Shown here: positions 1-39,936 of the stretch, piece by piece
Position numbering within the stretch: position 1 is the first letter of the stretch
Layout of the letters: each line of letters opens with the position of its first letter
Source: an uncultured Cetobacterium sp.
GTDB lineage: Bacteria > Fusobacteriota > Fusobacteriia > Fusobacteriales > Fusobacteriaceae
Length of the DNA stretch: 39,936 bases
Assembly (NCBI RefSeq): GCF_945952365.1
Contig: NZ_CAMFHX010000023.1
Span: forward strand, 1 to 39,936
Direction of reading: 5' to 3'
Translations under genes and position numbers: made by a program
The notes under the pieces: model-generated
What the model saw: only the letters and a program-made list of their open reading frames with translations
Told to the model about the DNA's origin: nothing
Database searches by the model: none

Positions 1-48
1 CAAAAAAATTGCTTAGGTTTTAAGAGAAACTGTTTGACAAAAGAGCCC
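1..48. mobile_element. Possible insertion-sequence end interrupting metQ
   Basis: The metQ reading frame stops resembling MetQ at about position 48. Read on the minus strand, the foreign sequence begins GGGCTCTTTTGTCAAACAG and runs off the window. From memory this start resembles terminal repeats of ISL3-family elements, which make 8-bp target duplications. No transposase is visible and the other end is outside the window, so this is an inference from the broken homology plus the shape of the end. Confidence 0.4.
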
Positions 49-215
49 ACCATATTTAATTCATCTCTAACATTTTCCCAAATAACATTTTCATCACCAT
101 TTATTCCTAACTTTACAATCTTAGTTCCTGAAGTTACATCTTCTGATTTTTTTCCACAACCTATAATTCCTAAAATAGATAGCACCACCAATAAAATAAC
201 TCTTAATTTTTTCAT
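48..215 (-). pseudogene. metQ: metQ 5' fragment, methionine-binding lipoprotein (truncated)
   Basis: This is the start of the substrate-binding lipoprotein of the methionine ABC importer. The ATG at 215 is preceded by GGAGGAG. Residues 1-19 form a lipoprotein signal ending in the lipobox IIGC, with Cys20 as the lipidation site. Residues 31-53 (KIVKLGIN, then VIWENVRDEL) match the usual N-terminus of MetQ/NlpA proteins. Where the family continues with a Lys/Glu-Gly-Ile segment, this frame reads MVGSFVKQFLLK and stays open to the window edge, which does not look like MetQ. It is 32 nt downstream of metI, the usual MetNIQ order. If the break is real the importer lacks its binding protein, unless another copy serves it. 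The alternative is a divergent MetQ that I fail to recognise. Confidence 0.6.
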
Positions 216-247
216 AATCTCTCCTCCGATGTTTTAATTTTTATTTT

Positions 248-928
248 TTATTTTTTTATTCTTTTTAATATCTTTTCTCCAGACCATTGGATTGCTGTAA
301 TCAAAGTCACAAGTATAACAATTGTTACGACCATAATATCCGTTTTAAAGTGTTGATAACCATATCTTATGGCGAAGTCTCCAAGTCCTCCTCCACCAAC
401 AGTTCCTGCCACTGCTGAAAATCCAATCAAACTAACTGTTGTTATAATAAGAGCGTATATAATTTCAGGTAGAGCTTCTCTAAGTAAAACTCTATAGATT
501 ATTTCAAAAGGTGTTGAACCCATTGAGTACGCTGCTTCTATAACTCCTGAATCCACTCCTAAAAGTGCTGATTCAATCTGTCTAGCCACAAAAGGTGCAG
601 AACCAAATATAAGTGGAACTATTGCTCCTTTCAATCCAATTGTTGTTCCCATGAAAAATCTTGTTACAGGAATCAAAGCTGCAAGTAAAATCACAAATGG
701 AATTGATCTAAACACATTTATAATCTTTCCCAAAATACTATTGATTAAGTTATTTTCTAAAATTCCATCTTTTCTAGTCACAACCAAAACTATTCCCATT
801 AAAAGTCCAATCAGCGTTGAGATTGTTCCTGCTATAGATACCATTAACAAAGTTTCTCCCATGGCACGAACCATCTCATCTTGATACTTAATTACATTTT
901 CTAAAGAACTATATAGCTTTTCTACCAT
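248..928 (-). CDS. metI: Methionine ABC transporter permease MetI
   Basis: Inner-membrane permease of the D/L-methionine importer. The 226 residues (about the usual length) hold five to six hydrophobic segments. The EAA loop (EAAYSMGSTPFEI) that contacts the ATPase lies near residues 131-143, followed by LLREALPEI. The C-terminal part carries the conserved glycine-rich VAGTVGGGGLGDFAIRYGY stretch of MetI. ATG at 928 has GGAGG 9 nt upstream. It overlaps the end of metN by 20 nt and precedes metQ by 32 nt, so the three are one translationally coupled operon. Confidence 0.96.
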   Translation of the reverse strand: MVEKLYSSLENVIKYQDEMVRAMGETLLMVSIAGTISTLIGLLMGIVLVVTRKDGILENNLINSILGKIINVFRSIPFVILLAALIPVTRFFMGTTIGLKGAIVPLIFGSAPFVARQIESALLGVDSGVIEAAYSMGSTPFEIIYRVLLREALPEIIYALIITTVSLIGFSAVAGTVGGGGLGDFAIRYGYQHFKTDIMVVTIVILVTLITAIQWSGEKILKRIKK

Positions 929-1943
929 CTTTTAAAACCTCCGTATATATATTATTTTTATTTAAGTAATCTAAGGAATTTTGGATATTTTCCTCTTCCC
1001 CTTTCAATTTCACAACCAAGTTTCCAATTGGTGTTTCTTTTATAATCTCAATATTTCCAAAAAGAATACTACTATCAATACCATAATCTCTTGATATTCT
1101 CGATATATAAGCTTCCTCTGTATTACTACCAACATAAGCTAACTTAATTATTTTTTCATCTCCTTTTACTAAAATTCCATTTAAGTAATCATTTATCTTA
1201 TCACTGTTGAAAACTGAGGATAAAAACCTTTTTGTTATTGGCTCTTTCGGTCTAGAAAAAATATCTATAACGTCCCCCTCTTCTTTTACAAATCCATCCT
1301 CCATAACAATAACTCTATCACAAATCTCTTTTATAACCTCCATCTGATGAGTTATCAAAACAATGGTTACTCCTAAATCTTTATTTATTTTTTTTAGAAG
1401 TTTTAAAATAGATACTGTCGTTTCTGGATCTAGGGCTGAGGTTGCTTCATCACAAAGAATTATATCTGGATTATTTGCTAATGCTCTAGCTATTCCAACT
1501 CTTTGCTTTTGACCTCCCGAAAGTTGAGATGGATAACTACTTTTTTTATCTTTTAATCCAACTAAATCCAACAAACTATTTACTCTTTCATCTATCTCAG
1601 CTTTTGAAAGTCCACTGCCTTTCAATGGATAAGCTATATTTTTAGCTACGGTTCTACTTCTCATCAGATTGAAATGTTGGAATATCATCCCAATCTTTTT
1701 TCTTTTCTCTCGCAGTTCTTTTGGATTTAAAGACCCTAACTCTACTCCATCAATTAAAACCTCTCCAGAACAAGGTATCTCTAAAAGATTTATACATCTA
1801 AGTAACGTACTTTTTCCAGCTCCAGAATAACCTATAATTCCTGTGATCTCTCCTTTTTTAAAATCGAAAGATAACTCTTTTAATGCCTCGACGCTTTGAC
1901 CTTTACTCTCGTAAGTTTTTATAATATTCCTAAGTTGTATCAT
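909..1943 (-). CDS. metN: Methionine ABC transporter ATP-binding protein MetN
   Basis: ATPase of the methionine importer, 344 residues. The Walker A motif GYSGAGKST is at about residues 38-46, the Q-loop is FQHFNL, the ABC signature is LSGGQKQR, the Walker B is ILCDEATSALD and the switch histidine is in THQ. The C-terminal region (about residues 265-340) matches the ACT-like NIL domain, which binds methionine and trans-inhibits transport in MetN proteins. I start it at ATG 1943 (MIQLRNI), which has GGAGGAG 6 nt upstream. The longer frame begins at a TTG that overlaps the ribosome site. It is first in the operon and lies directly behind the Met-rich leader and terminator. Confidence 0.96.
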   Translation of the reverse strand: MIQLRNIIKTYESKGQSVEALKELSFDFKKGEITGIIGYSGAGKSTLLRCINLLEIPCSGEVLIDGVELGSLNPKELREKRKKIGMIFQHFNLMRSRTVAKNIAYPLKGSGLSKAEIDERVNSLLDLVGLKDKKSSYPSQLSGGQKQRVGIARALANNPDIILCDEATSALDPETTVSILKLLKKINKDLGVTIVLITHQMEVIKEICDRVIVMEDGFVKEEGDVIDIFSRPKEPITKRFLSSVFNSDKINDYLNGILVKGDEKIIKLAYVGSNTEEAYISRISRDYGIDSSILFGNIEIIKETPIGNLVVKLKGEEENIQNSLDYLNKNNIYTEVLKDGRKAI

Positions 1944-1996
1944 ATATATCTCCTCCAAATTATTTTATATTTTTAATTTTTTTGAAAAAATTGTAT

Positions 1997-2027
1997 AAAA
2001 AAAAGCTTGAGATTTAATCCCAAGCTT
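1997..2027 (-). terminator. Intrinsic terminator in the metNIQ leader
   Basis: On the minus strand an 11-bp stem (AAGCTTGGGAT / ATCTCAAGCTT, one G-U pair) closes a 3-nt loop and is followed by a run of T. It lies between the Met-rich leader ORF and metN, inside the transcript, so it would stop transcription before the structural genes unless it is prevented from folding. Confidence 0.85.
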
Positions 2028-2109
2028 TATGTTAACAACTTTATTCCTTGGGAGCTCTCTTTTTGTAAGCAAAAATGAGTTCGTCCCAAAATTAAAAATT
2101 AATTTTTGG
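2018..2109 (-). promoter_or_regulatory. Putative Met attenuator: competing RNA pairings
   Basis: Four successive pairings compete in the leader RNA. Segment 1 (2104-2109, CCAAAA, codons 22-23 of the leader ORF) can pair with segment 2 (2086-2091, TTTTGG). Segment 2 (2084-2089, TTGGGA) can pair with segment 3 (2048-2053, TCCCAA). Segment 3 (2047-2053, TCCCAAG) can pair with the 5' arm of the terminator (2018-2024, CTTGGGA). That arm otherwise forms the terminator. A ribosome stalled on the Met codons would leave 1:2 free to form, releasing 3 to block the terminator. A ribosome reaching the stop codon would mask 1, favouring 2:3 and termination. The complementarities are read directly; the logic is inferred and not energy-tested. 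Confidence 0.6.
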
Positions 2110-2173
2110 TTCCAACTCCCATAGGCATCATATTCATCATTGTAGTTTTTGATATTAAATTATAGTTCGTCAT
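2099..2173 (-). CDS. Met-rich leader peptide of metNIQ (24 aa)
   Basis: Short ORF starting at ATG 2173 with AAGGAG 7 nt upstream. It encodes 24 residues and ends in TAA at 2101-2099. Residues 12-18 read MMNMMPM: five of seven are Met, six in the whole peptide. It has no hydrophobic or domain character. Its position between a good promoter and an intrinsic terminator, upstream of a methionine importer, is the layout of amino-acid leader peptides such as TrpL or HisL. Its likely role is to be translated as a gauge of charged Met-tRNA, not to make a working peptide. Confidence 0.75.
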   Translation of the reverse strand: MTNYNLISKTTMMNMMPMGVGTKN

Positions 2174-2205
2174 TTAACTACTCCTTCGATAAATTATTTT
2201 TAAGT

Positions 2206-2234
2206 ATACTAACATATGAAAATTTAGAAGTCAA
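2206..2234 (-). promoter_or_regulatory. Promoter of the metNIQ leader transcript
   Basis: On the minus strand a -35 TTGACT (2234-2229) and a -10 TAGTAT (2211-2206) are separated by 17 bp. The leader ORF starts about 33 nt after the -10. No SAM-I riboswitch or T-box core is recognisable between it and metN. Confidence 0.65.
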
Positions 2235-2243
2235 ATTATTTTT

Positions 2244-3872
2244 TTATTTTTTTTTCTTTAAAGTTGAATAATTTGAATATCCTCCAGAGATATTATATGC
2301 ATCAAACCCTGAATTTAAAAGGATATTCTGACCCATGTTCCCTGTAACACCTTTATTGCAATGTACTGCAATTTTTTTGTTTTTATCCAACTCTTTTACT
2401 TTTTCTCTTAAAGTTTCTAGAGGTATATTTATGGCATCCTCTATATGAGCCGCTTCATATTGAGATCTACTTCTAACATCTATAACCAAGAATTCATCTC
2501 TTTTTTCATCTAACTCTTTTGGAGTTACAATTTTATTTTTTCCGTTTATAGCATTATCCAAAATCATACCTGTGTAATTAACAGGATCTTTTGTTGTTGA
2601 AAATGGTGGTGCGTAAGCTAAATCTAAATGGAATAGTTGGTCTACTGTCGCTCCAAATGTTAAAAGTGTTGCAAAAACATCTATTCTCTTATCAACACCG
2701 TTTTCTCCTAGCATCTGAACACCTAAAAGTTTTCCATTTTTTCTGTCAGCAATCGCTTTTATTACCATCTCTCTAGATGTTTCTAAATACTCTGTTTGAT
2801 TTGGTTTTATGTTGTGAATTATCTCGATTGAATACCCTTTTTCTAAAGCTTCTTTCTCGTCTAATCCAGTGCTAGCAAAGGCCATATCAAATATTTTGAA
2901 AATTGACGTTCCTAAAATCCCTTTAAACTCTAAATTTCCACCAGTAAGTCTATCTCCTAAAATACGCCCCATCTTATTTGCTGTTGAACCAAGTGGAACA
3001 TATGTTTCCTCTCCTGTTAAAAGTGAATAAGTTGTAGCACAATCTCCTGCTGCGTAAATATCTTTCAAACTTGTCTCTAAGTGATTATTTACTTTTATTG
3101 CTCCGCTTTTTCCTAACTGTATTCCTGATGATTTTAAAAACTCTACATTTGGAAGCACTCCAACCGCTGCTACTATAAAATCAACTTCTAAAGTTTCTCC
3201 ATTTTCAGTACTTACAATTTTTCCATCCTCAGAAATGTTATTTATCTTATCGTTTAAAATTAGTTTAACACCTTTTTTAGCTAGATATTTTTCTAGATAG
3301 ATACTTATTTCTGAATCCACTCTTCCTATACTAGAGCTCATCTCAATAACAGTTACCTCTATTCCTCTTTGAACTAAGTTTTCTACCATCTCAAGTCCAA
3401 TATATCCAGAACCAACTATCAAAGCTTTTTTAGGTGATGTTTCATGAATAAACTTTTTTAATCTATCACCTGTTTCAACATCTCTTATATAGAATATATT
3501 TTCATTATCAAAATCAATTTTTCTAGGTCTAGCTCCTGTTGTAACTACTAACTTATCATATGAATCTTCAAAAATTTCTCCTGTTATTTCATTTAAAACT
3601 TCTATCTTTTTTAAATCTGGATTTACAGATAAAACTTTATGATTTATGTTAAGTTTCATATTAAAACGAGATTCGAACCATTTAGCATCTCTTGGAGTTA
3701 AGTTTCCTCTTTTTATATAATCTTCTCCAATATAGTAAGGAATTCCACAACCAGAATAACTTATATCTGATCCTGAAGTATAAGCAACAATTTCTACCTC
3801 TTCACTATTTCTACGAGCTTTTGCTATAACAGATGTCCCCGCTGCAACTGCTCCAACTACAACTATCTTCAT
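2244..3872 (-). CDS. CoA-disulfide reductase with C-terminal rhodanese domain
   Basis: Cytoplasmic FAD/NAD(P)H-dependent reductase of CoA-type disulfides or persulfides. The N-terminus MKIVVVGAVAAGTS is the FAD-binding fold. The single redox Cys42 sits in SYSGCGIPYYIG, the CoA-disulfide reductase signature (one Cys, not the CxxxxC of lipoamide dehydrogenases). A second nucleotide-binding motif (VGSGYIGLE) follows near residue 155, then the dimerisation domain to about 435. A rhodanese domain occupies about 440-542, with its presumed active Cys505 in HCNKGVTG. The start at ATG 3872 has GGGAGGAAAA just upstream. The ACR3 gene is 28 nt upstream on the same strand, suggesting thiol or persulfide metabolism linked to arsenite stress. 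The physiological substrate is unknown. Confidence 0.9.
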   Translation of the reverse strand: MKIVVVGAVAAGTSVIAKARRNSEEVEIVAYTSGSDISYSGCGIPYYIGEDYIKRGNLTPRDAKWFESRFNMKLNINHKVLSVNPDLKKIEVLNEITGEIFEDSYDKLVVTTGARPRKIDFDNENIFYIRDVETGDRLKKFIHETSPKKALIVGSGYIGLEMVENLVQRGIEVTVIEMSSSIGRVDSEISIYLEKYLAKKGVKLILNDKINNISEDGKIVSTENGETLEVDFIVAAVGVLPNVEFLKSSGIQLGKSGAIKVNNHLETSLKDIYAAGDCATTYSLLTGEETYVPLGSTANKMGRILGDRLTGGNLEFKGILGTSIFKIFDMAFASTGLDEKEALEKGYSIEIIHNIKPNQTEYLETSREMVIKAIADRKNGKLLGVQMLGENGVDKRIDVFATLLTFGATVDQLFHLDLAYAPPFSTTKDPVNYTGMILDNAINGKNKIVTPKELDEKRDEFLVIDVRSRSQYEAAHIEDAINIPLETLREKVKELDKNKKIAVHCNKGVTGNMGQNILLNSGFDAYNISGGYSNYSTLKKKK

Positions 3873-3900
3873 TTTTCCTCCCAAGTTTACTTAATTTTAA

Positions 3901-4926
3901 TTACGCTTTTACAAAATACTCTCTTGTTTTATTAGATATTCCTACTAGTATTAACATCACAGGAACCTCTACTAAAACACCAACTACAGTTGCTAATGTA
4001 GCACCTGAATTCAATCCAAATAGAGATATTGATACTGCAACTGCTAACTCAAAGAAGTTACTCGCTCCGATCATTCCTGCTGGTGAAGCTATCTCATGAG
4101 GAAGTTTCCAAACTTTAGCCCATCCATATGCTAAGAAGAAAATAAAGAACGTTTGAATTATTAGCGGTATAGATATCAATAATATATCTAAAGGATTATC
4201 TATTATTTTTCTTCCTTGGAAAGAGAAAATTATTGTTAATGTTAATAGTAATCCTGTTATTGTTATTTTATCAAACTTTTTTATAAATATATTTCTAAAA
4301 TAATCTAAGCCTCTTGATTTTATAATATAGTGTCTTGAAGTTGCTCCTAAAATTAGTGGAATAACTACAAATAAAACAACTGAAAGAATTAGTGTATCAT
4401 ACGGAACAACAACATTATTTATTCCTAATAGCAGTGCTACAATAGGTACAAATCCTATTAATAATATTAAATCATTCACAGCAACTTGAACTAAAGTATA
4501 AGCTGGATTTCCTTTTGTAAGTTGACTCCAAACAAAAACCATAGCTGTACAAGGTGCTGCTCCTAAAAGTACGGCTCCAGCAATATATTCATCTGCTAAA
4601 TTTAAAGGTATTAAACTTTTAAAAATAACTTTAAAGAATAACACTGATATCGCATACATTGTAAATGGTTTAATTAACCAGTTAGTTACACAAGTAACTG
4701 TTAATCCTTTTGTATTTTTTGTTGCATCCATTATAGATGTAAAGTCAATTTTCAACATCATTGGATAAATCATAAGCCAGATTAAAATAGCTACTGGTAT
4801 TGATACATTTGAATATTCAAAAAGAGCTAAAGTCTCTGGTACTACTGGTGCAAATATCCCTATTGCAACTCCTAAAACTATACAAATTCCTACCCAAACT
4901 GATAGGTATTTCTCAAAAAATCCCAT
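3901..4926 (-). CDS. acr3: ACR3-family arsenite efflux permease
   Basis: Ten-segment inner-membrane carrier expected to export arsenite using the proton gradient. At 341 residues it has the usual ACR3 length. The conserved Cys126 lies in GAAPCTAMVFVWS, the transmembrane-4 motif essential in characterised ACR3 proteins. Further family motifs include the early YPMMLKIDF segment and NDLILLIGFVP. ATG 4926 follows an AGGAGGAAA ribosome site. It is first of a two-gene unit with the CoA-disulfide reductase. No arsR or arsC is adjacent, which is unusual, so control may come from a distant regulator acting at the dyad 33 bp upstream. Confidence 0.92.
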   Translation of the reverse strand: MGFFEKYLSVWVGICIVLGVAIGIFAPVVPETLALFEYSNVSIPVAILIWLMIYPMMLKIDFTSIMDATKNTKGLTVTCVTNWLIKPFTMYAISVLFFKVIFKSLIPLNLADEYIAGAVLLGAAPCTAMVFVWSQLTKGNPAYTLVQVAVNDLILLIGFVPIVALLLGINNVVVPYDTLILSVVLFVVIPLILGATSRHYIIKSRGLDYFRNIFIKKFDKITITGLLLTLTIIFSFQGRKIIDNPLDILLISIPLIIQTFFIFFLAYGWAKVWKLPHEIASPAGMIGASNFFELAVAVSISLFGLNSGATLATVVGVLVEVPVMLILVGISNKTREYFVKA

Positions 4927-4958
4927 TTTTCCTCCTAAATATTAATTTTCTCACATGA

Positions 4959-4980
4959 GTGATTAATTATAATTTATCAC
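4959..4980 (-). promoter_or_regulatory. Near-perfect 22-bp dyad upstream of acr3
   Basis: The sequence is a palindrome with outer arms GTGAT...ATCAC and an AT-rich core containing TAATTATAATT. Ten of eleven pairs match. It begins 33 bp upstream of the acr3 start codon and is a good size for a dimeric repressor. It does not match an ArsR box that I can recall, so the regulator is unknown. Confidence 0.5.
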
Positions 4981-5080
4981 AAAGCTTTTCTTTTGTAAAT
5001 AAGAATATCATTATTTTCTAATATAGTTGATGAAGTAATATTTTGTATATTTTCAAATAAAGATATCATTTTTTTATTTT

Positions 5081-5109
5081 TTGAACTGATTCATATACTA
5101 TGGTATAAT
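5081..5109 (+). promoter_or_regulatory. Promoter of the Rpn-family gene
   Basis: A -35 TTGAAC (5081-5086), 17-bp spacer and consensus -10 TATAAT (5104-5109) lie 30 bp upstream of the coding start. This is one of the best sigma-70-type promoters in the window. Confidence 0.75.
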
Positions 5110-5138
5110 CTAAATAAAACTAAAAGGAAGTGATTGAA

Positions 5139-6017
5139 ATGTGTACGAAATTATTTGAACCAAAAGTTGATTATGTATTTAAAAATCTATTTGGATCAGA
5201 AAAACATCCTAGAATATTGATATCCTTTTTAAATGCATGTATAAAACCAGAAAGTCCAATAGTTAGTGTCCAATTAAAAAATACAGAGTTATCAAAAGAA
5301 TATATTGAAGATAGTTTCTCAAGATTAGATGTTTTAGCTAAAACAGATAAAGGAGAGATAATAAATATTGAAATGCAAAGAGCTGATGAAAAAAATATGA
5401 TAAAACGTAGTCTTTACTATTGGTCAAAAGCTTTTTCTGGAGAATATGGAGGAAAAAGTAGATATAGTGAACTTCCAAGAACCATCTGCATAAATGTTAT
5501 AGATTTTAATCTTTTGTTAGAAGAAAATTATCATAATAAATATATTTTAAAAAATACTAAAACTAGTAATATTTTAACTGATACTATGGAAATACATTTT
5601 ATTGAACTACCAAAAATGAAAGAAATTGATACTAAAGATGCTCTTAGTATGTGGACAGCATTTATAAATGATCCGAATGACGATAAAGTTATTGAACTAG
5701 AAAGCATGCTTGAAGAGCTTCATGAAGCTAGAATTGAATTAGCAAGAATAAGTAGAGATCCAAAAGAAGCTGAAAATTATAGACTTCGTCAAAATGCAAT
5801 GAACGAAAGAATGAATGCACTTTTAGAAGCCGAAGATAAAGGTGTAGCTAAAGGTATGGCTCAAGGAATAGCTCAAGGAATAGCTCAGGGTATGGCTCAA
5901 GGAGAAAAATTAGCTAAATTAGAAATTGCTAAAACTTCACTACAGAATGGGTTAAGCTTTGATATTATAACTCAAATAACTGGCTTAACTATTGAAGAGA
6001 TTGAAAAATTAAAATAA
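5139..6017 (+). CDS. Rpn-family PD-(D/E)XK nuclease / putative transposase
   Basis: Protein of 292 residues in the Rpn (recombination-promoting nuclease, formerly transposase_31/PDDEXK) family. The opening LFEPKVDYVFKNLFGS is the family hallmark. The nuclease motif is visible as Asp64 in SRLDVLAKTD and Glu78-x-Gln80 in IINIEMQ. The tail carries five tetrapeptide repeats (G-x-A-K/Q, residues 235-255) before a short helical domain. Rpn proteins are DNA nucleases linked to recombination and, in recent work, to phage defence with a small C-terminal product acting as inhibitor. I start at ATG 5139 behind AAGGAAG; a GTG at 5130 overlaps that site. It is monocistronic with its own promoter. No separate antitoxin gene is visible. 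Confidence 0.85.
   Translation: MCTKLFEPKVDYVFKNLFGSEKHPRILISFLNACIKPESPIVSVQLKNTELSKEYIEDSFSRLDVLAKTDKGEIINIEMQRADEKNMIKRSLYYWSKAFSGEYGGKSRYSELPRTICINVIDFNLLLEENYHNKYILKNTKTSNILTDTMEIHFIELPKMKEIDTKDALSMWTAFINDPNDDKVIELESMLEELHEARIELARISRDPKEAENYRLRQNAMNERMNALLEAEDKGVAKGMAQGIAQGIAQGMAQGEKLAKLEIAKTSLQNGLSFDIITQITGLTIEEIEKLK
5841..5903 (+). repeat. Five 12-bp in-frame tandem repeats in the rpn-like gene
   Basis: A 12-bp unit close to GGAATAGCTCAA is repeated five times with small changes and encodes G-V/M/I-A-K/Q tetrads ending in Gly. Unit length is a multiple of three, so copy-number slippage would change the linker length and not the frame. Confidence 0.85.
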
Positions 6018-6121
6018 AGATATTTTAAATAAACCCTATATCATTTATTCAAAATTTATGATAAAATTTAAATATTGTTTGTAAAAAATAAATTTAATAA
6101 ATAGATTAGGAGTAAAAACTT

Positions 6122-7675
6122 ATGAGTATTTTAGATGTAAAAGACGTAAGTCATGGATTTGGTTCTAGAGTTATTCTTGAAAATGCCTCATTCAGACTTT
6201 TAAAAGGAGAACACGTTGGTCTTGTTGGAGCTAACGGAGAAGGAAAATCTACTTTCCTTAACATTATAACTGGTAAACTTATGCCAGATGAAGGGCAGGT
6301 TTCATGGTGTAATCATATCACTACTGGTTACCTTGACCAGTATAGTACTTTGGAAAAAGGAAAAACAATTAGAGATATTTTAAAATCTGCTTTTGCTGGA
6401 ATGTTCCAACTTGAGCAAGATATCATGGATCTTTATACAAAAATGGGAGATTGTACTCCTGAAGAGATGGATTCACTTTTAGAAGAGATTGGAGAGATTC
6501 AAAGTATTCTTGAAGGAGGAGACTTCTATAATCTTGACTCTAAAATAGAGGAGTATGCCGCTGGATTAGGTTTAATGGATATTGGACTTGAAAAGGATGT
6601 ATCAGAGCTTTCTGGAGGACAAAGAGCTAAGATTCTTCTAGCTAAAGTTTTATTAGAAAATCCTATGATTCTTATACTAGATGAGCCTACAAACTTCCTA
6701 GATGAAGATCATATAATCTGGTTAAAGAACTTCTTACAAAACTATGAGAATGCATTTATTTTAGTTTCACATGATATACCATTCTTAAATGAAGTTACAA
6801 ATGTAATCTATCATATAGAAGCTGCTGAATTAACTAGATATACTGGAGACTACTACCAGTTTAGAGAGATGTATGAACTGAAAAAGAGACAAATCGAATC
6901 AGCTTATAAAAAGCAACAAAAAGAGATTGCTCATCTTCAAGACTTTATCGCTCGTAATAAAGCTAGAGTTGCTACAACAAACTTGGCAAAAGATAGACAA
7001 AAGAAACTTGATCGTATGGATATAATAGAGATTGCAAGAGAGAAACCAAAACCAATATTTGGATTTAAAACTGCTCGTACTCCATCTAGAGAGATTATAA
7101 CAGTTAAAGATCTTGTTATCGGATATGATGAGCCATTAACAAAACCACTTAACTTTACAATTGAACGTAATCAAAAAATTGCTATTAAAGGAGTTAACGG
7201 TTTAGGAAAATCAACTCTTCTTAATACAATCTTAAAAAACATAAAAGCTTTATCTGGTGAGATTGAGCATGGACAATTCTTAGAAGTTGGATACTTCAAA
7301 CAAGAGGAGGAAAGTTCAACAACAACTGCTCTAGATGAGTTCTGGAATGAGTTCCCTGGACTTACAAATGCAGAAGTTAGAGCTGCCCTTGCTAGATGTG
7401 GACTAACTACTGACCATATCACGAGTCAAATGCGTGTTCTTTCTGGAGGAGAAAATGCAAAAGTTAGACTTGCTAAAATCATGAACCGTGAAATTAACTT
7501 CTTAGTTCTAGATGAGCCTACAAATCACTTAGATGTTGATGCTAAAGATGAACTTAAAAGAGCAATAAAAGAGTTCAATGGAACTGTTTTAATGGTAAGT
7601 CATGAACCTGAATTCTATATGGACGTTGCTACTGAAATTTGGAATGTTGAAGATTGGTCTACTAAAATCATCTAA
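6122..7675 (+). CDS. ABC-F family ATPase (YkpA/YbiT type)
   Basis: Soluble protein of 517 residues with two ATP-binding cassettes and no membrane segments. Cassette 1 has Walker A GANGEGKST (36-44), signature LSGGQRAK and Walker B LILDEPTNFLD. Cassette 2 has GVNGLGKST, LSGGENAK and LVLDEPTNHLD. Between them lies the charged linker (about residues 245-310) that reaches toward the ribosomal peptidyl-transferase centre in ABC-F factors. The overall pattern is nearest to YkpA/YbiT translation factors and not to a dedicated antibiotic-resistance ABC-F. The start is ATG 6122 with AGGAG upstream. It is a single-gene unit closed by a terminator. Confidence 0.9.
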   Translation: MSILDVKDVSHGFGSRVILENASFRLLKGEHVGLVGANGEGKSTFLNIITGKLMPDEGQVSWCNHITTGYLDQYSTLEKGKTIRDILKSAFAGMFQLEQDIMDLYTKMGDCTPEEMDSLLEEIGEIQSILEGGDFYNLDSKIEEYAAGLGLMDIGLEKDVSELSGGQRAKILLAKVLLENPMILILDEPTNFLDEDHIIWLKNFLQNYENAFILVSHDIPFLNEVTNVIYHIEAAELTRYTGDYYQFREMYELKKRQIESAYKKQQKEIAHLQDFIARNKARVATTNLAKDRQKKLDRMDIIEIAREKPKPIFGFKTARTPSREIITVKDLVIGYDEPLTKPLNFTIERNQKIAIKGVNGLGKSTLLNTILKNIKALSGEIEHGQFLEVGYFKQEEESSTTTALDEFWNEFPGLTNAEVRAALARCGLTTDHITSQMRVLSGGENAKVRLAKIMNREINFLVLDEPTNHLDVDAKDELKRAIKEFNGTVLMVSHEPEFYMDVATEIWNVEDWSTKII

Positions 7676-7702
7676 TTTTATCACAAATAATTAATTTAAT
7701 AG

Positions 7703-7739
7703 AAAAGCCACTAATTTATTTTTAAAACTAGTGGCTTTT
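7703..7739. terminator. Bidirectional intrinsic terminator
   Basis: An 11-bp perfect stem, AAAAGCCACTA / TAGTGGCTTTT, with A and T runs on both sides, sits between the convergent ABC-F gene and the Fe-S oxidoreductase gene. Confidence 0.9.
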
Positions 7740-7741
7740 AT

Positions 7742-8887
7742 TTATTTTTTTAACTCTATTTTAGTTTTATATCTATTTATCCAACCTTTTAATGGATTCG
7801 AATTTTTCTTTTTTAAATCTTTTTTGCTAAGGTGCTCTCCAAATATTAAATCTACTATATGAAGCGTTTTTGTTTCTCCAACTTCTAAAGCTTCTCTACA
7901 TCCAGCACAATATGTCAAAATATTCCCTGTACTACTGCTCTCAGCTCTTTTTTTCCTAACCTCTTCACTTATCTCCGAAGCAACTGAAGCTACCATCCCT
8001 CCGAGTCCACAACATCTTGTTTTTTCCTTTGAGTATTCAAACTCCTCATACTGATATCCCAACTCATCCACAATCCACCTAACTCCATCTTGAATGGACT
8101 TCTCAAATCTAGTTGGACATGAATCATGAATATTAAATTTAAGATCAGACCCAATTCCTATATTGATTTTATCTTCAGGTAATCCTATTTCTGGTAGTAA
8201 CTCCCACAATGATACTGTTTCTATATCTAAGTTCTCCTTAAACATTTTATAACACGATTGACATGCAACAACTATTTTTTCTACATTTTTTTCTTTAAAT
8301 TGCTCTTCTAGCTTTTGAAATTTTCTAGAAAATAACTCTACCTCTCCAATATCTCTAGTTGGTTTTCCACAACATGCCAACATCGACTCAACATTGTTTT
8401 CTAATTTATCATTCAGATGATTTAATATACTTTTAACTCCTGAAGGACTGTAAGACGATAAAGAACACCCTGGGAAAAATAGATATTTCACATTTACTTT
8501 CTGTGAATCAATATCTTTACTAAAAAGTTTAGTCTCACCTAAATATTGATGAATCTCTACACCTTTATGACCTTTTAACGGGGATTTTCCACCATTGTCT
8601 TTACTATACTCATTTCTTAAATCTTGAAAACTAGATTTTAAATCTAATTTTTTCGGACAAACCAATTTACACTGATCACAAAGATTACAAGAAAAAGCTA
8701 TCTTTGGATCCATATTTGCATATCCTTTTTCTAGATATTCACTGAACAACTCTTTCGGACTCTCAGTATACCTATACATCATAGGACACTCTTTCATACA
8801 AAGTTTGCAACTAGATTTTTTTCCAGAAGTTGCTAAACAGTTATCGGCTATATATTTCATTTTTGATTTTATAATCTCATTTGACAT
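7742..8887 (-). CDS. Fe-S oxidoreductase with two CCG domains
   Basis: Protein of 381 residues built like GlpC, LutA/HdrD-type electron carriers. The N-terminus has two 4Fe-4S ferredoxin-like sites: C17, C27, C30, C34 (last followed by Pro) and C67-x2-C70-x2-C73-x3-C77-P. Two cysteine-rich CCG domains follow, one with FFPGCSLS and ACCGKP, the other with HDSCPTR, TRCCGLGG and TYCAGC. Such domains bind Fe-S clusters and often take electrons from a flavoprotein partner. It diverges from the flavoprotein at 9024 across a 136-bp shared control region, so the two may form a redox pair. No membrane anchor is seen. Its substrate is not identifiable. ATG 8887 follows AGAGGAG. Confidence 0.85.
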   Translation of the reverse strand: MSNEIIKSKMKYIADNCLATSGKKSSCKLCMKECPMMYRYTESPKELFSEYLEKGYANMDPKIAFSCNLCDQCKLVCPKKLDLKSSFQDLRNEYSKDNGGKSPLKGHKGVEIHQYLGETKLFSKDIDSQKVNVKYLFFPGCSLSSYSPSGVKSILNHLNDKLENNVESMLACCGKPTRDIGEVELFSRKFQKLEEQFKEKNVEKIVVACQSCYKMFKENLDIETVSLWELLPEIGLPEDKINIGIGSDLKFNIHDSCPTRFEKSIQDGVRWIVDELGYQYEEFEYSKEKTRCCGLGGMVASVASEISEEVRKKRAESSSTGNILTYCAGCREALEVGETKTLHIVDLIFGEHLSKKDLKKKNSNPLKGWINRYKTKIELKK

Positions 8888-8958
8888 GAATTCTCCTCTA
8901 TCTATATCTTTATTTTTATCAAAATAACTAGTAACTTTTTTGTAACTGATTGATATAG

Positions 8959-8976
8959 TGTAATTAATATGTTACA
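8959..8976. promoter_or_regulatory. Candidate operator in the divergent Fe-S / flavoprotein region
   Basis: The dyad TGTAA-N8-TTACA lies midway between the divergent genes. A second TGTAAC at 8941-8946 pairs with the same GTTACA, and another GTAAC lies just before it. Repeated half-sites suggest that one factor controls both directions. I cannot name it. Confidence 0.35.
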
Positions 8977-9023
8977 TTATATATTATACAATAATTGTCA
9001 TCATATTTTAAGGAGGTTTTTTT

Positions 9024-10349
9024 ATGTACCATACAATTGTTTTAGGCGGTGGCGCTGGTGGACTTACAGCTTCTATTGGACTCGCATCTGCTGGAAAAAA
9101 AGTTCTTCTTATTGAAAAAGAAAAGCTTGGTGGGGAGTGTACTTGGAGTGGGTGTATCGCCTCTAAAAGCTTCATCTCTGCAGCTAAAACTTCTAAAAAC
9201 TTAAAAGATGTTTTAGAAAAAACTCTTAAAAACGTACATAAAGTTGGTGATAGTGAATTACCTCATGTTTCTAACTTCAAAAATATAGATTTAATTATTG
9301 GTGAAGGAAGTTTTATTGATAAAAATAGTGTTATTGTAAATGGAACTATATACAAAGGAAAAAATATTGTAATCTCTACTGGAAGTTCTCCTTTTATTCC
9401 AAATATAAAAGGGTTAGAAAAAATTGATTACTTAACAAACCAAAATTTTTTCTACATAAAAGATGATTACTGCAGTATAGTTATGATTGGAGCTGGGATA
9501 ATCTCTTTAGAACTAGCTTTTCCCCTTAAAAAACTTGGAATAGATGTCACAATTTTAGAAAAATCTAGCCTTTTTCTTCCTAATATGGATGATGAAATTA
9601 GAGAGTTTTATTCTAAACGATTGAAAGAGGAAAATATAGATTTATTCTTAAACTGTGAAGAGATAGAGATTTTATCTTTTGATAAGTCTAATAAAAAAGT
9701 TTTAATAAAAACAAATCACAGAAATTTTGAAACTGAAAAAGTTTTTATATCTACTGGAAGAGTTCCTAACTTAAAAAATTTAAATTTAGAAAAAGCTGGG
9801 ATTGAATTTAATAATAAAGGTATCGTTGTTGACAGATATATGAGAACATCATCTAAAAATATATTCTCTATTGGAGATGTAGCATCACCTCTTAAATTTT
9901 CACACGTAGCGGGGTATCATGGTGAAACAGTTGTAAGAAATCTTCTGTTCCCTTATATTATGAAATCAATAGACTATTCTAATATCCCTTGGACTATATT
10001 TGGTGAAACTGAGGTTTCTAAAGTTGGTATAAGTGAAGAGGAAGCTAAAAGTAAATATAAAAAAATATATACATACACTTTAGATGAAAATAATGATAGA
10101 AGTTTAATTACATTTGAAAAGAATTTCTATTTGAAAATTATTTGTGATAATAAATTTAATATCGTAGGAGCTCTGTGTATAGGTGAAAGAGCTGGCGAAC
10201 TTATTGGATTTTTACAGCTGATGATTGGAAATAAAATTAAATTTTATAAAGCTATGAAATCTATTCAAGCTTATCCTACATATACTTACTATATAAGAAA
10301 CCTGTCTAAAAAAGCTTATATAGATCACTTAAAAAGCTATTTACCATAA
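9024..10349 (+). CDS. FAD-dependent disulfide oxidoreductase, MerA/lipoamide-dehydrogenase type
   Basis: Cytoplasmic flavoprotein of 441 residues. The FAD fold is VLGGGAGGLTAS (residues 6-17). The redox pair is Cys39-x4-Cys44 in GGECTWSGCIASK, as in lipoamide dehydrogenase and mercuric reductase. The NAD(P)-binding motif is IGAGIISLE near 156, the second FAD motif is IFSIGDVAS near 285, and a C-terminal dimerisation domain follows. The usual C-terminal His-x4-Glu catalytic pair (H-PT-E) is absent: the matching stretch reads QAYPTYTYYIR. It also lacks MerA's C-terminal vicinal cysteines and N-terminal HMA domain, so mercury reduction is unlikely. It opens the seven-gene operon with a strong AAGGAGG site. 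Its substrate is unknown; an electron route to the divergent Fe-S protein is plausible. Confidence 0.85.
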   Translation: MYHTIVLGGGAGGLTASIGLASAGKKVLLIEKEKLGGECTWSGCIASKSFISAAKTSKNLKDVLEKTLKNVHKVGDSELPHVSNFKNIDLIIGEGSFIDKNSVIVNGTIYKGKNIVISTGSSPFIPNIKGLEKIDYLTNQNFFYIKDDYCSIVMIGAGIISLELAFPLKKLGIDVTILEKSSLFLPNMDDEIREFYSKRLKEENIDLFLNCEEIEILSFDKSNKKVLIKTNHRNFETEKVFISTGRVPNLKNLNLEKAGIEFNNKGIVVDRYMRTSSKNIFSIGDVASPLKFSHVAGYHGETVVRNLLFPYIMKSIDYSNIPWTIFGETEVSKVGISEEEAKSKYKKIYTYTLDENNDRSLITFEKNFYLKIICDNKFNIVGALCIGERAGELIGFLQLMIGNKIKFYKAMKSIQAYPTYTYYIRNLSKKAYIDHLKSYLP

Positions 10350-10367
10350 TCTACTAGGAGGTGAATC

Positions 10368-11036
10368 GTGAAAAATAACAAAAAAAGAATAGCAAAATTG
10401 TTCATTATAATCTTTATAGCTTTCCTCTTCTTTCTATTTTTTAAATATGATGGAGTGAAATATATAAAAGATAAAGAGCAATTAAAAACATTAATAGAAA
10501 GTTTTGGAATCTTAGCTCCTTTAAGTTACATATTACTTTACTGTATTGTAACTATTACAACAATATCAACTCTTCCTCTTAGTTTGGCAGGTGGAGTACT
10601 ATTTGGACCAGTTTATGGAATTATCTATACTATGATTGGAGCAAGTCTTGGAATGATATCTTCATTTTTAATAGCTAGATATATTGCTAAAGACTTCATT
10701 GAACGAAAGTTTTCAAATCTACAGATTTTTAAAAAAATAAATGAAGGGGTTAAAAAAGATGGTCCATTTATTCTTGCAGTAACTAGATTACTACCAATAT
10801 TTCCTTTTGGAATTCAAAACTATCTTTACGGATTAACCTCTATCAGTTTTTTTAAATATACTATCTTTTCTATAGTATTTATTCTACCGGGAACTTCGGT
10901 TTTCGTCTTACTTGCTGGAGCTATATCTGCTGGAAATACAAAAGATGCAGCTAAAATATCTTTAATCGCATCTCTAATATTTTTAGCTTTAACTATTATT
11001 ACTAGAGTTATTCAAAACAAAATAAAAAATAGATAG
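10368..11036 (+). CDS. TVP38/TMEM64 (VTT-domain) membrane protein
   Basis: Integral membrane protein of 222 residues, with a GTG start at 10368 behind AGGAGGTG. There is a hydrophobic segment at 10-25, then the VTT core: AGGVLFGPVYGIIYTMIGASLG (about 75-95) and a re-entrant-type region near TRLLPIFPFGIQNYLYGLTSI (about 140-160), then two more helices. The VTT/DedA superfamily includes lipid scramblases and transporters. E. coli YdjX and YdjZ, encoded beside ynjABCDEF, belong to the same family. It lies 18 nt after the flavoprotein gene and 8 nt before the YnjB-like gene, so it is part of the same transcript. Confidence 0.88.
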   Translation: MKNNKKRIAKLFIIIFIAFLFFLFFKYDGVKYIKDKEQLKTLIESFGILAPLSYILLYCIVTITTISTLPLSLAGGVLFGPVYGIIYTMIGASLGMISSFLIARYIAKDFIERKFSNLQIFKKINEGVKKDGPFILAVTRLLPIFPFGIQNYLYGLTSISFFKYTIFSIVFILPGTSVFVLLAGAISAGNTKDAAKISLIASLIFLALTIITRVIQNKIKNR

Positions 11037-11044
11037 GAGATTCT

Positions 11045-12208
11045 ATGCTAAAAAAATTTATTAAACCACTACTTCCCATTCTCTTAATCGGGGCTGTTGC
11101 GGGATGTGGAAAAAAAGAGAACAGTGAAGTTAACATATATATGTGGGGTGGTTCAAAAGAGATTAATAGTTTTATGGATGACATTGTTATTCCATCAATT
11201 TCAAAAAAAGAAAATATCACTTTAAAAAGAGTTCCAATTGTTAATATTAAAGATGTTGTAAATAAGCTTATAATAGAAAAACAAGCTGGTAAAAAAAATG
11301 GAACTATCGATATTTTATGGGTTAATGGTGAAAACTTTAAAGCTTTAAAAGATGCTGAGGTTCTTGAAAAAAATATTTTAGCTAAAATTGAAAATAAAAA
11401 CATAATAAAAGAAAGTACAACAATTAAAGATTTTGGAGAGACTATTGATGGTCTAGAGGTTCCTTTTGGAGAAGCTCAATTCAACTTTATCTATAACACT
11501 GCCAAAGGAGCGATTCCTTTCAGCAATTGGATGACTTTATCTCAGTATGTAAAAAATAATCCTGAAAAATTTACATATCCAAATACCTCTAATTTTACTG
11601 GTAGTGCTTTTGTAAGAAATATCGCTATCGATATTCTTGGATATGATGAGATTTCAAAAATGACTACTGATGAACTTAAAGCTAACTTAAATATTGTTTG
11701 GAATTTTTTAAATGAGATAGAACCATATCTTTGGAGAAAAGGTGAAACATATCCAGAGTCAGAAGGAAAATTAGATTTATTATATTCAGCTGGTGAAGTT
11801 GATATCACGATGGGATATACAATTAATAAGGTTAATTCAAAAATTGAATCTGGGGATTATCCTGTAACATCAAAAAGTTTCCTATTGGATAAAGGAACTC
11901 TTTTTAATAATCATTACTTAGCGATTCCAGAAAACTCTGCTAATAAAAGTGCTGCTTTAAAAGTTATAAATGAACTAGTTTCACCAGAGATACAACTGCT
12001 TAAACAAGATTCTAAAAATTGGGGAGATTTTACAATTTTAGATATGAAAAAACTACCGACTGAAGCTGTTCAAAAGTTTATTTTATTAAATAAAAGTGAT
12101 AAAATCCCATCATCAGAGGAACTTGCAGAGAAAAGAGTGATGGAGTTGACTCCTGAAAAGTTAGAGATTATAGACAAAGGTTGGTTAGAATACGTTGGGA
12201 AAAATTAA
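11045..12208 (+). CDS. ynjB: YnjB-like ABC substrate-binding lipoprotein
   Basis: Surface or periplasmic lipoprotein of 387 residues (E. coli YnjB is about 388). The signal peptide ends in the lipobox VAGC with Cys21. The signature GTIDILWVNGENFKALK near residue 90 matches the segment I remember for YnjB proteins, which belong to the Fe3+/thiamine/polyamine-type binding-protein superfamily. A conserved PFGEAQFNFIYN stretch follows at about 147. The ligand of YnjB has never been shown to my knowledge. It is followed by the permease gene with a 14-nt overlap. Confidence 0.85.
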   Translation: MLKKFIKPLLPILLIGAVAGCGKKENSEVNIYMWGGSKEINSFMDDIVIPSISKKENITLKRVPIVNIKDVVNKLIIEKQAGKKNGTIDILWVNGENFKALKDAEVLEKNILAKIENKNIIKESTTIKDFGETIDGLEVPFGEAQFNFIYNTAKGAIPFSNWMTLSQYVKNNPEKFTYPNTSNFTGSAFVRNIAIDILGYDEISKMTTDELKANLNIVWNFLNEIEPYLWRKGETYPESEGKLDLLYSAGEVDITMGYTINKVNSKIESGDYPVTSKSFLLDKGTLFNNHYLAIPENSANKSAALKVINELVSPEIQLLKQDSKNWGDFTILDMKKLPTEAVQKFILLNKSDKIPSSEELAEKRVMELTPEKLEIIDKGWLEYVGKN

Positions 12209-13073
12209 AAAATATATATTTATAGCTCCTTTTTTAATATATATTTCAGTATTTTTTTTATACGGCTTATACTACGTTTTTATGACCTCTATTGGATTTA
12301 ACAGAATTCTAAGTCCTTCGTGCTTTACCTTAAATTTTTATCGTGAGATTTTAAGCTCAAAAGAAGTTTATGAAAGTTTTATTTACACAGTAAAAATAAA
12401 TACAATATCTGCTTTTATTTCAATTACTTTAACAGTAGTTTTGTTGTTTCTAATATTTTTAGGAAAAAGAAAAAATTATGCTCATATAAAACTATTTCAA
12501 AAGATTGTTGAATCTCCAACTTTTATTCCATACCTTATAAGTGCCTATGGCATTTTACTCGTATTTATGAAAAATGGGATTCTTCATAATCTTTTTGTTA
12601 AATTTGGAGTCTTATCGAGTAACCAATTTCCAATTCTAACAAATGAGAAATATGGTATTAGTATAATTTTTACATATATTTGGAAGACCTTACCTTTTAT
12701 GACCATGATGACTCTTCCAATAATGTTTAGAGTTGAAAAGAAATGGGATTCTTTAGGTAAAATCTATAACTTAAGCAGTTTAGACTTTTTTAAAAAAATA
12801 GTATTACCTTTAATTTTACCAAACTTAGGAGTTAGTTTCTTTATAGTTTTAAGCTACCTCTTTGCATCATTTGAAACTCCCTATATTTTAGGAGTAACTC
12901 ACCCAAGAGTTTTATCAGTATTAGTCTTCGATATGTATGCAAAAGGAAGTTTGGATTTGAGAGGTAAAATAATGGTTTTAAATATATTAATCTCTTGTCT
13001 AAGTTTGATTTTTGCAGGAGCAATATATTTCATTTTTAAATATTTTACAAAATTTGAAGATAGAGAGTGGTAA
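12195..13073 (+). CDS. ABC transporter permease, N-terminal YnjC-like half
   Basis: Membrane permease of 292 residues with six predicted helices. I start it at TTG 12195, inside the end of ynjB: the first helix (IFIAPFLIYISVFFLYGLYYVFM) starts only seven residues later, and no other start keeps it. The coupling loop that meets the ATPase is in the SLGKIYNLSSLDFFKKIVLPLILP region (about 193-216). In E. coli YnjC one polypeptide of about 511 residues carries both permease halves; here they are two genes, as in thiamine or iron importers that use a permease pair. Confidence 0.82.
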   Translation: MGKIKKYIFIAPFLIYISVFFLYGLYYVFMTSIGFNRILSPSCFTLNFYREILSSKEVYESFIYTVKINTISAFISITLTVVLLFLIFLGKRKNYAHIKLFQKIVESPTFIPYLISAYGILLVFMKNGILHNLFVKFGVLSSNQFPILTNEKYGISIIFTYIWKTLPFMTMMTLPIMFRVEKKWDSLGKIYNLSSLDFFKKIVLPLILPNLGVSFFIVLSYLFASFETPYILGVTHPRVLSVLVFDMYAKGSLDLRGKIMVLNILISCLSLIFAGAIYFIFKYFTKFEDREW

Positions 13074-13075
13074 TC

Positions 13076-13846
13076 ATGAAAAAGTATATTTTAAATTTAA
13101 CATATTTTGTAATCTGCCTATTTTTTCTATTACCATTTATGGGTATATTTTTTAAAAGTCTAAATTTTAAAATGTGGGTATATGTTTTAAACTCACCTAG
13201 CACTTATGAAAGTTTAATCACTACCACAGCTATTCTTTTTATAACTGTATTAATTAATTTTATAATAGGAACACCTGTTGCAGCTTTTTTAGCAAGAGAA
13301 AAATCTAAACTAAATTTTTTACTGATGATTGTGATAGCTCTTCCTCTTATAATTCCTGTTATGGTAAGTACGATGGGACTACAATTTGCTTTTATAAAAT
13401 TAAATCTGATTGATACTGTTCTCGGAGTTTCTGTTGTACACAGTGTTGCAACTATTCCCTACTATATTCTAAGTATGAAATCTGGATATCTTACAATAAA
13501 TAAAGATTATGTAAAGCTCGGAAAAATTTTAGGAGCTAATCCTATACAACTATTTTTTAAGATTACGTTGCCTTTAATATATCCTTCATTTTTAGTTGGA
13601 GTTTCGTTGACTATAGTTGTTTCTTTAGCACAGTATCTTATCACATTTATAATAGGAGGTGGAAGAGTTATCACTCTTCCGATTTTAATGATGCCATATC
13701 TAGTTGATGGTGGAATAACTAACGGAACCGTTTACAGTGTTATTTATATTATTTTTACATACCTCTTACTATTTTTATTAAATAGTTTTACCAAAAATAT
13801 ATACAGAAAGAGAGATTTACATGATTCAAATAAACAATGTATCTAA
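13076..13846 (+). CDS. ABC transporter permease, C-terminal YnjC-like half
   Basis: Permease of 256 residues with six predicted helices. The EAA-like coupling segment is YVKLGKILGANPIQLFFKITLPLIYP (about 146-171). It pairs with the preceding permease to form the membrane channel. I use ATG 13076, two bases past the upstream stop; a GTG nine bases earlier is possible but has no clear ribosome site. It overlaps the ATPase gene by 26 nt. Confidence 0.82.
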   Translation: MKKYILNLTYFVICLFFLLPFMGIFFKSLNFKMWVYVLNSPSTYESLITTTAILFITVLINFIIGTPVAAFLAREKSKLNFLLMIVIALPLIIPVMVSTMGLQFAFIKLNLIDTVLGVSVVHSVATIPYYILSMKSGYLTINKDYVKLGKILGANPIQLFFKITLPLIYPSFLVGVSLTIVVSLAQYLITFIIGGGRVITLPILMMPYLVDGGITNGTVYSVIYIIFTYLLLFLLNSFTKNIYRKRDLHDSNKQCI

Positions 13847-14801
13847 AATATTTTCAGGATTTCTTTTAAAAAATATAAATTTATCAATAACCTCAGGTGA
13901 GTTTATCGGCATATTGGGACAATCCGGTTCTGGAAAATCAACTCTTTTAAATTTGATAGCTGGTTTAGATGAAGATTTTTCTGGAGAGATTAAAATAGAG
14001 GGTAAGAAACCATCTCATATTATAAAAAATGGAGAGATTAGTATGGTTTTCCAAGATTCACTACTTCTTCCACACTTAAATGTCTTTGATAATATTGCAT
14101 TTGGATTGAAAATACAAAAGATAAGTAAATTTGAAATTGAGAAAAGAGTTTTTGAAGCAATTTCTGAAATGGAGCTAACTGGAAAAGAGAAAAGATTTCC
14201 AAATGAGTTGAGTGGAGGAGAAAAGCAAAGAGTTTCTATAGCTAGAGCTCTTGTGACAAAACCCAAACTTCTTTTAATGGATGAGCCATTCTCTGCATTA
14301 GATTTTAATTTAAGAGAACGAATGCAAAAATTAGTTAAATCTCTTCATAAAAAATATAAAATTAGTACTATTTTTGTAACTCATGATAGAGATGAAGCTT
14401 TCTTTTTAGCGGATAGAATTGCTGTAATGTCTGGTGGAGAACTTTTAGAGTTTGATACTCCTCAAGCTTTATATTACAACCCTAAAACACTCTATACCGC
14501 TAAACTTCTTGGAATAGAAAATATACTTTCTAAAAAAGATTTTGAAGGAATTTTTGGAATTAGAGATGAAAGTTTTGATTTTATCGCTTTTAGAGGAAAC
14601 AACCTATGTATTGTTCAAAACTCTGATTTAACTGGAATCATTGAAGATATCCAGTTTGGATTAGGGAAATATTGTCTCACTATTTTAATTGGAGATATAA
14701 AGCTCTATTTCATACAAGAAAAAGAACCAAAGGAAAAAATTGGAGATTTCATCTGTTTTTTATATAATAAAAATAATGAAATTTTAATCAAAGGAGAATA
14801 A
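13821..14801 (+). CDS. ABC transporter ATP-binding protein, YnjD-like
   Basis: ATPase of the YnjB-type importer, 326 residues. Walker A GQSGSGKST is at 33-41, Q-loop VFQDSLLLPHLNVFDNI, signature LSGGEKQR, Walker B LLLMDEPFSALD and switch His in THDRDEA. This is the PotA/FbpC/ThiQ class. About 100 residues follow the nucleotide-binding domain, where E. coli YnjD (about 217 residues) has almost none. The tail could be a small TOBE-like regulatory domain but I see no firm motif. It sits four bases before the phosphatidyltransferase gene. Confidence 0.88.
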   Translation: MIQINNVSKIFSGFLLKNINLSITSGEFIGILGQSGSGKSTLLNLIAGLDEDFSGEIKIEGKKPSHIIKNGEISMVFQDSLLLPHLNVFDNIAFGLKIQKISKFEIEKRVFEAISEMELTGKEKRFPNELSGGEKQRVSIARALVTKPKLLLMDEPFSALDFNLRERMQKLVKSLHKKYKISTIFVTHDRDEAFFLADRIAVMSGGELLEFDTPQALYYNPKTLYTAKLLGIENILSKKDFEGIFGIRDESFDFIAFRGNNLCIVQNSDLTGIIEDIQFGLGKYCLTILIGDIKLYFIQEKEPKEKIGDFICFLYNKNNEILIKGE

Positions 14802-14805
14802 ACTA

Positions 14806-15393
14806 ATGTTAGATACACACTGTAGAAAATATATTCAACCACTTATTGAAGTAGCCGCAAATTTAGCTATAAAATTAAAATTGAGTGCAAACTTTGTAAC
14901 AATTTTAGCTGCTATCGTTGGTATTTCAAGTGGAATTTTTGCCTTGATAGATATGAATATCTTAGCTATTATCATGTTGTGGTTATCAGGTTATCTTGAT
15001 GCTGTTGATGGAAGTATAGCTCGTAGAACAAAGTCATCTACAGCTTTTGGGACTGTTATGGATATAACTTTTGATAGAGTTGTTGAAGGGTCAGTTATAA
15101 TTGGGGTAGCATATAAATATCCTCAATTTAGCTTTATCTCTCTTTTGTTAGCAATCAGTATAATTATATCTATGACAATCTTTTTAACAACAGGACCTTT
15201 AGCTCAAAATAAAGGTGAAAAAACATTTTATTATCAAGCTGGATTGGCTGAAAGAACTGAAGGTTTTATTATGCTATCTGCTATGATTTTATTAAGAGAA
15301 AAGAGTGGAGTTATAATAAATCTATTCACTGGAATCGTTTTATTCACTGCTTTCCAAAGATTTGTTGAAGCTAAAAAAATTCTAGATAAATAA
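14806..15393 (+). CDS. CDP-alcohol phosphatidyltransferase, YnjF-like
   Basis: Membrane enzyme of 195 residues that joins a CDP-activated lipid or alcohol to its partner alcohol. The full metal-binding motif is present: D65-x2-D68-G69-x2-A72-R73-x8-G82-x3-D86-x3-D90. About six hydrophobic helices surround it. It is the last gene of the operon and is separated from the ATPase by 4 nt, as ynjF closes the E. coli ynj cluster. The acceptor alcohol is unknown. Context suggests it may use whatever the ABC importer brings in. AAAGGAG precedes the ATG. Confidence 0.9.
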   Translation: MLDTHCRKYIQPLIEVAANLAIKLKLSANFVTILAAIVGISSGIFALIDMNILAIIMLWLSGYLDAVDGSIARRTKSSTAFGTVMDITFDRVVEGSVIIGVAYKYPQFSFISLLLAISIIISMTIFLTTGPLAQNKGEKTFYYQAGLAERTEGFIMLSAMILLREKSGVIINLFTGIVLFTAFQRFVEAKKILDK

Positions 15394-15434
15394 AAAATCC
15401 CACTAGCGAATCAAAAATTTACTAGTGGGATTTT
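15394..15434. terminator. Bidirectional intrinsic terminator
   Basis: A 13-bp perfect stem, AAAATCCCACTAG / CTAGTGGGATTTT, with flanking A and T runs, closes the ynj-like operon and the convergent sugar operon. Confidence 0.92.
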
Positions 15435-15440
15435 TATCTC

Positions 15441-15689
15441 CTATTTATATTTAATTTTCATTCTTAAAATAGTTATTGCAAATGACAACGTTACAGCATT
15501 TCCTATAATAACTGGAATATCTTTTCTAAAAGTTCCATAGATTAACCAAGCAAAAACTCCTATTGTAAACATTACATACATCAAAAGTGAGATTCCACTT
15601 GTATCTTTTGTTTTTATAGTTTTTATAGCTTGAGGTAAAAATGAAGCTGTTGTTAAAAAAGCTGCACAGTATCCTAATATATCTATCAT
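15441..15689 (-). CDS. SemiSWEET sugar transporter
   Basis: Small membrane protein of 82 residues with three helices and the PQ-loop motif (FLPQAIKTIKTKDTSGIS, about residues 17-34), the usual build of bacterial SemiSWEETs, which dimerise to make a sugar uniporter. It is 12 nt downstream of the alpha-galactosidase gene on the same strand, so it probably moves galactose, glucose or the disaccharide. A facilitator beside a Na+-coupled importer suggests it could release excess sugar. ATG 15689 has AAGGAG. Confidence 0.9.
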   Translation of the reverse strand: MIDILGYCAAFLTTASFLPQAIKTIKTKDTSGISLLMYVMFTIGVFAWLIYGTFRKDIPVIIGNAVTLSFAITILRMKIKYK

Positions 15690-15701
15690 AACTTTTTCTC
15701 C

Positions 15702-17963
15702 TTAAATAGATTTTAATTTAATTAAACAACTCTTAAAATCTCCAATTAAGCTATCTAACTCTCCTTCAATTTGTAAATTTCCTAAATCAGAGAATGAAGG
15801 TTCTTTAAATATAAGTCCACTACTATGAAGCTCGTCTCCGTAATATGACTCTCCCTGAACTTGTAAACTTTCCACTGAATATAGATAATCTTCATTTAAT
15901 CCACTCAATAACAGTGATTCATACCCAGCATTAGGAAGTGATAAGATTTTATATTTTGCTACGATAGCTTCTTTTTTATCTTTGCTTACAACCATCCATG
16001 CTGCATCATTCAATTTTTTCTCAAATGGAGAAACCAATCTATAAAAATCTCCAAATTGAATTAGTTCTCTATTTTCTTTGAAGAACTCTATCTGTTTTTT
16101 AACAATCTCTTTCTCTTCATCTGTTATTTTATTCAAATCTAACTCATATCCAAAAGCTCCAAAAATAGCGACATTCCCACGTGTTTTTATAGGTGTTATT
16201 CTATTTGTTTGATGATTTGGAACTGCCGACACATGAGCTCCCATAGAAACTACTGGATAACAAAGTGATGTCCCGTATTGAATCTTAATTCTTTCAACTG
16301 CGTCTGTATCATCACTTGTCCAAGTTTGTGGCATATAATATAACATTCCTGGATCAAATCTATTTCCGCCACTTGCACAAGATTCAAATAAAACTTCTGG
16401 AAACTCTGTTGTTAACTTTTCTAAAAGCTCGTAAAGACCTAAAATATATCTATGGAAAACCTCTCCTTGTTTTGTAGAATCTATAACTTCTGACCAAACT
16501 TCAGTCATCGGTCTATTCATATCCCATTTCACATATGATATTTTTGATTCTCTCAATATTTTAGATATTTTCTCATAAAGATATTCACGAACATCCTCTC
16601 TTCCTAAGTCCAAAGTATGCTGATTTCTACTTGGAGTATTTTTTCTATTTGGAGCTCTTAAAATCCAATTTGGATGATTTCTATAAAGTTCACTATCTTT
16701 ATTTACCATCTCAGGCTCAAACCAAAGACCAAATTTAATTCCCATCTCTTCAACTTTTTTCGATAATCCCTCAACACCACTAGGAATTTTTTCTAAATTA
16801 CTCCACCAATCTCCTAATCCAGCTTTATCATGATTCCTAGCTCCAAACCATCCATCATCTAAAACAAACAGTTCAACACCTAGCTCTTTTGCTTTTTTAG
16901 CTATGTCTAAAATTTTCTCCTCATTGAAATCAAAATATGTAGCTTCCCAGTTATTAAGTAATACTGGTCTAACTTTATCTCTCCAAACTCCTCTAGCTAA
17001 TCTTTCTCTGTAAAGTCTATGATAGTTTAAGCTAAGTCCGTTCATACCAGTATTTGAATAACTCATTACAACTTCTGGAGATTGAAATTCATCACCTTTT
17101 AATAGTGTCCAATTAAAGTTAAATGGATTCATACCGATCGAAACTCTAAGTTTGTTATATTGGTTTTTTTCAACCATCTCTATATGATTTCCACTATAAA
17201 CTAAGTTGAAACCATAAACTTCTCCTGAAAATTCTGTAGTTTCTTTTCTTTTTAAAGCTATAAATGGATTGCTATTTACACTACTTGTTCCTCTTTTACT
17301 ATCTATTACAAATTTATTTTGGTTTATTTCACTTATCTCAACGTGTCTCTCTCTTGACCAAGCTCCCGAAAGATGAACAATTTGAAAATCAGGTTCTTTA
17401 AAATCTAAAGATGCACTTAAAAATCTTTCTAAAATCAACTTTTCATCCGATTCATTTTTTATGTGAGCATTTCTTGTAATAACATCATAATCTCTAAATA
17501 TAGTATAACTTAAAGTTAGAGTTGCTCCTATAAGTTCATCCTTTAAATATATTTTTAAAGTTTTAGCTTCATTTGAATTTTCAACATATGTATTTGGAAG
17601 ATTTTTTAGATTTTCTTTTCCTTCAACTATCTCATATGAATGATAAGTAAAATCTGTAATTCTACTTCCGTTCTCTTGTAAAACTACGATTGCGGGTTCT
17701 CTGTAATCTCCATTTCCATAACTTGGATACTCCTGTAGTAAAATATCTTTACAGAAACCTCTTTTGTCATCTAAAGCATTTGGAGTAACTGGAACTTCTG
17801 CTGATGTAAATTGAACAAGATGTTGATATGAGTCTCTATGTTTAATTTTTTTTCCAAAATAAAGATGTCCTAAAGTTCCATCATCTAAAACTTTTAAAAT
17901 ATAACTAATGTTCTCGTTATAAAGGTGAAACTCTAGATTTTTTTGATTTACAAGTATATGCAT
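15702..17963 (-). CDS. Alpha-galactosidase, glycoside hydrolase family 36
   Basis: Cytoplasmic enzyme of 753 residues (no signal peptide) that cleaves alpha-1,6-linked galactose from melibiose or raffinose-type sugars. It has the GH36 layout: N-terminal beta-sandwich to about 330, TIM barrel with LDDGWFGAR and WFEPEMV, then a C-terminal sheet domain. The nucleophile is Asp481 in KWDMNR and the acid/base is Asp537 in the SCASGGNRFDPG motif. Length is typical of bacterial RafA/AgaA tetramers. It lies 9 nt after the symporter gene, in an operon led by the LacI regulator. ATG 17963 follows GGGAGGAAAA. Confidence 0.95.
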   Translation of the reverse strand: MHILVNQKNLEFHLYNENISYILKVLDDGTLGHLYFGKKIKHRDSYQHLVQFTSAEVPVTPNALDDKRGFCKDILLQEYPSYGNGDYREPAIVVLQENGSRITDFTYHSYEIVEGKENLKNLPNTYVENSNEAKTLKIYLKDELIGATLTLSYTIFRDYDVITRNAHIKNESDEKLILERFLSASLDFKEPDFQIVHLSGAWSRERHVEISEINQNKFVIDSKRGTSSVNSNPFIALKRKETTEFSGEVYGFNLVYSGNHIEMVEKNQYNKLRVSIGMNPFNFNWTLLKGDEFQSPEVVMSYSNTGMNGLSLNYHRLYRERLARGVWRDKVRPVLLNNWEATYFDFNEEKILDIAKKAKELGVELFVLDDGWFGARNHDKAGLGDWWSNLEKIPSGVEGLSKKVEEMGIKFGLWFEPEMVNKDSELYRNHPNWILRAPNRKNTPSRNQHTLDLGREDVREYLYEKISKILRESKISYVKWDMNRPMTEVWSEVIDSTKQGEVFHRYILGLYELLEKLTTEFPEVLFESCASGGNRFDPGMLYYMPQTWTSDDTDAVERIKIQYGTSLCYPVVSMGAHVSAVPNHQTNRITPIKTRGNVAIFGAFGYELDLNKITDEEKEIVKKQIEFFKENRELIQFGDFYRLVSPFEKKLNDAAWMVVSKDKKEAIVAKYKILSLPNAGYESLLLSGLNEDYLYSVESLQVQGESYYGDELHSSGLIFKEPSFSDLGNLQIEGELDSLIGDFKSCLIKLKSI

Positions 17964-17972
17964 TTTTCCTCC

Positions 17973-19676
17973 CTAAGCTTCAATTGCTTTTTCTACTTTT
18001 GATTTTTGTCTATATTTTCTAATAGTTATAACTAGTAAAGCTGTAACTGTCCATAGTATTCCTAGGTTTTTTTGTAATCCCACAAAGTTCAACGTAACCA
18101 ATCCATACTTTGAGAAAATAACGTAAAATGATAACATTACAGCTACTATTATTGTTCCAGCTTCGTATTGGTGCTCCCAAGGAGTAACTTCAACAACATT
18201 TTTATTTACTAAAACATATGGTGTTTTTCTAGGCTTTAATTTTCCTATCACTAACATAATTGCACAACTTATAACGAACAATATTGCCGATTGATGTAAA
18301 AAATGTAAGTCCGGCTTAATCACAAGCTGAAGAATTGCATATGATGAAACGAAAAATGCCAATGAAATTTTTGCTGCTATTGCTGGTACATATTTTGTTG
18401 TATAACCTATAAAAATTATTGTAAATATAGGCACATTGAAGAAGCCATTTACAATTTGTAAATACTGGAATAACCCTTGAGGTGCTTTCATTATTAAAGG
18501 CGCTGTAAATAAAGATGTTAATGCTATAACAAATCCAAATATTTTCCCTTTATTTACTATTTGAGCATCCGTTTTATTCTTTCCAAAAATTGGTTTATAA
18601 ACATTTATACAAAATAACGTTGAAGCACTATTTAAAGTACTATTGTAACTACTTAAAACAGCTCCAAACATTACAGCAGCAAAGAATCCTATAAAGTATT
18701 TTGGCATTAAAGCTTTAATTAGATGTGAATACATTAAATCTGGTTCTGCAAAGTTAGCTCCGTAGATATGATAAGCAATAATCCCTGGAATAATTACGAT
18801 TACAGGAGTAAATATTTTTAAAAGTCCTGCTAACATAACTCCTTTTTGACCCTCTTTCAAGTTTTTAGCAGCTAAAGCTCTTTGCATAATCCCTTGATCT
18901 GTTCCCCAATAATATAGATTTACTAAAAGCATCCCTGTAAAAAGAGTTGTAAATGGAATCGGATCTGAATTTGAACCGATAGCATCAAACTTTTCTGGAT
19001 GTGCTAAAATTAATTCTCCGATACCTCTACTTAATGAACCATTTCCTATAAATTTAAACCCTAAATAAGGTACTGATAATCCCCCAATTATAAGTCCTAT
19101 TCCATTTAAGGTATCTGAAAATGCTACCGCCTTTAATCCACCAAAAATTGCATAGATTGCCCCAATAATTCCAATTGCCCAAACTGTTATCCAAATTCCA
19201 GCTGTATAAGAAACCCCTAATACACCAGAAATATCAAACAGTTGACTCATTACAAGAGCTCCAGCATAAAGTGTAGGTGGTAATCCATTTAAAACATAAC
19301 TAGTTAAAAATAGATACGTTACAAATTTTCTAACTCCTGGATCAAAACGATCTTCTAGAAATTCTGGAATTGTTGTAAGACCACCTTTTAAGTATCTAGG
19401 AACTAAAAACATTGCAACAAGTACCAAAGTTATTCCTGAACAAACTTCCCATCCCATAACAGACATGTTATGAGTATAAGATTGAGCACTCATTCCTGCA
19501 AAGTTTGCTGGACTAAGGTTTGTTAGCATAAGAGACCCTGCTATAAATCCAGCTGTTAAACTTCTTCCTCCTAAAAAATAACCGTCATTTGTATCTAATG
19601 TATCCCCTTTAGTTTTATAGTAAGTCAATATAGCAACTAAAGCTGTAAAGAAAATAAAAGATAAAAACATTAACAT
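17973..19676 (-). CDS. Sodium:solute symporter (SSS family), probable galactoside/galactose importer
   Basis: Inner-membrane Na+-coupled carrier of 567 residues with about 14 helices. Early family landmarks are DGYFLGGRSLTAGFIAGSLMLTNLSPANFAG (about 31-61) and the GGLKAVAFSDTLNGIGL stretch near 179-195, typical of SglT/SGLT-like members. Its place between the LacI regulator and the alpha-galactosidase points to an alpha-galactoside or its monosaccharides as substrate; this rests on context, not on binding residues. ATG 19676 has AGGGGAG 9 nt upstream; a second ATG at 19670 is possible. Confidence 0.88.
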   Translation of the reverse strand: MLMFLSFIFFTALVAILTYYKTKGDTLDTNDGYFLGGRSLTAGFIAGSLMLTNLSPANFAGMSAQSYTHNMSVMGWEVCSGITLVLVAMFLVPRYLKGGLTTIPEFLEDRFDPGVRKFVTYLFLTSYVLNGLPPTLYAGALVMSQLFDISGVLGVSYTAGIWITVWAIGIIGAIYAIFGGLKAVAFSDTLNGIGLIIGGLSVPYLGFKFIGNGSLSRGIGELILAHPEKFDAIGSNSDPIPFTTLFTGMLLVNLYYWGTDQGIMQRALAAKNLKEGQKGVMLAGLLKIFTPVIVIIPGIIAYHIYGANFAEPDLMYSHLIKALMPKYFIGFFAAVMFGAVLSSYNSTLNSASTLFCINVYKPIFGKNKTDAQIVNKGKIFGFVIALTSLFTAPLIMKAPQGLFQYLQIVNGFFNVPIFTIIFIGYTTKYVPAIAAKISLAFFVSSYAILQLVIKPDLHFLHQSAILFVISCAIMLVIGKLKPRKTPYVLVNKNVVEVTPWEHQYEAGTIIVAVMLSFYVIFSKYGLVTLNFVGLQKNLGILWTVTALLVITIRKYRQKSKVEKAIEA

Positions 19677-19720
19677 AAAGCCACACTCCCCTTATATTTA
19701 TTTTAAAATTTTAAAAAAAT

Positions 19721-20755
19721 TTAATCTTCAAAATAATCTATCATGCTCCCTATTAGTTTTGTCTTTGTATATTCAACTCTTGTTTCTACAAACTCAGAAA
19801 CTAAGAATTTGATACTTTTTTTAGCTGTTTCTTTTAACATAGGTGACACTGTTTTAAAACCCATTGGAACTGTATATTTTAAATTATCGAATCCCCAAAT
19901 CTCTAATTTTTGATAATCAACTTCAAACTCTTTCAAAGCTTTTACGATTCCAAATAGCATATTATCACTTGATGAAAAAATAGCATCAAATTTTATATCA
20001 TTTTTTAATATTTGAACCATATCGCTATAAGCATTTTCTCTACAATAATCTGATTTTAAAATTAGATTTTTATCGATATCTATTTTTTTATTTTTTAAAC
20101 TATCTTCATACGCTCTTTTTCTTTCAAATCCAGAAAGTTTATTCAAATCTCCTAGAAATATAAGTGGCTGTTTTAAATTTTTTTCTAAAATTTTCTCCAT
20201 AATAGAGGATACTCCACCATAATCATCTGTATTTATGTATAAAGTTTTCTGAGCCATATTGTTAATTTCTTTGGCATAGTCTACTACCACAACCCTGTAT
20301 TCACTTTTTATCATTTTTTCTAAAAACAGATTATCTCTTAAAAAACCAATAAATATTCCACTTGAAACATTTCCGTTTTTAAAAAAAGCTTCAATTCTTT
20401 TTTCATCATTAAAATCTTTTACATAATCTACTAAGATTTGATGATTTTCTAAAAAAGCTTCTTTTACAACAGTATCTGTAAAATCCATAAAGTATGCTGT
20501 ATCCATAGCAGTTGTTTCCAATCTCATATTGGGTTCGTATATAAAAACTCCAATTACACTATTTTTTTTCCCTGCCAATGTCTGAGCATTTAAATTTGGA
20601 ATATAGTTATACTCATCTATTATTTTTAAGATTTTTTGTCGATTCCTAGCACTCACATTTGGATGATTATTTAAAACTCTTGAAACTGTACTTCTTGAAA
20701 CTCCTGCTAATTTAGCTATTTCTGTACTATCTATTTTCAAATTTTCTTTTTTCAT
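19721..20755 (-). CDS. LacI/GalR-family transcriptional regulator
   Basis: DNA-binding sugar sensor of 344 residues. The helix-turn-helix and hinge helix are IDSTEIAKLAGVSRSTVSRVLNNHPNVS (about 8-35) and the hinge region LNAQTLAG, followed by a periplasmic-binding-protein-like effector domain from residue 66. It is the first gene of the operon with the symporter, galactosidase and SemiSWEET, so it most likely represses them and itself through the palindrome 14 bp upstream, with an alpha-galactoside or galactose as inducer (inferred). Confidence 0.92.
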   Translation of the reverse strand: MKKENLKIDSTEIAKLAGVSRSTVSRVLNNHPNVSARNRQKILKIIDEYNYIPNLNAQTLAGKKNSVIGVFIYEPNMRLETTAMDTAYFMDFTDTVVKEAFLENHQILVDYVKDFNDEKRIEAFFKNGNVSSGIFIGFLRDNLFLEKMIKSEYRVVVVDYAKEINNMAQKTLYINTDDYGGVSSIMEKILEKNLKQPLIFLGDLNKLSGFERKRAYEDSLKNKKIDIDKNLILKSDYCRENAYSDMVQILKNDIKFDAIFSSSDNMLFGIVKALKEFEVDYQKLEIWGFDNLKYTVPMGFKTVSPMLKETAKKSIKFLVSEFVETRVEYTKTKLIGSMIDYFED

Positions 20756-20768
20756 ATTACGCCTTTCT

Positions 20769-20788
20769 TTTTGGACGGCTGTCCAAAA
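20769..20788 (-). promoter_or_regulatory. LacI-family operator of the alpha-galactoside operon
   Basis: Eight-base perfect arms, TTTTGGAC and GTCCAAAA, flank a 4-bp centre. This is a dyad of the size and style bound by LacI/GalR dimers. It lies 14-33 bp upstream of the regulator's ATG. A -10 TATAAT on the same strand at 20821-20816 places the operator just downstream of the likely transcription start, fitting repression by blocking elongation. No good -35 is visible at the right distance. Confidence 0.75.
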
Positions 20789-20869
20789 GTTTTTTAAAAA
20801 AATATTTATGTACGTATTATAAAATAAAAAATAGAAAAATAAACATTTTTTATTAAAAAAGTATTTTTC

Positions 20870-20891
20870 TTTTTTTACTGAAGTAAAAAAA
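20870..20891. promoter_or_regulatory. 22-bp palindrome between divergent lacI and add promoters
   Basis: Arms TTTTTTTACT and AGTAAAAAAA flank GA, a perfect 10-bp inverted repeat. A smaller repeat, TTAACT / AGTTAA, lies at 20909-20925 just before the add -35. The arms are mostly homopolymer, so chance is possible; I cannot assign a factor. Together with the operator, two promoters and the riboswitch this accounts for the 396 bp without a gene. Confidence 0.3.
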
Positions 20892-20934
20892 CTTCTATTT
20901 TTTATACTTAACTTTTTTAGTTAAATATTTTTTA

Positions 20935-20963
20935 TTGACAGACATTATTATTTAATATATAAT
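20935..20963 (+). promoter_or_regulatory. Consensus promoter of the riboswitch-add transcript
   Basis: -35 TTGACA (20935-20940) and -10 TATAAT (20958-20963) are both perfect consensus with a 17-bp spacer. The riboswitch aptamer begins about 37 nt after the expected start of transcription. High intrinsic strength fits a unit throttled by a terminator. Confidence 0.88.
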
Positions 20964-21006
20964 AATTGAAATATATTTTTTAAATATATGAAAATTAAAT
21001 AAACAA

Positions 21007-21073
21007 CTTCGTATAACCCTATTAATCTGGTATAGGGGTCTCTACCACGGAACCATAATTCCTGCTTACGAAG
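21007..21073 (+). ncRNA. Adenine-class purine riboswitch aptamer
   Basis: The purine riboswitch core is recognisable. P1 is CTTCGTA (21007-21013) with TACGAAG (21067-21073), followed by TATAA in J1/2. P2 is CCCTAT/ATAGGG with the conserved GG in L2, then TCTCTACC in J2/3, then P3 CGGAA/TTCC with CC in L3. The base immediately 5' of the 3' P1 strand (21066), which pairs with the ligand, is T. A U there selects adenine, a C guanine. The downstream gene is adenosine deaminase, the same pairing as the well-known Vibrio vulnificus add riboswitch. Confidence 0.92.
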
Positions 21074-21122
21074 AAGATATGTCTATCATTGCCATATTTT
21101 CTTCGTGTGCAGGATTTTTTTT
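21061..21122 (+). terminator. Riboswitch expression platform: terminator overlapping the aptamer
   Basis: CCTGC (21061-21065), ACGAAGAA and ATATG pair in order with CATAT, TTCTTCGT and GCAGG (21109-21113), followed by eight T. The 5' arm reuses the 3' strands of P3 and P1, so ligand binding and termination exclude each other. Adenine should therefore switch the gene on by blocking termination. Confidence 0.88.
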
Positions 21123-21151
21123 ATAATTTTTTATTTAGAAGGAGAAAAAAT

Positions 21152-22159
21152 ATGAATTTAAACAAATTACCAAAAATCGAGTTACACTGTCATCTTGATG
21201 GAAGTGTAAGACCTGAAACTATTATTGAGTTATCAAAAATTGAAAATGTTAAACTTCCTAGTTATGATATAGAAACTATTAGAAATATTATGATTGCTCC
21301 TATGGAGTGTACATCTCTTGATGAGTATTTAGAAAAGTTCGAAATTCCTGTTGCTATTATGCAATCTAAAGAAAGTTTAGAAAGAATCACTTTTGAACTT
21401 ATGGAAGATTCTGCTAAAGAAAATATAAAATATATTGAGATTAGATTTGCTCCATTACTTCATATAAATAAGGGGCTTTCTGTTGAAGAGATTCTAGAAA
21501 GTGTTATTAACGGAATTAAAAAAGCTGAAGAGATATACGATATAAAAGGAAATCTTATTTTATCATTCCTAAGACATATGCCTGCTGAAACTATCTACGA
21601 TGTTATTGAGGCTGGAAAAAGATTCTTAGGTGATGGTGTTGTGGCTATAGATCTATGTGCTAGTGAAGAAAAAGGGTTCTGTGAAAGATTTATAAAGCCA
21701 TTCGAACTTGGAAGAGAGTATGGTTATAGAGTTACTATACATGCTGGTGAAACTGGAATTGGAGAAAACGTTTTAGACGCTGTTCAAATGCTACATGCTG
21801 AGAGAATTGGTCATGGAATCCATATAAAAAATTGTAAAGCCGCTTATGATATTGTAAAAGAAAATGGAATTACATTAGAGATGTGTCCTACGAGTAATGT
21901 TCAAACTAAAGCTGTTGAGAATTTTGAAAATCATCCTCTTTTAGATTTCTATAAAGATGGAATAAATGTAACAATAAATACTGATAATAGAACTGTTTCT
22001 AATACCACTTTAACTAATGAGATTCTTGTTTCTAAAGATAATTTCAATATGGATTTTGAAATCTATAAAAATATATATCTAACTTCTGTTGAAGCGGCTT
22101 TTACAACTTCAGAGGTTAAAAATAAACTGAAAGCTGATTTAGAGAAGTTTAAAAATTAG
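21152..22159 (+). CDS. add: Adenosine deaminase
   Basis: Zn-dependent cytoplasmic enzyme of 335 residues converting adenosine to inosine in purine salvage. Metal and catalytic residues are visible: H12-x-H14 in ELHCHLDGS, H197 and E200 in HAGE, the GHGI His after ERI, and the D278-N pair in NTDN. Length fits bacterial Add. The start is ATG 21152, with GGAG nearby; an upstream in-frame ATG lies inside the terminator hairpin and is not credible. It is a single-gene unit under the adenine riboswitch. Confidence 0.93.
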   Translation: MNLNKLPKIELHCHLDGSVRPETIIELSKIENVKLPSYDIETIRNIMIAPMECTSLDEYLEKFEIPVAIMQSKESLERITFELMEDSAKENIKYIEIRFAPLLHINKGLSVEEILESVINGIKKAEEIYDIKGNLILSFLRHMPAETIYDVIEAGKRFLGDGVVAIDLCASEEKGFCERFIKPFELGREYGYRVTIHAGETGIGENVLDAVQMLHAERIGHGIHIKNCKAAYDIVKENGITLEMCPTSNVQTKAVENFENHPLLDFYKDGINVTINTDNRTVSNTTLTNEILVSKDNFNMDFEIYKNIYLTSVEAAFTTSEVKNKLKADLEKFKN

Positions 22160-22234
22160 ATTATATCTATTAGTGGGACTTCTTAAAAATCATCAAAAAA
22201 TACCCCTAAAAAATGACCCTTTAAAATCAATTTT

Positions 22235-22290
22235 AAGCCCCCTAAAAAACTCATTAGGTATAAAAGTATACCCCATTTTTTAGAGGGCTT
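22235..22290. terminator. Bidirectional terminator with nested hairpins
   Basis: Outer arms AAGCCC-C-CTAAAAAA and TTTTTTAG-A-GGGCTT enclose an inner GGTATA/TATACC hairpin. It separates the convergent add and MerR-flavoprotein genes. A partial second copy of the left arm (CCCCTAAAAAATG) lies at about 22203-22215. Confidence 0.75.
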
Positions 22291-22300
22291 TATTTAGATT

Positions 22301-24832
22301 TTATTTTAATATATTTTCTCCAGCTCTTTTTCCAAAAACAATTATTTCAGTGATAGCATTTCCTCCTAATCTATTTGTTCCATGAAGACCTCCAACAATC
22401 TCTCCAGCTGCAAATAATCCCTCTATTATACTACCTTTTTTATCAAGAACTTGGTTCTGATTATTAATACGAACTCCACCCATTGTATGATGAACTGCAG
22501 GAGCTACTTTTTGAATATAAAATGGTCCTTTCTCTATAGATACAAGGGTCCCTCTTCTATTGAAATCTAAATCCTTTTTATTTCTAACAAAACTATTATA
22601 TCTTTCAATTGTCTTTAAAAGATTTTCTTCATCAATATTCATAAAATTAGCAGCTTCTTCTAAGCTATCTGAAATTGCAATTAAGTTAGAATTTTTTAAT
22701 CTCTCAACCTCTTCTTTATTTTTACTAACATAGCTAGTTATAGCTTCAACTTCTTTACTCCAAACTAAGTATCCAACACCATTTTCTTGTTCAAGTATAG
22801 CTTCTGAAACGGTGTCTCTTCTTTCTAATTCCTCAACAAATCTATCACCTGATTTATTAACTAATATAGCTCCATCAAATCTACTTCCACCCACATGAGA
22901 AAGCTCTCCTGTTTCTGGATTAGATATTGGGAATGTTTGAATATATTCCATTTGGATAAAGTCAGCTCCAACTTTTTCACACATTAAATGTCCATCACCC
23001 GTTATTCCACTTATATTTGTTGTTTTATATCTCTCATCTAAACTTGGATTGTATTTTTTTCTTAACTCTATATTTCCACTAAAGCCACCGGTCGCTAAAA
23101 TAACCCCTTTTTTAGCCATAAACTTAACATCTTTTTCTTCAATAGTTGCTAAAATTCCAACTACCTTTGAATCATTTTCAGTTATTAACTCTTTAGAACG
23201 AACTCCTGTTCTAATATCCACTCCCAAAGATACGGCTTTAGCTCTAAGCTTTGCAATTAGTTCAACAGCATATTTACCAGAAAATACTGCTGCTCTTGGT
23301 ACTGTATGTCCTCCAAAATGGATAAGTTCATTTTTAAAAGAAACCTTGATCTCATCTTTAAGCCATCTATATATTGGTAGTGCTTCATTGACAAAAATAT
23401 CAAGAAGTTCGTGAGAGTTTTTATTATCTCCACCTAAAAGAATATCTTTTTTATAAAGTTCCACTGAATCTTTGATATCTTTCTCTATCTGTGCATCATT
23501 TCCAGGAATATTTATTCCACCCATAGAAATAAGAGTATTTCCACCTATAGACGACATTTTCTCTAATAAAACTACCTTAGCTCCTTTAGAAGCTGCAGAA
23601 ATAGCTGCTGATAATCCAGCCCCTCCAGCTCCTACAATAACAACATCAAAATTTTCAATCGGCTTTATAATCTTCTTACTTGCACCATCTCCTATTTTAA
23701 CTAAGTTTTCAGCTTCAAGCATTTGAATTTCAAGTTTATCAAAATTTTCTCCAGCTTCAATTAAAGCATTTTTTACAGCTTCTCTAATACCTCTTGAGCT
23801 CATAGAACATCCAGAAACATTAGGTATTAAAATACTATTAGCTTCTAATATTGATTTTGGTATCTGAACAAAAGCTGGATCTGAAATTATTTTAGTTTCA
23901 TTGTGAGAAAGAATCTCTATATTTTTTATAGTATTCTCAACAATCTCTATTTCTACAGAAATATCTCCTCCATATCCTTTTCCAATTCCTATAAATTTTC
24001 CATTTTTCATTTTTCTCTCCTCGTCGAATATAACTGTTTTTATAGGAATCTGAATCTCTGTTATGTATTCATTTTTGTTTCGAGATAAAAATGAATTTAT
24101 AATATCAATCTCATAGATAACAGGCTCAACATTAATTTTATTTAAAGATATATAATCTAAAATTTTTTTCAAAGCTTCCTCTCTATTTCCATATCTATAT
24201 CTTATTGTTATATACTCATTTTTTTTAATCTTTTCTATATTTTTTAAATAATTCTCATTTTTAAAAAGTAAAAATTCACTTATTTTTTCACTTGAACATC
24301 CCTTAGAATTTAGTAATTTAAACTGTTTACCAAGATGAGCACTGCCACACTCAACAGATGCCTCAATAATTTTATAAATATCAAAAATCGAGTTATTTAA
24401 ATCTTTATTGGTAATAATATCTAAATTATATAAGAATTTTTCCGGTAAACATTTCAATATAATTTTATCTACTTCTAAATATGAAAACTCATCTAAAAGA
24501 TTTTGAAGTCTTTTTTTACTATTTTTTAGATTCTCAATTTCAATATCTATATCTTCGATTTTCTTTTTATAAATATCAAAAAAACCATTCATATCTCTAG
24601 ATTCTGCATCGTCAAATCTTTTTTTTATCTCTTCTAAAGAAAATCCGTTATCTTTAAGAGTAATTATATTTTGTAATTTTAAAATCTGATACTCACTATA
24701 ATATCTATAACCATTATTTGGATCAACATAATCTGGTTTTAAAATACTATTTTCATCGTAATATCTCAGAGTTTTATTTGAAAGTCCTGTTATTTTTGAT
24801 ATCTCACCAATCAAATACAACTCTTTTTTCAT
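22301..24832 (-). CDS. MerR regulator fused to an FMN-binding / fumarate-reductase-like flavoprotein
   Basis: An 843-residue protein with an unusual order of parts. Residues 1-70 are a MerR winged helix (LIGEISKITGLSNKTLRYYDENSIL, then NGYRYYS). Residues 75-115 form the MerR coiled coil. Residues 118-265 resemble a BmrR/GyrI effector-binding domain. Residues 275-360 are an FMN_bind domain, with S343 in SGCS at the place where SGAT is normally flavinylated. Residues 385-843 are an FAD-binding-2 reductase: VVIVGAGGAGLSAA, GDRFVEELERRD, HHTMGG and NRLGGNAI. Compared with fumarate reductases the substrate histidine of the IQ-x-HP motif is replaced (IQTFP), so another enoate is likely. It overlaps the AcuI-like gene by 4 nt. 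A regulator that carries its own redox enzyme is not an architecture I recognise. Confidence 0.88.
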   Translation of the reverse strand: MKKELYLIGEISKITGLSNKTLRYYDENSILKPDYVDPNNGYRYYSEYQILKLQNIITLKDNGFSLEEIKKRFDDAESRDMNGFFDIYKKKIEDIDIEIENLKNSKKRLQNLLDEFSYLEVDKIILKCLPEKFLYNLDIITNKDLNNSIFDIYKIIEASVECGSAHLGKQFKLLNSKGCSSEKISEFLLFKNENYLKNIEKIKKNEYITIRYRYGNREEALKKILDYISLNKINVEPVIYEIDIINSFLSRNKNEYITEIQIPIKTVIFDEERKMKNGKFIGIGKGYGGDISVEIEIVENTIKNIEILSHNETKIISDPAFVQIPKSILEANSILIPNVSGCSMSSRGIREAVKNALIEAGENFDKLEIQMLEAENLVKIGDGASKKIIKPIENFDVVIVGAGGAGLSAAISAASKGAKVVLLEKMSSIGGNTLISMGGINIPGNDAQIEKDIKDSVELYKKDILLGGDNKNSHELLDIFVNEALPIYRWLKDEIKVSFKNELIHFGGHTVPRAAVFSGKYAVELIAKLRAKAVSLGVDIRTGVRSKELITENDSKVVGILATIEEKDVKFMAKKGVILATGGFSGNIELRKKYNPSLDERYKTTNISGITGDGHLMCEKVGADFIQMEYIQTFPISNPETGELSHVGGSRFDGAILVNKSGDRFVEELERRDTVSEAILEQENGVGYLVWSKEVEAITSYVSKNKEEVERLKNSNLIAISDSLEEAANFMNIDEENLLKTIERYNSFVRNKKDLDFNRRGTLVSIEKGPFYIQKVAPAVHHTMGGVRINNQNQVLDKKGSIIEGLFAAGEIVGGLHGTNRLGGNAITEIIVFGKRAGENILK
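24010..24022 (-). promoter_or_regulatory. Internal ribosome-binding site and ATG within the fusion gene
   Basis: GAGGAGAG (24022-24015) lies about six bases before an in-frame ATG (24010-24008) at codon 275. This is exactly the border between the effector-binding and FMN-binding domains. Translation from it would give a separate 569-residue flavoreductase alongside the full-length fusion. The signal is as strong as those of ordinary genes in the window; use is unproven. Confidence 0.5.
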
Positions 24833-25812
24833 AACTTAACAACTACTCTTCCTTTATTTCTACCTTTTAAAATGAGTTCAATTTTATCATTTAAATCTTC
24901 TAATGTAATCTCTGTAGAAAGCTTATCTAAATCATCAATCTTCCAATCTGTAGAAAGTTTGTTCCATAAAAGCTCTCTTTCACTCGTACTAATTTGAACA
25001 GAGTCTACTCCATAAAGAGTTACCCCTCTTATTATAAAAGGATAAACAGATGATTCGAATGAAGCGCCTGCAACATTTCCACAAGTTGTTGCTACTCCAT
25101 TGTATTTTAAAGATTTTATACCTGTAGAAAGAATATTTCCACCAACTGTATCTATGACTCCAGCATAGATTCCCTTTAATATTGGTCTTGAAGTGTCATC
25201 TACATCAGATCTTTTTATAACTCTTTTGGCTCCAATATTTAATAAGAATTCACTTTCTTCAGCTTTACCTGTAACTCCTACAACTTCATACCCTAACTCG
25301 CTTAAAATTTTAACTGCAACTGATCCTACACCACCTGTAGCTCCTGTTACTAAAATTTCTCCATCTTCAGGCTTTATTTCTCCTTTAACAATCAGTTTAT
25401 AAACTGAAATTGCAGCAGTTAAACCAGCTGTTCCATAAATCATGCTCTCTTTTAATGTCATATTCTTAGGAAGAGGTACCACCCATTCAGATGGAACTTT
25501 TACGAATTCTTGGTACCCTCCTGAAGTGTTCATTCCAAAATCATAACCAGTCACAATAACTTCTGTTCCAGGTTTTAACTCTGGATTTTTACTTTCTACA
25601 ATTACACCTGCAGCATCAATACCTGGTGTATGTGGATAAACTTTTGTTACACCTCTATTTCCATTCGCTGATAAAGCATCTTTATAGTTTAATGAACTAT
25701 AACTAACCTTAATTAAAGTGTCGTGATCAGGTAAATCATCTAAATTTTTTTCCACAATGCTTCTATCTAAAGAATCTCCAATTTCTGTTACTAAAAAAGC
25801 TTTAAACTTCAT
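24829..25812 (-). CDS. acuI: AcuI/YhdH-type NADPH-dependent enoyl (acryloyl-CoA) reductase
   Basis: Zinc-independent medium-chain reductase of 327 residues. The opening (FKAFLVTEIG...), SSLNYKDALSANG (about 40-52), the PHTPGIDAAGVIVES stretch and the NADPH-binding VTGATGGVGSVAVKIL (about 154-169) match the YhdH/AcuI group. Characterised members reduce acryloyl-CoA to propionyl-CoA. ATG 25812 has TGGAGGAA. It is the first gene behind a MerR-type promoter and its stop overlaps the start of the MerR-flavoprotein gene (ATGA), so the two are coupled. This suggests a shared role in sensing and reducing alpha,beta-unsaturated compounds such as acrylate (inferred). Confidence 0.88.
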   Translation of the reverse strand: MKFKAFLVTEIGDSLDRSIVEKNLDDLPDHDTLIKVSYSSLNYKDALSANGNRGVTKVYPHTPGIDAAGVIVESKNPELKPGTEVIVTGYDFGMNTSGGYQEFVKVPSEWVVPLPKNMTLKESMIYGTAGLTAAISVYKLIVKGEIKPEDGEILVTGATGGVGSVAVKILSELGYEVVGVTGKAEESEFLLNIGAKRVIKRSDVDDTSRPILKGIYAGVIDTVGGNILSTGIKSLKYNGVATTCGNVAGASFESSVYPFIIRGVTLYGVDSVQISTSERELLWNKLSTDWKIDDLDKLSTEITLEDLNDKIELILKGRNKGRVVVKL

Positions 25813-25845
25813 AATATTCCTCCAAAATATTTATTTTATATTAAG

Positions 25846-25876
25846 ATTATAAACCATACCCTTGGGTTAAAGTCAA
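25846..25876 (-). promoter_or_regulatory. MerR-type promoter with 19-bp spacer
   Basis: -35 TTGACT (25876-25871) and -10 TATAAT (25851-25846) are separated by 19 bp, the over-long spacing that MerR proteins correct by twisting DNA. The spacer holds a dyad, ACCCAAGGGT, plus AACC/GGTT outer matches. It drives the reductase and the MerR fusion, so the fusion probably activates its own operon. Confidence 0.8.
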
Positions 25877-25997
25877 CATATTAAGATTTTATGAAAAAAA
25901 TATATAAATCCTTTTATAAAATTTAGAATATAAAAAAGATTAAAGTTTATTATACTGAATAATAAATATAAGTAATATTTGATTAGAGGAGGAAATT

Positions 25998-26897
25998 ATG
26001 AAAAAAATAGCCCTGATTTTTTTAGCTTTATTTAATTTAACTTTTTCAGCCGAGGTTATATTAAGAAAAGAATTATCCTATGAAAAATACACTTTAGATC
26101 ATTTTTATAAATATAAGAATGTAGATAGAGAGTTTCAATGGAAAAAAATCGAAGATAAAATATCTAATATTGAAAACTTTAAAAAAGAGTACACTAAAAT
26201 AGGAACTTTAAGAAATTTTAGAAATTCAAATGGAAATCCTGCTCAATTAGAGAATTTTCTAACATCACCAGAAAGAGACAAATACGGTGTTCGAAGACAC
26301 CAAGGTATACCTTTATACGAATCTTTAAATAAAAAACCAATAAGATATGGATGGGATGGTTCTTTCGTAGGAATTTTAGATGAAAAAGAGGGGTTCGTAA
26401 AAATAAAAATAGAAAGTATTGAAGGAGAATGGTGGACTCCTAAAAAATATGTAAAACAGATATCAAATACACCTACAGATAAATTGATATTCATAGATAG
26501 AAAAAATCAAAATATAGTAACACTACAAAAAAATAATAGTGAATGGTTAATTAGAAGTATGAATCCAGCTACAACAGGTTTAGATAGACTACCACATAAT
26601 TATCCAACTCCTTTAGGAACTTTTGTTATTCAAGATAAAAAACCTAGAATGAACTATTTGAAACTAGGAAGCTCTTCTCAAATTGCAGGATTTGCTCCTC
26701 ATGCCACTAGATTTTCAGGAGGCGGATATATTCACGGGATACCTGTAGAACTTCCTAGAACAAGTATTATTGAGTATTCTCCAACTTTAGGTTCAACACC
26801 TAGATCTAGAATGTGTGTTAGAAATGCTTCGTCTCATGCTAAGTATGTTTATGATTGGGTAAAACCATTAAATACTTTACTAATTGTTATCGAGTAG
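25998..26897 (+). CDS. Secreted L,D-transpeptidase (YkuD domain)
   Basis: Exported protein of 299 residues with a signal peptide ending at about residue 18 (NLTFSA). A middle region with SH3-like character (about 90-155) precedes the YkuD catalytic domain (about 160-299): GTFVIQDK, His246 in GYIHGIP and nucleophile Cys273 in SRMCVRN. Such enzymes crosslink peptidoglycan through meso-diamino acids or attach proteins to it. It is the first of three tightly packed genes, 9 nt before the Na/Pi-cotransporter-like gene. The usual SxGC(I/V)R reads SRMCVR here, within family variation. Confidence 0.87.
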   Translation: MKKIALIFLALFNLTFSAEVILRKELSYEKYTLDHFYKYKNVDREFQWKKIEDKISNIENFKKEYTKIGTLRNFRNSNGNPAQLENFLTSPERDKYGVRRHQGIPLYESLNKKPIRYGWDGSFVGILDEKEGFVKIKIESIEGEWWTPKKYVKQISNTPTDKLIFIDRKNQNIVTLQKNNSEWLIRSMNPATTGLDRLPHNYPTPLGTFVIQDKKPRMNYLKLGSSSQIAGFAPHATRFSGGGYIHGIPVELPRTSIIEYSPTLGSTPRSRMCVRNASSHAKYVYDWVKPLNTLLIVIE

Positions 26898-26906
26898 AGT
26901 GATTTT

Positions 26907-28448
26907 ATGATTTGGAATATTTTAATCGAATTCATAGGTAGTTTAGGAATATTTTTATATGCACTCGAATTGATTTCAAAAGAAAGTCAAAAAATTTTCG
27001 GTGAAAATATAAAAGAATATTTAAAAAAATTAACTCAAAATAAATACAAGTCTATTGCTACTGGAGCTATTGTAACAGGAATAATTCAATCGTCTTCGGT
27101 TGTATCAGTTTTAATTGTTAGTTTGGTAAATTCGGGTATTTTAACTTTAAAAGATTCAATAGGACTGATTTTAGGAACTAATATTGGTACTACTGCAACT
27201 GGTTGGATATTTAGTTTTAAAATAACTAATTTTTCAATACCTTTAATAGCTATAGGAAGTACAATCTATTTTTTTTCAAGCAAAGAGATTCAAAAATCAA
27301 AAGGAAAGTTTATATTTGGTTTTGGGTTATTACTTTTAGGTTTACAATATATGAGTAGTTCTATAAATCCTTTAAGAAATAATGCTGATTTTATAGCTCT
27401 TTTTACACTCTTTAAAGCTGATACTTATTCTAATATAATAAAAATTGTTGCTATAGGTACAGTTGTTACAGCTATAATCCAATCCTCTTCTGCGGCAGTA
27501 GGAATTATCTTAACACTGGCTCTTCAAGGATTAATAAATTTAGAAACGATATTAGCTTTAATATTAGGAACAAATATAGGAACAACAATCACTCCTGTTA
27601 TTTCTGCCTTAAATAGTAATTACGAAGCTAAAAGAACGGCATTACTCTGTTTTTTTATAAAGTTTATTTTAGCTATATTCTTTATTATAATATTTCCTTC
27701 ATATGTAAAAATTATAGAGATTTTAACAGCATCTAATGGAATAGCAATAAAAACTGCTGTAGCAAACACTTTTGTAAATGTTATAAATACTCTTATATTT
27801 TTACCTTTCTTTGGAACTATTGAAAGAATGTTTGCTAATATTTATAAAGGAAAAGTTGATAAAAAATCGATTTCAGTAACAGAGTTAAATACATTTTTAG
27901 AAATAACATCAAATACAATGATAAACATTTTTAATAAAGAGATAATTAAAGTTATGAATATTATTGAAGAGATTTTTGAAAAAAATGAAGATAAAAAAAG
28001 TTATAAAAAAATTACACTTATAGAAAAAGAGGTGCTTGAGTATTTCATTTTAAAATCTAATACTTTAGAAAAAAATATAGATAGTTTTAAAATTTATAGA
28101 TATATTAAGATTCTAATTGAACTAAAAATCATAGCAAAATATCTATTAAAAATAAAAAAAAGCTTATTAAAAGAGAATCTGAGAAAAGAGATTATGAATT
28201 TTTATAAAGTTTTAAATATTATTTTTGATGATATTAGAATATCTTATGAAGATAAAAAAGTTGATCAGTTAGAAACTTCTTATGAAAATATACTTTTTTT
28301 AGAAAAAGAAATCAGTAGTTTCGAAGAAAAAGAATCAAATTTAGAAAACTTAAAAATATTAACATTATATAAACGAATAATCGTTCATTTTAAAGATTTA
28401 GTAAAATTAAACCAAAAAATATTTGGAGGAAAAAATGATCGGAATTGA
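26907..28448 (+). CDS. Na/Pi-cotransporter family protein (NptA/YjbB-like) with PhoU-like tail
   Basis: Membrane protein of 513 residues. Two inverted Na_Pi_cotrans repeats carry the QSSS motifs, GIIQSSSVVSVLIVSLVNSG (about 57-76) and AIIQSSSAAVGIILTLALQG (about 188-207), each followed by LGTNIGTT. After about residue 320 the C-terminal 190 residues are helical and charged, resembling the PhoU domain of YjbB. Family members move phosphate with Na+, in E. coli YjbB probably outward. It overlaps the antiporter gene by 14 nt. Confidence 0.88.
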   Translation: MIWNILIEFIGSLGIFLYALELISKESQKIFGENIKEYLKKLTQNKYKSIATGAIVTGIIQSSSVVSVLIVSLVNSGILTLKDSIGLILGTNIGTTATGWIFSFKITNFSIPLIAIGSTIYFFSSKEIQKSKGKFIFGFGLLLLGLQYMSSSINPLRNNADFIALFTLFKADTYSNIIKIVAIGTVVTAIIQSSSAAVGIILTLALQGLINLETILALILGTNIGTTITPVISALNSNYEAKRTALLCFFIKFILAIFFIIIFPSYVKIIEILTASNGIAIKTAVANTFVNVINTLIFLPFFGTIERMFANIYKGKVDKKSISVTELNTFLEITSNTMINIFNKEIIKVMNIIEEIFEKNEDKKSYKKITLIEKEVLEYFILKSNTLEKNIDSFKIYRYIKILIELKIIAKYLLKIKKSLLKENLRKEIMNFYKVLNIIFDDIRISYEDKKVDQLETSYENILFLEKEISSFEEKESNLENLKILTLYKRIIVHFKDLVKLNQKIFGGKNDRN

Positions 28449-30117
28449 TGAGACAAATATATTTTATCTACTACTTCAACTTTCTATAATCTTTGTATCA
28501 ACAAATTTTATAAATAGTTTTTTGAAGAAAATAAACCAACCCACTATAACAGGTGATTTATTAATAGGGATTATTTTAGGTCCTACAATATTAGGTACAT
28601 TTTTTCCTAAAATATATAACTTTATATTCCCACAAAATCTTGTCCAAGTAGCTATGTTAGATACATTAGGGTGGTTTGGATTATTTTTAGTACTTTTGTC
28701 AACTGGAATAGAAGTAGATTTTTCAAGTATTTGGAAACAAAGAAAAAATGCAATAGTTATTTCTGCTTCAGATATAGTAATACCTATACTATTCTCTATG
28801 ATTTTTATTTATTTTTTACCTAATATATATTTTGAATTTAGTGATAATAAATTTATAACCTCTTTTTTTATATCCGTTATTATGACAATAAGTGCTCTTC
28901 CTATTGCTATTAGAGCTTTACGAGAAGTTGGAATAATGAAAAGTGATTTAGGATTTTTAATAATATCAGCACTCACAATTAACGATATAATTGGATGGAT
29001 TATATTTACACTTTTACTTTCTCTTTTTTCACTGAAATCTTTTAATTGGGAGATAGCTCTAAAAATCGTAGTATATACTGGAATTTTTACATTTTTAGCT
29101 CTAAATATAGGAAAAAAAGTTGTAAATTGGCTCTTTTCAAAAGTTGTTAATCAAGATAGTGATGGTATTCAAGGAGTGCTAACTATTTTAATATCAACTG
29201 GTGTTATTTTTGGTTTGATAACTTTAGAGATTGGCATTCATACACTTTTTGGATTTTTTATAGCTGGAATTGTAGCTGGTGATTCACCGATTTTCACAAA
29301 AAGTGCTAGAAACACCGTACATAATTTTGTATATTCTATATTTGCATCTTTATTCTTTGTAAATATTGGTTTGAAAATCAATTTTTTTGAAAATTTCAAC
29401 CTATTCTTAGCTCTTTTTATAACTGTTGTTGGTGTTGCTGGTAGATACTTAGGAGCTTGGATTGGTTCAACTTTATCAAATAAAACAAAATATAGAAATA
29501 TAATATCAATAGCTCATACTCCTGGAGGAGAGATGCACATAGTCGTGAGTCTGATAGCTTTAAGTTTCGGATTATTAAATAAAGAATTATTTGTAGCGAT
29601 AGTTTTCGCAGCAATTCTTTCGTCTATAATTGGTGGTCCTTGGTTATCATTTGCTTCTAAACGTTTTAACTATTTAGAAAGTTTTGAAATTTTAATATAT
29701 CCAGGAATAAAATTAAAAGCTCAAAACAAAAAAGAAGCGCTTTGTAAATTGTTAAATCAATTAAATTTAGAATACAATGAAACTAATATTTTAGAAAATG
29801 CTTTACATAGAGAAGAGATTAGTTGCTCTGGATTAGAAAATAGCATTGCTATTCCCAAAGGAAATATAAAAGGTGAAACTAAAACAAAAATTTTATATGC
29901 ACGCTTAGAAAATCCTATAAATTGGGACTCTTTAGATGGAAAATTTACTAAAAATATATTCTTAATATTAACTACTGAAAATGAGGAAGAAAATCAAATT
30001 AAAATAGTTAAAAAACTTACAGAGTTTTCTAAAAAATGTGATGCTATCAGTGAAATAAATACAATAGTTTTAGAAAAAGATGTTGAAAAATATATATTAG
30101 AAAAAATTCTAATATAA
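28435..30117 (+). CDS. Cation:proton antiporter (CPA2/Kef type) with degenerate EIIA-like tail
   Basis: Membrane antiporter of 560 residues; about 12-13 helices fill residues 1-405. The ion-site region contains LTINDIIGWIIFTLL (about 178-192) and the family motifs GDLLIGIILGPTILG near the start and HTLFGFFIAGIVAG. The C-terminal ~130 residues resemble a PTS EIIA (fructose/mannitol) domain: HREEISCSGLENSIAIPKG. In EIIA the phosphorylated residue is the His of AIPHG; here it is Lys475, so the domain cannot be phosphorylated in the normal way and may act as a sensor. I start at ATG 28435; a TTG 12 bases earlier overlaps the ribosome site. It is last in the operon before a terminator. Confidence 0.87.
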   Translation: MIGIDETNIFYLLLQLSIIFVSTNFINSFLKKINQPTITGDLLIGIILGPTILGTFFPKIYNFIFPQNLVQVAMLDTLGWFGLFLVLLSTGIEVDFSSIWKQRKNAIVISASDIVIPILFSMIFIYFLPNIYFEFSDNKFITSFFISVIMTISALPIAIRALREVGIMKSDLGFLIISALTINDIIGWIIFTLLLSLFSLKSFNWEIALKIVVYTGIFTFLALNIGKKVVNWLFSKVVNQDSDGIQGVLTILISTGVIFGLITLEIGIHTLFGFFIAGIVAGDSPIFTKSARNTVHNFVYSIFASLFFVNIGLKINFFENFNLFLALFITVVGVAGRYLGAWIGSTLSNKTKYRNIISIAHTPGGEMHIVVSLIALSFGLLNKELFVAIVFAAILSSIIGGPWLSFASKRFNYLESFEILIYPGIKLKAQNKKEALCKLLNQLNLEYNETNILENALHREEISCSGLENSIAIPKGNIKGETKTKILYARLENPINWDSLDGKFTKNIFLILTTENEEENQIKIVKKLTEFSKKCDAISEINTIVLEKDVEKYILEKILI

Positions 30118-30120
30118 GAA

Positions 30121-30163
30121 AAAAATCCCTGACCTGAGAAAATTTCTAAGGTCGGGGTTTTCT
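30121..30163 (+). terminator. Intrinsic terminator after the antiporter gene
   Basis: An imperfect stem, AAATCCCTGACCT with AGGTCGGGGTTTT (one unpaired base, one G-U), is followed by a T-rich tract four bases after the antiporter stop codon. Confidence 0.75.
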
Positions 30164-30238
30164 ATTTTTTCTGATATCGATAAATATAATATTTTATTTA
30201 CGAATCTTTTATCAAGCCTATCTTATTGTGATGGTAGT

Positions 30239-31054
30239 TTATTTCCAAATTATATTAGGTTTTCTTCTTGGAGTAGTCCTTCTGTACTTTATATTTGGAT
30301 AACCCACTACCATACATGCCACTAAGTTTTGAGATTTGTCAATTCCTAAAAACTCTTTTATTGCTGGATTTTCCTCTGCTGCTCTCACTAAGAAACCACT
30401 AAATACAGTCCCTAATCCCAAAGCATCCACCATCAACTTCATATTTGCAGAAGCCAATCCTGCATTAAGAGCATGCTCTGACGTAACCATAATAAGAGCC
30501 GGTGCTTTAAAGAATAAATTGTCCTCTCCATCAGGATTTATAATAAAATCATCATGCATCTTTATCCACATCCCTGCATATTTTTTATACAAAGGATTTG
30601 TTGAATTTTCTAAAATATGATGTCCCATAGCTTTAAGAGTTTCTAAAGTCATTTTTCTAACATCTTGAATACTCTCTTTCACCACAACATAGTTTACATT
30701 TTGTGCATTACTTGCTGTTTGAGTAAATCTTCCAGCTTCTATTATTTTTAATATTTTTTCATTCTCTACATCTTGATTCTTAAAATGTCTAATTGTTCTT
30801 TCAAATCTTATAAAGTTTAAAAGATTATCTGCATCTAATTCAAAGCTATCTTTATCATATTCTATTACATCATTCATATCATATTCATCTGTAGAAATTG
30901 CTGCCACAGGGCAAACAGCTATACAGTGACCACACTTAAAACATCTTACATTTTTTATTTCAGCTTTTCCCTCTACCATCTCGATATCTTTTACAAAACA
31001 ATCCTTAGTACACAGCTCACACCCGATACATTTTTCAGTATTAACCTTAAACAT
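30239..31054 (-). CDS. Nitroreductase with N-terminal 2x[4Fe-4S] ferredoxin domain
   Basis: Protein of 271 residues. The N-terminal 60 residues hold two ferredoxin motifs: CIGCELCTKDC and CFKCGHCIAVCP. A nitroreductase (FMN) domain follows from about residue 80, with RRS-like FERTIRHFKNQ, NAQNVNYVVV and a C-terminal VGYPNIKYRRTTPRR. Such ferredoxin-nitroreductase fusions are common in anaerobes; their substrates are mostly unknown. The start is ATG 31054 with GGAGGAT upstream. It lies 66 nt downstream of the sensor kinase gene, on the same strand, possibly a separate unit. Confidence 0.9.
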   Translation of the reverse strand: MFKVNTEKCIGCELCTKDCFVKDIEMVEGKAEIKNVRCFKCGHCIAVCPVAAISTDEYDMNDVIEYDKDSFELDADNLLNFIRFERTIRHFKNQDVENEKILKIIEAGRFTQTASNAQNVNYVVVKESIQDVRKMTLETLKAMGHHILENSTNPLYKKYAGMWIKMHDDFIINPDGEDNLFFKAPALIMVTSEHALNAGLASANMKLMVDALGLGTVFSGFLVRAAEENPAIKEFLGIDKSQNLVACMVVGYPNIKYRRTTPRRKPNIIWK

Positions 31055-31120
31055 AAAATCATCCTCCAAATAAAAATTTATTTACTCATTATATTATATA
31101 CCATTCTCCCAATAATTATA

Positions 31121-32473
31121 TTAATTTTTTTCATTAAACATCTTTAATTTTACTATAAACATCTCCCTATCAATAACTATATCATATTCAATATCTCCTA
31201 AATCAGAGGCCTTTTGAACGATAGATAATCCCAATCCCATACCATCAAGTTTGAACTCTTCTGCATTTTTTCCTCTTGCAAAAGGCTGAAGTAGATTTTT
31301 TTTATCAATCTCAATTATTCCATCAAAACTATTTTCAATAAATAAAAATTCATCTTTTTCAAAAATCTCTATTCTTCCTCCAACTTTACTATACTTTAAA
31401 GCATTCTGAATCAAGTTATTAAAAATCAATTTTAATAGTCTTGAATCGCCTAAGATATTACTTGTTTTAATAGAAACATTTATCTCTATATCTTTTTCAA
31501 GCTCTATTATATCATATTTTTCTAAAGCATCATTTAGAATTTCATTTAAATCCAACTTTTCTTTTTTTACTTTGAAAACACTACTATCTAACTTCGAAAG
31601 AGTCAACAGATTCTCTGTTAAATCCTTCATTTCATTTCCAACCTTTAAAATTATTTCGTGGTATCGTCTTTTCTCTGTTAAATCTAAAGTCTCCTCTTCT
31701 AAAAGAGCTGTGGCATGAGCACAAATAACTGCTATCGGAGTCCTTAGCTCATGAGAAGCATTTGATACAAAGGATTTTAAATTATTTATAGAAGTCGAAA
31801 GCTCATTTGACATCTTCTCTAAATTTCTACTCAAATCTCCAATCTCGTCCTCTCTAGGTATACTTATATTTTCTGGAAACTCTAATTTTGAAATCTTATC
31901 AGCTTTCTCCTTTAAATAACTTATATCTTTTGTTATTCTCTTTGAAAAAACAACTCCCGCAATCAACGAAATCAATGAGGCTATCAAAGCTGTAATTATA
32001 TTAAATATATTACTCTCATGACTGTGAGATTGAATCACTGAAAGAGATGTTCTAACAAAAATAGCCTTCTCTTCTGAAAGCTTTTCAGCATAATACAAAC
32101 TTTTTGCGTCATTTCCCAGAAGTTCTTGGACTTCAAACTTATTGTAAACAGGATTGTTTACATTAGTAGTTCTTCTCATCATATGATTTCCCATCATATG
32201 ATTTTTTTTTATCGTTTTTACATCTATATCTATTCCCATAGCTTCTTTTACATCATAAACATAGTTTTCATAACTATCTTCTGATTGAGTTTCATATATA
32301 TATCTACCAGTTTCAATCACTCTCATCATCATCTCTTTTTTTCTATATATATAAAATTTTTCTAAAAAAATAGCATTAAAAAAATAGTTTGTCAAAAGAG
32401 TTGTAAGTATTATAAAAATTGAAAATCCAAATATCTTTCGAAATAAATTCATTTTAATTTTGATTGAAAACAT
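31121..32473 (-). CDS. Sensor histidine kinase, probable metal sensor
   Basis: Membrane kinase of 450 residues. Two helices (about 12-32 and 155-177) bracket an extracytoplasmic loop carrying NHMMGNHMMRR at about 91-101, a cluster of Met and His suited to soft metals such as copper or silver. HAMP follows (about 178-230), then the phospho-acceptor His241 in SHELRTP, an N-box (NNLIQNALKYS) and a G2 box (GMGLGLS). The G1 box is weak: the usual DxGxG reads ENSFDG. ATG 32473 has GAGGAG six bases before it and overlaps the regulator gene by 20 nt. It pairs with the response regulator upstream; the Met/His-rich protein gene next to them is a likely target. Confidence 0.88.
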   Translation of the reverse strand: MFSIKIKMNLFRKIFGFSIFIILTTLLTNYFFNAIFLEKFYIYRKKEMMMRVIETGRYIYETQSEDSYENYVYDVKEAMGIDIDVKTIKKNHMMGNHMMRRTTNVNNPVYNKFEVQELLGNDAKSLYYAEKLSEEKAIFVRTSLSVIQSHSHESNIFNIITALIASLISLIAGVVFSKRITKDISYLKEKADKISKLEFPENISIPREDEIGDLSRNLEKMSNELSTSINNLKSFVSNASHELRTPIAVICAHATALLEEETLDLTEKRRYHEIILKVGNEMKDLTENLLTLSKLDSSVFKVKKEKLDLNEILNDALEKYDIIELEKDIEINVSIKTSNILGDSRLLKLIFNNLIQNALKYSKVGGRIEIFEKDEFLFIENSFDGIIEIDKKNLLQPFARGKNAEEFKLDGMGLGLSIVQKASDLGDIEYDIVIDREMFIVKLKMFNEKN

Positions 32474-33116
32474 ATCCAACTCCTCTTATTGATTTTATAT
32501 AGTCACCATAGATTCCAAGTTTCTTTCGAAGACGAGTTACAAGAGTATCAACAGCTCTTTCCTCTCCACTAAACTCAAATCCCCAAACTTCATTTAATAA
32601 AGTCTCTCTTCCTAAAATTATATTTTCGTTTCTAAAAAAATATTCTAAAAGCAAAGCTTCTCTTTTGCTTAAAATTATCTCCTCTTCTCCATCTATAATA
32701 ACTTTAAATCTATTGTAATCAAAAGTTAACCCATCTAAATTGAAAAACTCATCACTTTCCATTTTTAAAAGTTTCTTTATTTTTAATAAAATTATCTTTG
32801 TACTTATAGGCTTCGTAATATAGTCATCTGCTCCAAGCTCTAATCCATGTATTTCATCTAACTCTGTATCCCGAGCTGTCATTATAATTATTGGAACTTT
32901 TGAAAACTGTCTTATCTCTTTACAAATATCCCAACCATTTTTTTTAGGTAAATTTATATCTAAAAGAACTAGTGACGGTGAAAAAGAGTAAAACTCCTCT
33001 AAAGCCTCATCTCCTCTAGTTACTATCTTTATCTCAAATCTCTCTTTAATTAAAGTTTTTCCAATTATATTTGCTAAATTTTCTTCATCCTCTATAATAA
33101 GTATTTTTCTTTTCAT
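32454..33116 (-). CDS. OmpR-family response regulator
   Basis: Cytoplasmic regulator of 220 residues: receiver domain with acidic pair E9-D10, phospho-acceptor Asp53 in LLDINLP, then TAR and KP switch residues. A winged-helix output domain follows, ending RAVDTLVTRLRKKLG...IRGVGYVF. It is cotranscribed with the overlapping kinase gene. I use ATG 33116 behind GGGAGTGAA. A terminator hairpin separates it from the upstream Met/His-rich gene, so readthrough or its own promoter must supply transcription. Confidence 0.93.
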   Translation of the reverse strand: MKRKILIIEDEENLANIIGKTLIKERFEIKIVTRGDEALEEFYSFSPSLVLLDINLPKKNGWDICKEIRQFSKVPIIIMTARDTELDEIHGLELGADDYITKPISTKIILLKIKKLLKMESDEFFNLDGLTFDYNRFKVIIDGEEEIILSKREALLLEYFFRNENIILGRETLLNEVWGFEFSGEERAVDTLVTRLRKKLGIYGDYIKSIRGVGYVFNQN

Positions 33117-33165
33117 CAACTTCACTCCCTATTCTCTTTCACTTTTCATCAATATATTATACAAC

Positions 33166-33192
33166 AAAAAGACGAGTTTACCCCGCCTTTTT
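33166..33192 (-). terminator. Intrinsic terminator between the Met/His-rich gene and the two-component genes
   Basis: On the minus strand AAAAAGGCG and CGTCTTTTT pair (one G-U) around a 9-nt loop and end in T. It would end the small-protein transcript and partly isolate the regulator and kinase. Confidence 0.75.
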
Positions 33193-33225
33193 ATTGCTTC
33201 TATATTATTTATCTCAACTATTAGA

Positions 33226-33585
33226 TTAATTTGTTTTCATCATGTTTTGTTGCATTTCAGTCATGTGAGCAGCTCTGATATTTGCTATCTCTCCATTTAA
33301 AACCTCAACTTTTTTCATATCTGGGTTTGATGTATTCATAATTTTGCTTATTTCTAATCTTTTCTCTTGAATTTTTATCATATCACCTTGCATCTCTTTT
33401 CTTAACTCAGGAGACATATTCATTCCCATATGGTTTCCATTGTGTCCACCACTCATCATTCCACAGCTCATTGATCCATTCATCATTCCACCATTTCCAT
33501 GATTCATTCCACCCATATTTCCATGTCCTTTAGCAAAAGATACCGCTGATAAAGCTAACATTCCTACAAATAATAATTTTTTCAT
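33226..33585 (-). CDS. Met/His-rich CpxP/Spy-like secreted protein
   Basis: Exported protein of 119 residues. The signal peptide ends near VSFAKG (about residue 19). Residues 20-58 are packed with Met, His, Gly and Asn plus one Cys (for example HGNMGGMNHGNGGMMNGS), a likely soft-metal-binding segment. Residues 58-119 form helices with the spacing of the LTxxQ/Spy/CpxP/ZraP family (ELRKEMQGDMIKIQEKRLEISK, then MQQNMM). Members bind metal and misfolded proteins in the periplasm and often feed back on a two-component system. It lies beside one whose sensor loop has the same Met/His flavour. ATG 33585 follows GGGAGTG. Confidence 0.8.
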   Translation of the reverse strand: MKKLLFVGMLALSAVSFAKGHGNMGGMNHGNGGMMNGSMSCGMMSGGHNGNHMGMNMSPELRKEMQGDMIKIQEKRLEISKIMNTSNPDMKKVEVLNGEIANIRAAHMTEMQQNMMKTN

Positions 33586-33687
33586 TAAAATCACTCCCTT
33601 ATCTATTTTTTATTTTTTCTCTGTTCTTTATACATCTATATTAACAAAAGTTTGTTACAGAATTGTTTCAATTGTATTTTTTATTTT

Positions 33688-34011
33688 TTAAATTTTTTGA
33701 TATCTCTGTGGATTATTTTTTATATCTAATTTTAACTTTTGAATCTCTGTATCTCTATTTTTTTCTAACTCTTGAATTTTAGAGTTTAAAAACTCCAATT
33801 TTTTATTGTAATCTCTACTTGAACTTTTTAAATTTTTCAGTTCTATTTTATAGCTGTCTAATAACTTTTCATTTGTACCAAATATATATTCATAAGCTAT
33901 CTTTTGCTCGGGTTTTAAATATAAATCAAACTCATTTAAATTAATCTCTTCTGAAGCTAAAATAGATGTTATATTTAAAATAACCGCTCCTAATAAAACT
34001 ATTTTTTTCAT
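33688..34011 (-). CDS. Small secreted helical protein, unknown function
   Basis: Protein of 107 residues with a signal peptide (MKKIVLLGAVILNITSILAS). The mature part is almost entirely charged helix: LKPEQKIAYEYIFG (an LTxxQ-like start) then a coiled-coil-like stretch rich in Lys, Leu and Glu to the end. It could be a distant Spy/CpxP relative, consistent with the next gene 102 nt downstream. No cysteines or metal clusters are present. ATG 34011 is supported by GGAGGAT; the longer frame has no ribosome site. Confidence 0.7.
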   Translation of the reverse strand: MKKIVLLGAVILNITSILASEEINLNEFDLYLKPEQKIAYEYIFGTNEKLLDSYKIELKNLKSSSRDYNKKLEFLNSKIQELEKNRDTEIQKLKLDIKNNPQRYQKI

Positions 34012-34136
34012 ACTTTTAATCCTCCAATAATAATTTTCCCATTTTTCTCTCACAAACATATTAACAATTTTATGTTTCTAATTTGTGTCAAAAATTGTAT
34101 AATAATCTGAAACAAATTTTTAAAGGAGCTATTAAA

Positions 34137-34790
34137 TTGAAAAAACAAGTTTTTGAAAGTTGGTTAGAAGGAATTGAATTAAAATCACATATAAAAAATC
34201 CAAATATATCTGTTGGTGATTTTTCTTATTACTCTGGTTATTATCACGAAAAACCTTTTGATGAATTTTGTGTGCGTTATTTACTAGGTGATAACAGTAC
34301 TAAAAATTATAAAGAGATTTTTGGTGAGGTGTTTGAATTTGATAAATTAATTATTGGAAAATTTTGTTCTATAGGATCGGGAGCTATTTTTATGCTAGCT
34401 GGAAATCAAGGTCATAATTATTCATGGATATCAACTTTTCCATTCAATCCTAAAATTTTTCCAAATGCTAAAAATGGGTTCAAAAGAAAAGGAGATACTA
34501 TTATAGGAAATGATGTTTGGATTGGAAGTGAAGCTCTTATAATGCCTGGAATTGAAATTGGCGACGGTGCTGTTATAGCTGCTAAATCTGTAGTCACTAA
34601 AAATGTTCCTCCATATACAATTGTAGGTGGAAACCCTGCAAAAATCATTAAGAAAAGATTTTCAGATGAAGATATTTCTAAACTTTTAGAAATAAAATGG
34701 TGGAATTGGGACGTTATTAAAATTAATGAAGCATTACCTTTTATTAATAGCGAGAATATTGATGACTTACTTTTATTTTCCAAACGTTAA
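34137..34790 (+). CDS. CatB/Vat-type xenobiotic O-acetyltransferase (hexapeptide repeat)
   Basis: Cytoplasmic left-handed beta-helix acetyltransferase of 217 residues, the normal XAT length. The catalytic His93 is in GNQGHNYSWISTFPF, the XAT signature, followed by hexapeptide repeats (TIIGNDVWIGSEALIMPGIEIGDGAVIAAKSVV) and the C-terminal GGNPAKIIKKRF. Relatives acetylate chloramphenicol or streptogramins, but many chromosomal members have unknown targets, so resistance should not be assumed. I start at TTG 34137, behind AAAGGAG; a longer frame from a TTG at 34083 lacks a ribosome site. A -10 TATAAT lies at 34098-34103. It diverges from the small secreted protein. Confidence 0.88.
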   Translation: MKKQVFESWLEGIELKSHIKNPNISVGDFSYYSGYYHEKPFDEFCVRYLLGDNSTKNYKEIFGEVFEFDKLIIGKFCSIGSGAIFMLAGNQGHNYSWISTFPFNPKIFPNAKNGFKRKGDTIIGNDVWIGSEALIMPGIEIGDGAVIAAKSVVTKNVPPYTIVGGNPAKIIKKRFSDEDISKLLEIKWWNWDVIKINEALPFINSENIDDLLLFSKR

Positions 34791-34799
34791 ATAAAAAAT

Positions 34800-34828
34800 T
34801 TGACAAAACACTTTTAACATAGTATAAA
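34800..34828 (+). promoter_or_regulatory. Promoter of the M15-like peptidase gene
   Basis: -35 TTGACA (34800-34805), 17-bp spacer, -10 TATAAA (34823-34828), ten bases after the acetyltransferase stop. The -10 lies inside the left arm of a large dyad. Confidence 0.75.
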
Positions 34829-34855
34829 TATAGGGTATACGGGTATATTTATACT
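34821..34855 (+). promoter_or_regulatory. Perfect 12-bp inverted repeat over the -10 and start site
   Basis: AGTATAAATATA and TATATTTATACT flank the 11-base centre GGGTATACGGG. The arms are perfect. It covers the -10 and the likely transcription start of the peptidase gene, so it reads as a repressor operator. A long 5' hairpin in RNA from a start farther upstream is the alternative. Confidence 0.6.
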
Positions 34856-34885
34856 GTAATTATATATAGGAGAACGCAATTATCT

Positions 34886-35344
34886 ATGAAATTTTTATTA
34901 TTATTAAGCTTACTCTGCTCTGTATCTCTATACGGAAAAGAAAATCTACAAATTTCTAAATATTTCAAACTAAAAGACGCTACTAAAAGTGCAACAGCAC
35001 AAAGATATAAAATTAATAATCTACCAAAAAGTAACACTAATGTTATCTACGCCGCTAAAAGACTCGATAAAGTTAAAGAGATTCTAAAAAAAGATATCTA
35101 TATAACAAGTTGGTATAGAGGGGACTTATTAAACAAAAAAGTAAAAGGTGTCAAAAACTCTCAACACAAAGATGGCTTGGCTATTGATTTCAAAATAAAT
35201 GGTAGTGCAAAAACTATAAAATCTAAATTGGATAAAGCTAATATAAGTTATGACCAATTAATATATTATCGTAAACAAAATAGAGTTCATATAAGTTTTA
35301 ATAAAAATATATCAAAAGAAAGAAACCAATATATTTTAAGATGA
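34886..35344 (+). CDS. Secreted M15-like D-Ala-D-Ala carboxypeptidase / endopeptidase
   Basis: Exported protein of 152 residues with signal peptide MKFLLLLSLLCSVSLYG. The Zn-peptidase M15_3-type pattern is present: TSWYRG near 75, then His94 and Asp101 in SQHKDGLAIDF, and His135 in RVHISF as the third ligand. This fits a small D,D-peptidase acting on peptidoglycan crosslinks. The SxxxxxxD/HxH spacing is read by eye and not by profile. ATG 34886 has GGAG 13 nt upstream, rather far, so initiation may be weak. It is a single gene closed by a terminator. Confidence 0.78.
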   Translation: MKFLLLLSLLCSVSLYGKENLQISKYFKLKDATKSATAQRYKINNLPKSNTNVIYAAKRLDKVKEILKKDIYITSWYRGDLLNKKVKGVKNSQHKDGLAIDFKINGSAKTIKSKLDKANISYDQLIYYRKQNRVHISFNKNISKERNQYILR

Positions 35345-35360
35345 ATATTTTTACATAAAC

Positions 35361-35391
35361 AAAAAACCGTGAAATTATATCACGGTTTTTT
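35361..35391. terminator. Bidirectional intrinsic terminator
   Basis: An 11-bp perfect stem, AAAAAACCGTG / CACGGTTTTTT, lies between the peptidase gene and the convergent DnaQ-like gene. Confidence 0.92.
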
Positions 35392-35421
35392 AATTTTTAT
35401 TTAATTTTCTACTTAGCTCTC

Positions 35422-36102
35422 TTATAACTCTATTTTATAAGAAACATCATTAAAGATAAAATCTCTAACACATATTGATCCCTTCGGATGTTTTAACATC
35501 TTTTGGAAAACTTGAATTGTCAATTTTGTTATATTAAGATTACTTGAAATTAAATCCTCATTAGATTTCAATCCATAATATTTTGAAACCTCAAGCAACT
35601 TAGGCCATCTATTTCTTCCATTTGAATTTTTTATCTCAACAATATTTATATTTGTAAGCATTGTACAAAATTGTATTTTTTGATTTAAATCTAATGTACT
35701 TTCATTAAGCTTTACATTGTGTGTGACAAAATGTTTTACATCATTTGAAAAAATTTTAAAAGCTTCTTTATCCGTATTTTGAAACTCTTCTAAACGAATA
35801 AACTCACCAGTTTTTAAATTAAACCCCATTTTTATTGCTGTAATCTTTGGAATATCCAAAAGATTAGAGACAGTATCAACTGTATAAAAAATTATTTTTT
35901 TATAATCTTCTGATATCTCCTCTTTTTCTGGTTCAATTTTTTGTGAAGTCACAACATTTTTTCTTACTGTAACTTCGGGGTGTTGTGGAACTCTTACATT
36001 AGAACCTCTAACCCTTACTCTACTGGTATATTTAGATTTTTTAGAACTTTTTATATAAAAAAATAGCACCATTCCAATAGCGACAACTAGTATATATATC
36101 AT
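35422..36102 (-). CDS. Membrane-anchored DnaQ-like exonuclease homologue lacking catalytic acids
   Basis: Protein of 226 residues: one N-terminal helix (1-17), a basic linker, then a domain that follows the DnaQ/RNase T exonuclease pattern. Residues 71-79 (IFYTVDTVS) stand where ExoI normally reads F-x-DxETTG, so the two acids are Thr74 and Asp76. Residues 126-137 (VTHNVKLNESTL) match the ExoII AHN-x-x-FD, with Asn133 for Asp. CTM at 146-148 and RWPKLLE at 165-171 match the later family motifs. The ExoIII His and Asp are not evident. It is probably a binding or structural pseudoenzyme at the membrane. A 54-residue protein is encoded 7 nt upstream. The fold call is mine, by motif comparison. 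Confidence 0.6.
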   Translation of the reverse strand: MIYILVVAIGMVLFFYIKSSKKSKYTSRVRVRGSNVRVPQHPEVTVRKNVVTSQKIEPEKEEISEDYKKIIFYTVDTVSNLLDIPKITAIKMGFNLKTGEFIRLEEFQNTDKEAFKIFSNDVKHFVTHNVKLNESTLDLNQKIQFCTMLTNINIVEIKNSNGRNRWPKLLEVSKYYGLKSNEDLISSNLNITKLTIQVFQKMLKHPKGSICVRDFIFNDVSYKIEL

Positions 36103-36109
36103 CGTAAAA

Positions 36110-36274
36110 CTATGCCTTTATTAATTTTAACTTCAATAAGTTATCTTTTGTTTTCTCAAGTTTGATAGATTTCAATTCAAAATCTAATTTCGCTAATTTA
36201 GGTATTAACTCATCTGCTATTTTTTCACATAACTCATGTTCTATTGAATGTCTATTTTGGTTTAAAATTTTCAA
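36110..36274 (-). CDS. Small charged helical protein (54 aa), TTG start
   Basis: ORF of 54 codons with TTG 36274 as start and GGGAGGGA seven bases upstream, one of the best ribosome sites in the region. It ends in TAG seven bases before the ATG of the DnaQ-like gene. The product is rich in Lys, Leu and Glu (ELCEKIADELIPKLAKLDFELKSIK...), predicted helical, without signal or known domain. Tight spacing suggests an operon and perhaps a partner of the DnaQ-like protein. No homologue is recognised. Confidence 0.6.
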   Translation of the reverse strand: MKILNQNRHSIEHELCEKIADELIPKLAKLDFELKSIKLEKTKDNLLKLKLIKA

Positions 36275-36315
36275 AATATATCCCTCCCGAATAAATTCTA
36301 CAACTATATTTTATA

Positions 36316-37635
36316 CTAATTTGTAGAGAAAAGGAAGACTTTTTTTATATAATTTTTCACTTCTTTTTTAAATATAATATTCCAAGTTATTAAACATAAA
36401 ATCTCTGAGAATAAAGTACTTAACCAGATACCATTCAATCCTAAACTTTTAGAACTGATAAATAACACTACCGGGAAAAATACTATCGATCTAAATATTG
36501 AGATAATGTTTGATTTTTCAGGGTTATTTATAGCTTGATAATATCCAGATTGAATAACATTAATTCCTATAACAAAAAATGCAAGATTAAATATAGTCAG
36601 TCCTATATAAGTTTCATTTATAATAGATATATCGTTTGTGAAGAATCCAATAATTTTATTTCCCCAAATATATAGGATAATAAAATAAACTAAATTTATA
36701 GTAAGTGCTGCCATCATTGTAAATTTATAGAATTTAGAAACTTTTTCATAGTTCTTAGCTCCGTGATTAAAACTAAATAGTGGCTGAACTCCAAACGATA
36801 GTCCTAATAGTAACATATAAACGATTGTTGTTAAATAGTTTATAATTCCAAACGATGCCATTTGATTTTCATTTCCAATTTTTAAAATAGCTAAATTCAT
36901 ACAAAATATTATAATTGAAAATGTAATCTCCATAAAAAATGATGGAAATCCTATTCTTACAAAATTAAAAATATTCTCTTTATATATTCTACTTTTACCA
37001 AAAGAAAGATGACCCTTTTTAAATAGGAAGTGCAATAGTATAACTAAAACCGTTAGAATCTGCCCTAATCCCGTTGCTATAGCTGCTCCTTTTATTCCCC
37101 ATTTAAAAATAAATATAAATATATAATCTAAAGCTATATTTAAACAAGCTCCTGAAACTGTAGCTATCATAGCTAACTTTGGGTTCCCATCATTTCTTAT
37201 AAAGCTGCTCAAAGATATTCCAATTATGTTTGGAATACAAAACGCTACATAATATTTTAAATAGGTATTTCCAAGTTCTAATATTGTATCACTTGCACCT
37301 AAAAACATTATTATCTGTTTTGAAAATATAAAAAATGTAAAACTTAAAACTAAACTTAAAATTAATAAAAATAATAGTGTCTCTCTAAATATACTGATAC
37401 CTTTTTTTATATTACCATTTCCAAAACTTTCAGATATAAGAGTTCCTCCACCAACTGCAAACATCGAAGCTATCCCAAAAAATAAAATTGAAATTGGCAT
37501 AACTAAATTTACTGCTCCAAGTGCTAAAGCTCCAACTCCTTGCCCAACAAAAATACCATCAACTATAACATACATCGATGAGATAAACATTGCAAACACA
37601 GCAGGTACTGCGTACTTAATAAATTCTTTAAACAT
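36316..37635 (-). CDS. MATE-family multidrug/Na+ efflux pump
   Basis: Membrane protein of 439 residues with 12 helices in two MatE halves. Visible landmarks are PAVFAMFISSMYVIVDGIFVGQGVGALALGAVNLVMPI (about 13-50) and, in the second half, FGIINYLTTIVYMLLLGLSFGVQPLFSFNHGA. These match the VPA/MepA-type group of drug/Na+ antiporters. I start at ATG 37635 with AAAGGAGG; the longer frame runs through the promoter. It is divergent from the MerR regulator and under its probable operator. Confidence 0.92.
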   Translation of the reverse strand: MFKEFIKYAVPAVFAMFISSMYVIVDGIFVGQGVGALALGAVNLVMPISILFFGIASMFAVGGGTLISESFGNGNIKKGISIFRETLLFLLILSLVLSFTFFIFSKQIIMFLGASDTILELGNTYLKYYVAFCIPNIIGISLSSFIRNDGNPKLAMIATVSGACLNIALDYIFIFIFKWGIKGAAIATGLGQILTVLVILLHFLFKKGHLSFGKSRIYKENIFNFVRIGFPSFFMEITFSIIIFCMNLAILKIGNENQMASFGIINYLTTIVYMLLLGLSFGVQPLFSFNHGAKNYEKVSKFYKFTMMAALTINLVYFIILYIWGNKIIGFFTNDISIINETYIGLTIFNLAFFVIGINVIQSGYYQAINNPEKSNIISIFRSIVFFPVVLFISSKSLGLNGIWLSTLFSEILCLITWNIIFKKEVKNYIKKVFLFSTN

Positions 37636-37660
37636 TTTACTTCCTCCTTTAATACTCTTT

Positions 37661-37691
37661 AGTGTATACTCTATTGTAACAATAGAGTCAA
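37661..37691 (-). promoter_or_regulatory. MerR operator in the MATE promoter (19-bp spacer)
   Basis: -35 TTGACT (37691-37686) and -10 TACACT (37666-37661) are 19 bp apart. A perfect palindrome with arms ACTCTATTG and CAATAGAGT (37668-37688) fills the spacer. This is the classic layout for activation by a MerR drug sensor. The regulator gene starts 18 bp away in the other direction, so the site probably also governs it. Confidence 0.88.
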
Positions 37692-37709
37692 AATATATTT
37701 GGAGGAGAA

Positions 37710-38492
37710 ATGATTTTTTCAATCGGTGAAACAGCAAAATTAAATAATATAACTATTCAAACCCTACGTCACTATGATAAAGAGGGACTTCTAAAACCCT
37801 CACATATAGATCAAGATACAAAGTATCGATATTACTCAATTGATCAATTTTTACAAATAGATTTTATTAAAAGATGTAAAGCTCTTGGATTCTCTTTAGA
37901 TAAGATAAAATGTCTTTTATATGAAGAAAATAGCTTAGAAAATATTTTAGAATCAATAATTTTTCAAAAATATATGGTTCAATTACAAATTGAAAAGTTA
38001 CAAAATCTGAAAAACAACTTAGAAGAGTTAGAAAATAATTTAGAACATGCTATTTTTAAGTTAGATAAATCTCCTGATTTAGAAGATATAAGCTTTTATA
38101 TTTTAGGTAGTTCTAAAGGTGAAATGAAAAATATTGCGGATATTGAAACTCATATAAGAAAAGTTTTGAAAAGTTTTAAATCTCCTCATAACATCAGTGA
38201 CACATTTATCGTTTTAAAAACGAATAAAGATTCTCCTGAAATCTATACTGAACTTATTATAGCTTCATATTCCATTAAAAGTGAAGTAAAATATTCAGCT
38301 CGTGGAGTCTCATTTTATACTGAAAGTGCAGCTTTCCATACTAAGGATTTCTTTAAAAAAATTGAAGATTTTAGTATAGAAAATAATCTTCAAACTAAGA
38401 ATGAATATCTCGAAATAGCCTATGTCTCAAAGCTAGACAGTAAAAATAAAGAGAGATCTCTTGTAAGTATTTTCTCTCCAATAGATTTGTAA
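37710..38492 (+). CDS. MerR-family regulator of the MATE pump
   Basis: Regulator of 260 residues: MerR winged helix (FSIGETAKLNNITIQTLRHYDKEGLL, then KYRYYSIDQFLQIDFI), coiled coil from about 85 to 115, and a C-terminal effector-binding-like domain (about 125-255) of BmrR style. It lacks the cysteine pairs of metal-sensing MerR proteins, so organic ligands are more likely. ATG 37710 has GGAGGAG. It is divergent from the MATE pump whose 19-bp-spacer promoter it probably activates. Confidence 0.9.
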   Translation: MIFSIGETAKLNNITIQTLRHYDKEGLLKPSHIDQDTKYRYYSIDQFLQIDFIKRCKALGFSLDKIKCLLYEENSLENILESIIFQKYMVQLQIEKLQNLKNNLEELENNLEHAIFKLDKSPDLEDISFYILGSSKGEMKNIADIETHIRKVLKSFKSPHNISDTFIVLKTNKDSPEIYTELIIASYSIKSEVKYSARGVSFYTESAAFHTKDFFKKIEDFSIENNLQTKNEYLEIAYVSKLDSKNKERSLVSIFSPIDL

Positions 38493-38538
38493 AAAACTCC
38501 TCGCTTGGATAGTCTAACTATCCTAACGAGGAGTTTTT
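38491..38538. terminator. Bidirectional intrinsic terminator
   Basis: A 12-bp outer stem, AAAAACTCCTCG / CGAGGAGTTTTT, with an inner GGATAG/CTATCC stem, lies between the convergent merR and ugpB-like genes. Confidence 0.92.
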
Positions 38539-38565
38539 ATAGTAAAGGGTATTAATAATATAAAG

Positions 38566-39867
38566 TTATTTGTTAATTCTATTGTATCTTTGAATTATTC
38601 TATCAGAGTCAGCAATATGCTTATCTACAATTTTAGATACTGAAGTTTTTCCTTCGTAGTTTGCTTCCATAGCTTCAACCATTTTATCTCTAAGCTCTGG
38701 GAATACCCCTATAATAGCTCCTTGAGTTGAGTAAGATGGTTTTGTCTCTTTTATCTCAGCAACAGCAGTTCCAAATTGTGGATATTGTTCCATATTTTGT
38801 TTCATCTCTGCTGTATCGTAAGAAGCTTTATTTACTGGGTAGTATCCAGTGTTAATTGACCAATAAGATTGAACATCTTTTGATGTAGCATATTTAATAA
38901 AGTCCCAAGCTGCTTTTTGAGTTGAATCAGCAGATGAGTTTGTTATCCAAAGAGATGCTCCTCCAACAACACTTCCGTTGAAGTTTCCACTTTCATTTAA
39001 AACAAATCCTGTTCCAACTTCAAAGTTAGAGTTGTTTATAACTCCCTTAATTCCAGCAGATGAATCGAAATACATTGCTACCTTTCCAGATGAGAATGCT
39101 GTTCTTATAGAATCCCAGTCTCTTCCATATGACGTTGCAGAACCATCTTTATACATCCCTCTTAAGAATTCTAAAATTTTTGGTAAATCTTTTTTATATG
39201 TTACAGATGTTGGAGTTTCTCCAGTTCTTCCATTATTTTTATCTACATACGTAACTCCATCATTAGCTAAGAACTGCTCGATAAACCATCCATACATAAG
39301 TACTGCTGAACCGTATCTATCAACAGAACCGTTGCTGTTCTTTTTAACTAATTTCTTTGAGTACTCAGCAAACTCAGCATAACTTTTTGGTGGAGTGTTT
39401 GGATCTAATCCAGCTTCTCTAAATGCATCTTTATTATATATCATTATCGCTGTTGATGAGTTAAATGGCATAGAGTATAACTTTCCATCTATTCTGTAGT
39501 AGTTTAAAAGTGCATCCTCTAATGTATTTACATCAAACTTATCCTGCTCAATAAAGTTTTGCATAGGAGTTATAGCTCCACTGTTATACATGAATGATGT
39601 AGAGATATCATTCATTTGAATAAGAGTAGGTGCATCTTTTGTTCCTGATATAGCTTTAAATTTTCCGATTGTCTCTTCATAAGACCCTTGATAAATCGCT
39701 TCAATCTCTACACTGTTTTGAGAACTATTATAATCTGAAACAATTTTATTTAAGCTAGTTTGAAGCCCTCCACTCATCGAGTGCCAAAATACTACCTTTT
39801 CTTTTCCTAAAAGTGTTGTTGATAAAGTTAACCCCAATCCAAATGCTACTAATTTCTTTAAATTCAT
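38566..39867 (-). CDS. ugpB: Glycerol-3-phosphate-type ABC substrate-binding protein (UgpB-like)
   Basis: Exported binding protein of 433 residues with a cleavable signal (MNLKKLVAFGLGLTLSTTLLG); there is no lipobox Cys, so it is a soluble periplasmic protein, in keeping with a two-membrane cell. VFWHSMSGGLQTSLNKIV (about 26-43) and EAIYQGSYEETIGKFKAI match UgpB, which binds glycerol-3-phosphate and its diesters. SYSTQGAIIGVFPELRDKM near the end is also family-typical. ATG 39867 follows GGGAGGAAAG; the longer frame begins inside that site. Its permeases and ATPase are not in the window and may lie upstream, to the right. Confidence 0.88.
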   Translation of the reverse strand: MNLKKLVAFGLGLTLSTTLLGKEKVVFWHSMSGGLQTSLNKIVSDYNSSQNSVEIEAIYQGSYEETIGKFKAISGTKDAPTLIQMNDISTSFMYNSGAITPMQNFIEQDKFDVNTLEDALLNYYRIDGKLYSMPFNSSTAIMIYNKDAFREAGLDPNTPPKSYAEFAEYSKKLVKKNSNGSVDRYGSAVLMYGWFIEQFLANDGVTYVDKNNGRTGETPTSVTYKKDLPKILEFLRGMYKDGSATSYGRDWDSIRTAFSSGKVAMYFDSSAGIKGVINNSNFEVGTGFVLNESGNFNGSVVGGASLWITNSSADSTQKAAWDFIKYATSKDVQSYWSINTGYYPVNKASYDTAEMKQNMEQYPQFGTAVAEIKETKPSYSTQGAIIGVFPELRDKMVEAMEANYEGKTSVSKIVDKHIADSDRIIQRYNRINK

Positions 39868-39936
39868 CTTTCCTCCCATTTATTTTAAAGTTTCTGTTAA
39901 CTTAAAATTTATTGAAACTACTCCAATCCTTTGAGG

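Follow-up and report, generated by a model that had tools for sequence, protein, structure and literature searches.

A co-inherited YnjB–YnjF gene module with an exchangeable redox component in Cetobacterium and distant bacteria

Eight genes at positions 7742-15393 of the window (by which we mean the whole 39,936-nucleotide stretch of DNA from an uncultured Cetobacterium sp. that was analysed) form a gene set that recurs across several phyla. Within this set the pairing of the CDP-alcohol transferase YnjF with the binding lipoprotein YnjB is obligate, and the redox slot is exchangeable among three unrelated types, which is a new observation. The gene set, the pairing, the recurrence and the redox exchange are the solid part of our results.

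Gene set and its recurrence

We recomputed the coordinates and families of the eight genes and found them as the first-pass annotation had described them, with seven packed on the + strand. The features are:

7742..8887, - strand: CCG/dicluster Fe-S protein, HdrC-HdrB-like (381 aa; divergent)
8888..9023, no strand: intergenic region of 136 nt between the divergent units (from coordinates), presumed shared control region
9024..10349, + strand: MerA/Lpd-like FAD flavoprotein of the disulfide-reductase family (441 aa; PF07992/PF02852)
10368..11036, + strand: VTT (TVP38/DedA) membrane protein, YdjX-like (PF09335)
11045..12208, + strand: YnjB-type substrate-binding lipoprotein (NF008633)
12195..13073, + strand: ABC permease 1, like the N-half of YnjC (weak profile matches)
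13067..13846, + strand: ABC permease 2, like the C-half of YnjC (PF00528)
13821..14801, + strand: ABC ATPase, YnjD-like, with a C-terminal extension (PF00005)
14806..15393, + strand: YnjF-like CDP-alcohol phosphatidyltransferase (PF01066)

From these coordinates the seven + strand genes are spaced by +18, +8, -14, -7, -26 and +4 nt, in agreement with the earlier description of overlaps or gaps under 20 nt. The 136-nt divergent gap had no Rfam match and its promoter-like sites were no commoner than chance. A search of 20 sources for riboswitches and other known RNAs ahead of the module found none. The 2.5-Mb genome that contains the window has only two VTT genes and three CDP-alcohol transferase genes, and 20 random 19-kb regions from Fusobacteriaceae, used as a control, held zero VTT, YnjF or CCG homologues. 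The grouping of these genes is therefore beyond what chance would produce.

Fusobacteriota and the Planococcus order served as two independent samples for the YnjF–YnjB pairing. All 27 genomes of Fusobacteriota that bear YnjF of this subfamily also carry YnjB, and in the Planococcus order the two genes occur in the identical 24 of 100 genomes, within about 3.5 kb of each other. In both samples YnjF adjoins YnjB wherever the assembly allows. YnjF, a VTT protein and a redox protein lie within 9 kb in 27 of the 57 genus-level groups with YnjB, and both YnjF and VTT are present in 37 of 57 dereplicated YnjB loci (p about 1e-4, by a statistic that ignores phylogeny). The distance matrices of the proteins correlate (YnjB–YnjF, r 0.67; YnjB–VTT, r 0.76). 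The set is found in Fusobacteriota, Bacilli, Clostridia, Spirochaetes and E. coli, and loci with YnjF show 31 layouts in which content is constant and order is shuffled; together with the strict pairing across phyla, this makes the module one testable unit. The first-pass annotation had held that the set recurs in distant lineages as one unit, and the 27/27 and 24/24 YnjF genomes with YnjB, in several phyla, bear this out. Co-occurrence is not confined to a few genomes, since the pairing spans both samples. Because joint inheritance is so strict, the transporter and the lipid enzyme probably serve one pathway. A literature search found nothing treating YnjB together with YnjF. Some genomes hold the transporter without the YnjF/VTT/redox block.

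Components of the module

The lipoprotein passed the model for the YnjB subfamily (NF008633) with 371.7 bits against a curated cut-off of 203. Its AF2 model (pLDDT 92.5) is closest to binding proteins of the PotD/PhnS/ThiB/FbpA type, and the ligands of the proteins nearest in fold are polyamines, aminoethylphosphonate, thiamine, iron or GABA. Naming the ligand from solved structures was rejected, with weak PotD-like sequence matches only and a broad range of folds. The two permeases show no more than weak similarity to E. coli YnjC, a fused protein (E about 1e-6 to 1e-7). Permease 1 had no Pfam match, weak profile matches of the CysT/PhnU/ThiP type and E 2e-6 against YnjC, and permease 2 matched PF00528 (E 3.2e-17) and YnjC (E 2e-7). 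The ATPase matched PF00005 (E 2.4e-37) and E. coli YnjD (E 5e-30).

The YnjF-like protein scored 55.9 bits against PF01066 (cut-off 22) and has the full catalytic motif D-x2-D-G-x2-A-R ... G-x3-D-x3-D, in which D65, D68G69, A72R73, G82, D86 and D90 are invariant among 35 sequences. The solved folds nearest to its AF2 model (pLDDT 91) are PIP synthases. These data point to a CDP-alcohol transferase with a predicted fold like that of phosphatidylinositol-phosphate synthase; against PIPSynth NF045883 the protein reached 59 bits, under the cut-off of 170, and the likeness to PIP synthases is a fold match only. It is 24% identical to E. coli YnjF, which comes from a distant subgroup.

The membrane protein matched PF09335 (E 2.3e-23, 83.4 bits), YdjX (E 3e-35, 34% identity) and YdjZ (E 4e-14), and gave no match to the UptA profile. 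It belongs with the DedA proteins of the YdjX/COG0398 type, being closer to YdjX/YdjZ than to the UndP flippases. The COG0398 group, including DedA proteins of the YdjX/YdjZ type, has been proposed to hold phospholipid scramblases (PMC10127716), and by analogy we propose the VTT protein as a candidate phospholipid scramblase.

The CCG protein contains PF02754 (E 7.9e-17) plus Fer4 domains, with two complete CX~35CCX~33CXXC motifs at residues 141-212 and 257-330. This spacing is near-canonical for HdrB-type proteins (CX31-39CCX35-36CXXC-type motifs). In the flavoprotein the redox pair Cys39-Cys44 is kept in 36/36 module members, and the catalytic His is replaced by Tyr in the same 36; the window's copy also lacks the Glu. 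We rejected a classic glutathione/lipoamide reductase, whose C-terminal His-Glu pair is missing here, and mercuric reductase MerA (266 bits against a cut-off of 454, with the C-terminal Cys absent). Almost no module locus combines the MerA-like flavoprotein with an Fe-S protein (CCG or YdjY), and the window, which has both the flavoprotein and the CCG protein, is a rare hybrid. Rhodanese accompanies the Fe-S types only; it is present in 15 of 25 such loci and missing from all other dereplicated loci. Fusions of rhodanese with VTT and of VTT with the flavoprotein also occur among module loci.

Possible functions

We tentatively propose that this co-inherited module serves the uptake of a small polar molecule (probably an alcohol, a polyol or a sugar) for use in the inner membrane. 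YnjB would capture the compound and YnjC/C/D would import it. YnjF, with its PIP-synthase-like fold, may then join the compound or a phosphorylated form of it to diacylglycerol, and the YdjX-like VTT protein could equilibrate the lipid product between leaflets. Electrons from NAD(P)H would pass through the flavoprotein and/or the Fe-S protein to the substrate, the product or a partner of the VTT protein. The order of import, transfer, flipping and redox steps given here is likewise presumptive. Transfer of an imported alcohol onto a phospholipid is consistent with our results because the YnjF motif is intact, the fold is PIP-synthase-like and the VTT protein belongs to the proposed scramblase group. 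Against this, enzymes like PIP synthase take their polyol in phosphorylated form, and no kinase lies beside the window's operon; moreover, co-inheritance is no proof of a metabolic link. A more specific version, which we regard as rather doubtful, is that a phospholipid of an undescribed class is made and distributed by the module, with a head group derived from a compound of polyol or ribose type that is imported, and with an exchangeable electron supply. If true, electrons would come from the flavoprotein in aerobes and from Fe-S proteins in anaerobes, and the lipid would be common to Fusobacteriota, Bacillota, Spirochaetota and enterobacteria. It would also give functions all at once to E. 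coli YnjBCD, YnjF and the DedA proteins YdjX/YdjZ, whose genes have stayed unexplained in the best-studied of all bacteria.

All redox partners are of a disulfide/persulfide type (HdrB-like CCG motifs, rhodanese and the MerA-like Cys pair), and this fits a somewhat unlikely alternative in which an organosulfur or selenium compound enters through YnjBCD and is then reduced, or has its sulfur moved, by the flavoprotein, the CCG protein and rhodanese, while YnjF and VTT serve the membrane and not the substrate. TIGR03169 (Nterm_to_SelD) flavoproteins near the module in many Bacilli, a candidate selenoprotein (PrdB-like, with an in-frame TGA) in four Bacillus loci and the genetic grouping of E. 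coli ynjABCDEFI with suf genes support such thiol or persulfide handling. However, it leaves unexplained why YnjF is the gene tied most strictly to YnjB, and no known enzyme of sulfur or selenium uptake or assimilation recurred among the neighbours scanned. Selenium dependence itself was rejected: SelD is present in 27/29 YnjB genomes of Fusobacteriota and 30/69 others, an association confounded by phylogeny.

Returning to the lipid model, the partners of this transporter in some relatives are instead methylthioribose or APH-family kinases and TIGR04282/04283 proteins, a hint that its substrate may be a polyol or of ribose type. Several loci keep YnjBCD without YnjF and have kinases and enzymes of sugar type in its place, so lipid attachment would not be the substrate's only fate. 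In one Fusobacteriaceae genome (L040) the operon that holds ynjBCD also encodes a methylthioribose kinase (1e-83 to 2olc) and a TIGR04283-TIGR04282 fusion. L042 has a nucleoside hydrolase, an APH kinase, TIGR04282 and TIGR04283 alongside YnjF, VTT and redox genes. TIGR04283 is above cut-off in three Fusobacteriota genomes, in all three inside a ynjBCD operon, and APH kinases recur in loci of sulfate reducers. With polyol phosphates as substrates of PIP synthases, these loci would suit import of a ribose-type compound (5-methylthioribose, other 5-substituted ribosides, possibly organoarsenic sugars) that is phosphorylated and activated, the sugar or polyol phosphate being the acceptor for YnjF. 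We consider this unlikely: none of those enzymes is in the window's operon, profile matches put the APH kinases elsewhere nearer to choline/thiamine kinases, and YnjB paralogues may differ in ligand. Arsenosugar biosynthesis, prompted by TIGR04282/04283, was rejected, as ArsS (TIGR04167) is absent from G000 and 20 other YnjB genomes and arsenosugars are thus not made there via the ArsS route. A methionine-salvage operon was also rejected; of the two methylthioribose kinases counted among neighbours one was located, a genuine case in L040, and no other mtn genes came to light.

That there is no single pathway, only an ABC importer brought together with a block for general membrane maintenance (YnjF, VTT, redox) under common control, for instance by anaerobic or envelope stress, would accord with E. 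coli ydjXYZ-ynjABCD being one FNR-activated unit, with weak induction of ynjAB by BaeR and with the genomes that have the transporter alone, but is improbable given a strict YnjF–YnjB pairing amid patchy joint presence and constant content in shuffled order across phyla.

Comparison with known systems

The CCG protein resembles the C-terminal half of the pyridine nucleotide-disulfide oxidoreductase/dicluster-binding protein NF045663 and matches that half only (262.6 bits against a cut-off of 530), which places it outside the family. The GltD-like flavin half is absent and the operon has the MerA-like flavoprotein instead. YnjF and phosphatidylinositol-phosphate synthase (PgsA1/PIPS) have the catalytic motif and the fold in common (TM about 0.74-0.77), whereas identity is about 20% only.

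The likeness to the uncharacterised E. coli K-12 cluster ydjXYZ-ynjABCD, ynjE and ynjF held in part. YnjB-C-D, a YdjX-like VTT protein and a YnjF-type transferase occur together in both, with redox/Fe-S proteins alongside. By contrast, the Fe-S protein YdjY (NF040466), which takes the place of the CCG protein in E. coli, has no detectable similarity to it and is an alternative, not an orthologue. E. coli alone has the AhpD-like YnjA, the rhodanese YnjE, a second VTT protein and a fused YnjC; the window has no homologues of YdjY, YnjA or YnjE. The MerA-like flavoprotein is in the window and not in the E. coli cluster, and E. coli ynjF is on the other strand whereas the window's ynjF-like gene is with the operon on the + strand. 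Clusters of Planococcus, Salimicrobium and Bacillus (L063, L100, L105 and others) share YnjB-C-C-D, YnjF, VTT and the same MerA-like flavoprotein but lack the CCG protein, and often have an extra TIGR03169 flavoprotein nearby.

VTT proteins of the YdjX/YdjZ type are known as fusions with the pyridine nucleotide-disulfide oxidoreductase family (PMC10127716). The pairing of VTT with a flavoprotein is common to those COG0398 DedA fusions and to the window, where each of the two has its own gene and both are linked to an ABC importer and a lipid enzyme. The fusions have been tied to aerobic metabolism (PMC10127716), whereas the module described here is also found in anaerobes with Fe-S partners. 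This replacement of the flavoprotein suggests that DedA proteins of the YdjX type are not tied to aerobic metabolism alone.

Gene content at 7742-15393

Genes were placed in families by comparison with NCBIfam and Pfam, and start codons were assigned mechanically. The window lies on contig 23 of a 2.5 Mb Fusobacteriaceae genome (G000). The eight genes that the first-pass annotation had described are borne out in coordinates and identities, and the seven + strand genes are as tightly packed as claimed, with spacings of +18, +8, -14, -7, -26, and +4 nt (range -26 to +18 nt).

5130-6017: Rpn/PDDEXK-family nuclease (putative transposase relative) near the module
7742-15393: divergent CCG/dicluster gene (- strand) and seven + strand genes for a MerA/Lpd-like flavoprotein, VTT (TVP38/DedA) protein, YnjB-type lipoprotein, two permeases, ATPase, and CDP-alcohol transferase (YnjF)
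15441-20755 (- strand): consecutive genes for a SemiSWEET transporter, alpha-galactosidase-like protein, and sodium:solute symporter; they seem to form a sugar-use unit of their own that faces the module at its ynjF end
20989-21088: purine riboswitch (64.5 bits), directly upstream of the next feature
21089-22159: adenosine deaminase gene

The YnjB-type lipoprotein scores far above the cut-off of NF008633, and its structure model (pLDDT 92.5) places it among binding proteins of the PotD/PhnS/ThiB/FbpA type, a fold type that does not name the ligand. For YnjF (model pLDDT 91), the nearest folds are those of phosphatidylinositol-phosphate synthases (E about 4e-5, TM 0.74-0.77), followed by inositol-phosphate transferases and PgsA. 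DedA proteins of the YdjX/YdjZ type have been argued to be phospholipid scramblases, and their fusions with the module's flavoprotein family are known (PMC10127716); one of our loci has such a VTT-flavoprotein fusion.

Recurrence of the module and pairing of YnjF with YnjB

Scanning a YnjB alignment against 84,980 species genomes yielded at least 580 relatives. We read the best 80 of these with flanks reaching up to 10 kb, plus 20 Fusobacteriaceae regions. Because the 80 loci are those that scored best, the fractions describe YnjB proteins close to the types found in the window and in E. coli. Among 57 genus-level groups with YnjB (taken from the names of sequence records), YnjF was within 9 kb in 32, VTT in 33, both in 28, and both with a redox protein in 27. 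The set thus recurs in distant lineages, as had been proposed. Of the 57 dereplicated loci whose flanks were usable, 37 had both YnjF and VTT, 10 had neither, and 5 + 5 were discordant; if the loci are counted as independent, although they are not entirely so, YnjF is associated with VTT (Fisher p about 1e-4) and VTT with a redox gene (p about 2e-5). BLAST with single references found VTT, YnjF, CCG, and rhodanese homologues in 0 of 20 random 19-kb regions of the same family, although this method overlooks diverged VTT and YnjF genes, making module and control counts alike lower bounds. In 4 of the 20 there was a member of the large Pyr family of flavoproteins. Gene order took 31 different forms, so what is conserved is content and not a frozen arrangement.

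In one Fusobacteriaceae genus (g14, L056-L058) no YnjD ATPase was detected beside the permeases; it may be encoded elsewhere in the genome. At another locus, a 475-aa protein directly 3' of ynjF (L050:12532-13959) had no match in NCBIfam.

A whole-genome search of 98 Fusobacteriota found the YnjF subfamily in 27 genomes, each of which belongs to the 29 whose YnjB exceeds the cut-off. Presence is patchy (both genes in 1/12 g4 and 1/2 g7 genomes). In the Planococcus order, YnjF and YnjB occur in the identical 24 of 100 genomes, each time about 3.5 kb apart or less. Of all the evidence that transporter and lipid enzyme belong to one process, this strict pairing is the strongest.

The exchangeable redox part and the proposed mechanism

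The electron-transfer part of the module is exchangeable. Leaving the window itself out, loci with YnjF carried a MerA-like flavoprotein only (16), CCG or YdjY only (21), both (2), or neither (3); the two with both are L053, a close relative of the window, and L054, which was counted on a weak 60-bit hit. Rhodanese occurred exclusively alongside Fe-S types (15/15). The flavoprotein form is mostly found in Bacilli. Judged by the lifestyle of the named genera, these Bacilli are aerobes and the Fe-S forms are mostly in anaerobes.

Two complete HdrB-type cysteine motifs are present in the window CCG protein, whose match to NF045663 covers the C-terminal half of that model. Most CCG proteins of this genus carry a GltD-like flavin half as a fusion; those of the window and L053 lack it and have the MerA-like flavoprotein in the operon instead. 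The simplest reading is that this flavoprotein would take over NAD(P)H use from the flavin half. All 36 module flavoproteins keep the redox Cys pair and have Tyr at the catalytic His position, which leaves it uncertain whether they reduce disulfides in the ordinary way.

In Bacillus ynj-type clusters (L085:8981-9766; also L084, L096, L117), an in-frame TGA in UxxC context interrupts the gene of a PrdB-like protein (D-proline reductase type), a candidate selenoprotein; the neighboring gene is of the flippase-like LPG_synthase_TM type. At 27 loci in Bacilli, many of them Planococcus (L063-L076, L100, L106, L118-L124, L130, L135, and others), the module has a TIGR03169 (Nterm_to_SelD-type) flavoprotein close by. 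SelD of G000 (C5:86332-87234) has one in-frame TGA, like many Fusobacteriota, and is probably itself a selenoprotein.

We tentatively favor a single mechanism in which the YnjBCD transporter would import a substrate, YnjF would attach it, the VTT protein would redistribute the product, and the redox proteins would supply electrons. What the data show is the gene set, its joint inheritance, the exchangeability of the redox part, the catalytic motifs, and the folds; the substrate, the reaction, and the order of steps are what we infer. A sulfur/selenium system is a somewhat unlikely alternative reading of the module. A ribose-type import route, which is compatible with our favored mechanism, is unlikely too. 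The transporter has a second use, with other partners, that points to a polyol or ribose-type substrate. In an operon without YnjF (L040:12139-14706), the YnjBCD genes are joined by those of a methylthioribose kinase (1e-83 to 2olc) and of a protein in which TIGR04283 and TIGR04282 are fused. In L044 and L062, YnjBCD shares its operon with an APH kinase, a TIGR04282-type protein, and a family 2 glycosyltransferase that scores over the TIGR04283 cut-off. An APH kinase also accompanies YnjBCD in sulfate reducers. L042 unites the two sets, YnjF, VTT, and redox genes with an APH kinase, TIGR04282, and TIGR04283, and adds a nucleoside hydrolase. TIGR04283 is over the cut-off in three Fusobacteriota genomes, each time in the ynjBCD operon. 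Against this route, the paralogues of YnjB may not be alike in ligand, ArsS is missing from the 21 YnjB genomes tested, and the window has none of these partner enzymes. That the genes are simply co-regulated neighbors without one pathway is improbable.

Comparison with the E. coli K-12 cluster

The K-12 order is ydjX (VTT), ydjY (4Fe-4S), ydjZ (VTT), ynjA (AhpD-like), ynjB, ynjC, ynjD, ynjE (rhodanese), and ynjF, and ydjXYZ-ynjABCD is activated by FNR (PMC3688515). The likeness seen in the first-pass annotation holds for YnjB (35% identity), the YnjD-type ATPase (35%), and VTT (34% to YdjX), and distantly for YnjF (24%) and the permeases. It does not extend to the Fe-S protein: sequence comparison found no similarity between YdjY and the window CCG protein, and therefore this is not a common gene. 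In K-12, ynjC is one fused gene, whereas the window has two permeases, and ynjF is on the strand opposite to the rest of the cluster.
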